The position numbers and the translations under genes are program-made. 64,000 nucleotides of DNA from Xanthobacteraceae bacterium (GTDB taxonomy: Bacteria; Pseudomonadota; Alphaproteobacteria; Rhizobiales; Xanthobacteraceae): NCBI GenBank assembly GCA_023954195.1, contig JAMLIK010000005.1, forward strand, positions 186,001-250,000. Direction: 5' to 3'. Within the stretch, counting starts at the first letter, position 1, and every line of letters starts with the position of its first letter. Positions 1-64,000 of the stretch are shown here, piece by piece. Below the pieces are notes generated by a model, which worked only from the letters and a program-made list of their open reading frames with translations, did no database searches and was not told the DNA's origin.

Positions 1-95
1 CAGAACGCACCAATAGGCCAATGGCATCGCAACCGTCTCCCCGCGGTGAAACGCGGATGAAGGCCGGTTCCCGCGCGAATGTCAAACCCGCCCCA

Positions 96-120
96 GGAAC
101 CGGACCGGCGAGCGACGGTT
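96..120 (+). promoter_or_regulatory. candidate EcfG (general stress sigma) promoter
   Basis: GGAAC at 96-100 and GTT at 118-120 are separated by 17 bases. This resembles the alphaproteobacterial EcfG consensus GGAAC-N16/17-cGTT, with G instead of C before GTT. It lies about 30 bases upstream of a gene for a general-stress-type flavin split-barrel protein, which fits the regulon. The site call is inference from motif and context. Confidence 0.45.
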
Positions 121-148
121 AATCCCGATGCAAACAAGGAGAGCAGCA

Positions 149-637
149 ATGGCCGCAAGTCATGCAGCCGATGATATCGATCGGACATGGGATCTGATGA
201 AGAAGATCGGATTCGCGATGTTGGTGACGCGCGACGGCGAGCGGATGCGCGCCCGCCCGATGGGCGCGTTCGTCGAACGCGACAACAATGCGGTTTACTT
301 CCTGACCGACGCGCGTCGTCACAAGGACGATGAGATCGCCGCGCATCCTGAAGTCAACGTCGCCTTTGCCGATCCCGGCGGCCAGAAATACGTCTCGCTG
401 ACCGGCACAGCCGCCGTATTGAACGACCGCGCCAAGATCAAGGAGTTGTTTTCGACGCCGGCGAAAGCCTGGTGGGACAGCGCCGACGACCCGAACATCC
501 GTGTGCTCAAGGTAACGCCCAACGATGCGGAGTTCTGGGATTCGCCGGGCTCGCTCGCCAGTTACGTCAAGATGGCGGCCGCCGCCGTCACCGGGTCGCG
601 CCCGGATCTCGGCGACAATCGCAAGGTCTCAATGTAA
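149..637 (+). CDS. pyridoxamine 5'-phosphate oxidase-like general stress protein
   Basis: A 162-residue protein of the FMN-binding split-barrel superfamily, resembling general stress protein 26 (COG3871). The N-terminal helix is followed by beta strands typical of the fold (FAMLVTRDGERMRARPMG near residues 22-39, then AVYFLTDAR). The family binds flavin or related cofactors, but the substrate is usually unknown. The start at 149 is chosen over the in-frame ATG at 128 because AAGGAG lies 8 bases before it. The gene stands alone, with a candidate EcfG promoter just upstream, so stress induction is plausible. The exact reaction cannot be read from the sequence. Confidence 0.8.
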   Translation: MAASHAADDIDRTWDLMKKIGFAMLVTRDGERMRARPMGAFVERDNNAVYFLTDARRHKDDEIAAHPEVNVAFADPGGQKYVSLTGTAAVLNDRAKIKELFSTPAKAWWDSADDPNIRVLKVTPNDAEFWDSPGSLASYVKMAAAAVTGSRPDLGDNRKVSM

Positions 638-887
638 CCGGCGTCACGCCGCCGGTGACCGATCGTCGCGATGACGGGTCGTGAAGAAGGGAGATGTTGC
701 CACCATGGATGATGTGAACGGGTCATGAATGATGGCGCATGCGCGCGCCGCGCGAGGAAAAATAAAAATCATCGAAACCAAATTCGCGCGCGCCGCTCGC
801 CATATTGCAGCCGCACCGCGATTCGTTGATCGTCGGATCGCGCGACGCGATTCATCGCGCATCAGTCTGCGGGAGAACGATAGGATC

Positions 888-2666
888 ATGACCCGGCTGC
901 GGCTTTTCATGTTGGCGACCACCGCTTTGACCCTCGGCCAATGGGCCGCGCCTCCGGCACGGGCCGACGATGATGCGCACGGCGCTTCCGCCCGCATCCT
1001 GATGGCGCAGGCCGCCCCCAACGAACGCAGGCCCGAGGAGCGAGGGAAAGAACGCCCGCGCGAGCAGGGACCGCGCGGCGGGCCGTCGCCAGGCGCGGGT
1101 CATGGCTCGGGGCCCGGCGCGGGAGCGCCGCCCCAACGCCCGGCTCCCCCACCCGCGCCCCCGGCTGCCAGGCAGCAGCATGCCCCGCCACCCGCTGCCC
1201 GGCCGACGTCCCCGACGCCTGCGCCGCACGCTGCGCCGCCCGCGCGTCCGGCGCCGTCCGCGCCTCCGGCTGCGGTTCCGCCGCGACAGGCGCCGCCGCC
1301 TGCCGCCCGTCCGGCGCCATCCTCGTCCACGCCGCCGGCTGCGGCGCCGCAACATGCTCCGCCGCCCGCTGCCCGCCCCGCGCCATCCGCGGCGCCGGCT
1401 CCACCACCCGCTGCCCGCCCGGCTCCATCCGCGCCTCCGGCTCCGCCGCCCGCCGCCCGCCCGGCGCCGCCCGCTCCGCCACCCGCCGGCCGTCCAGCGC
1501 CGCCCGCGCCGCCGCCCGCCGGCAACGTCGTTCGTCCGGCGCCGCAAGGCGCGCCCCAAGGGAGCCAGCCTTCGACGCCACCCGCCGCGCCGCCGGCTCC
1601 CGGCAATCAGTCCGCAGCGCCACCGCCGATGCGGCCGCCGCAGGTCAGTGCGCCGTTGCCACCACCGCCGCCGACCCCGGACCGGGTGGTGGCGCCGGGA
1701 TCGCCGCCGCAGGGGCCGCGCCGGATCCAGGACTTTCATTCCGAGCGGCGCGAGACCCAGCAGGGCGGCCGCACCGTCATCACCGAGCCCGGCCGCGTCA
1801 TCGTGCGCGATCCGGGCGGGCAGACGTTCATCCGTCACAACGAGGACGACCGCTTCCGCCATGGCGCGCGCGACATCCGGCAGGAGCGTGTCGGCAACGA
1901 CACCCGCACCGTCATCGTGCGGCCCGACGGCAGCCAGATCATCACCGTCAACGATCGTGACGGCCGGATGATGCGGCGAATCCGCCGCGATCCGCGCGGC
2001 CACGAGGTCGTCATCATCGACAACAGCCGGCGCGGCGTCGGCCCGGGAGGGGTCGCGGCCGGCGTAGCCGCCGGCCTGGCGGCGGGCGCGATCGGCGGTT
2101 ACTTCGTGTCGTTACCTCCGCCGGTGATCCACATGCCGCGCGACCGCTATATCGTCGAGGCCGACCGCGCGCCGCCGGAATTGATCTACGAGACGCTGAT
2201 GGCGCCGCCGGTGGAGCGGATCGAGCATGCCTATACGCTCGACGAAATCCGTTACAGCCCGATGGTGCGGGCGCGGATGCCGAGCATCGATCTCGACACC
2301 ATCAACTTCGAGACCGGATCGTGGGACATCCCGCCCGATCAGGCCGCGAAGTTGCAGGTGATCGCGGACGGTATCAACCGCGCCGTCGCGCGCAATCCGC
2401 GCGAGGTGTTTTTGATCGAGGGCCACACCGACGCGGTCGGCAACGACATCGACAATCTGTCGCTGTCGGACCGCCGCGCGCAGTCGGCCGCCGAGCTGCT
2501 GACCCAGCAATTCAATGTGCCGCCGGAGAATCTGGTGACGCAGGGCTACGGCGAGCAGAACCTGAAAATTGCGACCGACGGACCGGCGCGCGAGAACCGT
2601 CGCGTCACCGTGCGCCGCATCACGCCGCTGCTCGACGGCGGCGTCGCCGCCGCGCCGCCGCGCTGA
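888..2666 (+). CDS. OmpA-family outer-membrane protein with long Pro/Ala-rich region
   Basis: A 592-residue exported protein. The N-terminus is a signal peptide (basic MTRLR, hydrophobic core, cleavage near PARADD). About residues 60-280 are a low-complexity Pro/Ala/Arg segment. A middle region has repeated RxVIVRDPGG- and RTVIVRPDGS-like units. A glycine-rich hydrophobic stretch (VAAGVAAGLAAGAIGGYF) follows. The C-terminal OmpA-like domain (about 485-585) has the peptidoglycan-binding pattern EGHTDAVGND...LSLSDRRAQSAAELL. The likely role is tethering the outer membrane to peptidoglycan. The start at 888 is preferred to 729 because only it gives a proper signal peptide. A strong terminator follows the gene. 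Confidence 0.85.
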   Translation: MTRLRLFMLATTALTLGQWAAPPARADDDAHGASARILMAQAAPNERRPEERGKERPREQGPRGGPSPGAGHGSGPGAGAPPQRPAPPPAPPAARQQHAPPPAARPTSPTPAPHAAPPARPAPSAPPAAVPPRQAPPPAARPAPSSSTPPAAAPQHAPPPAARPAPSAAPAPPPAARPAPSAPPAPPPAARPAPPAPPPAGRPAPPAPPPAGNVVRPAPQGAPQGSQPSTPPAAPPAPGNQSAAPPPMRPPQVSAPLPPPPPTPDRVVAPGSPPQGPRRIQDFHSERRETQQGGRTVITEPGRVIVRDPGGQTFIRHNEDDRFRHGARDIRQERVGNDTRTVIVRPDGSQIITVNDRDGRMMRRIRRDPRGHEVVIIDNSRRGVGPGGVAAGVAAGLAAGAIGGYFVSLPPPVIHMPRDRYIVEADRAPPELIYETLMAPPVERIEHAYTLDEIRYSPMVRARMPSIDLDTINFETGSWDIPPDQAAKLQVIADGINRAVARNPREVFLIEGHTDAVGNDIDNLSLSDRRAQSAAELLTQQFNVPPENLVTQGYGEQNLKIATDGPARENRRVTVRRITPLLDGGVAAAPPR

Positions 2667-2689
2667 GCGCGCGTCGGCATCAAAATGAC

Positions 2690-2723
2690 AATGGCCGGGA
2701 GCGTCCCGGCCATTGTTGTTTTT
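2690..2723 (+). terminator. Rho-independent terminator after the OmpA gene
   Basis: A perfect 11-bp stem (AATGGCCGGGA at 2690-2700 with TCCCGGCCATT at 2704-2714) closes a 3-base GCG loop. It is followed by a T-rich tract (GTTGTTTTTC). It starts 23 bases after the OmpA stop codon. Confidence 0.9.
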
Positions 2724-2733
2724 CAGGCATCTT

Positions 2734-2819
2734 CGTCATTGCGACGAGCGTGAGTTCCGAAGCAAGCGAGTCCTTGGTCCTTGGCCTTCTGGATTGCTTC
2801 GCTGCGCTCGCAATGACGG
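2734..2819. repeat. palindromic intergenic repeat (REP-like)
   Basis: The ends are imperfectly complementary: CGTCATTGCGACGAGCG at the left and CGCTCGCAATGACGG at the right. The internal segment GGATTGCTTCGCTGCG is typical of repeats spread through Bradyrhizobium-type genomes. It lies between the convergent OmpA gene and argG. I see no coding potential in it. Confidence 0.75.
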
Positions 2820-2836
2820 TGACGATGGTCCGGACA

Positions 2837-5006
<2,170 letters not shown>

Positions 5007-5070
5007 GGCAGGGTTATAACGATTTCGCGCCGGCGGGAAACCCGTGTGCTTCACGAAGTCGCAACGGAGG

Positions 5071-5520
5071 TCAGGCCGGCGGCGGCGCTTCGCGCCAGAG
5101 GCCGGCATTGCGCCCGGCGATCAGCCAATAGACCGCGCCGGCGGCGACGCCCGCGCCCATCATGATTTCGAGATGCCGCCGCACGATGCCGTCGAAGCTC
5201 ATGGTGGCCGGATCGAACGGCACCAGCCCCAGATAACAGGCGAGCCCGGTCAGCGCGCCGCCCGCCGCATAGGTCAGCGCGCCGCGAATGCCGAACGCCT
5301 CGGTGACCAGCACGATCAGCAGCGCCGGCAGCAACGCGAAGCCGCTGACGAAGATGAAGCCGAAGGCGAACATCACGTTGAGCGCGTCGGGGTCGATCGG
5401 GCCGAGCGCCATGTCGCTCCAGTCCGGAAACAGCACCGCCAGCACGATCACCATGCCGGCGGCGAAACACGCCAGCGCGAGCCCGATCACGATCGCGAAC
5501 AGATGGCCGATCAGCGACAT
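5071..5520 (-). CDS. conserved four-helix membrane protein of unknown function
   Basis: A 149-residue protein with four predicted transmembrane helices (about residues 5-30, 48-72, 80-102 and 120-140), short loops and no catalytic motif I recognise. It ends 64 bases upstream of the PAP2 gene on the same strand and could be co-transcribed with it. The codon usage and hydrophobic periodicity look like a genuine gene. The function is unknown. Confidence 0.7.
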   Translation of the reverse strand: MSLIGHLFAIVIGLALACFAAGMVIVLAVLFPDWSDMALGPIDPDALNVMFAFGFIFVSGFALLPALLIVLVTEAFGIRGALTYAAGGALTGLACYLGLVPFDPATMSFDGIVRRHLEIMMGAGVAAGAVYWLIAGRNAGLWREAPPPA

Positions 5521-5569
5521 GCCGGAAACGCTCGATCATCGCGCTGTGACCGCCGGCCGGAAAGCGCGG

Positions 5570-5672
5570 CGTCATCGTCCGCGAAGGCGGACGATCCAGT
5601 AATCCGGACGATTGTGAGAAGAACCGCAGAAGATCGGGAATACTGGATACCCCGCCTGCGCGGGGTATGACG
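5570..5672. repeat. palindromic intergenic repeat
   Basis: Two hairpins in tandem: CGTCCGCGAAGGCGGACGATCCAGTA on the left and TACTGGATACCCCGCC...GCGGGGTATGACG on the right. The CCAGTA and TACTGG ends are complementary to each other. This composite repeat type recurs between genes in related genomes. It is not coding. Confidence 0.7.
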
Positions 5673-5707
5673 ATTGTCGTGCCGCCGGTCCGTCAAATGA
5701 CCGCCTC

Positions 5708-6919
<1,212 letters not shown>

Positions 6920-7038
6920 GGAACCATGGGTCGGTTGGGTGCGGCGGTCCGTCTCGGAACGGTCCGCCTCACATAGGCTTTCCCGCGCCCGCTGCAAAGC
7001 CGCAAATGACCGGTTCCCGCCCCCGCGTGCCGCGTGGG

Positions 7039-7608
7039 CTAGCGCCGGCACTCGTGCGCGATGCGGTCCAGCGCCTGCGACAGGCCCTTGAGCGAGAACA
7101 CGTCGGTGGTCTGGGTGCCCTTGCCGGAGATGGCCTTGACGGTAATCTCGCCGCTCTTGCGCATCGCCTCGACCAGCTTTTCCTCCTCGGCGGCGTTCTT
7201 GATCCAGAGCCCGTCGCCCTGGGTGTACATCGCGTAGCGCGCGCCGCCGACCTCCAGCGTCGATTCCGAGCCGGGCTTGGCCGGGTAGCCGATCACGATC
7301 GAGACTTCGTTGACGACTTTTTCCGCCGGCCGGCTGGAAATGAAGGCATAGGCCGGATCGCGCGGGCGGTTCGGCGGATTGGTCCTCGACGACGACGGCT
7401 TGGCCAGCGCGAAGCAGACCTTCTTGCCATTGGGAGACGCGGTGTAGGCGCCCCAGCTGCCGAACTGGCCGAGCAGCGTCGGCTCGCTGCTGGCGGCGGC
7501 GTGATGGGGCTCGGGCCGGGCGGATTTGGCGGCGGGCCGCGCCAGCGCCGGACTCGCGCACAATGTCGCGCCCGCCATCAGGATCAGCACCGTCCGCACC
7601 GCTCTCAT
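7039..7608 (-). CDS. secreted invasion-associated locus B (IalB)-like protein
   Basis: A 189-residue exported protein. The signal peptide is [23 protein letters not shown]. The mature part has the pattern of alphaproteobacterial IalB-domain proteins ([10 protein letters not shown]...KVCFALAKP; conserved Trp; [11 protein letters not shown]; a late Cys). The family was named in Bartonella, but members occur in many non-pathogens and their molecular role is unclear. Start choice is uncertain: ATGs at 7629 and 7674 are also in frame and none has a strong ribosome site. Here 7608 is used because it begins the cleanest signal peptide. Confidence 0.75.
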
Positions 7609-7928
7609 CCGGCCGGGTTCCCGCAGCATTGTGACTGGAAGATGGCTTTGCCCTCGATTGTGGCGAATCTGCATGGTCGGGACATAGCATTTTGCGCCGG
7701 CGATGGCGATTATCGATTGCCCCCGGCGCGCGATGGAAAATCGCGAAGCGCGCGAAATCGGCCAGTTCGCCGTGATCGCCGACGCGGCCCGCGGGTACTG
7801 CGCCGCGCATCTTGCAACGCGCGCGGCTTTCGAATCAGATTGTAGCCTGCGGCCAAATCCGGCAAGAAGCCCCGATCGTCCCGCGTCGATCGCGTCACCC
7901 TCTCCGTCCGCCAACTTCAGGTGTGTTC

Positions 7929-8903
7929 ATGAAAGCCATTCTCTGCTCCCAATATTGCGGCCCCGACGACCTCGTGCTGACCGAGGTTCCCGATCCGGTG
8001 GCCGGTCCCGGCGAGGCGGTGATCGCGATCAAGGCGGCGGCGTTGAATTTCTTCGATCTCCTGATGATTCAGGGCAAGTACCAGATCAAGCCGCCGTTTC
8101 CGTTCTCGCCGTCGGCGGAAGTCGCCGGCGTGATCGAGAGCGTCGGCGCCGGCGTCACCGACCTCAAGGTCGGCGACCGCGTGATGGCCTCCTGCGGCCA
8201 CAACGGCGCGCGCGAGAAGATCGCGCTGCCGGCCTCCGCCATCATCAAGATCCCGGACAACCTCGATTTCGATCGCGCCGCCGGCATCACCATCATTTAC
8301 GGCACCACGCTGCACGCGCTGGAGGATCGCGCCAGCCCGAAGCCGGGCGAGACGCTCGCGGTGCTGGGAGCCGCAGGCGGCACCGGCCTCGCCGCCTGCG
8401 AGATCGGCAAGCTGCTGGGGCTCAAGGTGATCGCCTGCGCATCCTCCGACGAAAAGCTGGCGTTCGCGAAAGCGCACGGCGCCGAGTTGACGCTGAACTA
8501 CAGCAAGGAAGACCTCAAGGACGGCTTGAAGAAGCTCACCGGCGGCAAGGGCGTCGACATCGTCTACGATCCGGTCGGCGGCAGCTACTCGGAGGCCGCG
8601 CTGCGCGCCATCGCCTGGGAGGGCCGCTTCCTGGTGATCGGTTTCGCCTCCGGCGAAATTCCGAAAATGCCGCTCAATCTGGCGCTGCTGAAGGGTTGCG
8701 ACATCCGCGGCGTGTTCTGGGGCGCGTGGACCAAGATCGACCCGGCGAAGAACCGCGCCAACCTCGAACGGCTGGCGCAATGGACCGCCGAGGGCAAGCT
8801 GTCGTCGCATGTCGACCGCACCTTCCCGCTGGCGCAAACCGCCGACGCGCTGAAAGTCCTCGCCGGCCGTCAGGCGATGGGCAAGGTGATCCTGCATCCG
8901 TGA
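7929..8903 (+). CDS. NADPH:quinone oxidoreductase-like zinc-independent MDR protein
   Basis: A 324-residue medium-chain dehydrogenase/reductase. The N-terminal GroES-like domain (1-120) lacks the catalytic-zinc Cys/His set, as in quinone oxidoreductases. The Rossmann nucleotide-binding loop is GAAGGTGLAA at 147-156. The family reduces quinones or enones with NADPH. The start at 7929 (MKAILCSQY) matches the family's N-terminus; the frame is open further upstream but without homology. It is divergent from the IalB-like gene. Confidence 0.85.
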   Translation: MKAILCSQYCGPDDLVLTEVPDPVAGPGEAVIAIKAAALNFFDLLMIQGKYQIKPPFPFSPSAEVAGVIESVGAGVTDLKVGDRVMASCGHNGAREKIALPASAIIKIPDNLDFDRAAGITIIYGTTLHALEDRASPKPGETLAVLGAAGGTGLAACEIGKLLGLKVIACASSDEKLAFAKAHGAELTLNYSKEDLKDGLKKLTGGKGVDIVYDPVGGSYSEAALRAIAWEGRFLVIGFASGEIPKMPLNLALLKGCDIRGVFWGAWTKIDPAKNRANLERLAQWTAEGKLSSHVDRTFPLAQTADALKVLAGRQAMGKVILHP

Positions 8904-8925
8904 GGATGCGGGGCGCGTAAAATCA

Positions 8926-8954
8926 CGTCCGTCCCCGCGCAGGCGGGGACGACG
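8926..8954. repeat. short hairpin repeat unit
   Basis: GTCCCCGC-GCA-GGCGGGGAC forms a strong stem-loop ending in GACG. A closely related unit is at 46367-46394. It lies between the convergent quinone oxidoreductase and DUF1232 genes and may also act as a weak terminator, although no T-run follows. Confidence 0.6.
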
Positions 8955-8970
8955 GAGGTCGGCGCGCTCA

Positions 8971-9357
8971 TCAGCCCGTCGCCGACCCGTCCCCCTCCAG
9001 CCCGCGCTGAAGCGCGGCGCGGGCGGCCGCCTGGTGCTCGGGCTTGATGTGGCTCACCACCATGCGCAGCGCGGTGGCCAGCACCGCGGCGTCGTCGGTG
9101 AAGCCCAGCACCGGCATCAAATCCGGCATGACATCGAACGGCAGGATGAAATAGGCCAGCGCGCCGAGCAGAGCCGCCTGTACATGGCGCGGCGTTTTCC
9201 GGTCGAACGCGCAGTAATAGGCCGTCAGCAGCTCCTCGATGAACGGCAGTCGGGCGGCGATCCGCTTCAGCTTGATCCAGAACTGCCTGCGCACCCGCGC
9301 CGGGTCCTCGGCCAGACGCGCGGCGGCCTCGAAATCCATCGTGTGCTCGGAGGTCAT
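8971..9357 (-). CDS. DUF1232 (YkvA-like) membrane protein
   Basis: A 128-residue protein with the DUF1232 core: ALLGALAYFILPFDVMPDLM (an amphipathic or transmembrane helix ending in the hallmark PxDxxPD-like motif) followed by GFTDDAAVLATAL. The family is widespread and its function is unknown. The start at 9357 (MTSEHTMD) is preferred to the ATG at 9372 because AAAGG sits 8 bases before it. It lies downstream of and on the same strand as the PCD gene. Confidence 0.8.
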   Translation of the reverse strand: MTSEHTMDFEAAARLAEDPARVRRQFWIKLKRIAARLPFIEELLTAYYCAFDRKTPRHVQAALLGALAYFILPFDVMPDLMPVLGFTDDAAVLATALRMVVSHIKPEHQAAARAALQRGLEGDGSATG

Positions 9358-9442
9358 GGCGGAACCTTTCAAACAATGCGGCCTGGGTCGGAGCCGTTAC
9401 GCCGATCATCTGGTCATGCGCCGCCGCCGCCGCAAGTCGTCG

Positions 9443-9760
9443 TCAAGGTCGCGGTCGGGCCATATCCGGCTGCATGGCGACGGCGTTGATGACCCGCGCC
9501 AGATCGATGTCGCGGTCGGTGACGCCGCCGGCGTCGTGGGTCGAAAGCACCACCTCGACGGTGTTGTAGACGTTGCGCCATTCCGGGTGATGGTCGGCCT
9601 TCTCGGCCGCCAGCGCCACCCGCGTCATGAACCCGAACGCGGCGTTGAAGTCCTTGAAGACGAAGGTCCGTCCGATGGCGTCACGGCCCGCCATCTCGGA
9701 CCAGCCTTCCAGCCCCTTCAGCGCGCTCGCCCGCGCCGCGCCCGACAGCCTTTCCACCAT
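9443..9760 (-). CDS. pterin-4a-carbinolamine dehydratase
   Basis: A 105-residue PCD/DCoH family protein that dehydrates 4a-hydroxytetrahydropterin, regenerating the cofactor after phenylalanine hydroxylation. The family motif EKADHHPEW is at residues 53-61, and THDAGGVT begins at His75's neighbourhood, giving the three active-site histidines. The length matches the family (about 100). The start at 9760 (MVERLSG). No phenylalanine hydroxylase is present in this window. Confidence 0.92.
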
Positions 9761-9934
9761 GCCCGTCCCTTTCCTCCGATTCGCCGCGTCGTTCGATCCA
9801 TGCCACAATATTGAACCAAAGGCGTTCCAGGTCACAAAGTTCCCGGCCCTGGCGCGGGGCCGGTTCGTCACCACCGTCCGGCTTCGCCGGCCATTCGCGA
9901 GGAGACGACCCTTGACAGCATCGGGCCGCCGACG

Positions 9935-11386
9935 TTGAGCGCCAACACCGCATCCGACGCCACGCGTCGCGCCCCCGCGCCGCTCTCGCCGCGCTCCGCC
10001 AAGCGCAAGCTCATGCTGGTCATCCTGGCGGGCGCGCTTGCCCTGATCGGACTTGTCGTCGGCGTCTACTACTTCGCGACGCGCCCGGTGACCTTGCGGA
10101 TCGCGGTCGGCCCGCCCGCCAGCGACGACGTCAAGGTGATTCAGGCCATGGCGCAACTGTTCACGCGCGAGCACGAGTCGGTCCGGCTGCGGCCGCTGGT
10201 GACCGAGAGCGTCAGCGCCAGCGCCGCGGCGCTGGCCGACGGAAACGCGGATCTGGCGGTGGTGCGCGGCGATCTCGCCATTCCCAAGATCGCTCAGGCG
10301 GTGGCGACGCTGCGCAAGAGCGTCGCCATGCTGCTGGTGCCGCCGCGCAAGGCCGACGCCGCCGCGCCGGGCGACACCGAAGCCATCACCAGCATCGCGC
10401 AGCTCGCCGGCCGCCGCATCGGCGTGATCGGAAAGACCCAGGCCAACGTCAAGCTGCTGGATGTCATCCTGCGCCAGTACGGCGTCAATCCCGCCAAGGT
10501 CACGGTGCTCCAGTTCTCGTTGCCGGAGGTCGCCGAGGCGATGCGCAACCACAGGGCCGACGCTTATCTGGCGGCCGGCCCGATCGGCGGCCGGCTGACC
10601 TCGGACACCATCGCCGCTATGTTGCGCGAGGCCGGATCGCCGACCTTCCTGTCGATCGACGCGGCCGGAGCCATCGCGCAGAATTATCCGGTTTACGAGA
10701 CGGCCGAGATCCCCGCGGGCGTTTTCGGCGGCGCGCCGGCGCATCCCCCGACCGAAATCAAGACCATCAGCTTCGCGCATCACATCGTCGCGCGGGACAG
10801 TCTTTCCGACAGCACGGTGGGCGCCCTGACGCGACAGATCTTCGAGGTCCGGCAGGAGGTGGCGGCCAGCTTCCCGCTCGCCGCGAAGATCGAAACCCCC
10901 GACACCGACAAGGACGCGGCGCTGCCGGCGCATCCCGGCGCCGCCGCTTACGTCGATGGCGAGGAGATGTCGTTTCTGGAAAGCTATAGCGACTACATCT
11001 GGTGGGTCATCATGGGCGCATCGGCGCTGGGCTCGCTCGGCGCATGGTTTGCGAGCTATCTCAAGCGCGACGAGCGCACCGACAATGTCTCGCTGCGCGG
11101 CCGCCTCCTGGACATGCTGACGCAGGCGCGACGCAGCGATTCCCTCGCCGAACTGGACCGCATGGAGACCGAGGCCGACGATATCATGCGTAACACGCTC
11201 GACGCCTTCGAGCGCGGCGGCATCGAGGAAGGATCGCTCACCGCGTTCCAGATCGCGCTGGAACAGTTTCACAACGCGGTGGCGGATCGCCGGATGTGGT
11301 TGGCGGGGCGGCCGGCGCCCGTGCCGGGGAACGCTTCCGGGGATGCCACCGAGACCGACGTCAAGTTGATCCCCAGTTCGTCTTAG
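9935..11386 (+). CDS. TAXI-family TRAP transporter solute-binding protein, membrane-anchored
   Basis: A 483-residue protein with an N-terminal signal-anchor ([21 protein letters not shown]), a periplasmic TAXI/NMT1-like binding domain (about 55-330, beginning [12 protein letters not shown]), a second transmembrane helix ([21 protein letters not shown], near 355) and a cytoplasmic helical tail. Classical TAXI proteins are soluble binding proteins. This two-helix architecture with a cytoplasmic tail may sense a ligand rather than deliver it, and no TRAP permease lies nearby. The start is the TTG at 9935. No ATG precedes the anchor in frame, so the start is moderately sure. Confidence 0.8.
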
Positions 11387-11457
11387 ACGGCGAGGATCGC
11401 GATCCGAAATGCGAAGCAGGGCGGCCCGCCTTCGCGCCGTGGCAATGACGGCCCGAT

Positions 11458-11832
11458 TCAATCCGGCGCAAGCGGCGTCGTGGGCTCGGGTCCGGGGCGC
11501 AGCACGGCTTCCAGGTCGGCGCGCAGGAACGGCTTGCTGATGACCGGCTTGCCGTGAAACCGGCTCGCAAGGGCGAGGTCGGCGCTGTAGCCGGTGACAA
11601 AGGCATAGGGAACCCTCAGCGCGTCGAGTCGGTCGGCCACCTCGAAACTGGTGCCGGCGTCAAGACCGATATCGAGCAGCGCGAACTCCGGGGCGCGGTC
11701 CGCGATCATCGCCAGCGCCTCGGCCGCATGCGCGGCGATCCGGACCTGCGCGACGCCCAGCTCCGCGATCATCGCTCCGAAATCGATGGCGATGAGAGCG
11801 TCATCTTCAACAATCAGCACGTCGTTCGGCAT
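11458..11832 (-). CDS. single-domain response regulator
   Basis: A 124-residue receiver domain with no output domain. The acidic pocket is E9/D10/D11, the phospho-acceptor Asp54 (LLDIGL), the switch Thr80 and the conserved Lys100 (SKPF). Such stand-alone receivers act in phosphorelays or bind target proteins. No kinase is adjacent. It is divergent from the Crp/Fnr gene, so the two may share the 234-bp control region between them. Confidence 0.88.
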
Positions 11833-11964
11833 GGCGAGGCAACTTTCTCATGACGATGAAGGAGATCCGCCGGGCGACGGCACGGCGTCGATCGGGCTTT
11901 CGGAAGCAAGGTGTTTTCGGGAGCGGAGCGTGGCATGCCGGAGATGCCCTGGCGGCACAAACCC

Positions 11965-11980
11965 GGTTCCACCTGGAACC
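11965..11980. promoter_or_regulatory. palindrome in the divergent control region (possible operator)
   Basis: GGTTCCA and TGGAACC form perfect 7-base arms around CC. The site lies about 86 bases upstream of the Crp/Fnr start at 12067 and 133 bases upstream of the response-regulator start at 11832. GGAACC resembles an EcfG -35 element, but no CGTT is found at the right distance. The function is inferred only from symmetry and position. Confidence 0.3.
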
Positions 11981-12066
11981 CACCACACCTTCCGGGCTTC
12001 TGTCTGCTCACTTGTGAACATTCCGACCGCGCGTATCGCGATCGGATGCCATGGAAAGGGCCGTCG

Positions 12067-12828
12067 ATGGACATGCAACCCAGCGTCGCGGACGCTCAGA
12101 CACGGCCCTTCAACAACTTGCTGCGCAAGATGCGGACGGCCGACTATGCGCTGGTGGCGCCGCATCTCGAAGTCTGTACGTTGCCCGGCGGCGAACTGCT
12201 CTACAATCCGGGCGACGACGTCGCCGTGGTGCATTTCCCGTGCGGGCCGAGCCTCGCCTCCTTCCTCATCGCCAATGAAGACGGCCGCGATGTCGAGACC
12301 ATCCTGATCGGCCGCGAAGGCGCGGTCGGCGGCGTCGTCAGCCAGGGCTATCTGCCGGCGTATTCGCGGATCACGGTGAAGTTCGGCGGTCCCTTCATCC
12401 GGCTGCGCGTCGGCGCGCTGGAAGCGGCGAAGAAACAGTCGCCCGCCTTACGCAACCTGTTCGCCCGCTATGCCGATTGCATCGTGGCGCAGCTTTTCCA
12501 ATCGACCGCCTGCAATGCCATCCACACCATCGAGCAGCGCGCGGCGAAATGGATCCTCGCGACAATGGAGCGGACCGGCAGCGAGCGGGTGGCGCTGACC
12601 CACGAGCAACTGGCGACGCTGCTGGGGGTCGGACGCAGCTATACCAGCCGGGTGGTCCAGGTTTTCAAGGCGGAGGGGGTGCTGGAAACGCGGCGGGGGG
12701 CCGTCCTGGTCCGCGACCATGCGGCGTTGCAGGCGCGAGCCTGCCTCTGCAACGAATCGGTGAAAAGCCATTTCGAGGAGGTGTTGCGCGGCGTCTACCC
12801 CGCCGACGGGATCGAAAGTGGCCGATAG
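12067..12828 (+). CDS. Crp/Fnr-family transcription regulator
   Basis: A 253-residue protein with an N-terminal cyclic-nucleotide-binding-like beta barrel (about 25-140) and a C-terminal winged helix-turn-helix (LTHEQLATLLGVGRSYTSR, near 177-195). It has no FNR-type N-terminal Cys cluster, so oxygen sensing through an iron-sulfur cluster is unlikely. The effector is unknown. The start at 12067 is chosen because GAAAGGG lies 7 bases upstream; ATGs at 12046 and 11911 are alternatives. It is divergent from a receiver protein. Confidence 0.88.
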   Translation: MDMQPSVADAQTRPFNNLLRKMRTADYALVAPHLEVCTLPGGELLYNPGDDVAVVHFPCGPSLASFLIANEDGRDVETILIGREGAVGGVVSQGYLPAYSRITVKFGGPFIRLRVGALEAAKKQSPALRNLFARYADCIVAQLFQSTACNAIHTIEQRAAKWILATMERTGSERVALTHEQLATLLGVGRSYTSRVVQVFKAEGVLETRRGAVLVRDHAALQARACLCNESVKSHFEEVLRGVYPADGIESGR

Positions 12829-12851
12829 CTGCGAAACAGCCGCCGAAGACG

Positions 12852-12880
12852 TTGTTTTTGGTCGCGAACTGGATTATATT
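12852..12880 (+). promoter_or_regulatory. sigma-70-like promoter downstream of the Crp/Fnr gene
   Basis: TTGTTT at 12852-12857 and TATATT at 12875-12880 are separated by exactly 17 bases, close to the sigma-70 consensus and unusual in this GC-rich DNA. Transcription would begin near 12887 and run into a terminator hairpin starting at 12894, or on to typA at 13182. Confidence 0.55.
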
Positions 12881-12893
12881 GCACCGCAGCGCA

Positions 12894-12933
12894 AGGTGCC
12901 CGGTTCGAGATTGAGCCGGGCGCCTGCTTTTTT
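12894..12933 (+). terminator. Rho-independent terminator / possible attenuator
   Basis: A 10-bp stem (AGGTGCCCGG with CCGGGCGCCT, one G-U pair) and a 12-base loop are followed by GCTTTTTTG. It begins only about 7 bases after the start predicted for the promoter at 12852-12880. It could end Crp/Fnr transcription, attenuate typA, or yield a very short RNA. Confidence 0.8.
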
Positions 12934-13181
12934 GCCGTCCGGCCGTTCGCGGAACCGCCGGTGGCGAATGTCGATCCGTGCGGCCGGCGTGCCGAGGCGG
13001 ACGCAGAAAACAGGCCCTTAATCCATGACCTGGCCCAGCCAGACCGGATCCTGATCGAGCCCCCGCCGGCATGAGCCGGGCGGCGCGCATGCGCCTTTTC
13101 GTCTTTCAAACCCCATGTCCCGGATTCCGGCGTTGAACGCGGCGCCGGACGCGGCCATCGAGAATCCGAAGAAGAAGTCCC
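12934..13181. other. typA leader region without recognised gene
   Basis: About 250 bases between the terminator and typA. I see no convincing open frame with a ribosome site, no riboswitch class that I recognise and no repeat. It probably holds the typA 5' leader. The typA start is preceded by GAAGAAG a few bases upstream. Confidence 0.4.
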
Positions 13182-15002
<1,821 letters not shown>

Positions 15003-15015
15003 GGAAGCGAAGGCA

Positions 15016-15097
15016 GCGAGTAGCGAATAGGGAGTAGCGAATAGCGAGGTGGCCCTTATCTTCTATTCGCTACTCACTATTCGCTACTTACTACTCG
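15016..15097. repeat. AGCGAATAG tandem/inverted repeat
   Basis: Two copies of GAGTAGCGAATAG on the left are matched by two copies of CTATTCGCTACT on the right, forming a long imperfect hairpin. An almost identical structure lies at 19179-19245. The low-complexity word repeated in both orientations suggests a spreading extragenic element. It sits in the 102-bp gap between typA and the amine-oxidase gene. Confidence 0.75.
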
Positions 15098-15104
15098 GGT
15101 TCCC

Positions 15105-16331
15105 ATGCCGCTCCCGTCCGAAGTCGATATCGCCATCATCGGCGCTGGCGCCGCCGGGCTCGGCGCGGCCCGCGCGCTGGAGGGCTCCAGGCTTTCCGTC
15201 GTCGTGCTGGAAGCCCGCGACCGTCTCGGCGGCCGCGGCCACACCATCGCCGTCGCGCCAAACATTCTGTTCGACGTCGGTTGCGAATGGCTGCACTCCG
15301 CCGACAAAAATACCTTCGTCGATATTGCTGAAAAGCTCGGTTTCGCGATTGACCGCAACCGCCCGCCGTGGCGCGAGCAGGCGGCATTCCCGCCGCATGA
15401 GCGCGCCGACTTCCTCGCCGCGCTCGATGCGTTCTACGAACGCGCCGAGGACGCCTCCGACGCGCCGCATGACAGCGTGGCCAGCGAATGGCTGGAGCCC
15501 GGCAACCGCTGGAATCCGATGATCGACGCGATCTCGACCTACATCAACGGCTGCGAACTCGACCAGGTGTCGGTCTACGACATGGACGCCTACGAGGACA
15601 CCGAGGTCAACTGGCGGGTGCGGCGCGGTTACGGCGCGCTGATCGCGGCCTATGGCGCGTCGTGCCCGGTCGCGCTCAACACGATTGTCACGCGGATCGA
15701 CCATTCCGGCCCGCGCATCCGGATCGAGACCTCGCGCGGCACGCTGAGCGCGGCGAAGGTGATCGTCACCGTGCCGACAAATCTGATCGCCGACGAGGCG
15801 ATCCGCTTCGCGCCGGCGTTGCCCGCGAAAGTCGGCGCGGCGCGCGGATTGCCGCTCGGGCTCGCCGACAAGGTGATGCTGGCGCTCGACGAGCCCGAGG
15901 CGCTGCCCGTCGACGGCAGCCTGCGCGGCCCGTTGATGCGCACCGCGATGGGCACCTATCACACCCGCCCGTTCGGCCAGCCGTGCATCGCCGGGTTCTT
16001 CGGCGGCCGTTTCGCGCGCGAGCTTGAGGACGCGGGCGAGGGCGCGCTGGCGGCGCAGAGCATCGACGAGGTCGTCGCCATGCTGGGTTCGGACTTTCGC
16101 CGCAGGCTGAAGCCGCTGGCGGGGTCGCGCTGGGCGCATGACCCGTTCGCGCGCGGCTCCTATTCGCACGCCATGCCCGGCTGCGCCGATTGCCGCGCGG
16201 TGCTGGCCGCGCCGGTGGACGACCGGTTGTTCTTCGCCGGCGAGGCGACCTCGCCGCATTTCTTCTCCACCGCCCACGGCGCGCGCGACAGCGGCGAACG
16301 CGCCGCGCGTGAGGCGTTGCGGGGCGGATAG
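15105..16331 (+). CDS. FAD-dependent flavin monoamine oxidase-like protein
   Basis: A 408-residue flavoprotein. The N-terminal FAD-binding Rossmann motif GAGAAG (13-18) is followed by Glu36 at the end of strand 2 and then RLGGR, the signature of the amine-oxidase/phytoene-desaturase superfamily. The C-terminal motif LFFAGEATSPHFFSTAHGA contacts the flavin. The probable reaction is oxidation of an amine or polyamine; the substrate is unknown. The start at 15105 gives a standard N-terminus. Confidence 0.88.
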   Translation: MPLPSEVDIAIIGAGAAGLGAARALEGSRLSVVVLEARDRLGGRGHTIAVAPNILFDVGCEWLHSADKNTFVDIAEKLGFAIDRNRPPWREQAAFPPHERADFLAALDAFYERAEDASDAPHDSVASEWLEPGNRWNPMIDAISTYINGCELDQVSVYDMDAYEDTEVNWRVRRGYGALIAAYGASCPVALNTIVTRIDHSGPRIRIETSRGTLSAAKVIVTVPTNLIADEAIRFAPALPAKVGAARGLPLGLADKVMLALDEPEALPVDGSLRGPLMRTAMGTYHTRPFGQPCIAGFFGGRFARELEDAGEGALAAQSIDEVVAMLGSDFRRRLKPLAGSRWAHDPFARGSYSHAMPGCADCRAVLAAPVDDRLFFAGEATSPHFFSTAHGARDSGERAAREALRGG

Positions 16332-16361
16332 AGGTTTTCCTCTTTTGACGGAATCATCCGC

Positions 16362-16436
16362 CGTCATGCGCGGACTTGATCCGCGCATCCATCTTTTTGA
16401 AAATGATGGATTGCCGGGTCAAGCCGGGCAATGACG
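16362..16436. repeat. palindromic intergenic repeat (CGTCATG...CAATGACG type)
   Basis: The left hairpin GCGCGGACTTGATCCGCGC and the right hairpin GCCGGGTCAAGCCGGGC flank ATCCATC...GATGGAT. The ends CGTCATG and ATGACG are complementary. The same family occurs at 21158, 50690, 54819 and 60435. Confidence 0.8.
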
Positions 16437-16585
16437 CTTCTATCAAAGGATGAAACGCCATAGCCCCGCTCGTGCTGTCTCTTTTCGGGACAGATCGCCG
16501 CAGACTGATGCAAAAAATCCACATGTTAACCGAATATTAACGATGGAGCTTGAAGCCGGACCGATGTCTTGCTTTGATCGGGGCC

Positions 16586-17095
16586 ATGAGCACAACCCTG
16601 ATCGATGTTCGGCCGGCTAAATTCGCGGATGCGGCGGCGGTGGCGTCCGCCCACGACGACGCCTGGCGTTCCGCCTACCAGGGCATCATCCCCGGCGCGG
16701 AGCTGGACAAGCTGATTAATCGCCGCGGCCCGCTGTGGTGGCAGAGCGCCATCCGCAAGGGCAGCCGCGTCAGCGTGCTGGTGTTCAGCGACAAGGTCGC
16801 GGGCTACGCCAATTACGGTCGCAACCGCGCCCGCAGCCTGCGCTTCGAGGGCGAGATCTACGAACTCTATTTGCGGCCGGAGTTTCAGGGGCTGGGATTC
16901 GGCCGCCGTCTGTTCACCGCGGTCCGCCGCGATCTGGTCCAGAGCGGCCTCAAGAGCATGGTGATCTGGGCGCTGTCCGACAACGAGCCCGCCATCGCGT
17001 TTTACCGCGCGCTGGGCGGCCGCGTGGTGGCGCGCTCCTCGGAGCAGTTCGGCGCGAAGACGCTCGACAAGGTGGCGTTCGCCTGGAACTGCTGA
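16586..17095 (+). CDS. GNAT-family N-acetyltransferase
   Basis: A 169-residue acetyl-CoA-dependent acyltransferase. The acetyl-CoA pyrophosphate-binding motif A is FQGLGFGRRLF, preceded by the strand IYELYLRPE. The later motif NEPAIAFYRALGGR is motif B of the family. The acceptor is unknown. The start at 16586 (MSTTLIDVRP) is preferred to the in-frame ATG at 16550 because family homology begins there. No close operon partner. Confidence 0.88.
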   Translation: MSTTLIDVRPAKFADAAAVASAHDDAWRSAYQGIIPGAELDKLINRRGPLWWQSAIRKGSRVSVLVFSDKVAGYANYGRNRARSLRFEGEIYELYLRPEFQGLGFGRRLFTAVRRDLVQSGLKSMVIWALSDNEPAIAFYRALGGRVVARSSEQFGAKTLDKVAFAWNC

Positions 17096-17179
17096 CGGTT
17101 GTTGGCCGTCGCGCCGTTGCAATGAATTTCAGGACGACGAGAAGGGCGCGGGCTCAGCCTGATGCTTTTTAACAGCCTG

Positions 17180-17650
17180 CTAAAATCCGCAGGTTTGCCG
17201 CACATCCCTGATGCGGCCGGCCTTGCCGGGCGTGTTCATCTCCTCGACCTCGAACACGATTCGCTTAGCATGTTGCGGGTCCTTGGCGGCACCGAGCCCT
17301 TTGCAATAGCGTACCGCAAGCGTCAACCCGGCATCCTCGAACCCGCATTTGTAGGCGGTGTTGTAGAGGGCGTTCGACTGGATGAGTAGTTCGCCGGCGC
17401 GCCGGACGTCCTGGCTCACGACGCTCTCGGCTTCGAGTGACAGTTTATCGGCTTGCTCCATTGCCTTGGCGCCGCCGCAGACCCAGTTGTCCCACGTCGC
17501 GCTGACGACCTTCGGAACCCCATCGATGAGGGGCGACAACATCTTGTCGAGCGCGCCTACCGCAAAGTGCTGCAGCACATAGCCGAGGAGCGAGACGACC
17601 GCGGCGCCGCCGATAATTTTTTTCCAGCGTGACATCATCGCGGGGTTCAC
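17180..17650 (-). CDS. unrecognised protein with N-terminal membrane anchor
   Basis: A 156-residue protein. A hydrophobic segment (IIGGAAVVSLLGYVLQHFAV, residues 12-31) follows a basic N-terminus, so it is anchored or exported. The rest is helical with four cysteines (VCGGAK, YKCGFED, RYCKGLG, QTCGF), a pattern compatible with two disulfides in the periplasm. The start is uncertain: GTG at 17650 (12 bases after the upstream stop) or the ATGs at 17638 and 17635. It is probably co-transcribed with the secreted gene at 17663. I do not recognise the family. Confidence 0.6.
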   Translation of the reverse strand: MNPAMMSRWKKIIGGAAVVSLLGYVLQHFAVGALDKMLSPLIDGVPKVVSATWDNWVCGGAKAMEQADKLSLEAESVVSQDVRRAGELLIQSNALYNTAYKCGFEDAGLTLAVRYCKGLGAAKDPQHAKRIVFEVEEMNTPGKAGRIRDVRQTCGF

Positions 17651-17662
17651 GTGTCGGTTCGG

Positions 17663-18481
17663 TCAGCACCGCGCCTGCAGCATGCAGGAGGCCTTCAGCG
17701 CCCGGAGTTGTTCGGCGAGTTCGATGCGCTCGGCCTGAATCGTGGTCACCGCCGCCTTGATGACGACAGCTTCCTCGCGCGGCGGCGATGGCTTGGCCGG
17801 ACGGGTGTCGGCGGCGCGCAGGTAAGCATAGACCATTTCATAGGCCCTGGCGTTCTCCTCGGTCATCGCCTGGGCGCTGCGCATCTGGCGCTCCAGCGAT
17901 TCGGTTTCGAGTACTTTTGTTTTTGCGAGCGGAAGCCGCGATTTCCAAATCACCGGCGCGCCGTCGCGCGCCGCGAAGGTCATGATCAGGCCATCCTGGA
18001 TCAGTCGCGAGCGCGCCCGGACTTCCTGGAGCAGCCGGCCGATGCAAGAGGCGTCGTGTTTTTCCGCCGCCGCCACGACCTCGATCGCCCCGGCGAGATC
18101 TTCGCCCGAAATCTTCAGCGCGTAGTTCGCGAACCATTGCGCCACGAGCGGCATGTTGCCATGGGCCAGCAGCAGGCCGGTCTTGTCGGCGCGGTTGTCG
18201 ATCAGGCTCGGCGGAAACACGTTCAACGACACAAGCGCGGCGCCCGTCGCGGTCGTCTTGGTCGGCTCTAGCTTGTCATCCAGGAAGTTGCACTGGTTTG
18301 ACATCTTTTCCCACCCCATCCGCCACAGCGCCTGGTTGATGGGCATCGCGTTTTTACTCTCGGGATGGTTTCGGCGAACCCAGGCATTCGGAATGTCGGT
18401 CCCGCCGACGATCTCGACGCCATAGACCGGCGATAACAGCATCAGCCACGCTAGAACAGGCGCCAGTCGTTTCAAAATCAT
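17663..18481 (-). CDS. unrecognised secreted protein
   Basis: A 272-residue protein with a clear signal peptide (MILKRLAPVLAWLMLLSPVYG). The mature part is mostly helical, with cysteines in SNQCNFLDD, ASCIGRLL and the C-terminal SCMLQARC. A basic coiled-coil-like stretch (TETSLE-type heptads near 195-250) precedes the end. No catalytic motif is visible. It ends 12 bases before the anchored gene at 17180-17650, so the pair looks like a two-gene operon with a shared periplasmic location. The function is unknown. Confidence 0.6.
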   Translation of the reverse strand: MILKRLAPVLAWLMLLSPVYGVEIVGGTDIPNAWVRRNHPESKNAMPINQALWRMGWEKMSNQCNFLDDKLEPTKTTATGAALVSLNVFPPSLIDNRADKTGLLLAHGNMPLVAQWFANYALKISGEDLAGAIEVVAAAEKHDASCIGRLLQEVRARSRLIQDGLIMTFAARDGAPVIWKSRLPLAKTKVLETESLERQMRSAQAMTEENARAYEMVYAYLRAADTRPAKPSPPREEAVVIKAAVTTIQAERIELAEQLRALKASCMLQARC

Positions 18482-18606
18482 GATGGAAGATGCCCCAAGC
18501 CCCGGCGCATTTTATCGCGAGAGTGATGTTGCGCAAGACGCATCCGGCGACGGTGCGAGGACGATCAAAGAAGCGACGCGTCATCGGCTTTCCTGCTGCG
18601 ACGGCC

Positions 18607-19152
18607 TCACCCGGCGAAGCCGCCGGCCTTCAAAAATTCCTGCTCCGCCGCCGTGGTGGCGCGGCCCAGCACCGGATTGCGATGCGGGAAGCGGCCGAAC
18701 CGGCGGATGATGTCCTCGTGGATTTCGGCGTAGCGCAGGTTCTCGGCGTCGCCGAGCGCCTTGAACAGCGCGACGCAGCGCTGCTGGTCCGCGATGTTCT
18801 CCGAATGCTCGAACGGCAAATAGACGAACTGCCGCATCACCCGGTCGATGCGCTGATCGACGCCGCGGGCGATGGCGCGGTCCGCCACCTCGCGGGCCTT
18901 GGCGTCGGCGGCGAAGGCGCGCGGATCGCCGCGAAACATGTTGCGCGAGAATTGATCGAGCACGATCAGGAGCGCCAGCGCGCCGTCGTCGCTGTCCTGC
19001 CAGTGATCGCGCTCGCCGGCCAGCGCGGCCTCCCAGGTCGTGAGAAACCGCCGCCGGATCTCGGCGTCGAAAGCTTCATCCTTCTTGTACCAGCGCTCAA
19101 AACCGGCGTCGCGCCAGAAAGCGATGATATCGGCGGGGGTGGGATGGGACAT
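18607..19152 (-). CDS. DUF924 family protein
   Basis: A 181-residue protein of the DUF924/COG3803 family. Its hallmarks are the opening IIAFWRDAGFERWYKKDEAFD, the central VLDQFSRNMFRGDPRAFAAD and YLPFEHSEN, and the closing EIIRRFGRFPHRN-like segment. The fold is TPR-like and helical. The biochemical role of the family is not established. It is followed by an intergenic gap of 125 bases in which I see nothing. Confidence 0.9.
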   Translation of the reverse strand: MSHPTPADIIAFWRDAGFERWYKKDEAFDAEIRRRFLTTWEAALAGERDHWQDSDDGALALLIVLDQFSRNMFRGDPRAFAADAKAREVADRAIARGVDQRIDRVMRQFVYLPFEHSENIADQQRCVALFKALGDAENLRYAEIHEDIIRRFGRFPHRNPVLGRATTAAEQEFLKAGGFAG

Positions 19153-19178
19153 GGTAGGACGCGTTGTGATGGAGGATC

Positions 19179-19245
19179 AGCGAGTAGCGAATAGTAAGTA
19201 GCGAATAGCAAGAATCAAATTTTCTGTTCGCTACTCGTTACTCGC
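19179..19245. repeat. AGCGAATAG tandem/inverted repeat, second copy
   Basis: GCGAGTAGCGAATAG and AAGTAGCGAATAG on the left are matched by TTCGCTACTCGTTACTCGC on the right. This is the same word and architecture as 15016-15097. It lies between the DUF924 gene and fadD, both on the minus strand. Confidence 0.75.
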
Positions 19246-19249
19246 ATCC

Positions 19250-20932
19250 TCACGCCGCCTTCTTGCCTTCGTCGCGCAGCTCGCGGCGCAGGATTTTGCC
19301 GACGTTGGTTTTCGGCAGCTCGCTGCGGAATTCGACGTATTTCGGCACCTTGTAGCCGGTCAGTTGCGTGGCGGCGAAGGCGATGACGTCCTCGGCGGTG
19401 AGGTTGGGATCCTTCTTCACCACGAAGGCTTTCACCACTTCGGTGGATTTCTTGTCCGGCACGCCGATCACCGCGCATTCCAGCACGCCGGGGTGGCTGG
19501 CCAGCACTTCCTCGACCTCGTTGGGATAAACGTTGAATCCCGAGACCAGGATCATGTCCTTCTTGCGGTCGACGATCTTGGTGTAGCCGCGCTCGTCCAT
19601 CACCCCGATGTCGCCGGTGCGGAAGTAACCGTCCGAGGTCATCACCGCGGCGGTCTCGTCCGGCCGGTTCCAGTAGCCGGCCATCACCTGCGGGCCCTTG
19701 GCGCAGATCTCGCCGGCCTGGCCCAGCGGCAATTCGTTGCCGTTGTCGTCGCGGATCGACAGCCAGGTCGAGGGCACCGGCAGGCCGATGGTGCCGGTGT
19801 ATTGATCGGTGTCGGCCGGGTTGCAGGTCAGCGTCGGCGAGGTCTCCGACAGGCCATAGCCTTCCGAGAGCGCGCAGCCGGTGACCTTCAGCCAGGCTTC
19901 GGCGACCGGCTTCTGCGTCGCCATGCCGCCGCCGATCGAGGCTTTCAGCTTGGAGAAGTCGATCTTGGCGAAGTCCGGATGGTTGAGCAGCGCGTTGTAG
20001 AGCGTGTTGACCGCCGGGAAGCTGTTGACCTGATACTTCTGCAATTCCTTGATGAAGCCGCCGATGTCGCGCGGATTGGGAATCAGCAGGTTGACGCCGC
20101 CGGCGCGCACGCCGAGCAGGAAGCACGCCGTCAGCGCGAAGATGTGATAGAGCGGCAGCGCGCAGACGATGAACAGTTGATCGACCACCGGCGGCTTCCG
20201 CAACGCCGGCTGGAGCCAGGCGTCGTTTTGCAGCATGTTGGCGATGATGTTGCCATGGAGCAGCGTCGCGCCCTTGGAGACGCCGGTGGTGCCGCCGGTG
20301 TATTGCAGGAAGGCGACGTCGGCGCGGGTGATGGCTGGCTTCGAAAGCTTCATGCCGCGTCCCGCCGCCAGCGCGTCGTTGAACGCCGTCGCGCCCGGCA
20401 GCGAATAGGCCGGCACCATCTTCTTGACGTGCCGGACCACCAGATTGACGATCACGCCCTTGAAGCCGAGCAGGTCGCCCATGCTGCCGACGATGACGTG
20501 CTTCACGCCGGTTTTCGCGATCACCTTCTCGACGGTGGTGGCGAAGTTCTCCAGCACGATGATGGCCTCGGCGCCGGAATCCTTGAGCTGGTGCTCAAGC
20601 TCGCGCGGCGTGTAGAGCGGATTGACGTTGACCACCGCGTAGCCGGCGCGCAGCACCGCGGCGGTTGACACCGGGTATTGCAGCACGTTCGGCATCATCA
20701 GCGCGACGCGGGCGCCTTTCGCCAGCCCCTTGCTTTGCAGATAGGCGGCGAGCGCCAGCGACATCTCGTCAAGCTCGCGATAAGTGACGGCCTTGTCCAT
20801 GCAGATAAAGGCCTTACGGTCGCGGAACTTGGCAAAGCTTTCCTCAAGCAGTTCGACCAGCGATCCGTACTGCGTGACGTCGATATCCGCAGGCACGCCC
20901 GCCGGGTATTGCTTGAGCCAGATTCGTTCCAT
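19250..20932 (-). CDS. fadD: long-chain fatty-acid--CoA ligase
   Basis: A 560-residue AMP-forming acyl-CoA synthetase that activates fatty acids for beta-oxidation. The P-loop-like YTGGTTGVSKGA, the GYGLSETSP adenylate motif, GWFRTGD-type YFRTGDIG and the fatty-acyl signature DRKKDMILVSGFNVYPNEVE are visible, and the C-terminal Lys is in NVGKILRRELR. The length matches E. coli FadD (561). Together with the ETF and 3-hydroxyacyl-CoA dehydrogenase genes elsewhere in the window it fits fatty-acid catabolism. Confidence 0.95.
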   Translation of the reverse strand: MERIWLKQYPAGVPADIDVTQYGSLVELLEESFAKFRDRKAFICMDKAVTYRELDEMSLALAAYLQSKGLAKGARVALMMPNVLQYPVSTAAVLRAGYAVVNVNPLYTPRELEHQLKDSGAEAIIVLENFATTVEKVIAKTGVKHVIVGSMGDLLGFKGVIVNLVVRHVKKMVPAYSLPGATAFNDALAAGRGMKLSKPAITRADVAFLQYTGGTTGVSKGATLLHGNIIANMLQNDAWLQPALRKPPVVDQLFIVCALPLYHIFALTACFLLGVRAGGVNLLIPNPRDIGGFIKELQKYQVNSFPAVNTLYNALLNHPDFAKIDFSKLKASIGGGMATQKPVAEAWLKVTGCALSEGYGLSETSPTLTCNPADTDQYTGTIGLPVPSTWLSIRDDNGNELPLGQAGEICAKGPQVMAGYWNRPDETAAVMTSDGYFRTGDIGVMDERGYTKIVDRKKDMILVSGFNVYPNEVEEVLASHPGVLECAVIGVPDKKSTEVVKAFVVKKDPNLTAEDVIAFAATQLTGYKVPKYVEFRSELPKTNVGKILRRELRDEGKKAA

Positions 20933-21157
20933 GGCGCTTCCCTTTGCTGACGCCGCGCGCGCAAGCGCGACGGGCGTCGAAATCCGATTTCATTCACGTG
21001 ACCCGCCCGTTCTGTCGCGGGCCGCCAACTTGCGGCGAAGTATCGGGCAAAGCTTGCGCGATTGGCAAGCGGGCTGCGCGCTAACGACGCATGGCCGCAA
21101 GCGCGGCGGGAGGAAGCGGATTATGGTCGTTCCGCATCTTTTGCCGGAATCATCCAC
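20933..21157. other. intergenic region upstream of fadD
   Basis: About 225 bases between the fadD start and a palindromic repeat. It should contain the fadD promoter. I see no convincing operator and no small gene. Confidence 0.3.
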
Positions 21158-21267
21158 CGTCATGCCCGGACTTGATCCGGGCATCCATCTTCTTGAAAAG
21201 GATGGACTGCCGGGCATAGGCGAGCGAAGCGACGCCGTTCTTCGAACGGCTATGCCCGACAATGACG
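21158..21267. repeat. palindromic intergenic repeat with internal insertion
   Basis: The same family as 16362-16436 (CGTCATGCCCGGACTTGATCC... to ...CAATGACG). Here the right arm is interrupted by about 35 bases (GGCGAGCGAAGCGACGCCG...CGGCTATGCCC), giving a 110-base variant with an extra hairpin GACGCCGTTCTTCGAACGGC. Confidence 0.75.
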
Positions 21268-21290
21268 TTTTGTCGAAAGAGGGAGCGGGA

Positions 21291-22784
21291 CTAATTCTTC
21301 GGCTTGGTCTCGCGGGCGGCCTGTTTCGGCTTGTCCTTCGGCGCCGGTTTTGTCGCCGCTGCGGGTTTGGCGGCGGGCTTGTGGGCGGACGGCTTCTCGG
21401 CCGGTTTGGCGGAGGCGTGAGCGGAAGGTTTCGCGGCCGGCTTGCCGCCGGCGTTGCTCTTGACGTTATTCTTGGCGCTAGCCTTGGACTCATTCTTGGC
21501 GTCGCCGGCGTCGGCGCTCTTGGCGCCGGCGGCCGGCTTCTTGGTGTCGACGGTGACGGTGATCCGTTTATCAGCGCCGTGGCCCTTGCCGCCGCGACGC
21601 TTGGCGGCGCGCGCCTTGCGGGCATGGGCCGCGGCCGCCTCCTGGGCGGCGGCATCGGCGGCGGCTGTCGCCACCAGCTCGGCGCCGGTCTTGGTCGGTC
21701 CGGTATAGACGATCACCGGTTCGGCCGGCGCGGGGGCGGCGGCCAGCATGTCCTCGGGGCGCAAGGTCGGCGGCTTGAGGCCGTCGGCGAAAAAGTTCAG
21801 CGCCGGGTTGTTGTTGACGACGCTGGCGAGGGTGTCGTCGTCGGGATTGTCGCTGGCGGGACGCTTGCGGCGCGGGCCGCAGACATCGTCGCGCAGATCC
21901 GGCGGCGCGGCGGCGATCGGCGCGAGATTGTCGACGGTGCCGAGCGCCGGCTTCAGCCAGCTCAGATTGCCGCCGGAAAAGCCGCGATCCAGGAGCTTGA
22001 TCGCCTTGATCGAGCGTTGTTGCGACGACGATGCGCCGAGCACCACCGCGATCAGGCGGCGGCCGTTCTGCGTCGCCGTCGCCATCAGGTTGAAGCCGGA
22101 GGCGCAGATGAACCCGGTTTTCATGCCGTCCGCGCCGGGATAGCGGCCGATCAGCTTGTTGAAGTTCGGCGTCACCCGCCGGCCGTAGCGGATCGCGGGA
22201 ATGTGGACGAAGTATTCGTATTCCGGCAGGTCGCGGATGAAGGCGCGGGCCAGGATCGCGAGATCGCGCGCCGAGGTGACCTGGCGGTCGTCCGGCAGGC
22301 CGTTGGGATTGACGTAGCTGGTCTGCGTCATGCCGAGCTGCTGCGCGGTCTGGTTCATCATGGCGGCGAAACCGTCGATCGAGCCGCCGACGCCCTCGGC
22401 CAGCACCACCGCCATGTCGTTGGCCGACTTCACCATCATCATCTTGAGCGCGTTGTCGACGGTGAGCCGCGTACCGGGGGCGAAACCCATTTTCGAGGGA
22501 CTTTGCGCGGCGGCCGTGGGCGACACCGCGAGCAGGGTGTCGAGGCTGATCCGGCCCGACTTCACGGCGGCCAGCGTGACATAGGCCGTCATCACCTTGG
22601 TCAGCGACGCCGGATGCCATGGAAACGTGGCGTTCTCGGCTTCGAGAACCTTGCCGCTGTCCGCCTCGACCAGCAGCGAAGCCTCCGCATGCGCGGCCGC
22701 CGGAGCACTGTGTATGATCGCTAGTCCCGCGGCGAGGATGAGGGAGCCGAACAGCTTGAGAGACAGGACGCGGGGAAAATGCAC
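21291..22784 (-). CDS. D-alanyl-D-alanine carboxypeptidase (S11, DacA/PBP5-type)
   Basis: A 497-residue periplasmic serine peptidase trimming peptidoglycan stem peptides. The signal peptide is residues 1-33. The catalytic motifs are SLTK (60-63), SAN (120-122) and KTG (222-224). After the domain, a long Ala/Lys/Pro-rich tail (about 385-497) replaces the usual membrane-anchoring helix. It resembles histone-like low-complexity tails and could bind the anionic envelope. The peptidase assignment is secure, but the tail's role is unknown. Confidence 0.92.
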   Translation of the reverse strand: MHFPRVLSLKLFGSLILAAGLAIIHSAPAAAHAEASLLVEADSGKVLEAENATFPWHPASLTKVMTAYVTLAAVKSGRISLDTLLAVSPTAAAQSPSKMGFAPGTRLTVDNALKMMMVKSANDMAVVLAEGVGGSIDGFAAMMNQTAQQLGMTQTSYVNPNGLPDDRQVTSARDLAILARAFIRDLPEYEYFVHIPAIRYGRRVTPNFNKLIGRYPGADGMKTGFICASGFNLMATATQNGRRLIAVVLGASSSQQRSIKAIKLLDRGFSGGNLSWLKPALGTVDNLAPIAAAPPDLRDDVCGPRRKRPASDNPDDDTLASVVNNNPALNFFADGLKPPTLRPEDMLAAAPAPAEPVIVYTGPTKTGAELVATAAADAAAQEAAAAHARKARAAKRRGGKGHGADKRITVTVDTKKPAAGAKSADAGDAKNESKASAKNNVKSNAGGKPAAKPSAHASAKPAEKPSAHKPAAKPAAATKPAPKDKPKQAARETKPKN

Positions 22785-22989
22785 GATCTGAGTTCCGATC
22801 CTTTGTGGTGGACCAGCGAAGGTTTCGTATCGAACGTGAAGTTCGCCTTCGTGGCGTCGGGCGCTCGTCGGGAGCAGCGGAGTGTTCGCAGGGTGCGGAG
22901 CCTATACCGGGCGGCTGCGTCAGAATAGAGGCGATGCGCCCTATTCCGCGACGAACGCGGCCGAATTCCGGCGGATCGATGCTCGGGCC

Positions 22990-24780
22990 CTATGATGATG
23001 TGGCCGCGCCCTCCTCCCTCACCATGAACTGGGCTTTCGCCAGCCCGGCGAAGTGCCCGCCACGGGCGACGAGTTCATCGAATGTTCCGCTTTCGGTCAC
23101 GCGGCCATGCTCGAAGACGAGAATCCGCGTGGCGTTGCGGATGGTCGAGAGCCGGTGCGCGATGACAAAGGTGGTGCGGCCCTTCATCACCTCGTCGAGC
23201 GCGGCGTTGACCTTGGCCTCGGTGACGGCATCGAGCGCCGAGGTCGCCTCGTCGAGAATCAGGATCGGCGGATCCTTCAACAGCGCGCGGGCGATCGACA
23301 GCCGCTGGCGCTCGCCGCCCGACAGCATGCGGCCGCGCTCGCCGGCGTTGGTGTCGAATTGCTGCTCGCCGCGCTCGATGAAGTCGAGCGCCTGCGCGCG
23401 CGCCGCCGCCGCGCGCATCTCCTCCAGCGTCGCGTCCGGCTTGCCGACCCGCAGGTTGTCGGCGATCGAGCGGTTGAACAGCAGCGCCTCCTGAAACACC
23501 ACGCCGATATTCCGCCGCAACGCCGAGAGCTTCATGCCGCGCACATCCATCCCGTCGATCCTGATGATGCCGGACTGCGGATCGAAGGCGCGATGCAACA
23601 GCGCGATGGCGGTGGACTTGCCGGCGCCGGTCGGTCCCACCAGCGCGATGGTCTGCCCCGGCAGCGCGGTGAAGGAGACGTCCGCGACCGCCGCGCGTTT
23701 GCCGTCATAGGAGAACGAGACGTCGTCGAATTCGACCAGCCCCTGGAGCCGGCCGGGATCGATGGCGTCGGGACGGTCGCACACCGCGGGCACGGCGTCG
23801 AGCACGTTGAAGAATTCCGCAAGCCGCGGCGCCTCCATGAACACGTTGTTGATGAAGGCCACCACCTGTTCGAGCTTCTGGATCAGCATGGTGGCGAACG
23901 AGACGAACATCACGATCTCGCCGACGCTGGTGAGGCCCTGCTGATGCAGCACGATGCCGACGGTGAAGATCGCCAGCACCGTGATGGTGGTCGAGGCGCG
24001 CGTCATCACCGTGACCAGCGCCCACCACGACAGCACCGGCAGTTGCGCGGCGAGCAATTTGTCGGCGATGCCGCGCAAACCCTGCACCTCGGCGTCGATG
24101 CGCACAAAACTCTGCACCAGCGCGACGTTGCCGAGCGCGTCGGAGGCGCGCGCGGAGAGGTTGCTGTACTGCTCCTCGACCTCGTTCTGCATCTCGAAGG
24201 TCTTGCGCACCACCATCGTGGTCAGGACAGTGAAGACGATGCACAGCACGAACAGCAGGATCGCCAGCCGCCAGTTGAGATAGAGCGACAGCGGCAACAG
24301 CACCACCAGCGACATGATCGCGGCGAAGTGCTCGCGGAAGAAACCGAGCCACAGCCGCCACAGCGCGTCGGTGCCTTGCAGCATCACCTTCATCAGCCGG
24401 CCGGAATGGGTGCCGGTATGGAAGGTCAGCGGCAGCTGCATGATGTGCTCGAAATAGCTGGTCAGCACCGCCTGCCGCTGGCGATGCGACAGCCGGTCGG
24501 CGTTCAGCGCCACCACCACGCCGCACAGGATGGTGAACAGACCGAACGCCACCCACGCCGCCAGCAGCGGCCAGGGGGATGGCGATGCCGAGGTCGAGGT
24601 GAAGGCCAGCGGGCCGTTGGGCGGATTGCCCGACAACACGTCGACAATGCGGCCGAACAGCACCGGCTCGGCGAATTGCGCGCCGGCGAGCAGCAGGTTG
24701 GCGCCGGCGAGCAGCCAGCCGAGCCGCGCCTCCTTGCCGAGCAGTTCGAGCACGCGGGCGTAGAGGCGGAGCAGGGACAT
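22990..24780 (-). CDS. NdvA/ChvA-like glucan ABC exporter (fused permease-ATPase)
   Basis: A 596-residue half-transporter. Six transmembrane helices occupy residues 20-310, and the nucleotide-binding domain carries Walker [10 protein letters not shown] (382-390), signature LSGGE (486-490), Walker B ILILDE (506-511) and the switch IAHR. The opening [25 protein letters not shown] and SWWALVTVM resemble the rhizobial NdvA/ChvA cyclic beta-1,2-glucan exporters. No glucan synthase (ndvB) lies nearby, so the substrate is inferred from family resemblance only. The start is at 24780. Confidence 0.82.
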
Positions 24781-24940
24781 CGGTCGGGCTCGTGGCGGCA
24801 ATAGGTGGGGCGGGCATCGGCCGGGACGGCGGCTTGCCGCGGTTCGCCGCATTTAAGCCGGACGCGTGGCCGAATACAGCGGTATATTATTTCGCCGGGC
24901 GTTTACAGGTTCGCCATATGTTTCGAGTAGAGTGATGGAC

Positions 24941-25333
24941 ATGAGTGATTCGGTCGATCGGCTTTATCAGGCGGTGCTGGCGGCGCGGGATATGGATCCC
25001 GAGGCGTCGCGCACCGCGCGTTTGCTGCGGCAGGGGCCGGCCAAGATGGCCAAGAAGCTGGCCGAGGAAGCCATCGAGGTGGCGATCGACGCGGTCAGCG
25101 CCAAGCCGGACGCCGTGATCCGGGAAAGCGCCGATCTCCTTTACAATCTCGCGGTGCTGTGGGCGGGGGCCGGGGTCCGCCCCGAGGACGTCTGGCGCGA
25201 GATGGATCGCCGCGAGCACATGCTCGGGATCGCGGAAAAGCCGCCGAAATCCATCGGCAAGGTCGCCCCGTTGCAGCCGGCGCGGCGACCGGTCGTCGCG
25301 CTCGGCGGCGGCGGCCGCCGCCGCGATTCCTGA
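24941..25333 (+). CDS. hisE: phosphoribosyl-ATP pyrophosphatase (stand-alone)
   Basis: A 130-residue MazG-fold enzyme hydrolysing phosphoribosyl-ATP, step 2 of histidine synthesis. Metal-binding acidic residues are in KLAEEAIEVAIDA and ESADLLYNL. The C-terminal 30 residues are a basic Gly/Arg tail. The other his genes are absent here; related genomes carry a second, isolated copy (HisE2), so this may be that paralogue. The start at 24941 (MSDSVDRLYQ) is the family's usual N-terminus; the ATG at 24935 is an alternative. It is divergent from the exporter gene. Confidence 0.88.
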   Translation: MSDSVDRLYQAVLAARDMDPEASRTARLLRQGPAKMAKKLAEEAIEVAIDAVSAKPDAVIRESADLLYNLAVLWAGAGVRPEDVWREMDRREHMLGIAEKPPKSIGKVAPLQPARRPVVALGGGGRRRDS

Positions 25334-25414
25334 CCGACCGGGCACGCGCGGCGGCCCCCCGGACGCGGCATGACGCATCATGGACAATGACCCCAGGGAA
25401 TGCTTGATCGCGGC

Positions 25415-25996
25415 ATGCTGAAGCGCCTCTACGACTGGTTCATCGCCGCCGCCGACAAGCCCTCCGCGCTCTGGATCATGGGCGCGGTGGCGTTTGCCGA
25501 AAGCTCGTTTTTCCCGATCCCCCCGGACGTGATGCTGGTGCCGATGTCGCTGGCGCGGCCCAGGCGCGCCTGGCTCTACGCGGTGGTCTGCACGCTGGCG
25601 TCGGTGGCCGGCGGCATGCTCGGCTACGCCATCGGCGCCGGCCTCTACGACTCGGTCGGCCTGTGGCTGATGCAGCTTTACGGCCTGACCGACAAGGTCG
25701 AGGCATTTCGCGCCTCCTATGCCGAATGGGGCGCGTGGATCATCATCGGCAAGGGCCTGACGCCGATCCCCTACAAGCTGGTGACGATCACCTCCGGTTT
25801 CGCCGGCTACAACATATGGCTGTTCGTGCTGTGCTCGCTGATCGCGCGCGGCGGCCGCTTCTTCATCGTCGCCGTGCTGCTCAACCGCTACGGCGACGCG
25901 ATCCGCGCCGAGATCGAGCGGCGGCTGGGATTCTGGGTCGCGGTCGGGGCCGCGGTGCTGGTGCTGGGGTTCGTGATCGCGGTCAAACTGGTCTAG
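25415..25996 (+). CDS. DedA/YqaA-family inner-membrane protein
   Basis: A 193-residue protein of the SNARE-associated (VTT/DedA) superfamily. The opening FAESSFFPIPPDVMLVPM is the characteristic re-entrant motif, followed by GMLGYAIGAGLYD, the conserved GKGLTPIPYKLVT and an Arg in ARGGRFF. Members move or scramble lipids such as undecaprenyl phosphate; this subgroup (YqaA-like) is uncharacterised. The start is either 25415 (MLKRLYDW) or the ATG at 25400, five codons earlier. Confidence 0.85.
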   Translation: MLKRLYDWFIAAADKPSALWIMGAVAFAESSFFPIPPDVMLVPMSLARPRRAWLYAVVCTLASVAGGMLGYAIGAGLYDSVGLWLMQLYGLTDKVEAFRASYAEWGAWIIIGKGLTPIPYKLVTITSGFAGYNIWLFVLCSLIARGGRFFIVAVLLNRYGDAIRAEIERRLGFWVAVGAAVLVLGFVIAVKLV

Positions 25997-26018
25997 CAGG
26001 CCGGTGAGCAGGACTTTG

Positions 26019-26146
26019 TGCCTCGGGCGCGCCGCGGCACGAAGTGACGCCGCGCAGAACCGGGGCCGTTCCGGACACCGCATTTGCGACGGTCCTGGTT
26101 CTGCGACGCAGCGTTCCACGCTGCATCGCGTCCGGGACACGGCTGA
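26019..26146. repeat. composite palindromic intergenic repeat
   Basis: The element has several complementary words: GCCGCGGCACGAAGTGACGCCGC, GAACCGGGG...CTGGTTC and GCAGCGTTCCACGCTGC, ending GCGTCCGGGACACGG. This mosaic is typical of long extragenic repeats in Bradyrhizobium-type genomes. It fills most of the 248-bp gap before the nitronate monooxygenase gene. Confidence 0.55.
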
Positions 26147-26244
26147 GAAGCGCGATCAGCCCCAGCGTCTTGACGCAAGACAACCCGCGCGGCGTGCTAC
26201 CGATTGCCGGACGTTTCGCGAGCGAGAAAAAGAGGAATTGCCGC

Positions 26245-27213
26245 ATGTCCATGCCTGCCTTGTTCAAGGGCCGACTGTCGATCCCCGTGATCGGTTCGCC
26301 GCTGTTCATCGTCTCGGTGCCGGACCTCGTCATCGCCCAGTGCAAGGCCGGCGTGGTCGGGTCGTTTCCGGCGCTGAACGCGCGGCCGGCGGCGCTGCTC
26401 GACGAATGGCTGGCGCGCATCAAGGAAGAACTGGCGGCTTACGACAAGGCGCATCCGGAGCGGCCGTCGGCGCCGTTCGCGGTCAACCAGATCGTGCACA
26501 AATCCAACAACCGGCTCGATCACGATCTCGCGGTTTGCGAGAAGCACAAGGTGCCGATGATGATTACCTCGCTCGGCGCCCGCGAGGAACTGAACCAGGC
26601 CGCGCACAACTGGGGCGGCATCACCTTTCACGACGTCATCAACCAGAAGTTCGCCCACAAGGCGGTCGAGAAAGGCGCCGACGGCCTGATCCTGGTGGCG
26701 GCCGGCGCCGGCGGCCATGCCGGCGAGATCTCGCCGTTCGCCTTCGTCGCCGAGACGCGGCGCTGGTACGACGGGCCGATCGCCTTGTCGGGCGCCATCG
26801 GCACCGGCCGCGCCATTCGCGCGGCGCGGGTCCTCGGCGCCGACTTCGCCTATATCGGCTCGGCTTTCATCGCCACCGAGGAAGCCAACGCGGTCGACCG
26901 CTACAAGACCATGATCGCCGGCGCCTCCGCCGAGGACATCGTCTATTCCAACCTGTTCACCGGCGTTCATGGCAATTACCTCAAGCCCTCCATCGTCGCC
27001 GCCGGCATGGATCCGGACAACCTGCCGGTATCCGATCCCAGCAAGATGAATTTCGGCACCGACCCCAGCGGCGAGCGGGCCAAGCCGAAGGCATGGAAGG
27101 ACATCTGGGGCAGCGGACAGGGCATCGGCAGCGTCGACAAGGTGCTGCCGGCGGCCGAATTGATCGCGCGGCTGAAGCGCGAATACGACGAAGCCGTCGA
27201 TCCGCCCTTGTGA
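26245..27213 (+). CDS. nitronate monooxygenase (2-nitropropane dioxygenase family)
   Basis: A 322-residue FMN-dependent TIM-barrel enzyme oxidising alkyl nitronates such as propionate-3-nitronate. The phosphate-binding glycine-rich motif GAGGHAG (154-160) contains the catalytic-type His158. GSAFIATEEANA follows the second FMN-phosphate site (GADFAYIGS). The start at 26245 has AGAGGA upstream. The thioesterase-like gene begins 2 bases after its stop, so the two are co-transcribed. Confidence 0.88.
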   Translation: MSMPALFKGRLSIPVIGSPLFIVSVPDLVIAQCKAGVVGSFPALNARPAALLDEWLARIKEELAAYDKAHPERPSAPFAVNQIVHKSNNRLDHDLAVCEKHKVPMMITSLGAREELNQAAHNWGGITFHDVINQKFAHKAVEKGADGLILVAAGAGGHAGEISPFAFVAETRRWYDGPIALSGAIGTGRAIRAARVLGADFAYIGSAFIATEEANAVDRYKTMIAGASAEDIVYSNLFTGVHGNYLKPSIVAAGMDPDNLPVSDPSKMNFGTDPSGERAKPKAWKDIWGSGQGIGSVDKVLPAAELIARLKREYDEAVDPPL

Positions 27214-27215
27214 CC

Positions 27216-28025
27216 ATGACCATCGACACGCCGAAAGAGGCGATCTTCCGCATCGAGGGCAAGCGCGCGATCACCGGTCCGAACGCCGCCGGGCCGTGGT
27301 CGCCGGACATGCAGCACGGTTCCGCGCCGACCGCGCTGGTGACTTTCGCGGCGGAAGCGATGCCGGCGCCGGCGCCGATGCGGATCGCGCGCATCACCGT
27401 CGACCTGATGCGGCCGGTGCCGCTGGTCCCGCTCGACATCGAAACGAAAGTGCTGCGGCAGGGCCGCAAGATCCAGCTCTGCGAGGTCCGCCTCAAGGCC
27501 GACGGCGCCCTCGTCGTGCAGGGGACGGTGCTGAAGATCAGAACCGAAGCGATGACCGATCTGCCGCCGGAGACCACCGCGCCGCCGGTCGAACTGGCTT
27601 CCCCGGATCAGTCCGTCATCGAGCCGACCGAAAACTTGCGGAACCCGTTCGTCACCGGTCTGTCGATCCGTTCGGCGCGCGGCCGCTTCGGCAAGGCGGC
27701 GGGGCCGGGCGCGATCTGGTATCGGGTGGACCGGCCGATGATCGAGGGCGCGCCGGTTTCGCAGGTGATGCGCGCGGCGGTGGCGTCGGATTTCTGCAAC
27801 GCCACCTCGGTGGCGCTGGATTTTCGGCAATGGACCTTCCTCAACGCCGACCTCACCATCTCGCTGGCGCGGCAGCCGGTCGGCGAATGGATCCTGCTCG
27901 ACGGCGAGTCCTGGATCGGCCCCGACGGCGCCGGCCTTGCCGCCGCCCGGCTGGGCGACGAGCGCGGTTATTTCGGGCGCGCGATCCAGAGTCTCGTGAT
28001 CGAGAAACGTCCGCCAAAAGTATAA
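27216..28025 (+). CDS. acyl-CoA thioesterase family protein (double hotdog)
   Basis: A 269-residue protein with two hotdog-type halves (about 20-115 and 160-265), matching the TesB-like 'thioesterase family protein' architecture: N-terminal AAGPWSPDMQHGSAPTALV, RITVDLMRPVPLVPL and C-terminal WTFLNADLTISLAR. It starts 2 bases after the nitronate monooxygenase stop. It probably hydrolyses an acyl-CoA, with substrate unknown; the link to nitronate metabolism is unexplained. Confidence 0.82.
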   Translation: MTIDTPKEAIFRIEGKRAITGPNAAGPWSPDMQHGSAPTALVTFAAEAMPAPAPMRIARITVDLMRPVPLVPLDIETKVLRQGRKIQLCEVRLKADGALVVQGTVLKIRTEAMTDLPPETTAPPVELASPDQSVIEPTENLRNPFVTGLSIRSARGRFGKAAGPGAIWYRVDRPMIEGAPVSQVMRAAVASDFCNATSVALDFRQWTFLNADLTISLARQPVGEWILLDGESWIGPDGAGLAAARLGDERGYFGRAIQSLVIEKRPPKV

Positions 28026-28182
28026 CCCGCGAAGAATCTTCACGCCGTGATGGAACGGGCCGGGACAGCGGACGTTTCGCCTTCCTTGAAAGCGCGGATT
28101 CGCTCGACGTGCCTCCTCTCGCAGAACAGCCCAAACCTTGCTTCGACGCCCCCGGTCACCCTGAGCCGCCGGGAGGCTGGCC

Positions 28183-30237
28183 ATGAGACCGGGGCCGTCC
28201 TCCGAGCGCGCGGTGATTCTGTCTCCGCGAGGACGGGACGGCGAGGAGGCGGCGCGGCAGATTCGCGCCGCCGGCCTTTACGTCAACGTCTGCGCCGATT
28301 TTCCGGCGCTGGTCCGTGAGGTCGAGAGCGGCGCCGGCGTGGCGGTGATCGACGACGAGGCGATCAAGACCGCGGATCTGCGGCCGCTGGTGACGTGGCT
28401 GACCGAGCAGCCGTCATGGTCGGATTTCCCGATCGTGCTGTTGCGGGACCGGACCGGCGAACCGGCGCGCGATCCCGAGGCCGCGCGCCTGGTCCAGCTT
28501 CTCGGCAACGTCTCCTTCATCGAGCGGCCGTTTCACCCGACCACGCTCATCAGCATCGTCGGTTCCGCCATTCGCGGGCGGCGCCGGCAATACGAGACCC
28601 GCGCCATCCTGCAAAACCTCATCGAGAACCAAACCACGCTGCAAACCGCGCTCGACGTCGGGCGGCTCGGCGCGGTGGAGATGAATATCCCGGAACGCCG
28701 GCTGGAGGCGTCCGATACCTTCAAATCGTTTTTCGGGCGCGAGCCGTCCGGATCGCTGACGTTCGAGGAAATGGGCGCGGCGATCCATCCCGACGACCGC
28801 GAGCGCAACCGGAAGGCGTTCGACAGGGCCCTGAAGAACGGCGCCGACTACAATATCGAGTATCGGGCGATCTGGCCCGACAACTCGGTGCACTGGATCA
28901 ACACCCATGCCACGATTTTCCGCGACCTCGCCGGTCGGCCGGCGACATTGATCGGGGTGGCGTCCGACGTCACCGCCCGCAAGCTCGCCGAGATCGAGCG
29001 CGAGAAACTGGTGTCGCAACTCGCGGCCGAACGCGGCGCGCTGGCCGACCTGACGGCGACGCTGGAACAGCGGGTCGATCAACGCACCGCGGAACTGATG
29101 CAGGAAGTCGCCGCGCGCGAGAAGGCGCAGGAGCAACTGCGGCAGGCCCAGAAGATGGAAACCATCGGGCAACTGACCGGCGGCGTCGCCCACGACTTCA
29201 ACAACCTGCTGATGGTCGTGGTCGGCAATCTGGAACTGCTGCGCAAGCGCGTGCCGAACGATCCGCGCCTGCACCGGCTGATTGACGGCGCATTGCAGGG
29301 CGCCGAGCGCGGCGCGTCGCTGACGCAGCGGCTGCTGGCCTTCGCGCGCCAGCAGGATCTCAACCCGGCGCCGGTCGATCTCGGCCAACTGTTGCGCGGC
29401 ATGAGCGACTTGCTCGAACGCTCGCTCGGCTCGCGCATCGTCCTGCGGCTGGCGGTCGCCGACGATCTTCCGCCGGCGGCGATCGACGCCAATCAGCTCG
29501 AACTGGCCATCCTCAACCTCGCCATCAATGCGCGCGACGCCATGGCCGACGGCGGCACCATCGACATCAAGGTGGCCAGGTTCCGCGTCACCGGCGATCC
29601 GGAGCTGCGATCCGGCAACTATCTCAAGGTCACGGTGCGCGACACCGGCAGCGGCATGCCGCCGGACATTCTCGCCAAGGCCATCGATCCGTTCTTTTCG
29701 ACCAAGCCGCTCGGCAAGGGCACCGGGCTCGGCCTGTCCATGGTGCATGGCCTCGCGGTTCAACTCGGCGGCGCGCTGCAATTGTCGAGCGTGGTCGGCA
29801 AGGGCACCACGGCGGCGTTGATCTTGCCGATCGCGACCGCGCCGGTGGCGGCCGGAAACCGAACGCCGTCGCCGCCGAAGCCGCCCCGCTCGGCGGTGAT
29901 CCTGTTCGTCGACGACGATCCGCTGATTGCGATGTCGACCATGGAGATGCTGGAGGATCTCGGGCATCGGGTGATCGGCGCCTCCTCGGGGCCGCATGCG
30001 CTGGATATCCTGCGCAGCGATCAGCCGATCGACCTGATGATGACCGATCACCTGATGCCCGGCATGACCGGCATCGAACTGGCCGCCGCCTCGCGCCAGG
30101 TGCGGCCCCGCCTGCCGGTGCTGCTGGCCACCGGCTACGCCGACCTGCCCGAAGGCGTTTCGACCGACGTGCCGCGGCTGGCCAAGCCCTATCATCAGGA
30201 GCAGTTGCGCGACCGGCTGGAGCAACTGCTCGGCTGA
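28183..30237 (+). CDS. hybrid sensor histidine kinase (receiver-PAS-kinase-receiver)
   Basis: A 684-residue cytoplasmic kinase without transmembrane segments. Residues 1-130 form a receiver-like domain with an unusual acidic pocket. A PAS domain covers about 155-268. A coiled coil (270-325) leads to the HWE/HisKA-type box with phospho-His337 (GGVAHDFNNLL). The ATPase lobe has NLAINARDAM, DTGSGMPP and GKGTGLGLSM. The C-terminal receiver (570-684) has phospho-acceptor Asp622 and Lys668. The start at 28183 has GGGAGG upstream. The stop lies 5 bases from the IS target site. Confidence 0.9.
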   Translation: MRPGPSSERAVILSPRGRDGEEAARQIRAAGLYVNVCADFPALVREVESGAGVAVIDDEAIKTADLRPLVTWLTEQPSWSDFPIVLLRDRTGEPARDPEAARLVQLLGNVSFIERPFHPTTLISIVGSAIRGRRRQYETRAILQNLIENQTTLQTALDVGRLGAVEMNIPERRLEASDTFKSFFGREPSGSLTFEEMGAAIHPDDRERNRKAFDRALKNGADYNIEYRAIWPDNSVHWINTHATIFRDLAGRPATLIGVASDVTARKLAEIEREKLVSQLAAERGALADLTATLEQRVDQRTAELMQEVAAREKAQEQLRQAQKMETIGQLTGGVAHDFNNLLMVVVGNLELLRKRVPNDPRLHRLIDGALQGAERGASLTQRLLAFARQQDLNPAPVDLGQLLRGMSDLLERSLGSRIVLRLAVADDLPPAAIDANQLELAILNLAINARDAMADGGTIDIKVARFRVTGDPELRSGNYLKVTVRDTGSGMPPDILAKAIDPFFSTKPLGKGTGLGLSMVHGLAVQLGGALQLSSVVGKGTTAALILPIATAPVAAGNRTPSPPKPPRSAVILFVDDDPLIAMSTMEMLEDLGHRVIGASSGPHALDILRSDQPIDLMMTDHLMPGMTGIELAAASRQVRPRLPVLLATGYADLPEGVSTDVPRLAKPYHQEQLRDRLEQLLG

Positions 30238-30242
30238 CGCTC

Positions 30243-31080
30243 TAGGCTCCAGACTCAATCGGTCCACCAAGTTATGATGGCGGCGATATTGATGGCCGCT
30301 TCGAAGTTGCGCGCCAGCTTGTCGTAGCGGGTTGCGATGCGGCGCCAATCCTTGAGCCTGCAAAACATGCGCTCGATGCGGTTGCGCAGCTTATAGGCTT
30401 CGGTGTCGAAGGGATGTGTTCGCTTTCGCGTGGGGTTGTTCGGGATGACCGGGATTGTCCCGCGGCCGAGCAGAAAGAGCCGAAAGCCGTCGCTGTCATA
30501 GGCGGTATCGGCGGCGCATAAGCGTGCCGCTGGCAAGCCGGAGAGAAGGGGCAGAACGACGCGAAGATCGCCGCGTTGTCCGGGTGTTATCTCGATGGCG
30601 AGCGGTCGGCCCTGGCCGACGACGACGGCGTGGATTTTGGTCGTACGCCCACCGCGCGAGCGCCCGATCGCCTGTTCCTCCGCCCCCTTTTCCGCCCGCT
30701 GCCGAGCGATGCGCCTTTGCTGTCGTGCTGTCGATCATGTGCACGTCATTGGCGCTGGCTGTTGCCAAGGCGCGAAACAGCTTCTGCCACAAGCCGCGCG
30801 CCGACCATCGATGAAATCGATTGTAGATCGTCGTCGGCGGACCGTAGCATGAGGGGCAATCCTGCCAGCGACAACCGGCCCTCAGCACATGCACGATCCC
30901 GCTGATCACGCGGCGATCATCAACCCGGCGCGCTCCGGGGCGGTTCTTCGGAAGCAACGGGTCGATCGCTGCCCATTGCGCATCGCTTAGCCAAAACTCG
31001 TTCGCCATCGTCAAGCTCCGTGCAGAGCTTGAATCTGATTTGCTCCATAACCTCAATACTCTGATCGGGTTTGGAGCCTA
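30243..31080 (-). mobile_element. IS5-family (IS427-like) insertion sequence with TA target duplication
   Basis: The element itself is 30245-31078 (834 bp). Terminal inverted repeats begin GGCTCCAGACTCAATC (left, plus strand) and GGCTCCAAACCCGATC (right, minus strand), matching at 13 of 16 positions. TA at 30243-30244 and 31079-31080 is the likely target duplication. Inside is one transposase gene in two frames. The element sits exactly between two convergent genes. Confidence 0.85.
30255..31008 (-). CDS. IS5-family transposase in two frames (orfA/orfB)
   Basis: The N-terminal half starts at 31008 (MANEFWLSDAQWAAIDPLLP) and carries the first catalytic Asp in HMIDSTTAKAHRS. The C-terminal half, in another frame to the stop at 30255, carries the second Asp (ADTAYDSDGF) and the Glu (RNRIERMFCRLKDWRR). 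The frames join near an A4G5 run on the minus strand (30683-30691), requiring a +1 (or -2) shift. This may be programmed, as in other elements of this group, or an inactivating indel. All three catalytic acidic residues remain. Confidence 0.82.
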
Positions 31081-32334
31081 AAACGGCGACAGGGCCAGCA
31101 TCAGCAGCGCCGCGAGCAGCGCCGGCGGCATCACCAAAATTCCCAGTTTCAGAAATTGCCATGCGGCGATCGACAGGCCCTCGCGCCGCAGCGCGATCAG
31201 CCAGAGAATGGTGGCGAGCGAGCCGGTGATGGACAGATTCGGCCCGAGATCGACGCCGATGGCGAGGCCGGCGGTGACGCGCAGCGGCAGTTCCACGCTC
31301 TGGCCGATGGTCGCCGCCAGCAGGCCGGCCGGCAGGTTGTTCATCAGATTGGAGATCAACGCGACGGCGACGCCCGAGACCAGGGTGGTCTGGCGCGGCG
31401 CGCTCGCGGCGGCCTCCCCGAGCCAGGCCGCGAGCGGGTGCAGCACGCCGGTCCGCTCCACCGCGTCCACCAGAATGAAAAGTCCGGCGACCAGCGGCAG
31501 CACGCCCCAGGCGACGTCGCGCAGCACCGGCCACGGCGAGCGGCGGCCGATCAGCAGCACCGCGAGGGTCGCGGCGACGCCGCACAGGAAGGTCGGCGGC
31601 CCAAGCGGCCGGTCGAAAGCCGACGCCACCAGCAGCGCGACGCCGGTGGCCGCGATCGCCGCGCCGACGCAGCGGCCGGTGGCCGACAGCGGCGCGCCCT
31701 CGATCCCCTCCTGCACGGCCTGTCCGAGCGCGTGACGCTGGGTCCAGCGCAACATCACGAAGGTCGTCAGGATGGCGGCGAGCGAGGGCAGCGTGAACAG
31801 CGCCAGCCATTGCAGGAGCGGCGGCATCTGCGCGCCGAAGATCACCAGATTGGCCGGGTTGGAAATCGGCAGCACGAAGCTCGCGGCATTGGCGACGAAG
31901 GCGCAGATCAGGAGATAGGGCAGCGGCGCGACGCGGGCGGCGGTCGCGGCGGCATGCACGGCCGGCGTCAGCACCACGGCGGTGGCGTCGTTGGAGAGAA
32001 AGATCGTGGTCAGCGCGCCGAGCGCGTAGACGATCAGGAACAGCCGCCGCGCCGAACCGCGCGCGGCGCGCACCGCGTGCGCCGCGAGCCAGTCGAACAA
32101 TCCTTCGCGGCGCGCGGCGGCCGCCAGCAGCATCATGCCGGCGAGGAACGGATAGACGTCGGCGCCCCGGCCGGCGGCGGCGAGCGCGGCGCGCCACGGC
32201 ATCAGCCCCGCGACCAGCAGCGCGGCCGCGCCGAGAACGGCCCAGACATATTCCGGAACCGACCACGGCCGGACGATCACCCCCAGCGTGGCGACGGCGG
32301 TAATGCTCAGGGTGAAAAAGGTTGTGGAATCCAC
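31078..32334 (-). CDS. ArsB/SLC13-type (ion transporter superfamily) anion transporter
   Basis: A 418-residue membrane protein with about 11-12 helices. Conserved features of the ion-transporter superfamily are TTIFLSNDATAVVLTPAV (the loop motif of ArsB/CitM-type carriers), ANAASFVLPISNPANLVIF and the second-half pair LISNLMNNLPAGLLA. ArsB-type proteins extrude arsenite, but no arsR/arsC is nearby, so the substrate is open. The stop codon TAG is completed by the IS end (TA duplication plus G of the IS repeat); the protein is intact. Confidence 0.82.
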   Translation of the reverse strand: MDSTTFFTLSITAVATLGVIVRPWSVPEYVWAVLGAAALLVAGLMPWRAALAAAGRGADVYPFLAGMMLLAAAARREGLFDWLAAHAVRAARGSARRLFLIVYALGALTTIFLSNDATAVVLTPAVHAAATAARVAPLPYLLICAFVANAASFVLPISNPANLVIFGAQMPPLLQWLALFTLPSLAAILTTFVMLRWTQRHALGQAVQEGIEGAPLSATGRCVGAAIAATGVALLVASAFDRPLGPPTFLCGVAATLAVLLIGRRSPWPVLRDVAWGVLPLVAGLFILVDAVERTGVLHPLAAWLGEAAASAPRQTTLVSGVAVALISNLMNNLPAGLLAATIGQSVELPLRVTAGLAIGVDLGPNLSITGSLATILWLIALRREGLSIAAWQFLKLGILVMPPALLAALLMLALSPF

Positions 32335-32662
32335 GGCCGCCCATCACGTTGACGAGCGAAGCGGAAGCCGGCTCGCGTGGCGACAACGCGCTCAATTCAA
32401 TTCCCGGCTGTTGCTGCCACCAGTTCGCGGCCCGCGCAATGGCCATGATGCAGGTCATGCGGGGATCGGCGCGGCTTCGGCGGCGCTTTCGAGATGGCCT
32501 CCTCGGCGGAGAACGAATCTCGGGAGAGAGCGGAACGCGCGGATTGTTCCGGCTCGGGCAACGGCTCCGCGCCGGACACCACGGTCTGCCCGAACATCGA
32601 GCCGAGACATCGGACCGGCACCGAGAGACGGGGTGGGACCATTCCGCCCCACCGCTCCGCGA
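32335..32662. other. 328-bp gap without recognised gene
   Basis: It lies upstream of the transporter (minus strand) and downstream of the PepSY gene (minus strand), so it should hold the transporter promoter. Small open frames exist on both strands, but none has a good ribosome site or a sequence I recognise. Confidence 0.3.
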
Positions 32663-33118
32663 TCATCGCGGGCACAGGCTGCCCTTGCAGCGCGTGACCG
32701 CGCCGGTCATCGGATGAAGCCGGAATTCGGCGCGGCGGCGGCCGTCGCGCACCTTGGCTTCCCAGACCCGATCGTCGAATTCGATTTCGGTAATCGCGCC
32801 GATCGCCATCGCCTCGATCTGCGACGCGACGGCCGAGGCCGGCTTGGCGCCGATGTCCGGCAGCGAGCCGACGCCCTCAAGCTCGGATTTGAGCACCGCG
32901 CCGCTGACCGGGTCGATGTGATCCTCGCGGCACAGGCGGCTGCCGACGGGGCAGGACACCACTTCCCAGCCGCCGCGCCGTTCCCTATCCGCCGACACCA
33001 CGATCCGGGTGCCGCCCGCCTCGACCGTTGTCAGGATTTTCGACAGCGGCAGCGGGCCCTGCGCGAAGGCGGGCGCCGCGAGCGCGCACAGGGCGGCGGC
33101 GGTCAGCAAACGGATCAT
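32663..33118 (-). CDS. periplasmic PepSY-domain-like protein
   Basis: A 151-residue secreted protein with signal peptide MIRLLTAAALCALAAPAFA. A disulfide-like Cys pair (SCPVGSRLC, near 55-63) follows. The C-terminal half (IEAMAIGAITEIEFDDRVWEA...EFRLHPMTGAVTR) has the PepSY pattern (alpha helix, then beta strands ending in D/HPxTG). PepSY domains often inhibit peptidases or bind ligands outside the membrane. The ribosome site AAAGGAG is clear. It lies just downstream of the HtrA-like gene on the same strand. Confidence 0.75.
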   Translation of the reverse strand: MIRLLTAAALCALAAPAFAQGPLPLSKILTTVEAGGTRIVVSADRERRGGWEVVSCPVGSRLCREDHIDPVSGAVLKSELEGVGSLPDIGAKPASAVASQIEAMAIGAITEIEFDDRVWEAKVRDGRRRAEFRLHPMTGAVTRCKGSLCPR

Positions 33119-33204
33119 GGCGAACTCCTTTGATGAGATGGACGCGCCGAAGAATGGCGATCATCGCGGCTCGGAAGTCATCATCCGATTTTACGCCGCA
33201 AGGG

Positions 33205-34167
33205 TCAATGCAGGCGTGGCGCCTTCAGCAGCCTGGCGCGGTCGGTCGAGGCCAGCACCACGTCGAAGGTGATGCCGTCGTGCGAGATCGTCAGCGGCAC
33301 GTCGACGCCGGCAAGACCGAGCGCCCAAATTTTGCGGTAGAACTCCGCCAGGCTGGAGACGGCGTCGCCGTCGACCGCGTGGACGATGTCGCCGGACTGA
33401 ATGCCGCCGCGACCCGCCGGACCCCGGTCGGCGACGCCCATCACCACGACCTTGTCGTCGAAATCGTTGGCGAACAGGCCGAGCCACGGGCGCGCCGGCC
33501 GGTTGACGCGGCCGAACGCGCGCAGATCGCCCAGGATCGGCTTCAGCAAATCGATCGGCACGATCATGTTGATATGGCGATCCTTCTGCTCGCGCTCCAA
33601 TTGCAGCGAGCCGATGCCGATCAACTCGCCGCGGGTCGAGATCAGCGCCGCGCCGCCCCAGTTCGGATGCGACGGCGCGGTGAAGATGGCGTCGTCCAGC
33701 AGATATTCCCAATAGCCGGCGAAGGGCTGCCGCGCCTCGATGCGGGCCGCGACCGAGCGGGTGCGCCCGCCGCCGCCGACGATCACCGCGTCGCCGACCC
33801 GCGCGGCATCGGACGCGCCAAGCCGCAGCGGAACCAGATCGATGTCGCCGAGCGCCTGAACCAGGCCGAACCCGGTCTCGGAATCGAATCCCAGCGCATG
33901 CCCCTGCACGACGCGCCCGTCGCCGAGATGCAGCCAGATCGATTCCGCCTCGGTAATCAGATAGCCGATGGTCAGCACCAGCCCGTCATCGATCAGCACG
34001 CCGTTGCCGGCGCGTTCGGTGCCGAGCGTCGGAGCCGTGAAGGCGTCGGGCGGAATGAGGGCATGCAGACCGACCACGGCGCTCAAGGCGCGCTCCAGAT
34101 CGAATGGGTAATCCTGCGGCCGGGGCTGCGCCGCGAGCGGGACTTTCCATTCGGTCGGCGAAGCCAT
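33205..34167 (-). CDS. HtrA-like trypsin/PDZ protein without catalytic triad (pseudoprotease)
   Basis: A 320-residue protein with a trypsin-like barrel (about 45-215) and a PDZ domain (about 225-310, PWLGLFANDF...GDIVHAVDG). By motif alignment with DegP-type proteases, the catalytic His is Tyr69 (LTIGYLI for LTNxHVV), Asp is Gly99 (SETGFGLV for TDLAVL) and Ser is Trp170 (PNWGGAAL for GNSGGPL), so proteolysis is not expected. No signal peptide precedes it (MASPTEWKVP), suggesting a cytoplasmic scaffold or chaperone. The start at 34167 has AAGGAG upstream. It is divergent from the nitrite reductase gene. Confidence 0.82.
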   Translation of the reverse strand: MASPTEWKVPLAAQPRPQDYPFDLERALSAVVGLHALIPPDAFTAPTLGTERAGNGVLIDDGLVLTIGYLITEAESIWLHLGDGRVVQGHALGFDSETGFGLVQALGDIDLVPLRLGASDAARVGDAVIVGGGGRTRSVAARIEARQPFAGYWEYLLDDAIFTAPSHPNWGGAALISTRGELIGIGSLQLEREQKDRHINMIVPIDLLKPILGDLRAFGRVNRPARPWLGLFANDFDDKVVVMGVADRGPAGRGGIQSGDIVHAVDGDAVSSLAEFYRKIWALGLAGVDVPLTISHDGITFDVVLASTDRARLLKAPRLH

Positions 34168-34452
34168 GGCGGCTCTCCTTGCAAGTCGTGCCCGCGACGA
34201 CCGGACCGCCCGGCCGCGGTCCAAGCATACGGGAGTTGCCGTTTGCGGCAAACCGATCCTGCGACGAGGTGCGGTGTTGGCTCAAGGATTGCGGCTGGAA
34301 CTGGAATAAGTTTAAACCGGTACGTGGCGCACTTCTAAAACTCGGTTATTGTTTCACCGCGAGCAGCGGCGGGACGGGCCGATGGCGATGTCGGCTCCGT
34401 GTCGGAAGACGCGCATGCCGCCAATTCAGACTGTGGCGACAGGGAGACATAG
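34168..34452. promoter_or_regulatory. divergent control region of the HtrA-like and nitrite reductase genes
   Basis: 285 bases between the two divergent starts. I looked for an FNR/NnrR box (TTG-N8-CAA) expected of a denitrification gene and found no convincing copy. An AT-richer patch (AAGTTTAAACCGG near 34307-34319) may be promoter-related. The nirK start is preceded by GGGAGA. Confidence 0.35.
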
Positions 34453-36687
34453 ATGGCTGCATCATCGGATCGTTCGAAGTTGAGGAACTGGCTGCCGGGC
34501 ACCCTCGGAGTGGTGGTGCTGTTCGGCCTCGCCGGTTACGCGGGGTTATCGCAAGGACGAAACGAGCCGACGCCGACCGAGCCGGCGAGCGTGGCGACCG
34601 CAGCCAAGCCCGAACAAGCCAAGCAGGAACAAGCCAAGCCCGCGGCGGCGCAAACCGCCGCCAAGGCCGCGCCTACGGAAACCAAGGCCGCGCCTACGGA
34701 AACCAAGGCCGCGCCCACGGAAACCAAGGCCGCGCCCAAGGTTGCGGCATCCCAGCCGGCCGCGTCCCCGGCTCCCGCGCCCAAGGCCGCCCCGCAGGCG
34801 GCGGCTCCGGCCGCGCCAAAAGTCGCCGCCGCGCCGGCCGCGCCTGCGCCCGACGCCAAGGCGCCGGCGCACAATATGGGGCATAACATGGGGCACAGCA
34901 TGGCGCAGGCGCCCGCCGCGCCGTCCGCCCCCGCCGCGGCCCCTGCCGCCAAGGTCGCCGCCACCACCACGGTCGACGGCGACGCCGCTCATGGCCGTCA
35001 GGTCTTCAAGAAATGCCAGGCGTGCCACTCGATGCAGCCAGGCAAGAACTTGCTCGGTCCGAGCCTCGCCGGCATCGTCGGCACCAAGGCCGGCGAGGTG
35101 CCGAACTACAGCTTCTCCAATGCGATGAAGCAGAGCGGCATCACCTGGACGCCGGAGAAGCTCGACGCCTATCTGAAGGATCCGCAAAAGGTTGTGCCCG
35201 GCAACAAGATGCCGTTCCCCGGCCTGAAGACCGATTCGGATCGCACCGACGTCATCGCCTTCCTGGCGGCGTCGGCCGAGGGCGGTGGAGCGGCGCCCGC
35301 CGCCGCCGCGACGCCCGCGCCCGCGCCCGCCGGCAATGCGGCGGCTCCGGTGCCAGCCGCGCGAGCGCCCGCGGCGCAGGCCGCCGCGCGGCCCGTCATG
35401 ACCTATCTGTCGGATGCCAAATACACCCTGCGCTCCGGCATCGCCGAGGGGCGCATGGTGTTCCTCGGCGTCGGCGGCACCATCGACGGCAAGGTCAACC
35501 CGATCCTGACCGCCGTCGAGGGGCAGGTCGTGCAGGTCACCCTGATTAACGGCGAGGGCACCGAGCATGACATCGTGTTCCCGGATCAGGATGCCCGCTC
35601 GCCCCGCGTCGTCAGCAAGGGCGCCAGCACCAGCATCGTGTTCCGCGCCGGCAAGGCCGGCGACTTCCTGTATTTCTGCGACGTTCCCGGCCACCGCCTG
35701 GCCGGCATGGAAGGCCAGTTCTTGGTGACGGCGACGCCGTCGGCGCAGGTGACGGTGGAAGCGGACATCTCGCGGCTGCCGACCGATCTGCCGCCGCCGA
35801 TCGGCAAGCGCGATCCGAAGACGGTGCGGCTCGATCTGCTCACCGTCGAGATGGAAGGGCGTCTTGCCGAAGGCACCACGTTCGGTTACTGGACCTTCAA
35901 CGGCAAGGTGCCGGGACCGTTCGTGCGGGTGCGCGTCGGCGACACCGTCGACGTTCATTTGAAGAACGCGGCCGACAGCAACATGATCCACTCGGTCGAT
36001 TTCCATGCCGCCACCGGTCCCGGCGGCGGCGCGGCGGCGTTGCAGGTCGATCCCGGCAAGGAGAAGTCGATGAGCTTCAAGGCGCTGAAGCCGGGGCTCT
36101 ACGTCTATCACTGCGCCACGCCGATGGTGGCCGAGCACATCGCCAACGGCATGTACGGCCTGATCCTGGTCGAGCCGGAGGAAGGGCTGCCGCCGGTCGA
36201 TCATGAGTTCTATCTCATGCAGGGCGAGATCTACACCGACGCCGCCTTCGGCCAGCACGGCAGCCAGGAGTTCAGCGTCGAGAAGCTGCTGGCCGAAAAG
36301 CCGGAATACTTCGTGTTCAACGGCTCGGTCGGGGCGCTGACCAAGCTGCATCCGCTGCATGCCAAGGTCGGCGAGACGGTGCGGCTCTACTTCGGCGTCG
36401 GCGGCCCGAACTTCACCTCGTCGTTCCACGTCATCGGCGAGATCTTCGACAAGGTGTACAACCTCGGCGGGACGATATCGCCGCCGCTCGAAGGCATCCA
36501 GACGGTCTCGGTGCCGCCGGGCGGCGCGGTCATCACCGAGTTCAAGCTGGACGTGCCGGGCGGCTACACCATCGTCGATCACGCGCTGTCGCGGGCCGAA
36601 CGCGGCCTCGCCGGCGTGCTGGTGGTCGAGGGCGAGCCCAATCCGGACATCTTCAACGGCGTGGTCGAGCCGGGCATGGGGCACTGA
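34453..36687 (+). CDS. nirK: multidomain copper nitrite reductase (cytochrome c + cupredoxin + CuNiR)
   Basis: A 744-residue enzyme reducing nitrite to nitric oxide in the periplasm. Order: signal-anchor (about 14-34); Ala/Pro/Lys linker with three AAPTETK repeats; His/Met-rich HNMGHNMGHSM (140-150); class I cytochrome c (175-275; heme motif C188QACH192, axial Met253); second linker; cupredoxin with type-1 copper ligands H372, C409, H414 and M419; CuNiR core (about 455-735). In the core the type-1 site is H513, C554, H562 and M567, the type-2 site is H518, H553 and H710, and the catalytic pair is D516 and H659, all present. The C-to-H spacing of 8 suggests the class II NirK group. The tethered heme and cupredoxin could pass electrons internally. 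Confidence 0.93.
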   Translation: MAASSDRSKLRNWLPGTLGVVVLFGLAGYAGLSQGRNEPTPTEPASVATAAKPEQAKQEQAKPAAAQTAAKAAPTETKAAPTETKAAPTETKAAPKVAASQPAASPAPAPKAAPQAAAPAAPKVAAAPAAPAPDAKAPAHNMGHNMGHSMAQAPAAPSAPAAAPAAKVAATTTVDGDAAHGRQVFKKCQACHSMQPGKNLLGPSLAGIVGTKAGEVPNYSFSNAMKQSGITWTPEKLDAYLKDPQKVVPGNKMPFPGLKTDSDRTDVIAFLAASAEGGGAAPAAAATPAPAPAGNAAAPVPAARAPAAQAAARPVMTYLSDAKYTLRSGIAEGRMVFLGVGGTIDGKVNPILTAVEGQVVQVTLINGEGTEHDIVFPDQDARSPRVVSKGASTSIVFRAGKAGDFLYFCDVPGHRLAGMEGQFLVTATPSAQVTVEADISRLPTDLPPPIGKRDPKTVRLDLLTVEMEGRLAEGTTFGYWTFNGKVPGPFVRVRVGDTVDVHLKNAADSNMIHSVDFHAATGPGGGAAALQVDPGKEKSMSFKALKPGLYVYHCATPMVAEHIANGMYGLILVEPEEGLPPVDHEFYLMQGEIYTDAAFGQHGSQEFSVEKLLAEKPEYFVFNGSVGALTKLHPLHAKVGETVRLYFGVGGPNFTSSFHVIGEIFDKVYNLGGTISPPLEGIQTVSVPPGGAVITEFKLDVPGGYTIVDHALSRAERGLAGVLVVEGEPNPDIFNGVVEPGMGH
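34664..34726. repeat. 21-bp tandem repeat in the nirK linker
   Basis: Three head-to-tail copies of a 21-base unit (AAGGCCGCGCCTACGGAAACC, the last with one change) encode KAAPTET three times. A partial fourth copy follows. Copy number may vary between strains without breaking the frame. Confidence 0.9.
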
Positions 36688-36752
36688 GCGAGCGCGTTAT
36701 TGTCTAAGAGCGCGCCCCTGATCTGATTGAATCGACGCGGATGCTGCGCGGT

Positions 36753-36786
36753 TCCCTCTCCCCGACGGGGAGAGGGAGCGGGCATC
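36753..36786. repeat. CCTCTCCCC/GGGGAGAGG hairpin repeat
   Basis: CCCTCTCCCCGACGGGGAGAGGG is a near-perfect 9-10 bp stem with a short loop. It is a common intergenic motif in this group, and a longer form is at 60246-60355. It lies downstream of nirK. Confidence 0.65.
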
Positions 36787-36832
36787 GCTTCATGGCGAAC
36801 GCTTCCATCAAAACCAAAAAAGCTCAAACGCA

Positions 36833-36870
36833 AAAAGCCGGGCGCGATCGCACTTCGCGCCCGGCTTTTC
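36833..36870. terminator. bidirectional Rho-independent terminator
   Basis: A perfect 14-bp stem (AAAAGCCGGGCGCG at 36833-36846 with CGCGCCCGGCTTTT at 36856-36869) closes a 9-base loop. A on one side and T on the other allow termination for both nirK (plus) and the 3-hydroxybutyryl-CoA dehydrogenase gene (minus). Confidence 0.92.
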
Positions 36871-36922
36871 GTTTCGGCCTGATGCCGATGAATGGCGCGG
36901 GGTTGATCCCGCGCCATTTCGA

Positions 36923-37780
36923 TCACGCAGATTTGCCGTACTCGTAAAAGCCCTTGCCGGTCTTGCGGCCGAGGTGGCCGGCGGCGACCATTTCCTTGAG
37001 CAACGGCGCGGGCCGGTACTTCGGATCGTTGAAGCCTTCGTAAAACACGTCCATCACCGACAGCATGGTGTCGAGGCCGATCATATCGGCCAGCGCCAGC
37101 GGGCCGATCGGCTGGTTGCAGCCGAGCTTCATGCCGGCGTCGATGTCCTCGGCGCTGGCGATGCCCTCCTGCAACGCGAAGATCGCCTCGTTAATCATCG
37201 GGCACAGGATGCGGTTGACGGCGAAGCCGGGGCTGTTCTTGGCGGTGATCGGCACCTTGCCGACGCGCTTGGCGAAATCGACCGCCTTGGCATGGGTGTC
37301 GTCGGAGGTTTGCAGGCCGCGGATCAGTTCCAGCAGCGCCATCAGCGGCACCGGGTTGAAGAAGTGCATGCCGATGAAGCGGTCCGGGCGGTCGGTCGCG
37401 GCGGCGAGCTTGGTGATCGAGATCGACGAGGTATTGGTGGCGACCAGCGCGCGCGGGTGGAGCGTCGCGCAGAGATCCTGGAGGATTTTCACCTTGAGGC
37501 TCTCGTTCTCGGTGGCGGCCTCGATCACCAGATCGCAATTCGACAGCTTCGCCTTGTCGGTGGTGGCGGCGATGCGCTTGAGCGCGGCGGCGCGGTCGGC
37601 CTCGCTCATCTTCTGCTTGTTGACCAGCCGCTCCAGACTCTTGTCGATCACCGCAAGCCCCTTGGCGACGGCGACGTCGGAGATATCGGTCATGACGACG
37701 CTCACGCCGGCCGCCGCGCAGACCTGCGCGATGCCGTTGCCCATGGTGCCGGCGCCGATGATGCCAACGGTTTCGATCAT
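36923..37780 (-). CDS. 3-hydroxybutyryl-CoA dehydrogenase (copy 1)
   Basis: A 285-residue NAD-dependent enzyme interconverting 3-hydroxyacyl-CoA and 3-ketoacyl-CoA. The NAD fold GxGxxG is GAGTMGNG near the N-terminus. The catalytic His-Glu dyad region [21 protein letters not shown] and the C-terminal [12 protein letters not shown] follow. It is a paralogue of the gene at 45424-46305, which has the same length class and motifs. No partner gene is adjacent. Confidence 0.92.
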
Positions 37781-37894
37781 GTTCGTCCTCTGCTTCTGCT
37801 GCTGTCGCGCCCGCGCGCGATCGTCGCGGGCGGCGTCGGTGTTGCGATGGCTTCTTGTTAGCAGAGCGAGCCGGCGGGGGCAAAACGGCGTGCG

Positions 37895-38467
37895 CTACGG
37901 GTCCAGTTCGGTGTCCCAATAGAGATAGTCGAGCCAGCTCTCATGCAGATAGTTCGGCGGGAACAGCCGGCCGTTGCGGTGGAGTTGATGCACGGTGGGC
38001 GCGAACGGCGCTTGCCGGGGATGCATATTAGCCTGCGCCGTCGTCAGGTTGCCCTTCCGGAGATTGCATGGCGAACAGGCGGCGACGACGTTGTCCCAGG
38101 TGGTCTGTCCGCCCTTCGAGCGCGGCACGATGTGATCGAAGGTCAGATCCTCGTGCGAGGCGCAGTATTGGCAGGTGAACCTGTCGCGCAGGAACACATT
38201 GAAGCGGGTGAAGGCGGGATGCGTGGTCGGCTTGACGAAGGATTTCAGCGAGACGACGCTCGGCAGTTGCATCTCGAACGACGGACTATGCACCGCGTGA
38301 TCGTAGTGCGCGACGATGTTGACGCGATCGAGGAACACCGCCTTGATCGCGTCCTGCCACGACCACAGCGAGAGAGGATAGTAACTCAGTGGCCGGAAGT
38401 CCGCGTTGAGGACCAGGACCGGCCAACCGCCTTGTGAGACACTTCCTTGTGAGACATGTGCGTTCAA
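37895..38467 (-). CDS. HNH endonuclease domain protein
   Basis: A 190-residue protein common in alphaproteobacteria. The C-terminal HNH nuclease fold has zinc cysteines C99/C102 and C131/C134 and the HNH core DHIVPRSKGG (Asp111, His112), with Asn126 downstream. The N-terminal half (WPVLVLNADFRPLSYYPLS) is conserved in the family. The biological role is unclear: it is chromosomal, solitary and not part of a visible restriction or phage module. An alkylation-repair gene lies 92 bases upstream on the same strand. Confidence 0.88.
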   Translation of the reverse strand: MNAHVSQGSVSQGGWPVLVLNADFRPLSYYPLSLWSWQDAIKAVFLDRVNIVAHYDHAVHSPSFEMQLPSVVSLKSFVKPTTHPAFTRFNVFLRDRFTCQYCASHEDLTFDHIVPRSKGGQTTWDNVVAACSPCNLRKGNLTTAQANMHPRQAPFAPTVHQLHRNGRLFPPNYLHESWLDYLYWDTELDP

Positions 38468-38499
38468 GTAACGCTCCTGGCCTCCTTATTGGCTGCGAC

Positions 38500-38515
38500 G
38501 CAGCGTCAACGCTGC
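38500..38515. promoter_or_regulatory. palindrome upstream of the HNH gene
   Basis: GCAGCGT-CA-ACGCTGC, 7-base perfect arms, 33 bases before the HNH start codon. A related word (GCAGCGTTCCACGCTGC) occurs in the repeat at 26019-26146, so this may be a repeat fragment rather than an operator. Confidence 0.3.
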
Positions 38516-38559
38516 ATACTACAGTCACCGTGACGGCGTTGTGAAGGGTTTTGCCCGCC

Positions 38560-39249
38560 TCATCCTCTTGTCGTTCTTGTCCCCGGACTTGGCTTCGGGA
38601 GTTGATCGGACAGCACGCCCTCGCGCGCCTTGACGACCTTGTAGTAGGCCCACCACAGATGCGCCGCCGCGCCGCGCGCCGGCCGCCATGGCTCGGCGAT
38701 CGGAATCATCTCCTTCACGGTGGGGCGCGCCTTCAGTCCGAGGCCGATCCGGACCGCCTCCTGCACGGCGAGGTCGCCGGCGGGCCAGGCGTCGCCGTGG
38801 CCGAGGCAGAACAGCAGATAGACGTCGGCGGTCCATGGCCCGATGCCGTGCAGAGCGGTCAGCGTGTGATGCGCGGCGTCGGCGTCTTCCTCGGCGAGCA
38901 CGTCGAGGTTCAGTCGCTCGCCGGCCAGTTCCGCCGCGATCGCCTTCAGCGTCCTGATCTTCGCCGCCGACAGGCCGAGCCGGCCGAGCCGGTCGGCGCG
39001 CGCCTTGCGGATCGCGTCGTGGTGGAACGGATCGTAGGCGGCGGTGAGGCGGCCCCAGATCGCCGCCGCGCTGGCGGTCGACAGTTGCTGGCCGCAGACG
39101 ATGGCGGCGAGGCCGGCGAAGCCCGGCTCGCGCCGCCGCAGCGCCGGCATGCCGGCCTGGTCGAGGATCGGCGCGAGGCGCGGGTCCTGCCGCACCAGCA
39201 ACGCCATCGCGTCCTCAAGATCGGCCTGGGAGTTGAGATGGATGGTCAT
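38560..39249 (-). CDS. DNA-3-methyladenine glycosylase II (AlkA-like)
   Basis: A 229-residue HhH-GPD base-excision repair glycosylase. The helix-hairpin-helix is LHGIGPWTADVYL (about 133-145), and the catalytic Asp159 lies in AGDLAVQEA. The AlkA/MPG-like start VCGQQLSTASA corresponds to the family's substrate-pocket helix. It removes alkylated purines. The N-terminal TBP-like domain of E. coli AlkA is absent, as in shorter bacterial homologues. The gene is divergent from gluQ. Confidence 0.9.
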   Translation of the reverse strand: MTIHLNSQADLEDAMALLVRQDPRLAPILDQAGMPALRRREPGFAGLAAIVCGQQLSTASAAAIWGRLTAAYDPFHHDAIRKARADRLGRLGLSAAKIRTLKAIAAELAGERLNLDVLAEEDADAAHHTLTALHGIGPWTADVYLLFCLGHGDAWPAGDLAVQEAVRIGLGLKARPTVKEMIPIAEPWRPARGAAAHLWWAYYKVVKAREGVLSDQLPKPSPGTRTTRG

Positions 39250-39286
39250 GGCAGCCTAAAACCACCACGTCCTGCGAAAGAGAGCA

Positions 39287-40159
39287 ATGCCGCCCCCCGT
39301 TTTCCGCTTCGCGCCCAGCCCGAACGGCTACCTCCACCTCGGCCATGCCTACTCGGCGCTGCTCAACGCCGACCTGGCGCGGCGGGCCGGCGGACGGCTG
39401 TTGCTGCGCGTCGAGGACATCGATCCGACCCGCTGCAAGCCGGAGTTCGAGGCCGCGATTTATCAGGATCTCGATTGGCTGGGCCTCGTCTGGGAGGCGC
39501 CGGCGCGGCGGCAGTCCGATCACTTCGCCGATTATCGCGCGGCGCTGGATCGCCTCGATGCGCTCGGGCTGATCTATCCGAGTTTCGAGAGCCGCGCCGA
39601 GATCGCCCGCGTGGTGGCGGCGCGCGAGGCGCGCGCGCCGTGGCCGCGCGATCCCGACGGCGCGCCGCTCTATCCCGGCACGGCGCGGCGGCTGCCGGCG
39701 GATGAGCGCGCGGCGCTGGCGGCTTCGGGCGCGCCCTACGCGTTGCGGCTCGACATGGCGAAGGCGCTGGCGCGCGCCGGCGCTCTCGACTGGATCGAGG
39801 ACGGCGCGGGACCCGGCGGCGAATCCGGCCGGGTGACGGCGCGGCCGCAGGCGTGGGGCGACGTCATTCTCGGGCGCAAGGAGACGCCGGCCAGCTATCA
39901 TCTCGCCGTGGTGGTGGACGACGCGGCGCAGGGCGTGACCGACGTGGTGCGCGGCCAGGACCTGTTCTGGGCCACCGGCGTTCACCGCCTGTTGCAGCGG
40001 CTGCTGGACCTGCCCGCGCCGCGCTACCGCCACCACGCGCTGCTGCGCGACGCGGCCGGGGCGAAATTGTCCAAATCGACGCAGGCGACCGGCCTGCGCG
40101 AGCTGCGCGCCGGGGGGATGACGCCCGCCGAGGTGCGGCGGCGCATCGGCCTCGGTTGA
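39287..40159 (+). CDS. gluQ: glutamyl-Q tRNA(Asp) synthetase
   Basis: A 290-residue truncated glutamyl-tRNA synthetase that adds glutamate to queuosine in the tRNA(Asp) anticodon. The class I motifs are YLHLGH (15-20) and KLSKS (260-264). The anticodon-binding domain is absent, as expected. The zinc-site cysteines of the E. coli enzyme are replaced around YPSFESR (97-103). The GEDLF-type motif DVVRGQDLFWAT is present. The start at 39287 has GAGAG upstream. Confidence 0.93.
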   Translation: MPPPVFRFAPSPNGYLHLGHAYSALLNADLARRAGGRLLLRVEDIDPTRCKPEFEAAIYQDLDWLGLVWEAPARRQSDHFADYRAALDRLDALGLIYPSFESRAEIARVVAAREARAPWPRDPDGAPLYPGTARRLPADERAALAASGAPYALRLDMAKALARAGALDWIEDGAGPGGESGRVTARPQAWGDVILGRKETPASYHLAVVVDDAAQGVTDVVRGQDLFWATGVHRLLQRLLDLPAPRYRHHALLRDAAGAKLSKSTQATGLRELRAGGMTPAEVRRRIGLG

Positions 40160-40247
40160 GCTGATCGGGCGCGGCGGTTGAAAACGTCGCGCGACGCTCG
40201 TGCCAACCGGTTCCGTCATGCTATGAATCCGCAAAGGCGGGGGGATC

Positions 40248-41492
40248 ATGGCGCTCGGATCAGGAGCACCGCGAGGTAAGCGCGCGCCGGGCAAGCGTCC
40301 GGCGAAGAAACCCGCGCGCCGCCCGCCCGGTTCCGCCGCGCCGGCCACGGTCGAGGCGGCGCTGGCGGTGTTCGCCCATGAGGTGCGCACGCCGCTGACC
40401 GGGATTCTCGCGGTCAGCGATCTGCTGGCGACCTCCGATCTTGGCGAGCGCGAGCGCCGCTGGGTCGAGACCATCAAGGCCGGCGCCGAGCACCTCGCCA
40501 GTCTGGCGACGCTGTTCGTCGATGCCGCGCGCAGCCGCTCCCGAGGCGGCGGCAAGAGCGGCGGCATGGAGGCGCGGCGGGATTTCTTCGACCTGCGGGC
40601 GGTGGCGCGCAGCATCGGGGATTCGCTGACCGGGCGCGCCGCCGCCAAGGGACTGCGATCGCGCGTCCGAATTTCCGAGCGGCTGCCGGCGTTCGTCACC
40701 GGCGATCCGGTGCGGTTGCGCGCGGCGCTGGAAAACCTCGTCGACAACGCCGTCAAATTCACGGCGGAAGGCGACGTCGGCCTCAAGGTGACGACGGCCC
40801 GCGCCGCCAAAGGCCGGATCGTCGCAAGTTTCGCGGTATCGGACAGCGGCATCGGCCTGACGCTGGCGGAGATCAAGCGGCTGTTCCGGCCGTTCTCGCA
40901 GGCCAATGTCGGCATCGCCGCGCGCTTCGGCGGCGCCGGGCTGGGACTGTCGTCGGTGAAGCAACTGGCGCGCGCCATGGGCGGCGACATCACCGTCGCG
41001 CCGCGCCAGGGCGGCGGCGCGGTGTTCACGCTGACGGTGGCGCTGGCACAGGCCGACACGCCGGCCGCGACCGCCGCCGACCGGGACGACGTCTCCGATG
41101 CCTGTGGCGGCGGCGCCTTGCGTATCCTGAGCGTGGAAGACAATCCGTTCGGCCGCGTCGTGCTCAACGCGATCCTCACCGAACTCGGCCATCACGCCGA
41201 GTTCGTCGGGCGCGGCGAGGCCGCCGCCGAGCGCCTGGCGCAAGGCGGGTTCGACGCGGTGCTGATGGACATGGTGCTGCCGGGGATCGGCGGCGTCGAG
41301 ACGATCCGCCGCATTCGCGCGCTGCGCTCGGGTCCGCGCGAGATTCCGATCATCGGCATTTCGGGCAAGGAGACCGACGCGGCGGCGGCGCGGAAGGCCG
41401 GCGCCGACGCCTTCCTGCTCAAGCCGGTGTCGCCCCGCGCCCTGGCGACGGCGCTGATTTCGATTCAGCGCGGCGCGCGCGGGCCTTCATGA
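40248..41492 (+). CDS. hybrid histidine kinase without sensor domain
   Basis: A 414-residue soluble kinase. A basic N-terminus (KRAPGKRPAKKPARRP) precedes the HisKA box with phospho-His44 (FAHEVRTPL). The ATPase has N-box ENLVDNAVKF, G1 DSGIGL, F-box LFRPFSQA and G2 GGAGLGLSS. The C-terminal receiver (291-414) has phospho-acceptor Asp341 (LMDMVLPG) and Lys392. There is no sensory or membrane domain, so input must come from a partner. The last 74 bases overlap the convergent YihY gene. Confidence 0.9.
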   Translation: MALGSGAPRGKRAPGKRPAKKPARRPPGSAAPATVEAALAVFAHEVRTPLTGILAVSDLLATSDLGERERRWVETIKAGAEHLASLATLFVDAARSRSRGGGKSGGMEARRDFFDLRAVARSIGDSLTGRAAAKGLRSRVRISERLPAFVTGDPVRLRAALENLVDNAVKFTAEGDVGLKVTTARAAKGRIVASFAVSDSGIGLTLAEIKRLFRPFSQANVGIAARFGGAGLGLSSVKQLARAMGGDITVAPRQGGGAVFTLTVALAQADTPAATAADRDDVSDACGGGALRILSVEDNPFGRVVLNAILTELGHHAEFVGRGEAAAERLAQGGFDAVLMDMVLPGIGGVETIRRIRALRSGPREIPIIGISGKETDAAAARKAGADAFLLKPVSPRALATALISIQRGARGPS

Positions 41493-42309
41493 TCGCGGCG
41501 TTGAGTTCGCCGCCGAAAATGAAAATCACCGCGATGAAATACAGAAACACCAGCGCGATGACCACCGAGGCGAGGCCCGCGTACATCGTGACGTAATTGT
41601 TGGCGAAGCGGGCGAGATATTCACCGAACGCCATGCTCGACACCAGCGAGGCCGCCATCGTGAAAACGATGCCGGGCAGGATCTGCATGAAACTGCGTCG
41701 GCCCGCCGGCAGCCAGGCATGCAGCAGGAACAGCGCGACGATCATCGCCGGAACGGCGGTGCCGTAGCGCACGATGGTCAGGAAGCGCTCGTTGGATTCG
41801 ACCATCAGCGGGACATAGTGCCGCGTCGTCTCCAGGATCAGCGGCCCGAGCACGATCAGGAACGCCAGCGCCAGCGCGGTGACGGCGGCGATCAGCGTAT
41901 AGCCGATCGATTCCAGCCGCAGCCAGTACCATGCCCGCTGCTCGGTCACGGCATAGGCGCGGTTGAGCGCGATGCGCAGGCTTTCGACGCCGTTCGAGGC
42001 GAAATAGAGCGCGAACACCGCACCTACGGTCAGCGCATCGCCGCGCGTGGTGGTCACCACGTCGTGGATTTCGCTGGAGAGCCGGCTCGCCACCTCCTCC
42101 GGCCACACCTGCAACATCAGGTCGGCGGCCTGATCCGCCAGATCCTTGGAGCCGAAGAAGCCGGCCAGCGAAGTCAGCACGATGAGGAAGGGAAACAACG
42201 CCATCAAGGTGGAGAGCGCGATGTGGCTGGCGATGGCCCAGCCGTCATCGGCCAGAAACGTGTAGAAGGCTTCCAGTCCGATACGGTAGAGGCGTCGAAG
42301 CAGCTTCAC
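41419..42309 (-). CDS. YihY/UPF0761-family inner-membrane protein
   Basis: A 296-residue membrane protein formerly annotated as ribonuclease BN. The family hallmarks are ASHIALSTLMALFPFLIVL (first helix), YFASNGVESLRIALNRAY and six predicted helices ending VIFIFGGELNAAI. A substrate is not known; lipid or envelope export has been proposed for the family. Its 3' end overlaps the hybrid kinase gene on the other strand. Confidence 0.9.
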   Translation of the reverse strand: MKLLRRLYRIGLEAFYTFLADDGWAIASHIALSTLMALFPFLIVLTSLAGFFGSKDLADQAADLMLQVWPEEVASRLSSEIHDVVTTTRGDALTVGAVFALYFASNGVESLRIALNRAYAVTEQRAWYWLRLESIGYTLIAAVTALALAFLIVLGPLILETTRHYVPLMVESNERFLTIVRYGTAVPAMIVALFLLHAWLPAGRRSFMQILPGIVFTMAASLVSSMAFGEYLARFANNYVTMYAGLASVVIALVFLYFIAVIFIFGGELNAAIMKARARRAESKSAPSPGRGATPA

Positions 42310-42723
42310 GTTTCACCTTGATCGCCGAATCGACGCCGGCGACCCGACGACACGTTCGTTGTCCTTGGAGTTTGACCGAAAAATCGGTTTTTATGAATAT
42401 GCAATTCGAAAACCGTCATGCGCCGCGCAGGCGAAGCATCCGGTAACCCTATATCAGATGAAATTTTTCCCTTGCATTGGCACGGATTACCGGATCGTCC
42501 GCCGGAGCCTGTCATCGGGCCGCGCTTCGCGCGGACCCGTTGGCGGACGATGACGCCTCGTTTTCAGGTTCTTACCAGCTTTATCGGCGGAATTTTAAGC
42601 CAAAACGACCATCGGCCCCTGGTCGGCCGGCGTGGGCGGAACCTACCGCCGCCGGGCCGTTGATCGCGTCATTGGCGGGAATCCACCATTGGCGCGCTTC
42701 CGCCCCCGGTGTATGTAGCGGCG
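42310..42723. repeat. intergenic region with palindromic repeat
   Basis: About 410 bases without a supported gene. 42488-42555 is a repeat: GGATCGTCCGCC on the left and GGCGGACGATGACG on the right around a GGGCCGCGC-TTC-GCGCGGACCC hairpin, related to 5570-5672. An AT-rich patch (GACCGAAAAATCGGTTTTTATG, near 42375) gives a weak hairpin with T-run and may contain the YihY promoter. Nothing else is recognised. Confidence 0.5.
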
Positions 42724-42918
42724 ATGTTTACATTCCTCGCAAATTTTCTCCTGCCGATCGCGCTGATCGCGGTGGCGGTGGTTCTGCTGCTCGGCCTGCT
42801 CAACTTGATGCGTGGCGGGTCGCCCCATCGTTCGCAGAAGCTGATGCAGATGCGGGTGCTGCTGCAATTCGTCGCCATCATCGTCGCCATGGTGGCGGTG
42901 TGGGCGCTGGGGCGCTAG
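42724..42918 (+). CDS. twin-transmembrane HIG1-like small protein
   Basis: A 64-residue protein with two helices (FLLPIALIAVAVVLLLGLLN and LLQFVAIIVAMVAVWALG) joined by a short basic loop (MRGGSPHRSQKLMQMR). This matches the HIG1-domain / twin-TM family, known from respiratory supercomplex factors. The stop is 3 bases before the adenosyltransferase start, so the two are co-transcribed. The start at 42724 is preferred to the ATG at 42709, which would extend it by MYVAA. Confidence 0.8.
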   Translation: MFTFLANFLLPIALIAVAVVLLLGLLNLMRGGSPHRSQKLMQMRVLLQFVAIIVAMVAVWALGR

Positions 42919-42921
42919 GAC

Positions 42922-43494
42922 ATGGTCACGCTCAACCGCATCTACACCAAGACCGGCGACGACGGCACCACCGCGCTCGGCAGCGGTGAACGTCGCGCCA
43001 AATACGATCCGCGGGTCGCGGCCTACGGCACCGCCGACGAGACCAACGCCGTGATCGGCGTGGTCCGGCTGCACCTCACCGACGCGCCCGACCTCGACGC
43101 CATGCTGGGCCGGATCCAGAACGACCTGTTCGACCTCGGGGCCGATCTGGCGGTGCCGAAGCGCGAGGGCAAGGCCGAGCGCCTGCGGGTGGCGGCGAGC
43201 CAGGTCGAGCGGCTGGAGCGCGACATCGACACGCTGAACGCCAGCCTCGCCCCGCTGAACTCGTTCATCCTGCCGGGCGGGTCGGCCGCCGCCGCCTATC
43301 TGCATCTGGCGCGGACGGTCTGCCGCCGGGCGGAGCGCCTGATCGTGGAACTCGCGGCGCGGCCGGGCGAAAAAGTTAGCCCGCCGGTGATTCATTACAT
43401 GAACCGGCTGTCGGACTTCCTGTTCGTGGCGGCGCGCGCCGCCAACGGCAACGGCGCCGGCGACGTGCTCTGGGTGCCGGGACAGAACCGCTGA
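42922..43494 (+). CDS. cob(I)alamin adenosyltransferase (PduO/ATR type)
   Basis: A 190-residue enzyme transferring adenosyl from ATP to cob(I)alamin. The ATP-binding N-terminus is RIYTKTGDDGTTALGSGERR, followed by GTADETNA, VDDLF-like NDLFDLGADLA and the C-terminal VCRRAERL...NRLSDFLFVAAR, all PduO-type signatures. It is third in order after a HIG1-like gene and upstream of etfBA. No cobalamin riboswitch is visible. Confidence 0.93.
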   Translation: MVTLNRIYTKTGDDGTTALGSGERRAKYDPRVAAYGTADETNAVIGVVRLHLTDAPDLDAMLGRIQNDLFDLGADLAVPKREGKAERLRVAASQVERLERDIDTLNASLAPLNSFILPGGSAAAAYLHLARTVCRRAERLIVELAARPGEKVSPPVIHYMNRLSDFLFVAARAANGNGAGDVLWVPGQNR

Positions 43495-43627
43495 GCGGCA
43501 TGCGGAAGGGGGACCGGGCGTTTGGCCGCTTTTCAGCCCGGTTGACCGCGATTGGCGGGCGATCTAGGTTCCGCGCCGAGCAATGAATTGCACGCCGAAA
43601 AAACCACCCCAGCACGAAAGAGGATCG

Positions 43628-44377
43628 ATGAAGGTTCTAGTACCGGTCAAGCGCGTGGTTGATTACAACGTCAAGGTCCGCGTCAAGAGCGACGGATCGG
43701 GCGTCGAACTCGCCAACGTCAAGATGTCGATGAATCCGTTCGACGAGATCGCGGTCGAGGAAGCCCTTCGCCTGAAAGAGGCGGGCAAGGCGACCGAGGT
43801 GGTGGTGGTCTCGATCGGCCCCGCGCAGGCGTCGGAAACCATCCGCACCGGCCTCGCCATGGGCGCCGACCGCGGCATCCTGGTCAAGGCCGAGGGCAAC
43901 GTCGAGCCGCTGGCGGTGGCCAAGCTGCTCAAGGCCGTGGTCGACGAGGAGAAGCCGGGCCTGGTCATTCTCGGCAAGCAGGCGATCGACGACGACTCGA
44001 ACCAGACCGGCCAGATGCTGGCCGCGCTGCTCGGCTGGTCGCAGGCGACCTTCGCCTCCAAGCTTGAGGTCGAAGGAAGCGACTTCACGGTGACCCGCGA
44101 AATCGACGGCGGCTTGCAGACGGTGAAGCTGAAAGGCCCCGCGATCGTCACCACCGACCTGCGGCTCAACGAACCGCGCTATGCATCCTTGCCCAACATC
44201 ATGAAGGCGAAGAAGAAGCCGATCGCGGACAAGACCGCCGCCGACTACGGCGTCGATCTCACGCCGCGTCTCGAAGTGCTCAAGACCACTGAACCCGGTG
44301 GCCGCAAGGCCGGCGTCAAGGTCAAGGACGTCGCCGAGCTGGTCGCGAAACTCAAGAACGAAGCCGGGGTGATCTGA
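43628..44377 (+). CDS. etfB: electron transfer flavoprotein beta subunit
   Basis: A 249-residue subunit of ETF, which accepts electrons from acyl-CoA dehydrogenases and passes them to ETF-quinone oxidoreductase. The opening [19 protein letters not shown] and the AMP-binding region [21 protein letters not shown] are typical of EtfB. The start at 43628 has AAAGAGG upstream. Its stop overlaps the etfA start by one base (TGATG). Confidence 0.97.
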
Positions 44378-45321
44378 TGACCACGCTGCTGATTGCCGAA
44401 CACGACAACAACTCGCTGAAGGACGCCACCAACAAGGCGCTGACCGCGGCCAGCCAGCTCGGCGCCGAGGTGCACGTGCTGGTCGCCGGCGAAAACGCCA
44501 AGGGCGCGGCCGACGCCGCCGCCAAGCTGAATGGCGTCGCCAAGGTGCTGCTGGCCGACAACGCGGCTTACGCGCACGATCTGGCGGAGCCCCTGGCGGC
44601 GCTGATCGTGTCGCTGGCGGGGAACTACGACGCTTTCGTCGCGCCCGCGACCTCGCGCTTCAAGAACGTGATGCCGCGCGTCGCGGCGCTGCTCGACGTC
44701 ATGCAGGTGTCGGAGATCACCAAGGTGGTCGCGCCCGACACCTTCGAGCGGCCGATCTATGCCGGCAACGCGATCCAGACCGTGAAGTCGAAGGACGCCA
44801 AGAAGGTCATCACCGTGCGCACCTCGACCTTCGCCGCGGCCGGCGAAGGCGGCTCCGCCGCGGTGGAGAGCGTGGCGGCGGCGGCCGATCCGGGCCTGTC
44901 GAGCTTCGTCGGCGAGGAAGTCGCCAAGAGCGATCGCCCCGAACTGACCTCGGCCAAGATCATCGTCTCCGGCGGCCGCGCGATGCAGAGCCGGGAGAAC
45001 TTCGCCAAGTACATCGAGCCGCTGGCCGACAAGCTCGGCGCCGGCGTCGGCGCCTCGCGCGCCGCGGTCGATGCCGGCTACGCGCCCAACGACTGGCAGG
45101 TCGGCCAGACCGGCAAGGTGGTGGCGCCGGAGCTTTACATCGCCATCGGCATTTCCGGGGCGATCCAGCATCTCGCCGGCATGAAGGACTCCAAGGTGAT
45201 CGTCGCGATCAACAAGGACGAGGACGCGCCGATCTTCCAGGTCGCCGATTACGGTCTGGTCGCGGACCTGTATCAGGCGGTGCCCGAACTGACCGAGGAA
45301 CTGGCCAAGGCCGGGCGCTGA
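44377..45321 (+). CDS. etfA: electron transfer flavoprotein alpha subunit
   Basis: A 314-residue partner of EtfB. The C-terminal FAD-binding domain carries the EtfA signature ([34 protein letters not shown]) and GRAMQSREN. The length is usual. It is translationally coupled to etfB and followed by a terminator-like hairpin, then by a 3-hydroxybutyryl-CoA dehydrogenase gene, fitting fatty-acid oxidation. Confidence 0.97.
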
Positions 45322-45336
45322 GCCGAAAGCATGATG

Positions 45337-45368
45337 CGCCGGCCGGAGCGGACTCCGGCCGGCGTTTG
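45337..45368 (+). terminator. probable terminator after etfA
   Basis: A perfect 12-bp stem (CGCCGGCCGGAG with CTCCGGCCGGCG) closes a CGGA tetraloop. Only TTTGTG follows, so termination may be partial and allow read-through into the dehydrogenase gene at 45424. Confidence 0.7.
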
Positions 45369-45423
45369 TGCCAGAACACGGCAGGGCGCTGTTTCCCAGC
45401 TCTCACTTTGGCAAAATGACGAG

Positions 45424-46305
45424 ATGGCGGTGATGATTAAGAAGGTCGGCGTGATCGGCTCGGGCCAGATGGGCAACGGAATCGCGCATGTCGCGGCGCT
45501 GGCCGGATATGACGTGGTGCTCAACGACATCTCGCCGGAGCGCCTGAAGTCGGCGATGGCCACCATCAACGGCAACCTGACCCGTCAGGCCGCCAAGAAG
45601 ACCATCACCGAGGACGCGCACAAGAAGGCGCTGAGCCGCATCGACGCCAGCGAAAGCCTTGAGCCTTTCGCCGACTGCGATCTCGTCATCGAGACCGCGG
45701 CCGAGAAGGAAGACGTCAAGCGCAAGATTTTCCAGGACCTGTGCGCGATCCTGAAACCCGAGGCGATCATCGGATCGAACACCTCCTCGATCTCGATCAC
45801 CCGTCTCGCCGCCTCCACCGACCGGCCGGAGCGGTTTATCGGCATCCACTTCATGAATCCGGTGCCGGTGATGGAGCTGGTCGAGTTGGTGCGCGGCATC
45901 GCCACCGACGACCAGACCTTCGACGCCGCGCGCGATTTCGTCACCTCGCTCGGCAAGCAGATCGCGGTGTCGGAGGACTTCCCGGCGTTCATCGTCAACC
46001 GCATCCTGCTGCCGATGATTAACGAGGCGATCTATACGCTGTACGAAGGCGTCGGCAACGTCGAGGCCATCGACGCCGCGATGAAGCTCGGCGCGCATCA
46101 CCCGATGGGGCCGCTGGAGCTGGCTGACTTCATCGGGCTGGATACCTGCCTGTCGATCATGCAGGTGCTGCACGACGGGCTGTCGGATTCGAAATACCGG
46201 CCCTGTCCGCTGCTGGTGAAATACGTCGAGGCCGGCTGGCTCGGCCGCAAGACCCAGCGCGGCTTCTACGACTATCGCGGCGACAAGCCGGTGGCGACCC
46301 GCTGA
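45424..46305 (+). CDS. 3-hydroxybutyryl-CoA dehydrogenase (copy 2)
   Basis: A 293-residue NAD-dependent 3-hydroxyacyl-CoA dehydrogenase. The NAD motif is [32 protein letters not shown] and MINEAIYTLYEGVG follow. It is downstream of etfBA on the same strand, suggesting a role in short-chain acyl-CoA oxidation or the polyhydroxybutyrate cycle. The start at 45424 (MAVMIKKVG) or at the ATG 45433 is possible. It is a paralogue of 36923-37780. Confidence 0.92.
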   Translation: MAVMIKKVGVIGSGQMGNGIAHVAALAGYDVVLNDISPERLKSAMATINGNLTRQAAKKTITEDAHKKALSRIDASESLEPFADCDLVIETAAEKEDVKRKIFQDLCAILKPEAIIGSNTSSISITRLAASTDRPERFIGIHFMNPVPVMELVELVRGIATDDQTFDAARDFVTSLGKQIAVSEDFPAFIVNRILLPMINEAIYTLYEGVGNVEAIDAAMKLGAHHPMGPLELADFIGLDTCLSIMQVLHDGLSDSKYRPCPLLVKYVEAGWLGRKTQRGFYDYRGDKPVATR

Positions 46306-46366
46306 TCCTTACGTCCGTCCTCCGAGTTTGCCTCGCGATGTGACATGCCGGATCGAATTCACCCGG

Positions 46367-46394
46367 CGTCGCCCCCGCGCAGGCGGGGACGACG
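46367..46394. repeat. short hairpin repeat unit, second copy
   Basis: CGTCGCCCCCGC-GCA-GGCGGGGACGACG, closely related to 8926-8954. It lies in the 133-bp gap between the convergent dehydrogenase and VOC genes. Confidence 0.6.
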
Positions 46395-46438
46395 CTTTTC
46401 GTGTTGCGAACCCGCCCGTAAAACCAATGTCCAGCCTC

Positions 46439-46816
46439 TCACGCCGCGGGCGTGATCCAGCCCATCGCCGCGCCGCCTGGCAGGACCACAATCGCCAGCC
46501 GTCCGACATTCGGGATCTCGAAGATCGGCTTCATCAGTTTCGCGCCGGCGGCAACCGCGTTTTTCACGCGCGCGTCAACATCGTCGACCGCCAGATACGG
46601 CATCCAGTTGTCCGGCATCGCGGCGAATTCCGGCCCGGCGACCTGATAGATGCCGGCCACCGGCGCGCCATTCATCGTCGCCACCCAGTAGGTGCCGCCG
46701 CCGGCCAGCGGCCGCGCCTCGTAGTCCCAGCCGATGTGCTCGCGATAGAACCGCTTGGCGCGCTCGGCGTCGCGGGTGCAGAGTTCGTTCCAGTTGAAGT
46801 GACCGTGTGGCGTCAT
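46439..46816 (-). CDS. VOC-family (glyoxalase/bleomycin-resistance-like) protein
   Basis: A 125-residue single-domain vicinal-oxygen-chelate protein. Conserved motifs are FNWNELCTRDAERAKRFY (strand-helix opening), GAPVAGIYQV and MPYLAVDDVDARVKNAVAAGA, and the C-terminal strand ends AMGWITP. Such 27-kDa-antigen/Cfp30B-like members have unknown substrates. The start at 46816 (MTPHGHFNWNE) is supported by the GGAG-like upstream context. Confidence 0.82.
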   Translation of the reverse strand: MTPHGHFNWNELCTRDAERAKRFYREHIGWDYEARPLAGGGTYWVATMNGAPVAGIYQVAGPEFAAMPDNWMPYLAVDDVDARVKNAVAAGAKLMKPIFEIPNVGRLAIVVLPGGAAMGWITPAA

Positions 46817-46857
46817 GGGCGTCTCCTGTCGAAGCAATACCTCCATCGGCGGCGCGC

Positions 46858-47532
46858 CTATCGCGCGATCGCCGCCTGGATCAGCTTGACGGCATCGGCG
46901 CTGTCCCATTCGGCGGGACCGGCCATGTTCCCGATCTGGCAGCCCTTGGCGTCGATCAGCACCGACGTCGGCATTCCGAGCGCCAGGCCGATGCTCTTGA
47001 GATCCTGAAACACTTTGGCCTTGGCGTCGCTGAAATTGCCGAGCCGGGTCAGGTTGGCCTCCTTGAGGAACGCTTTCGGCTTCTCAAGGTCGCGGGTGTC
47101 GATATTGACGGCGACCACCCGAAAATTGTCGCCGCCGAGCTTGGCTTCCAGCCGGTCCAGCGCCGGCATCTCCTTGCGGCACGGCACGCACCAGGTCGCC
47201 CACAGGTTGAGCAGCACGGTCTTGCCGCGCCAGTCCGAGAGTTTTTTCGGATTGCCCTGGCCGTCCTCGAAGGCGAGATCGGGCATTTTCATCGGCTTTT
47301 GCACCATGGCCAGCGCCGCCACCTCGCCGGTTGCCAGCGGCGCGATCTTTTGCGCCAGCGCCGCGGTATTGGCGCAATCCGGATCGCCGGCGGCCTGCTG
47401 CTGCATGGCGCCGAACTGGTGGACGATGCCGTAGCCGACCACGGCGCCGGCCACGATGGCGCTGATAAGCAGCGGCAGACGGCGGGCCTTGGGGCGGGCG
47501 GGCGGCGGATTGTCGGGCATATCGTTTGTCAT
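46858..47532 (-). CDS. tlpA: membrane-anchored thiol:disulfide oxidoreductase TlpA
   Basis: A 224-residue periplasmic thioredoxin-like reductase. The signal-anchor ([19 protein letters not shown]) precedes a thioredoxin fold with active site WCVPC (114-118). The extra pair Cys53 and Cys198 matches the structural disulfide of Bradyrhizobium TlpA. The family delivers reductant for copper insertion in cytochrome oxidase maturation. It is divergent from argH, with an 88-bp shared region, the same arrangement known for B. japonicum. Confidence 0.95.
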
Positions 47533-47620
47533 CCGGGGTGCGATGCGGCTATGCAGGGCTTATACGGAAACCGGGCGCAAGGCGAAAACCGCCCGCGCCG
47601 GACAAATCGAGCAGAACAGC

Positions 47621-49021
47621 ATGAGCAACAAGATGTGGGGCGGCCGGTTCGAGGACGGACCCGACGCGATCATGGAGGAAATCAACGTCTCCATCGACGT
47701 CGACCGCCACCTTTACGCGCAGGACATCGCCGCGTCCAAGGCACACGCCGCCATGCTTGCCGCGCAGGGCATTATTTCCGCCAGTGATGCAAAAAACATC
47801 GGCAAAGGTCTAGACACGATTTTGTCAGAGATCGCGGCGGATAAATTCACCTTCAAGCGGGCGCTGGAGGACATTCACATGAATGTCGAGAGCCGCCTGA
47901 GCGAATTGATCGGCCCGGCGGCGGGGCGGCTGCACACCGCGCGTTCGCGCAACGATCAGGTCGCGACCGACTTCCGCCTCTACGTGCGCGACACCATCGA
48001 CGCCATCGACGCGGCGCTGGCAAGCTTGCAGCAGGCGCTGGCCGAGCGCGCGCTGGAGCACGCCGACACCGTGATGCCGGGCTTTACGCATTTGCAGACC
48101 GCGCAGCCGGTGACCTTCGGCCACCACCTGCTCGCCTATGTCGAGATGACGGCGCGCGACCGCGGCCGCTTCGGTGACGCGCGCAAGCGCCTCAACGAGA
48201 GCCCGCTGGGGGCGGCGGCGCTGGCCGGCACCTCGTTCCCGATCGACCGCCACGCAACCGCCCGCGCGCTCGGCTTCGACCGGCCGATGGCCAATTCGCT
48301 CGACGCTGTGTCGGATCGCGATTTCGTGCTGGAGACGCTTTCGGCCGCCGCCATCGCCTCAGTGCATCTGTCGCGGATCGCCGAGGAGATCGTGATCTGG
48401 ACCTCGCCGCTGGTCGGGCTGGTGCGGCTGTCGGACAAGTTCACCAGCGGCTCCTCGATCATGCCGCAGAAGCGCAACCCGGACGCCGCCGAGCTGGTGC
48501 GGGCCAAGACCGGCCGCGTCATCGGCGCGCTCAACGGCCTGTTGATCGTGATGAAGGGCCTGCCGCTCGCCTATCAGAAGGACATGCAGGAGGACAAGGC
48601 AGGCGCGATGGAGGGATTCGCGGCGGTGTCTCTGGCGATCCGCGCCATCGCCGGCATGGTGCGCGACCTCGAACCCGACACGGCGCGGATGAAACTCGCG
48701 GCCGGCGAAGGCTACGCCACCGCCACCGACCTCGCCGACTGGCTGGTGCGGACCTTGAAGATGCCGTTCCGTGATGCCCACCACGTCACCGGCCGCATCG
48801 TCGCGCTCGCCGCCAAACAAGGTGTGGCGCTGCATGAACTGCCGCTTGCGGCGATGCAGGCGGTCGAGCCGAAAATCACCGCCGCCGCGCTCGACGTGCT
48901 GTCGGTGGAAGCCTCGGTGAAAAGCCGCGTGAGCTACGGCGGCACCGCGCCCAAAAACGTCCGGGCGCAGGCGAAAGCCTGGCTCAAACGCTTGGAAAAA
49001 GAGCAGAAATCGGGCCGATGA
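47621..49021 (+). CDS. argH: argininosuccinate lyase
   Basis: A 466-residue fumarase-superfamily enzyme splitting argininosuccinate into arginine and fumarate. The signature [12 protein letters not shown] holds the catalytic Ser, and [13 protein letters not shown] contains a conserved substrate-binding stretch. The length matches the family. The start at 47621 ([10 protein letters not shown]) is the standard N-terminus; the upstream open frame is not part of it. The lipoprotein gene starts 60 bases after its stop, and lysA follows. Confidence 0.97.
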
Positions 49022-49080
49022 CCGCGATCGGGCAAAATTTCCCACGGCCGCGGGGCTCGCCAGCGCCGGCCAATCTTTGT

Positions 49081-49371
49081 ATGGTGACGCCGCATTCTTG
49101 GGGAACCCGCGTTGTGAGCCACATCTGTCGCCCGGTCTCGTCCCGGTGGGCCGTGATACTGTTGACCGCCGCCACGCTGGCGTTGGCCGGTTGCGGGCGG
49201 AAAGGCCCGCTCGAATTGCCGCCCAACGCGCCGCCGCAGGCGGCCGCGAAGCAGGAGGCCGCGCCTTCGCAGCCGGGCAGCGTGTTCAATCCGTCGCCCG
49301 AGCACAACAGGGAGCCGACGGCGGCCCGGGGCCGCAACCGGTCATTCGTTCTCGATCCGCTACTGGATTGA
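49081..49371 (+). CDS. small lipoprotein (LptM/YifL-like)
   Basis: A 96-residue lipoprotein. The hydrophobic h-region ends in the lipobox LALAGC, and the mature start is CGRKGPLELPP, the family hallmark upstream of lysA. In E. coli, LptM binds the LptD/E outer-membrane LPS translocon. The C-terminal part is Pro/Ala-rich and ends RNRSFVLDPLLD. The start at 49081 (ATG) or the GTG at 49114 is possible. It ends 6 bases before lysA, so it is in an operon with it. Confidence 0.85.
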   Translation: MVTPHSWGTRVVSHICRPVSSRWAVILLTAATLALAGCGRKGPLELPPNAPPQAAAKQEAAPSQPGSVFNPSPEHNREPTAARGRNRSFVLDPLLD

Positions 49372-49377
49372 ACTCCG

Positions 49378-50643
49378 ATGCGCCATTTCGACTATCGCGA
49401 CGGCGTGCTGCACGCCGAATCCGTTGACCTGTCGGCGGTCGCGGACGCCGTCGGCACGCCGTTCTATTGCTATTCGACGGCGACGCTGGAGCGTCACTAC
49501 CGCGTCTTCACCGAAGCCTTCGCCGGCACCGATCACCTGGTCTGCTACGCGATGAAGGCCAACTCGAACCAGTCGGTGCTGCGCACGCTGGCGAAGCTCG
49601 GCGCGGGGGCCGACGTGGTGTCGGGCGGCGAGCTCAGGCGCGCGCTGGCGGCGGGGATTCCGGCCGACAAGATTCTGTTTTCCGGGGTCGGCAAGACCAC
49701 CGACGAATTACGGCTCGCGGTGTCGCACGGCATCCGCTGCATCAACATCGAATCCGAGCCGGAGCTTGAACTGCTGTCGCAAATCGCCGCGCGGATGGGC
49801 CGCGTCGCGCCGATCTCGATCCGCGTCAACCCGGATGTCGATTCCGGCACCCATGCCAAGATTTCCACCGGCAAGTCGGAGAACAAGTTCGGCATCCCCA
49901 TCGCCCGCGCGCGCGAGGTTTACGCGCGGGCGGCGAAGCTGCCCGGCATCGAGGTCAGCGGCGTCGACATGCACATCGGCAGCCAGATCACCGATCTCGG
50001 GCCGATGGAGGCGGCGTTCCGGCTGCTGGCGGAGTTCGTCACCGTGCTGCGCGGCGACGGCCACGCCATCAGCCACGTCGATTTCGGCGGCGGCCTGGGC
50101 GTGCCCTATTACGAGGATCGCGCTGCGCCGCCGGAGCCGCTGGCCTATGCCGCGATGGTCAAGCGCGTGACGCACAATCTCGGCTGCACGCTGATGTTCG
50201 AGCCGGGCCGCATGATCGTCGGCAACGCCGGCATTCTGGTGAGCCGGGTGATCTATGTGAAGCACGGCGACGCCCGCAACTTCGTCATCATCGACGCGGC
50301 GATGAACGATCTGATCCGCCCGACGCTCTATGAAGCCTATCACCAGATCCTGCCGGTGCGCGCCGCCGCGCCGGGCGCGCCGGTGCTGGTGGCCGACGTG
50401 GTCGGCCCGGTGTGCGAGACCGGCGATTATCTGGCGCTCGGCCGCGCGCTGCCGGAGCCGAAGGCCGGCGATCTGCTCGCGATCATGACCGCCGGCGCCT
50501 ACGGCGCGGTGCAGGCCGGCACCTACAACACCAGACCATTGGTCCCCGAGGTGCTGGTGAAGGGCGACCGCTACGCCGTGGTGCGCCCACGCATCGATGT
50601 CGAGCAGTTGATCGCGATGGACACGCCCGCGCCGTGGCTGTGA
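49378..50643 (+). CDS. lysA: diaminopimelate decarboxylase
   Basis: A 421-residue PLP enzyme converting meso-diaminopimelate to lysine. The PLP-binding Lys60 lies in CYAMKANSNQSVL. The glycine-rich phosphate cradle HVDFGGGLGVPY and the C-terminal substrate motifs GPVCETGDYLA and TAGAYGAVQAGTYN are visible. The length is typical. The gene follows the lipoprotein gene by 6 bases. Confidence 0.97.
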   Translation: MRHFDYRDGVLHAESVDLSAVADAVGTPFYCYSTATLERHYRVFTEAFAGTDHLVCYAMKANSNQSVLRTLAKLGAGADVVSGGELRRALAAGIPADKILFSGVGKTTDELRLAVSHGIRCINIESEPELELLSQIAARMGRVAPISIRVNPDVDSGTHAKISTGKSENKFGIPIARAREVYARAAKLPGIEVSGVDMHIGSQITDLGPMEAAFRLLAEFVTVLRGDGHAISHVDFGGGLGVPYYEDRAAPPEPLAYAAMVKRVTHNLGCTLMFEPGRMIVGNAGILVSRVIYVKHGDARNFVIIDAAMNDLIRPTLYEAYHQILPVRAAAPGAPVLVADVVGPVCETGDYLALGRALPEPKAGDLLAIMTAGAYGAVQAGTYNTRPLVPEVLVKGDRYAVVRPRIDVEQLIAMDTPAPWL

Positions 50644-50689
50644 ACGGGCCGCGAAACCGGAGCAGCTTGTCTTCTGGCGTAAACAAAAT

Positions 50690-50776
50690 CGTCATTGCCG
50701 GGCTTGACCCGGCAATCCATCCGCTTCAAGCGACTCTTCTTTTTGATGGATGCGCGGGTCAAGCCCGCGCATGACG
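50690..50776. repeat. palindromic intergenic repeat
   Basis: The same family as 16362-16436: the left part CGTCATTGCCGGGCTTGACC...ATCCATC and the right part GATGGATGCGCGGGTC...GCGCATGACG. The two halves are swapped in order relative to some copies. It lies between the convergent lysA and dehydrogenase genes. Confidence 0.8.
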
Positions 50777-50799
50777 ATTCCATCCAAACCAAACCCGCT

Positions 50800-51690
50800 C
50801 TAACTTTTCGCCCCCACCACCACGCCGGCGCGGCGCTCGATCGGCTGGATCGCGGCGGTGAAATCGGACTCCGCGCCCATCTCGGCGATCACCGTCTCCC
50901 ATAATTTGCCGACCGCCTCGGCGACGTCGAGCGACAGCCCGAGCGACTTCGCTTCTTCGAGGCAGAGCCGCACGTCCTTCACCATCAGCCCGGTGGCGAA
51001 GCCGAAGTCGAAGCTGCGCGGCAGCACCGATTTCGGAAACTTGTCGCGGCTGGCGCTGTTGATGCCGGAGCCGGCGTTGATGACCTCGATCATCACCGCG
51101 GGATCGAGCCCGGCCTTGACGCCCATCACCACGGCCTCCGAGGTCGCGACGATGGCGGTGGCGGAGAGGAAGTTATTGGCGAGCTTCATGGTCTGCGCCG
51201 AACCCGGCTTCTCGCCGATGAAGAACACCTTGCCGATCACATCTAACACCGGCTTCAGCGCGTCGAACTCGGCGCGCGGGCCGGACACCATCACCGCCAG
51301 CGTGCCCTTCTCGGCGCCGCCGACGCCGCCGGAGACCGGACTGTCGAGTTGCACGATGCCGCGCCGCGACAGCAGGTCGTGAATCCGCACCGCCATCCGC
51401 GAGCCGATGGTGGAGAGATCGACGAAGCGTTTCACCCGCTGCCCGGCGATGACGCCGTCGGCGCCGGTGGCCACCTCCAGCGAGGCTTGCAGCGACGGCA
51501 GGCTCGCCAGCACGGTCTCGACGCGGTCGGCGACGTCTTTCGGCGATGCCGCCGCCTCCGCGCCGAGCGCGGCCAGCGCAGCCATCGCCTCGCGGCGCTG
51601 GTCGAACGCGACCAGCCGGTGTCCGGCCTCGATCAGGCGGCGGGCCATCGGGAAGCCCATCTTCCCCAGCCCGATGAATCCGATGTCCAT
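50800..51690 (-). CDS. beta-hydroxyacid dehydrogenase family protein (HIBADH/tartronate-semialdehyde reductase-like)
   Basis: A 296-residue NAD(P)-dependent enzyme. The nucleotide-binding motif is GFIGLGKMGFPMARRL (4-19). The substrate-binding DSPVSGGVGGAEKGTL and the catalytic-Lys motif GSAQTMKLANNFL are as in 3-hydroxyisobutyrate dehydrogenases. The exact substrate is uncertain. The start at 51690 is 12 bases after the stop of the upstream decarboxylase-like gene, so the two form an operon. Confidence 0.9.
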   Translation of the reverse strand: MDIGFIGLGKMGFPMARRLIEAGHRLVAFDQRREAMAALAALGAEAAASPKDVADRVETVLASLPSLQASLEVATGADGVIAGQRVKRFVDLSTIGSRMAVRIHDLLSRRGIVQLDSPVSGGVGGAEKGTLAVMVSGPRAEFDALKPVLDVIGKVFFIGEKPGSAQTMKLANNFLSATAIVATSEAVVMGVKAGLDPAVMIEVINAGSGINSASRDKFPKSVLPRSFDFGFATGLMVKDVRLCLEEAKSLGLSLDVAEAVGKLWETVIAEMGAESDFTAAIQPIERRAGVVVGAKS

Positions 51691-51701
51691 CGCGTTTCCC
51701 C

Positions 51702-52082
51702 TCACGCCTTGTCGAGTTCGGCGAACACCTCGCGGGCGATGCGGAAACTGTCGACGCCGGCCGGAATGCCGGCGTAGCAGGCGACCTGCATCAGCACCTC
51801 GCGGATTTCGTCGCGGGTCACGCCGTTGGTGATCGCGCCCTTGATGTGGGCGCGCAATTCGTGCGGCCGGTTGAGGATCGAGATCATGGCGAGGTTGAGC
51901 ATGCTGCGGGTCTTGCGCGGCAGGCCGTCGCGGCCCCAGATCGCGCCCCAGCAATATTCCGTCACCAGTTCCTGGAACGGCTTGTTGAAATCGTCGGAAT
52001 TCTTCAGCGCGTTGGCGACGTAGGTCTCGCCGAGCACCTCCTTGCGGATTTGCAGTCCCTTGTCGTGCGTCGCCTTGTCCAT
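51702..52082 (-). CDS. carboxymuconolactone decarboxylase family protein
   Basis: A 126-residue AhpD-fold protein resembling PcaC (4-carboxymuconolactone decarboxylase). Motifs are EYCWGAIWGRDGLPRKTRSM, LNRPHELRAHIKGAITNGV and EVLMQVACYAGIPAG. A His and a Cys in the last two segments occupy the AhpD-type active site. No other protocatechuate genes are in view, so it may act on another substrate with the adjacent dehydrogenase. The start at 52082 (MDKATHDKG). Confidence 0.85.
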   Translation of the reverse strand: MDKATHDKGLQIRKEVLGETYVANALKNSDDFNKPFQELVTEYCWGAIWGRDGLPRKTRSMLNLAMISILNRPHELRAHIKGAITNGVTRDEIREVLMQVACYAGIPAGVDSFRIAREVFAELDKA

Positions 52083-52268
52083 GGATCGATCCTCTCGTGT
52101 CGGGGGTTGAATGGCTGAAGCGACGTTACGGCCTTGCGTCACCCGCGTCACGCCTGCGGGTCATGCAAGTTCCGCGGGCCGCGTTGCCAGCGGCGGGGCC
52201 ATAGGGCGGGGCCATGCCTCAAAGCCGCCGTTGTGGTAGGGTGGGGTTGGGCAACCGGGAGATTGATC

Positions 52269-54788
52269 TTGAACGCCGCCACGCCACATCCAGCCGGGCC
52301 GGAACACGAATTGTCGCGCGCCCTGCGGCGCGCCACGTGGTCGCTCGCCTGGGAACGCGGCTGGCCGCACGCGGCCCGCATGCTCTGCGTCGTCGGGCTG
52401 TTCCTGGCGGCCTCCTGGGCCGGGCTGTGGCTGGCGCTGCCGTTCACCGGGCGAATCGTCGCGCTGGCGTTGTTCGCCGCGCTGGGTCTGGCGGCGCTGG
52501 TCCCGCTGGTCCGGTTCCGCTGGCCGCGCCGCGACGAGGCGCTGGGCCGGCTCGACAAAGGCAGCGGCGTCCGCCATCGCCCGGTGACCGCGCTGGCCGA
52601 CACGGTGTCGTCGCGGGACCCGGTGGCGCTGGCGCTGTGGCAGGCGCAGCGGCAACGCACGCTGGCGGCGCTGAAGGGGATTCGCGCCGGCCTGCCGTCG
52701 CCGCGGCTGGCGCTGCACGATCCCTGGGCGGTGCGCGCGCTGGTGCTGCTGCTGGTGGTGACCACCGCCATCGCCGCCGGCGGCGACCGCACGGCGCGGC
52801 TCGCGGCGGCGTTCGACTGGAATGGCGTGCTCGCGCCCGCCAATGTCCGGGTCGACGCCTGGGTGACGCCGCCGCTCTATACCGGCAAGCCGCCGGTAAT
52901 TTTGTCGGCGGCCAACAAGGACGCCGCGACCGCCGAGGCGACGCCGCTGTCGGTGCCGGCCGGCAGCACCCTGATCGTCCGCGCCAGCGGCGGCAAGCTC
53001 GATGTCGCCGTCAGCGGCGGCCTCGGCGAGGCGGAGCCGGCGACCGAGGCCCCGCACGGCGCCAGCGAACGTCGCTTCACCATCGCCGGCGACGGCGTCG
53101 CGCAGGTCCGCGCCCCCTCGGGGCAGCCGCGCTGGTCGTTCGTCGCGGTGCCGGACCGGCCGCCGACCATCGCGCTCGCCAAGGACCCGGAGCGGCAGGC
53201 GCGCGGCGCGCTGCAACTGACCTATCAGATCGACGACGACTACGGCGTCACCGAAGCTCACGCCCGGTTCAACGTCCGCGCCGGCGATCCGCCGGCGAGC
53301 GGCGCGACCACGGCGGCGCGGCCGCTGTTCGATCCGCCGCAACTGACGTTGACGCTGCCCAACGCGCGGACCCGCAAGGGCGTCGGCCAGACCGGCAAGG
53401 ATTTCAGCGAGGACCCCTACGCCGGCGCCGAGATGACGCTGACGCTGACGGCGCGCGACGAGGCCGGCAACGAGGGCCGCAGCGAAGCCTACGCCATGCG
53501 GCTGCCGGAACGGCTGTTCACCAAGCCCCTGGCGCGCGCCCTGATCGAGCAGCGCCGCGATCTGGCGCTCGACGCCAACCGGGGCGCGCAGGTGCAACTG
53601 GCGCTGAAGGCGCTGCTGATCGCGCCCGAAGCCTTCACCCCGGACGCCGGGCAATATCTCGGCCTGCGCATGGTGGCGCGGCAGGCCGAGCGGGCGCGCA
53701 CCGACGATGCCTGGCGCGAGGTGGTGGCGAGCCTGTGGGCCTTGGCGGTGGCGATCGAGGACAGCGACATCACCGACGTCGACAAGGCGCTGCGGGCGGC
53801 GCAGGACGCCCTGAAGCAGGCGCTGGAGCGCGGCGCCAGCGACGAGGAAATCAAGAAGCTCACCGAGAATCTGCGCGCGGCGCTGGACAAGTTCCTGCAG
53901 CAACTGGCCCAGCGGCTGCGCGACAATCCGCAGCAACTGGCGCGCCCGCTCGATCCCAACGCCCGCGTCATGCGGCAGCAGGATCTCGACAGCATGATCG
54001 AGCGCATGGAACGGCTGTCACGCTCCGGCGACAAGGACGCCGCCAAGCAGTTGCTCGATCAACTGGCGCAGATGCTCGAAAACTTGCAGATGGCGCGGCC
54101 GGGCCAGGGCGGCGACGGCGACATGCAGCAGTCGCTCAACGAACTCGGCGACATGATCCGCAAGCAGCAGCAGTTGCGCGACAAGACCTTCAAGCAGGGT
54201 CAGGATTCGCGGCGCGACCGTCAGCTCGGGCGGCAGGGCGACCGCGACGCCATGAACGGCCTGCAACAGGACCAGCAGGCGCTGCGCGAGCGGCTGCGCA
54301 AGCTTCAGGAACAGTTGGCGCAGCAGGGCATGCAGCCGGGCCAGCAGGGAGAGGGCGAGGACGGCGAGGGTCAGGGCGGCGAGGGTCAGGACGGTCTGGG
54401 CTCCGCCGGCTCGGCGATGGGCGAGGCCGACGGCCAGCTCGGCGACGGCAACGCCGACGGCGCGGTGACGTCGCAAGGGCGCGCGCTCGATGCCTTGCGC
54501 AAGGGCGCGCAGGATCTGGCGCGGGCGATGCAGCAGGGCGGCGAAGGCCAGCAGAACGGCCCTGGCGATCGCCTCGGCCGCCAGCAGAGCGGCGGCAACC
54601 GCACCGACCCGCTGGGACGTCCGCTGCGCGGGCGCGAGCTGGGCGACGACCAGACGGTAAAAATCCCCGGCGAGATCGACGTGCAGCGGGTGCGCCGTAT
54701 CCTTGAGGAATTGCGCCGCCGGCTGGCCGACCCGCAGCGGCCACAGATCGAACTCGACTACATCGAGCGGCTGTTGAAGGATTATTGA
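52269..54788 (+). CDS. TIGR02302/DUF4175 family membrane protein
   Basis: An 839-residue protein characteristic of alphaproteobacteria. Two hydrophobic helices (about 38-60 and 62-82) and a third near 160-175 anchor it. A large periplasmic-type region follows, then long coiled-coil stretches (545-700) rich in Gln/Asp/Arg and a Gly/Gln/Glu low-complexity segment (695-800). The end is a conserved LRRRLADPQRPQIELDYIERLLKDY-like helix. The function is unknown. The start is TTG at 52269 with GGGAGA upstream; it is divergent from the decarboxylase-like gene. Confidence 0.85.
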   Translation: MNAATPHPAGPEHELSRALRRATWSLAWERGWPHAARMLCVVGLFLAASWAGLWLALPFTGRIVALALFAALGLAALVPLVRFRWPRRDEALGRLDKGSGVRHRPVTALADTVSSRDPVALALWQAQRQRTLAALKGIRAGLPSPRLALHDPWAVRALVLLLVVTTAIAAGGDRTARLAAAFDWNGVLAPANVRVDAWVTPPLYTGKPPVILSAANKDAATAEATPLSVPAGSTLIVRASGGKLDVAVSGGLGEAEPATEAPHGASERRFTIAGDGVAQVRAPSGQPRWSFVAVPDRPPTIALAKDPERQARGALQLTYQIDDDYGVTEAHARFNVRAGDPPASGATTAARPLFDPPQLTLTLPNARTRKGVGQTGKDFSEDPYAGAEMTLTLTARDEAGNEGRSEAYAMRLPERLFTKPLARALIEQRRDLALDANRGAQVQLALKALLIAPEAFTPDAGQYLGLRMVARQAERARTDDAWREVVASLWALAVAIEDSDITDVDKALRAAQDALKQALERGASDEEIKKLTENLRAALDKFLQQLAQRLRDNPQQLARPLDPNARVMRQQDLDSMIERMERLSRSGDKDAAKQLLDQLAQMLENLQMARPGQGGDGDMQQSLNELGDMIRKQQQLRDKTFKQGQDSRRDRQLGRQGDRDAMNGLQQDQQALRERLRKLQEQLAQQGMQPGQQGEGEDGEGQGGEGQDGLGSAGSAMGEADGQLGDGNADGAVTSQGRALDALRKGAQDLARAMQQGGEGQQNGPGDRLGRQQSGGNRTDPLGRPLRGRELGDDQTVKIPGEIDVQRVRRILEELRRRLADPQRPQIELDYIERLLKDY

Positions 54789-54818
54789 GAGATTTCCGCT
54801 TTTGACGAAAACATCCAC

Positions 54819-54894
54819 GGTCATGCCCCGACTTGATCCGGGCATCCATCTTTTTTGAAAATGATGGATTGCCGGGTCAAGCCCGGCAATGACA
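54819..54894. repeat. palindromic intergenic repeat
   Basis: The same family as 16362-16436: GGTCATGCCCCGACTTGATCC...ATCCATC and GATGGATTGCCGGGTC...GGCAATGACA. It lies between the convergent TIGR02302 and CpdR-like genes. Confidence 0.8.
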
Positions 54895-54909
54895 TTGAAT
54901 CTCGCGGTG

Positions 54910-55284
54910 CTACCGCTGGCGCGACGCCAGCGCGCCGTTGACCGCGGCCCGGATGTCGGCGACCGAGAACGGCTTGGTGACAACGTCGTGGACGATGGCG
55001 CTGAGGTTGGAGGCGCGTTCGCGCTGGTCGGCGAAACCGGTCATCAGCAACACGGTAAGGTCGGGAAAGTCGCGCGCGACCGCAAGCGCCAGCGCAATGC
55101 CGTCCATCACCGGCATCTTGATATCGGTAAGCAGGAGATCGAACGCGCCGTCCTCGCGCGCGAGAATGTCGAGCGCCTCGGCGCCGTCCTCGGCGGTGAC
55201 GGTGTGGTGGCCGTCCATGGCGACCGCGCGCGCGACCAGAATGCGCATCGAGTCTTCATCGTCGGCGATCAGGACGCGCGGCAT
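54910..55284 (-). CDS. CpdR-like single-domain response regulator
   Basis: A 124-residue receiver domain. The acidic residues are D8/D9, the phospho-acceptor Asp54 (LLTDIKMPVMDG), Thr82 (MTGF) and Lys104 (TKPF). It closely resembles Caulobacter CpdR, which primes ClpXP for cell-cycle-dependent proteolysis; the resemblance is by overall sequence and size, not proof. The gene is followed on the same strand by nothing; upstream is the zinc-ribbon gene. Confidence 0.82.
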   Translation of the reverse strand: MPRVLIADDEDSMRILVARAVAMDGHHTVTAEDGAEALDILAREDGAFDLLLTDIKMPVMDGIALALAVARDFPDLTVLLMTGFADQRERASNLSAIVHDVVTKPFSVADIRAAVNGALASRQR

Positions 55285-55312
55285 GACGGTTCTCCCGGTC
55301 GGATCCGACGCA

Positions 55313-56173
55313 CTATACGCCGCTCGTGGCGAGGTCGTGTCGGTTGAAGAAGCGCACGTCGATGTGACGGGCCTCCTGCGGCGGCGTCGCCAGCCGCGAG
55401 CGGAACCGGGTTTTTTCGCCGGGCTTCAGCCTGGCTTGCTCAAGCACGGCGTTCCACGCGTAGATTTCGACGCCCCTGGCGTCGCGCACGACAAAGCGCA
55501 GACGGGGCAGATCCACGGCTTTCCGCGCGATATCGACGACGTTGCCCTCGATCACCAGCACCTGCTTGGCGTCGACCGTCTCGGTCGTAACCTTGACGTC
55601 CCTGATGGCGAGGCCGCGCAGGTTCACCTCAAGGCCGATCATCCGGTAGAACAACGCGGTCTGCGGCAACAACCGGACGATCTCGGCCCGCCACATCACG
55701 AGCCCCGCCGCCAGCGCCGCCAGCGCCACGCAGGCGACCGGCAGCGTCAGGATCGGCCGGCGGGCGCGGCGCGGCCGGTCGCCGCGCCGGCGCAGCCAGG
55801 ATTTGAATCGCGGTTGGCGCGGCGACGGCCCGGCGGCGAACCGGCCGGACAGCGGCGGATCGTCGGAAAGATCGTTCCGGTGGCCGCCCGGCAGTTCGGC
55901 GGCGATCGACGGGCTGTCGATGATCGGCGTCTCGGCCGGCGGCGCCATGTCCGCCGGTGCGCCCGCGCGCCATTCCGGCGTTTCCTGGCCGTCCGACTCC
56001 GGGGCCGCATCGGCCGAGGCCAGCAGCACCGGGACCGCCGCGTCCGCGGTTTCCTCGGGCCGCGCCAGCCAGATTTCCTTGCAGCGCGCGCACCGCACCA
56101 TTCGCCCGGCGGGACCGAGCCGGGCCGGATCGATGGCGAAGAAGGTCGCGCAATGGGGGCAAACGATGGTCAT
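55313..56173 (-). CDS. zinc-ribbon (MJ0042) and DUF3426 membrane protein
   Basis: A 286-residue protein. The N-terminal zinc ribbon has CX2C...CX2C (C5, C8, C28, C31). A Pro/Ala-rich linker, a transmembrane helix (141-161) and a C-terminal immunoglobulin-like DUF3426 domain (about 175-275: LAIRDVKV, VLVIEGNVVDIA, RFVVRDARGVEIY) follow. It resembles proteins next to ftsE in alphaproteobacteria. The function is unknown. It is divergent from ftsE. Confidence 0.85.
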   Translation of the reverse strand: MTIVCPHCATFFAIDPARLGPAGRMVRCARCKEIWLARPEETADAAVPVLLASADAAPESDGQETPEWRAGAPADMAPPAETPIIDSPSIAAELPGGHRNDLSDDPPLSGRFAAGPSPRQPRFKSWLRRRGDRPRRARRPILTLPVACVALAALAAGLVMWRAEIVRLLPQTALFYRMIGLEVNLRGLAIRDVKVTTETVDAKQVLVIEGNVVDIARKAVDLPRLRFVVRDARGVEIYAWNAVLEQARLKPGEKTRFRSRLATPPQEARHIDVRFFNRHDLATSGV

Positions 56174-56363
56174 GAGCGAATCGCCGCTTGATGTGTCCCC
56201 GGCAGCTTAAGCCGCCGTCCGTTAACGAACCGGAAACCATAATTGACGCACAACCGTTAAGAAGTTTTTCATGGTGTCGCGGCCGGACCGAAGCGCTTGC
56301 GCGGGCGAGCGGTCCGTCGCGTCGCCCGGGTCCTGTCACGCGAACGCTCGAACGGAGCTGCCT

Positions 56364-57023
56364 GTGGTCCGGTTCGAAAATGTCGGATTGCGCTACGGGC
56401 TCGGCCCGGAGATTTTGCGCGACCTCAATTTCCAGATTCCCGCGCATTCGTTCCAGTTTCTCACCGGCCCCTCCGGCGCCGGCAAGACCTCGCTGCTGCG
56501 GCTGTTGTTCCTGTCGCTGCGGCCGACCCGCGGGCTGGTGAATCTGTTCGGGCAGGACGTCTCGCTGCTCGGCAAGAACGACGTCGCCGACCTGCGCAAG
56601 CGCATCGGCATCGTGTTGCAGGATTTCCGCCTGCTCGATCACATGACGACCTACGAGAACGTGGCGCTGCCGTTCCGGGTAGTCGGCCGCGCCGAGTCCA
56701 CCTATCGCCGCGAGGTGATCGATCTGTTGAAATGGGTCGGCCTCGGCGAGCGCATGGATGCGCTGCCGCCGATCCTCTCCGGCGGCGAGAAGCAGCGCGC
56801 GGCGATCGCGCGCGCGGTGATCGCGCGGCCCAGCCTGCTATTGGCCGACGAGCCGACCGGCAACGTCGATCCGACGCTCGGCCGCCGTCTGCTGCGGCTG
56901 TTCATCGAGTTGAACAAATCCGGCACCGCCGTCGTCATCGCCACCCACGACATCGGCCTGATGGATCAATACGAGGCGCGGCGGCTGGTGCTGCATCAGG
57001 GACGGCTGCACGTCTATGAGTAA
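56364..57023 (+). CDS. ftsE: cell-division ABC transporter ATP-binding protein FtsE
   Basis: A 219-residue ATPase that, with FtsX, activates peptidoglycan hydrolases at the division site. Walker A GPSGAGKT (35-42), signature LSGGE (138-142), Walker B LLLADE (158-163) and DEPTGNVDP. The GTG at 56364 is chosen because GGAG lies 8 bases upstream and it gives the standard N-terminus MVRFENVGLRYG; the ATG at 56271 would add 31 residues unlike the family. It overlaps ftsX by 8 bases. Confidence 0.95.
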   Translation: MVRFENVGLRYGLGPEILRDLNFQIPAHSFQFLTGPSGAGKTSLLRLLFLSLRPTRGLVNLFGQDVSLLGKNDVADLRKRIGIVLQDFRLLDHMTTYENVALPFRVVGRAESTYRREVIDLLKWVGLGERMDALPPILSGGEKQRAAIARAVIARPSLLLADEPTGNVDPTLGRRLLRLFIELNKSGTAVVIATHDIGLMDQYEARRLVLHQGRLHVYE

Positions 57024-57990
57024 GCGCGACGAGGCGAGGCGCGACGCCCTGGTGGATCTCGGCCGCGAGCAGCCGCAGGTCGCGGCGAAGGCGCGCAACG
57101 TGTCGCCGATCGTGCCGCGCGGCTCGATCGTCGGCCGCGCGCTGCTGGTGGTGGTCGCCATCATGACGTTTCTCGCCTGCATCTCGACCGGCGTCGTGCT
57201 GCTGGTGCATGCCTCCGCGCTGGAATGGCAATCCGACGTCGCCAGCGAACTGACCGTGCAGGTCCGCCCCGTCGAGGGCCGCGACATCGAGCGCGACGTC
57301 GCCGCAGCAGCCGAGGCGCTGCGGGCGCAGCCGGGAATCGTCGACGTGCGGGTTTTCACGCGCGCCGAATCCGGCAAGTTGCTGGAGCCGTGGCTCGGCA
57401 GCGGGCTGTCGCTCGATGAACTGCCGATTCCCCGCGTCATCGTCGGCCGGGTGACGCCGGGCGCGGCGCCGGACCTCGCCGGACTCGACGGAAAGCTGAA
57501 ACAGGTCGCGCCGTCCGCCAGCGTCGACGATCATCGCGCCTGGATCGAGCGGATGCGCACCATGAGCGGCGTCACCGTGCTGGCCGGCATCGGCGTGCTG
57601 GCGCTGGTGCTGATCGCCACCGTCATCTCGGTGTCTTTCGCCACGCGCGGCGCGATGGCGACAAATCGCCCCATCGTCGAGGTGCTGCATTTCGTCGGCG
57701 CCAGCGACCGCTTCATCGCCAACTGTTTCCTGCGGCATTTCCTGCGGCTCGGGCTTGAGGGCGGCATCCTCGGCGGCGGCGCGGCGATGCTGCTGTTCGG
57801 CTTTTCGGAATCGATCGCAGGATGGTTCGCCGGCACGCCGGCGGGCGACCAGTTCGTGGCGCTGCTCGGGACGTTTGCGCTGCAACCGTCCGGTTACGCG
57901 GTGCTGGCCGGTCAAACAATCTTGATCGCCGCGGTGACCGGCTGGGCGTCGCGCCGCACTTTATTCGCAACGCTGGACGATATCGGGTGA
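57016..57990 (+). CDS. ftsX: cell-division permease FtsX
   Basis: A 324-residue membrane partner of FtsE. A cytoplasmic N-terminus (about 1-40) precedes the first helix (LLVVVAIMTFLACISTGVVLL), a periplasmic domain (70-170) and three C-terminal helices, including VTVLAGIGVLALVLIATVISVS and the FtsX-type NCFLRHFLRLGLEGGILGGG. Its start overlaps the ftsE end by 8 bases, so translation is coupled. A ydcF-like gene follows. Confidence 0.93.
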   Translation: MSKRDEARRDALVDLGREQPQVAAKARNVSPIVPRGSIVGRALLVVVAIMTFLACISTGVVLLVHASALEWQSDVASELTVQVRPVEGRDIERDVAAAAEALRAQPGIVDVRVFTRAESGKLLEPWLGSGLSLDELPIPRVIVGRVTPGAAPDLAGLDGKLKQVAPSASVDDHRAWIERMRTMSGVTVLAGIGVLALVLIATVISVSFATRGAMATNRPIVEVLHFVGASDRFIANCFLRHFLRLGLEGGILGGGAAMLLFGFSESIAGWFAGTPAGDQFVALLGTFALQPSGYAVLAGQTILIAAVTGWASRRTLFATLDDIG

Positions 57991-58107
57991 GGCGGGTCGG
58001 GTCGGCGCGCATTCGGCGATGGGGCTGCCCTTCGCGAAAATCCGCGCTAGACTTGATCCTGGCCAAAGCCACGATCGGGACGAAGGATAAAGTCAGTCGG
58101 CATCGTC

Positions 58108-58830
58108 ATGGATCAGAGCGTCGACCAGCATTCGCCGGACACCGCGGCCGCCCCGGCACGCCAATGCGGCGTCGCGCGGGCGTTGATCGTGGCGGTCGCG
58201 GCCATCGCCTTCGTCGGCGCGGCATTCGGTTTCGTCGCTTTTCTGTCGCAATTGCGGGTCGCCGAACTGAACCCGACCAGCAACGCCGACGGCATTGTGG
58301 TTCTCACCGGCGGCTCGTCGCGGGTGTCGGACGCGGTCGAACTGCTCGCCAAGGGCTACGGCAAGCGGCTGCTGATTTCCGGCGTGCATCCGACCAACGG
58401 CGTCAACGATATCTCGCGCTCGGTGCCGGACAGCCAGGCGCTGCTCGATTGCTGCGCCGATCTCGACCGCTCGGCGGTGAACACCCGCAGCAACGCCTCC
58501 GAAACCCGGCGCTGGGCGCACGAACGCGGTTTCCGCTCGCTGATCGTGGTGACCTCGAACTATCACATGCCGCGCGCCATCGTCGAAATGTCCCACGCCA
58601 TGCCGGACATCGACCTGATCCCGTTCGCCGTGGTCAGCGACCGCTGGCGCGACGAGCCGTGGTGGACCAACGGCGCCGCGATGCGGCTGTTGCTGTCCGA
58701 ATATGTCAAGTATGTCGCAGCCGAGGTCCGCGTTCGCCTCGCCGATCTCGGGCTCGATCTGCTGCCGGAGGCGGGCGACCGGCGCGCGGCGACACCGCCG
58801 GGCAAGACGACCAAGGCCTCGACAAGCTGA
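58108..58830 (+). CDS. YdcF/ElyC-family (DUF218) membrane protein
   Basis: A 240-residue protein with an N-terminal transmembrane helix (about 25-50) and the DUF218 domain. The motifs are NADGIVVLTGGSSRV (Rossmann-like start), LAKGYGKRLLISGVHP, RSNASETRRWA (the NTxxNA-type acidic helix) and VVTSNYHMPRA. Relatives such as ElyC and SanA act in envelope or undecaprenyl-phosphate metabolism. It lies between ftsEX and plsC on one strand; the 117-bp gap to ftsX shows no terminator. Confidence 0.85.
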   Translation: MDQSVDQHSPDTAAAPARQCGVARALIVAVAAIAFVGAAFGFVAFLSQLRVAELNPTSNADGIVVLTGGSSRVSDAVELLAKGYGKRLLISGVHPTNGVNDISRSVPDSQALLDCCADLDRSAVNTRSNASETRRWAHERGFRSLIVVTSNYHMPRAIVEMSHAMPDIDLIPFAVVSDRWRDEPWWTNGAAMRLLLSEYVKYVAAEVRVRLADLGLDLLPEAGDRRAATPPGKTTKASTS

Positions 58831-58841
58831 CAAGGTAGGCG

Positions 58842-59609
58842 ATGAACCTGATTTTTCTGCGCTCGCTGATTTACAACGTGGTGTTCTACGTCTGGCTGGT
58901 GCTGCTGATCCTGATCGCGCTGCCGACCTTCCTGCTGCCGCGCGGGGCTATCCTCGCCATGGCGCGGTTCTGGTCGCGCAGCAGCATCTGGCTGTTGCGC
59001 GTGATCTGCGGCACGAAAGTCGAATATCGCGGCGTCGAGAAAATTCCGGCCGGACCGATGATCGTCGCCTCCAAGCATCAGTCGATGTGGGAAACCTTCG
59101 CGCTGGTGCAGTTCTTCGACCAGCCGCTCTACATCCTCAAGCGCGAACTGCTGTGGATCCCGTTCTTCGGCTGGTACTTGCGCAAGGCCGGAATGATCGG
59201 CATCGACCGCGCCTCCGGCGGCAAATCGCTGCTCGACATGGTGCGCCGCGCCCGCGAGGCGGTGAAGGCCGGCGGCCAACTGATTATTTTTCCGGAAGGC
59301 ACCCGCACCGCAGTCGACGCGCCGCCGCAATACAAGAACGGTGTCGGCCTGATCTATGCCGGCTGTCAGGCGCCGTGCATTCCCGTGGCGCTGAACTCCG
59401 GCCTGTTCTGGCCGCGCCGCAACTTCATGCGCTATCCGGGGACGCTGGTGGTCGAATTCCTCGATCCGTTGCCGGCCGGGCTGCCGCGCGACGAGTTCAA
59501 CGCCCGCGTCGCCGCCTCCATCGAACAGGCCAGCCGCCGCCTGATCGAGGCCGCGCGCGCCGAGCAGGCGCAACTGTTCGGCACCGTGCCGTCGTCCGCG
59601 AAGGTGTAA
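58842..59609 (+). CDS. plsC: 1-acyl-sn-glycerol-3-phosphate acyltransferase
   Basis: A 255-residue membrane-bound acyltransferase making phosphatidic acid. The catalytic HX4D box reads H79QSMWE84, with Glu in place of Asp. Block II (GMIGIDR), block III FPEGTRT and block IV (IPVALNSG) are intact. An N-terminal hydrophobic hairpin (about 8-32) anchors it. It starts 11 bases after the YdcF stop, so the two are in an operon. Confidence 0.9.
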   Translation: MNLIFLRSLIYNVVFYVWLVLLILIALPTFLLPRGAILAMARFWSRSSIWLLRVICGTKVEYRGVEKIPAGPMIVASKHQSMWETFALVQFFDQPLYILKRELLWIPFFGWYLRKAGMIGIDRASGGKSLLDMVRRAREAVKAGGQLIIFPEGTRTAVDAPPQYKNGVGLIYAGCQAPCIPVALNSGLFWPRRNFMRYPGTLVVEFLDPLPAGLPRDEFNARVAASIEQASRRLIEAARAEQAQLFGTVPSSAKV

Positions 59610-60176
59610 TCAATCGATCGGATCGGCGCGCAGCGCGGCCGCGAGCCTGTGCAGCGGCGCGTCGCGAAACCCCTGCGCCTCGATCGCGGCGACGGTGGAC
59701 AGCACATAGTCGCGGTTGTCGCCGGAGCGGCCATGGCCTTGCCGCACGTAGCGGATCTGGTCCTGCAAGCCGAGGCGGCCGGCATATTGCACGTGGCCGC
59801 GATTGACGACGTAGGTGAGCGCCGTGACGCGCGCGCGCGGATCGTCCCGCAGCCACACCGAGCGCATCACTTCGTGATAGACATTGGTGGTCTGCTCGCG
59901 CGCGCGCAAATAGGCGATGGTGTCGTCGCGGCGCGCGGCGGCGACCCGGAAGGCGATGCCGCGGCAGGCGCCGCCGCGGTCGAGGCCGAGCACCAGGCCG
60001 GGACGCTCCGGCGTGCCGCGATGGTCGAACGAATAGACGCATAGCGCGCGATGCGCGCCGATCAGGCGCGCCTGCACCTGCTCCTCGAACTCGAAGCCGG
60101 GCCGCCACATCAGCGAGCCATAGCCGAACACCCAGAGATCGCCGTCGGGCGAGTCGGTTATTGCGGGAGGGGTCAT
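59610..60176 (-). CDS. gamma-glutamylcyclotransferase (ChaC-like)
   Basis: A 188-residue enzyme cleaving the gamma-glutamyl bond of glutathione to 5-oxoproline and Cys-Gly. The substrate loop YGSLMWRPGF starts at residue 19, and the catalytic Glu94 lies in YLRAREQ. The start at 60176 (MTPPAITDS) has GGGAGG upstream. Its stop abuts the plsC stop on the other strand (tail to tail). Confidence 0.9.
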   Translation of the reverse strand: MTPPAITDSPDGDLWVFGYGSLMWRPGFEFEEQVQARLIGAHRALCVYSFDHRGTPERPGLVLGLDRGGACRGIAFRVAAARRDDTIAYLRAREQTTNVYHEVMRSVWLRDDPRARVTALTYVVNRGHVQYAGRLGLQDQIRYVRQGHGRSGDNRDYVLSTVAAIEAQGFRDAPLHRLAAALRADPID

Positions 60177-60245
60177 GTCAGCACTCGCGGCCGCGTGTGG
60201 GCTAGAGACTTTCCGCTTTTGACGGAATCGCCCCGGATGACGCTT

Positions 60246-60355
60246 CACCTCTCCCCGGCGGGGAGAGGTCGGAGCCAAAGGCTCCGGGTGAGGGGGATCG
60301 ATCGCTATTGAGACTGTAACCCCTCACCCCAACCCTCTCTCCACGGGAGAGGGAG
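60246..60355. repeat. CCTCTCCCC/GGGGAGAGG composite repeat
   Basis: CCTCTCCCCGGCGGGGAGAGG with GGAGCCAAAGGCTCC, then CCCCTCACCCCAACCCTCTCTCC...GGGAGAGGG. The outer words GGGTGAGGGG and CCCCTCACCC are complementary. A long intergenic hairpin of a type found widely in this group; a short form is at 36753-36786. Confidence 0.75.
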
Positions 60356-60434
60356 CGCGCATCATTTTCCGGCAGGTGTTTCCATCAAAACGAAACGCTG
60401 TATAGAGAAGTTTATCTCTTGATGGAAACAACGC

Positions 60435-60509
60435 CGTCATTGCCGGGCTTGACCCGGCAATCCATCGTTCTCAACGAGATGGATGCCCGGATCAAGTCCG
60501 GGCATGACG
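60435..60509. repeat. palindromic intergenic repeat
   Basis: The same family as 16362-16436: CGTCATTGCCGGGCTTGACC...ATCCATC and GATGGATGCCCGGATC...GGGCATGACGG. With 60246-60355 it fills the 360-bp gap between the ChaC and nitroreductase genes, both on the minus strand. Confidence 0.8.
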
Positions 60510-60537
60510 GTGGATGGTTCCGTCAAAAGTGAGTTCT

Positions 60538-61215
60538 CTAACGATCGAACCCCACGAACACGGTCGCTTCCTGAACGGATTTTCGCTCGGACACCACGGC
60601 GTTGGCCGGGAAGGTTTCGTCCGGCCAGCCCAACGCGATGCTTTTCATGATGACCTGATCGTCGGCGATGCCGGCGTGTTCGCGGACCACCGGCGACTGC
60701 ATGATGCCCTGGCTGTTGATGACGGCGCCCAGCCCGCGCGACCACGCGGCGTTGACCAGCGCGGTCGCCACCGCGCCGCAATCGAACGGCGTGTCGTCGC
60801 TGCCGTCGAGCGCGCGATCATAGGTGATGATGACGCAGACCGGCGCGTCGAACTGGCGGAAGCCGCGCAGCACCCAGTCCTGCCGCATGGCCTGGTCGTC
60901 GCGGGCGATCCCCATCGCCGCGAACAATTGCTTGGCGACGCCGACCTGCCGCTCGCGATGAGGGCCGGTGAAGGGTTGGCCGGTGCGGAATTCGCGCGAT
61001 TGCGGCACGCCCGCCACCATCCGCTCGGTGTTGCCGGCGCGGATGCGGTTCAGCGGCTCGCCGGTGATGACATAGAAATTCCACGGCTGGGTGTTCATCG
61101 ACGACGGCGCGCGCATCGCCAGACCGATGATTTCCTCGATCAGCGCTCGGGGGACCGGATCGGGTTTGTAGCCGCGGATGCTGCGGCGGCCGAGAATGAC
61201 GTCGTCGAACTGCAT
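60538..61215 (-). CDS. nitroreductase family protein
   Basis: A 225-residue FMN-dependent oxidoreductase. The N-terminal FMN-phosphate motif is RRSIRGYKPDPVP; APSSMNTQPWNFYVITG and the C-terminal SIALGWPDETFPANAV are standard family elements. It reduces nitroaromatics or quinones; the physiological substrate is unknown. The start at 61215 (MQFDDVILGRRS). Confidence 0.88.
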   Translation of the reverse strand: MQFDDVILGRRSIRGYKPDPVPRALIEEIIGLAMRAPSSMNTQPWNFYVITGEPLNRIRAGNTERMVAGVPQSREFRTGQPFTGPHRERQVGVAKQLFAAMGIARDDQAMRQDWVLRGFRQFDAPVCVIITYDRALDGSDDTPFDCGAVATALVNAAWSRGLGAVINSQGIMQSPVVREHAGIADDQVIMKSIALGWPDETFPANAVVSERKSVQEATVFVGFDR

Positions 61216-61340
61216 GGGTCTGAGATTCCTTGAAGGGGCTGAAGCCGGCGGGATATTTGCGGTTCGCCGGCGTTCGTGCAAGACGGGGATCGCGATCCGG
61301 CCGCCGGATTGCCGCCGAATTCTTTTTGTTAAGGTCGCCG

Positions 61341-62531
61341 ATGCCCGATTCGATCCAAATGCCGCGCCGGCGTCCGTTGTGGCTCTTGTTCGCGCTGCCC
61401 GCCCTTGTCGTCGTCGCCGCGATCGGCTGGAGCGCGTTCTGGTTCTATGCCGCCTCGCAGGTCGATCAGGCGGTCGATGCCTGGCGCGCACGCGAGGCCA
61501 AGGCCGGGCGCGTCTATGATTGCGCCAAGCGCTCGGTGGCCGGCTTCCCGTTTCGCCTGGAGGTGACCTGCGAGGACGCCAGCGTGACGCTGCTCGCGCA
61601 GACCGCCGATGCGGCGAAGGATGCGCCTGTCACCGCGCGGCTCGGCAAAATTCTGGTGATCGGGCAGATCTATACGCCCGGCCTCCTGATCGCGGAGTTC
61701 ACCGCGCCGGCGACGCTCGCGGGGCGCGACGTGCCGGCGATGCGGGTCGACTGGGCCACCGCGCGCAGCAGCATCGCCGGCCTGCCGGGGGTCCCCGAGC
61801 GCGTGGCGCTGGTATTCGATCGGCCCACGATCGAGCGTGCCGGCGGCAGCGTCGCGCTGCCGCTCGCGCGCGCCGCTCATGTCGAGCTTCACACCCAGCT
61901 CGCCGCCGCCAGCACGCCGGACCATCCGGTGATCGATGTCGCCGCGGATCTGGCTCAGGCCAGCGTTCAGGACCTTCATCCGGCGCTGGCGCTGCCGTTC
62001 GATGCGCTGGTCGGCGCGCGGCTGACCGGCCTGAAGGATTTTTCGGCAAAACCCTGGCCGGCGCGCTTCCGGGAGATTCAGGCGGCCGGCGGCAAGATCA
62101 AGATCGAGCGCGCCCGCGTCCAGCAGGGCGGCATGATCGCGATTGCCGCCGGCACGCTCGGTCTCACGCCGGCGGGAAATCTCGACGGCGAATTGCAGAT
62201 GACGGTCGCGGGCTTCGAGCAGGTGATTCCGCTGCTCGGCATCGAGAAAATTCTGGAGGAAGGCGTGCCGCAGGCGACGCTGGACCGCCTCGCGCCGGGA
62301 GTGAAGTCGCGCGACGTCGACAATCTGCTCGGCTCGCTCGACCGGATGATTCCGGGACTCGGCCGCATGGTGCGGCGCAACGCCGGCGCCGGTCTCGCCG
62401 CGGTGGTCAATTCGCTCGGCAGCGCGGCGGAGCTGGAAGGCAAGCCGGCACGGTCGTTTCCGTTGCGATTCGTCGATGGTGCGGTGCTATTGGGACCGAT
62501 CAAGGTCGGGCAGGTCCCGCCGCTGTTCTAA
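61341..62531 (+). CDS. DUF2125 family membrane-anchored protein
   Basis: A 396-residue protein with one N-terminal helix (WLLFALPALVVVAAIGWSAFWFY, about 14-36) and a periplasmic beta-rich DUF2125 domain. Hallmarks are CAKRSVAGFPFRLEVTCEDASV (two Cys) and later repeated strands. The family is alphaproteobacterial, with unknown function and resemblance to lipid-transfer-like folds. The start at 61341 (MPDSIQMPRR) has AAGG upstream; the reading frame upstream lacks homology. Confidence 0.83.
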   Translation: MPDSIQMPRRRPLWLLFALPALVVVAAIGWSAFWFYAASQVDQAVDAWRAREAKAGRVYDCAKRSVAGFPFRLEVTCEDASVTLLAQTADAAKDAPVTARLGKILVIGQIYTPGLLIAEFTAPATLAGRDVPAMRVDWATARSSIAGLPGVPERVALVFDRPTIERAGGSVALPLARAAHVELHTQLAAASTPDHPVIDVAADLAQASVQDLHPALALPFDALVGARLTGLKDFSAKPWPARFREIQAAGGKIKIERARVQQGGMIAIAAGTLGLTPAGNLDGELQMTVAGFEQVIPLLGIEKILEEGVPQATLDRLAPGVKSRDVDNLLGSLDRMIPGLGRMVRRNAGAGLAAVVNSLGSAAELEGKPARSFPLRFVDGAVLLGPIKVGQVPPLF

Positions 62532-62604
62532 AAAAATTTTCAGCCTGTCGTGCGCGGCGGCATCGTGCTGTTAAGGTGCAGTGATTGCAACCACGGAGCC
62601 TGCC

Positions 62605-63141
62605 ATGCGCATCGACGCCATTTCCCTCGGAGCGAACCCGCCCCACGAGGTCAACGCCATCATCGAGGTGCCGGTGGGCGGCGAGCCGATCAAGTACGAG
62701 ATGGACAAGGAAGCCGGCACCCTGGTGGTGGACCGCTTCCTGTATACGGCGATGCGCTATCCGGGGAATTACGGCTTCATCCCGCACACGCTGTCGAGCG
62801 ACGGCGATCCGTGCGACGTGCTGGTGGCCAATACCCGCGCCATCGTCCCCGGCGCGGTGATCGCGATCCGTCCGGTCGGCGTGCTGGTGATGGAGGACGA
62901 GGCCGGCGGCGACGAGAAGATCATCGCGGTGCCGACCTCGAAGCTGACGCAGCGCTACGACAAGATCCGCACCTACAGCGATCTGCCGGACATCACCTTG
63001 CAGCAGATTCAGCACTTCTTCGAGCACTACAAGGACCTTGAGCCGGGCAAATGGGTCAAGGTGCTGCGCTGGGGCGGCGCCGAGGACGCGCAGCGCCTGA
63101 TCCTCGAAGGCATCGCGCGCGCCAGGGGCCAAAAGGCGTAA
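62605..63141 (+). CDS. ppa: inorganic pyrophosphatase
   Basis: A 178-residue family I soluble pyrophosphatase. The metal-binding signature DGDPCDVLV, the early KYEMDKEAG and the late [13 protein letters not shown] are all present. It removes pyrophosphate to drive biosynthesis. The ATG at 62605 (MRIDAIS) has GGAG 7 bases upstream; the GTG at 62581 is less likely. Confidence 0.95.
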
Positions 63142-63170
63142 CGCCGCAACCACGATCACGGGAGTTATCG

Positions 63171-64000
63171 ATGCGGCGCATCTTGAAATGGATCGGCGGC
63201 GTTCTCGCGGTCGTGGTCTTGGCGACGGTGGTGCTTGCCGGTGTCGTGCTGGTCAACACCTTCCGCCTCGGCTCCCGGCAGCTTCAGGTCGCGGCGCTCC
63301 CGCGCGCGACCGTCGACGAGCAGGGCGCGGCCAAGCGGCTCGCCGAGGCGGTCCGGTTCCGGACGATCTCGAATTTCGACAATCCGGATCAGGATGCCGA
63401 GGCGCTGGCCGGCCTGCGCGCGCACATCGCGGCGAGTTTTCCGGCGTTTCACGCCGTGGCCAAGCGCGAGATCGTCGGCGGGCACAGCCTGCTCTACACC
63501 TGGGAAGGGTCGGACCCGGCGGCGAAGCCGATCGCGCTGCTGGCGCATCAGGACGTGGTGCCGGTCGCGCCCGGCACCGAGAAGGACTGGCAGCACCCGC
63601 CGTTCGACGGCGTCATCGCCGACGGTTTCATCTGGGGCCGCGGCTCGTGGGACGACAAGGGCAATCTCTATTCCATGCTTGAAGCCGCCGAGCAGATGGC
63701 CAAGAGCGGTTTCCGCCCGAAGCGGACGATCTATTTCGCGTTCGGCCATGACGAGGAGGTCGGCGGCACGCTCGGCGCCAAGGCGATCGTGGCGCTGCTC
63801 GAGTCGCGCGGGGTCAAGCTCGACTTCGTGCTCGACGAGGGCCTGCTGATTACCGACGGCATCATGAAGGGCCTCGACAAGCCGGCGGCGCTGATCGGCA
63901 TCGCGGAAAAGGGCTTCGCGACCCTGGTGCTGACCGTGCGGGCCACGCCCGGCCATTCGTCGATGCCGCCGCGCGACACCGCCATCGGCATGATGGCCGC
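63171..64000 (+). CDS. M20-family metallopeptidase (carboxypeptidase S/PM20D1-like), truncated by the window end
   Basis: The first 276 residues of a larger protein; the frame remains open at the end. An N-terminal signal-anchor (WIGGVLAVVVLATVVLAGVVLV) precedes the dizinc peptidase domain. Metal ligands are His126 and Asp128 (LLAHQDVVPV), Asp161 or Asp162 in GRGSWDDKG, and Glu195/Glu196 (GHDEEVGG), with the dimerisation-domain start GHSSMPPRDTA. Relatives hydrolyse N-acyl amino acids or peptides. The start at 63171 has GGAG upstream. It lies 29 bases after ppa. Confidence 0.88.
   Translation, partial: MRRILKWIGGVLAVVVLATVVLAGVVLVNTFRLGSRQLQVAALPRATVDEQGAAKRLAEAVRFRTISNFDNPDQDAEALAGLRAHIAASFPAFHAVAKREIVGGHSLLYTWEGSDPAAKPIALLAHQDVVPVAPGTEKDWQHPPFDGVIADGFIWGRGSWDDKGNLYSMLEAAEQMAKSGFRPKRTIYFAFGHDEEVGGTLGAKAIVALLESRGVKLDFVLDEGLLITDGIMKGLDKPAALIGIAEKGFATLVLTVRATPGHSSMPPRDTAIGMMA

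Follow-up and report, generated by a model that had tools for sequence, protein, structure and literature searches.

A four-domain heme-cupredoxin copper nitrite reductase of the Bradyrhizobium type in a Xanthobacteraceae bacterium, with two small features worth testing

Is a nitrite reductase that carries both a cytochrome c and an extra cupredoxin ahead of its catalytic core a new arrangement, and what would such an arrangement do for electron delivery? The question is raised by a single gene in a 64,000-nucleotide stretch of DNA from a Xanthobacteraceae bacterium, which we call the window. A first-pass annotation of the window read the gene product as a membrane-anchored copper nitrite reductase (CuNiR) with two N-terminal redox modules. 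This observation is correct, and the protein is a new member of an enzyme class that has already been described, with two small features that are worth testing. The architecture is not new and the find is mostly ordinary: the protein belongs to the four-domain heme-cupredoxin CuNiR class of Bradyrhizobium-like bacteria.

The open reading frame is exact, with an ATG start, and encodes 744 amino acids laid out as an anchor, an Ala/Pro-rich tether, a class I cytochrome c, a cupredoxin and a complete CuNiR core. The features discussed below are as follows.

34252-34452, plus strand: intergenic region upstream of the four-domain gene, without a TTG-N8-CAA (FixK2/NnrR-type) box (pattern scan, alignment)
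34453-36687, plus strand: four-domain nirK gene, 744 residues (ORF, Pfam, phmmer, TIGR02376)
34492-34548, plus strand: N-terminal membrane anchor, residues 14-32 (predicted, from hydropathy only)
34549-34977, plus strand: Ala/Pro-rich tether, residues 33-175, which drifts among homologues (alignment of relatives)
34870-34902, plus strand: His/Met motif HNMGHNMGHSM, residues 140-150, a possible metal site (sequence, shuffles)
34978-35277, plus strand: class I cytochrome c domain, residues 176-275, with CQACH at 188-192 and axial Met253 (Pfam, alignment)
35278-35400, plus strand: second Ala/Pro-rich linker, residues 276-316, without histidine (sequence)
35401-35742, plus strand: extra cupredoxin domain, residues 317-430, with H372, C409, H414 and M419 (Pfam, phmmer, alignment)
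35764-36684, plus strand: two-domain CuNiR core, residues 438-744 (Pfam, phmmer, TIGR02376, core tree)

Profile searches support each of the modules. The Pfam matches, all above the gathering score, are Cytochrom_C at residues 178-272, Cupredoxin_1/Copper-bind at 348-425, Cu-oxidase_3 at 475-577 and Cu-oxidase_2 at 620-726, and the protein also scores above the cut-off of the NCBIfam CuNiR equivalog, TIGR02376. The domain content, domain order and anchoring proposed by the first-pass annotation therefore stand. In particular, a complete CuNiR core is present in the one chain, with type-1 ligands H513, C554, H562 and M567, type-2 ligands H518, H553 and H659, and D516 and H633 at the AspCAT and HisCAT positions. 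The roles of these core residues are the ones we assume from motifs, following the numbering of AcNiR, a classical CuNiR. The claimed class I cytochrome c is borne out by its heme residues (C188, C191, H192 and M253), as is the separate blue-copper domain by its four copper ligands. None of these heme, copper and catalytic positions varies among the 34 proteins compared, namely the window protein and 33 relatives, so that every redox centre appears to have been kept. The membrane anchor, also claimed at first pass, is a prediction: residues 14-32 form a hydrophobic 19-mer preceded by three basic residues, and 30 of the 34 proteins reach the hydropathy threshold. The four that fall below it are L015, which meets a contig end, L031 and L037, whose N-terminal frame is unclear, and L012, which lies at the threshold.

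The relatives were found by scanning genome contigs with short peptides of the window protein, which gave 78 loci; such a scan is biased towards its query, and the loci are therefore no census. The 34-protein set holds the window protein and those 33 whose match begins no later than query residue 185 and extends at least as far as residue 690. It includes L035, which loses its frame near residue 690, and excludes L044, in which the contig ends at residue 555. The same fusion is thus found at 33 further loci, each in another contig accession series, and a match is present in all eight genomes of the genus, counting that of the window. Given these loci, the idea that gene prediction or assembly artificially joined neighbouring genes is vanishingly improbable, and we reject it.

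A maximum-likelihood tree computed from 74 cores unites the 34 four-domain proteins with the structure 6THE in one clade (support 97/99), with 6THE nested inside. We take 6THE to be the engineered core of the four-domain enzyme BrNiR of Bradyrhizobium sp. ORS 375, although the structure entry itself says only copper nitrite reductase; on this assignment, the core of the window protein is 79% identical to that of BrNiR across 313 positions. The protein thus has the features of the BrNiR class, a cytochrome c and a cupredoxin N-terminal to the core and a core in the clade of 6THE. A further mark of the class is a catalytic efficiency below that of classical two-domain enzymes. According to the sequence records, four-domain cores occur in Bradyrhizobium, Afipia, Pseudolabrys, Rhodoplanes, Methyloceanibacter and Microvirga. 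Among 61 genomes drawn from the family, seven carry an open reading frame of 685-820 residues whose core is at least 75% identical, in a search that used the core alone as query. The result adds 33 relatives, each covering the stretch from the cytochrome to the core, to a class in which we know of one studied enzyme, and it places their cores in one clade across several genera.

The novelty of the domain order can be settled from the literature, on which we drew in excerpts (PMC7775769, PMC12117333, PMC6400189, PMC9358711, PMC9335323, PMC10999283 and PMC13103080). Excerpted accounts of ORS 375 report a "four-domain heme-CuNiR" alongside a two-domain CuNiR, and an excerpt of PMC8301774 places a cytochrome c and a cupredoxin at the N terminus of the core in the four-domain NirK of Rhizobiales. 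A new order is thus ruled out, since cytochrome c, cupredoxin and CuNiR core are already on record in this succession. The excerpted part of a NirK phylogeny, moreover, describes the clade that holds the Hyphomicrobium and ORS 375 enzymes as abundant in all terrestrial biomes. The first-pass description of this order as less common says too little about the published record. That annotation had also named an architecture already described and common as the finding that would overturn it, and this is in part what we find, the ORS 375/Rhizobiales enzyme being in print.

Comparison with the known systems leads to the same assignment. BrNiR shares with the window protein the N-terminal cytochrome c and cupredoxin, a two-domain CuNiR in the same genome and cores that fall in one clade; its N-terminal part is shorter, judging by D439, if this is AspCAT as we infer from the D439N variant, against D516 here. 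A further comparison is offered by 2DV6 and 6TFD, presumably three-domain CuNiRs of the Hyphomicrobium denitrificans type, whose cupredoxin and core align with ours over some 415-430 residues at E values of about 1e-176 (for 6TFD, phmmer gives E = 2.2e-176 across residues 305-734, far beyond chance). These chains begin just 12-26 residues before the matched stretch and so have no cytochrome c domain; as crystallised chains, they give no basis for judging an anchor. In the Hyphomicrobium type the cupredoxin is the sole addition to the core, whereas Pfam finds a cytochrome c domain here too. The Ralstonia pickettii three-domain heme-CuNiR (3ZIY), as described in excerpts, shares a core fused to a cytochrome c, but it carries that cytochrome at the C terminus, lacks an extra cupredoxin, and has its heme 10 Å from the type-1 copper. 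The window protein ends with its core at residue 744.

We are highly confident of the explanation as a whole, namely that this is a BrNiR-type enzyme tethered at the membrane that reduces nitrite to NO, with electron-delivery steps that we infer. An uncleaved N-terminal helix would probably anchor it in the inner membrane, and a long, flexible tether would carry the enzyme domains into the periplasm. The core should assemble into the usual trimer and convert nitrite to NO, as others have reported for the class and as the complete active sites here suggest. The mitochondrial-type cytochrome c domain would most likely take electrons from bc1 in place of soluble CycA, and would pass them to the type-1 copper of the core, either directly or through the cupredoxin.

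The donor step can be related to a known carrier. The cytochrome domain belongs with the mitochondrial-type class I cytochromes, and its best NCBIfam model is that of the c550 CycA, with 94.8 bits against a cut-off of 240. This match argues weakly for a CycA-like donor role, because it lies well below the cut-off and because all three of the genome's other cytochromes that were scanned also match it (77.0, 83.5 and 224.5 bits). Bradyrhizobium CycA is a separate soluble protein, unlike the fused domain, and is described in an excerpt of PMC6710368 as the free carrier from bc1 to NirK. With CycA as the nearest model and as the carrier between these two partners, the simplest reading is that the fused domain takes over from the free donor.

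What the fusion does for the rate of electron transfer is where readings of the BrNiR-type enzyme diverge. The first-pass annotation saw a self-contained wire from the quinol/bc1 side to the type-1 copper. Spelled out, this would have electrons run from quinol or bc1 through the heme and the cupredoxin copper to the core type-1 and type-2 coppers, with tethering raising the rate; we consider this unlikely, even though the invariance of the redox ligands speaks for it. The N-terminal tether is said, in a FEBS J abstract of 2021, to down-regulate activity, which we count against a wire. Excerpts of a review likewise state that the extra domains of BrNiR bring no gain in catalysis and may lower it, and in the Hyphomicrobium three-domain enzyme, as excerpted, about 24 Å separate the extra copper from the core type-1 copper, and the extra copper is reported to be unable to shuttle electrons. 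That said, a table excerpted from the review gives BrNiR 9.38 nmol/s as the full enzyme and 1.67 nmol/s without the cytochrome domain (0.08 nmol/s for D439N), and the excerpted part of a PELDOR paper on three-domain enzymes makes a case for domain mobility and for a benefit of tethering. We read these data together as pointing to a cytochrome domain that matters in a slow, tuned enzyme and not in a fast wire. Studies published on these enzymes suggest that being tethered adjusts or caps the rate and does not raise it. A different reading, which we hold to be possible though still doubtful, is that the cytochrome domain roams on its long flexible tether, much like cytochrome cy, and serves other acceptors too, so that the fusion mainly co-locates enzyme and donor at the membrane. 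This would fit a tether that drifts freely and spans 71-153 residues wherever an anchor was found. It would also fit the matches of the domain to structures of cytochromes cy, c2 and c552, among many mitochondrial-type ones, but these matches do not single out cy, because the mitochondrial-type fold is common to many cytochromes.

The first of the two features worth testing lies in this tether. The tether drifts, yet a short His/Met motif persists in it: beside the motif of the window protein, HAHGHDMSKM, HDHM, MQHQHTQM and others occur elsewhere. In 29 of the 34 proteins, the 50 residues that precede the cytochrome contain two histidines no more than four positions apart; 2000 shuffles gave a mean of 7.6 such proteins and never more than 15. 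A strict HxH occurs in the same stretch in 24 of the 34, the window protein not among them (shuffles: mean 2.1, maximum 9). When the set is reduced to ten representatives at 80% identity, eight have the His pair and five the HxH; only the HxH was shuffled here, with a mean of 0.46 and a maximum of 4. Histidine accounts for 73 of 1684 residues in the part of the tether near the cytochrome, whereas the second Ala/Pro-rich linker has 3 in 1283, and His pairs are present in the near part of the tether in 26 of 31 proteins, against 3 of 31 in the far part (L015, L031 and L037 left aside). Taken one sequence at a time, with the whole tether shuffled, most proteins do not reach significance. There is no His pair in L017, which is Met-rich instead, or in L019, L022 and L040; L023 has one only farther out, and the truncated L044 has none. 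An outside control from Ala/Pro-rich stretches of other genes gave nine stretches, none with a His pair, which are too few to use: three of the nine come from L044 itself, and two are Cys-rich.

The retained His/Met motif, which is MxHxHxM-like, might bind copper, and might then load the three copper sites or make the cytochrome's reach depend on how much copper is available; we regard this as improbable. If true, the anchored enzyme would be its own copper-acquisition device and the tether more than a spacer. Searching the literature for histidine-rich elements in CuNiRs brought up nothing relevant among the 12 of 22 papers listed, and on that basis the retained motif may be new as a detail. 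Clustered histidines are also seen by eye near the apparent mature N terminus of three cupredoxin-CuNiR relatives without a cytochrome (L042:1681-3363, L043:5914-7407 and L051:5773-7389).

The second feature is upstream of the gene. A TTG[ACT]-N6-[TGA]CAA box lies within 300 bases upstream of 18 of 31 four-domain genes, where single-base shuffles lead us to expect 0.7, and random 300-base stretches from 30 loci contain it in 5.4% of cases. This pattern is looser than FixK2 and was set after the published boxes were known, a first scan with the symmetric TTGAT-N4-ATCAA having been too narrow. The scan skipped L015, L031 and L037, in which no anchor was found; two genes have less than 300 bases upstream, and start codons were guessed. 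Sixteen of the 18 boxes agree with the FixK2 consensus quoted in an excerpt of PMC6710368. No FixK2/NnrR-type box was found by the pattern scan in the upstream region of the window gene. The box is present in L009, L010, L011, L016, L012 and L013, which we take to be relatives from the window's genus on the strength of equal open reading frame lengths, and the window position aligned to the box of L009-L011 differs in sequence, in what is a loose alignment. The two-domain nirK of the same genome has the box TTGCGAACTCGCAA at -78. The window gene may thus have lost its box, and its expression may be altered accordingly; the absence of a FixK2/NnrR-type box here may be new as a detail. Together, the tether motif and the missing box raise two questions. 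Does the tether bind copper? Are the four-domain and two-domain enzymes of this species used under different conditions?

The two-domain CuNiR of the window genome has 8R8S and 6THF as its best PDB matches. The sequence group of 6THF includes 6ZAR/6ZAS, which an excerpt of PMC7775769 lists as deposited under Br2DNiR. Across the genus, a near full-length core match of 36-39%, taken as the second, two-domain nirK, was found in five of eight genomes, among them that of the window, with one partial match and two genomes without any. NosZ scores above its cut-off in the window genome; no NapA does, and so this search yielded no enzyme for the nitrate step.

The four-domain gene is flanked by a trypsin/PDZ protease and a 3-hydroxyacyl-CoA dehydrogenase. 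Among the 33 loci, L009, L010 and L011 have the protease and an ArsB-like neighbour in common with the window, and these three and L015 have a dehydrogenase that is 90-92% identical. The remaining loci, several of them short, have none of these neighbours at high identity. Since the window's neighbours are mostly not found at other loci, the neighbourhood says little on function. An open reading frame with a DUF4096 (IS4/5 family transposase) match lies at 30496-31056 on the minus strand, about 3.4 kb from the gene.

Additional CuNiR genes were seen in several assemblies. Two of the family genomes (G041 and G045) have, in addition to the presumed four-domain gene, an extra CuNiR whose core identity is 66-67%, and G045 has a third at 38% core identity. 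A Devosia assembly (L045) carries two nearby CuNiR genes, at 5860-6948 and 7647-8849, that are not nearest neighbours in the tree. In a Mesorhizobium assembly (L064) a CuNiR match extends over two overlapping frames at 10018-11222, and another lies at 5716-6834.
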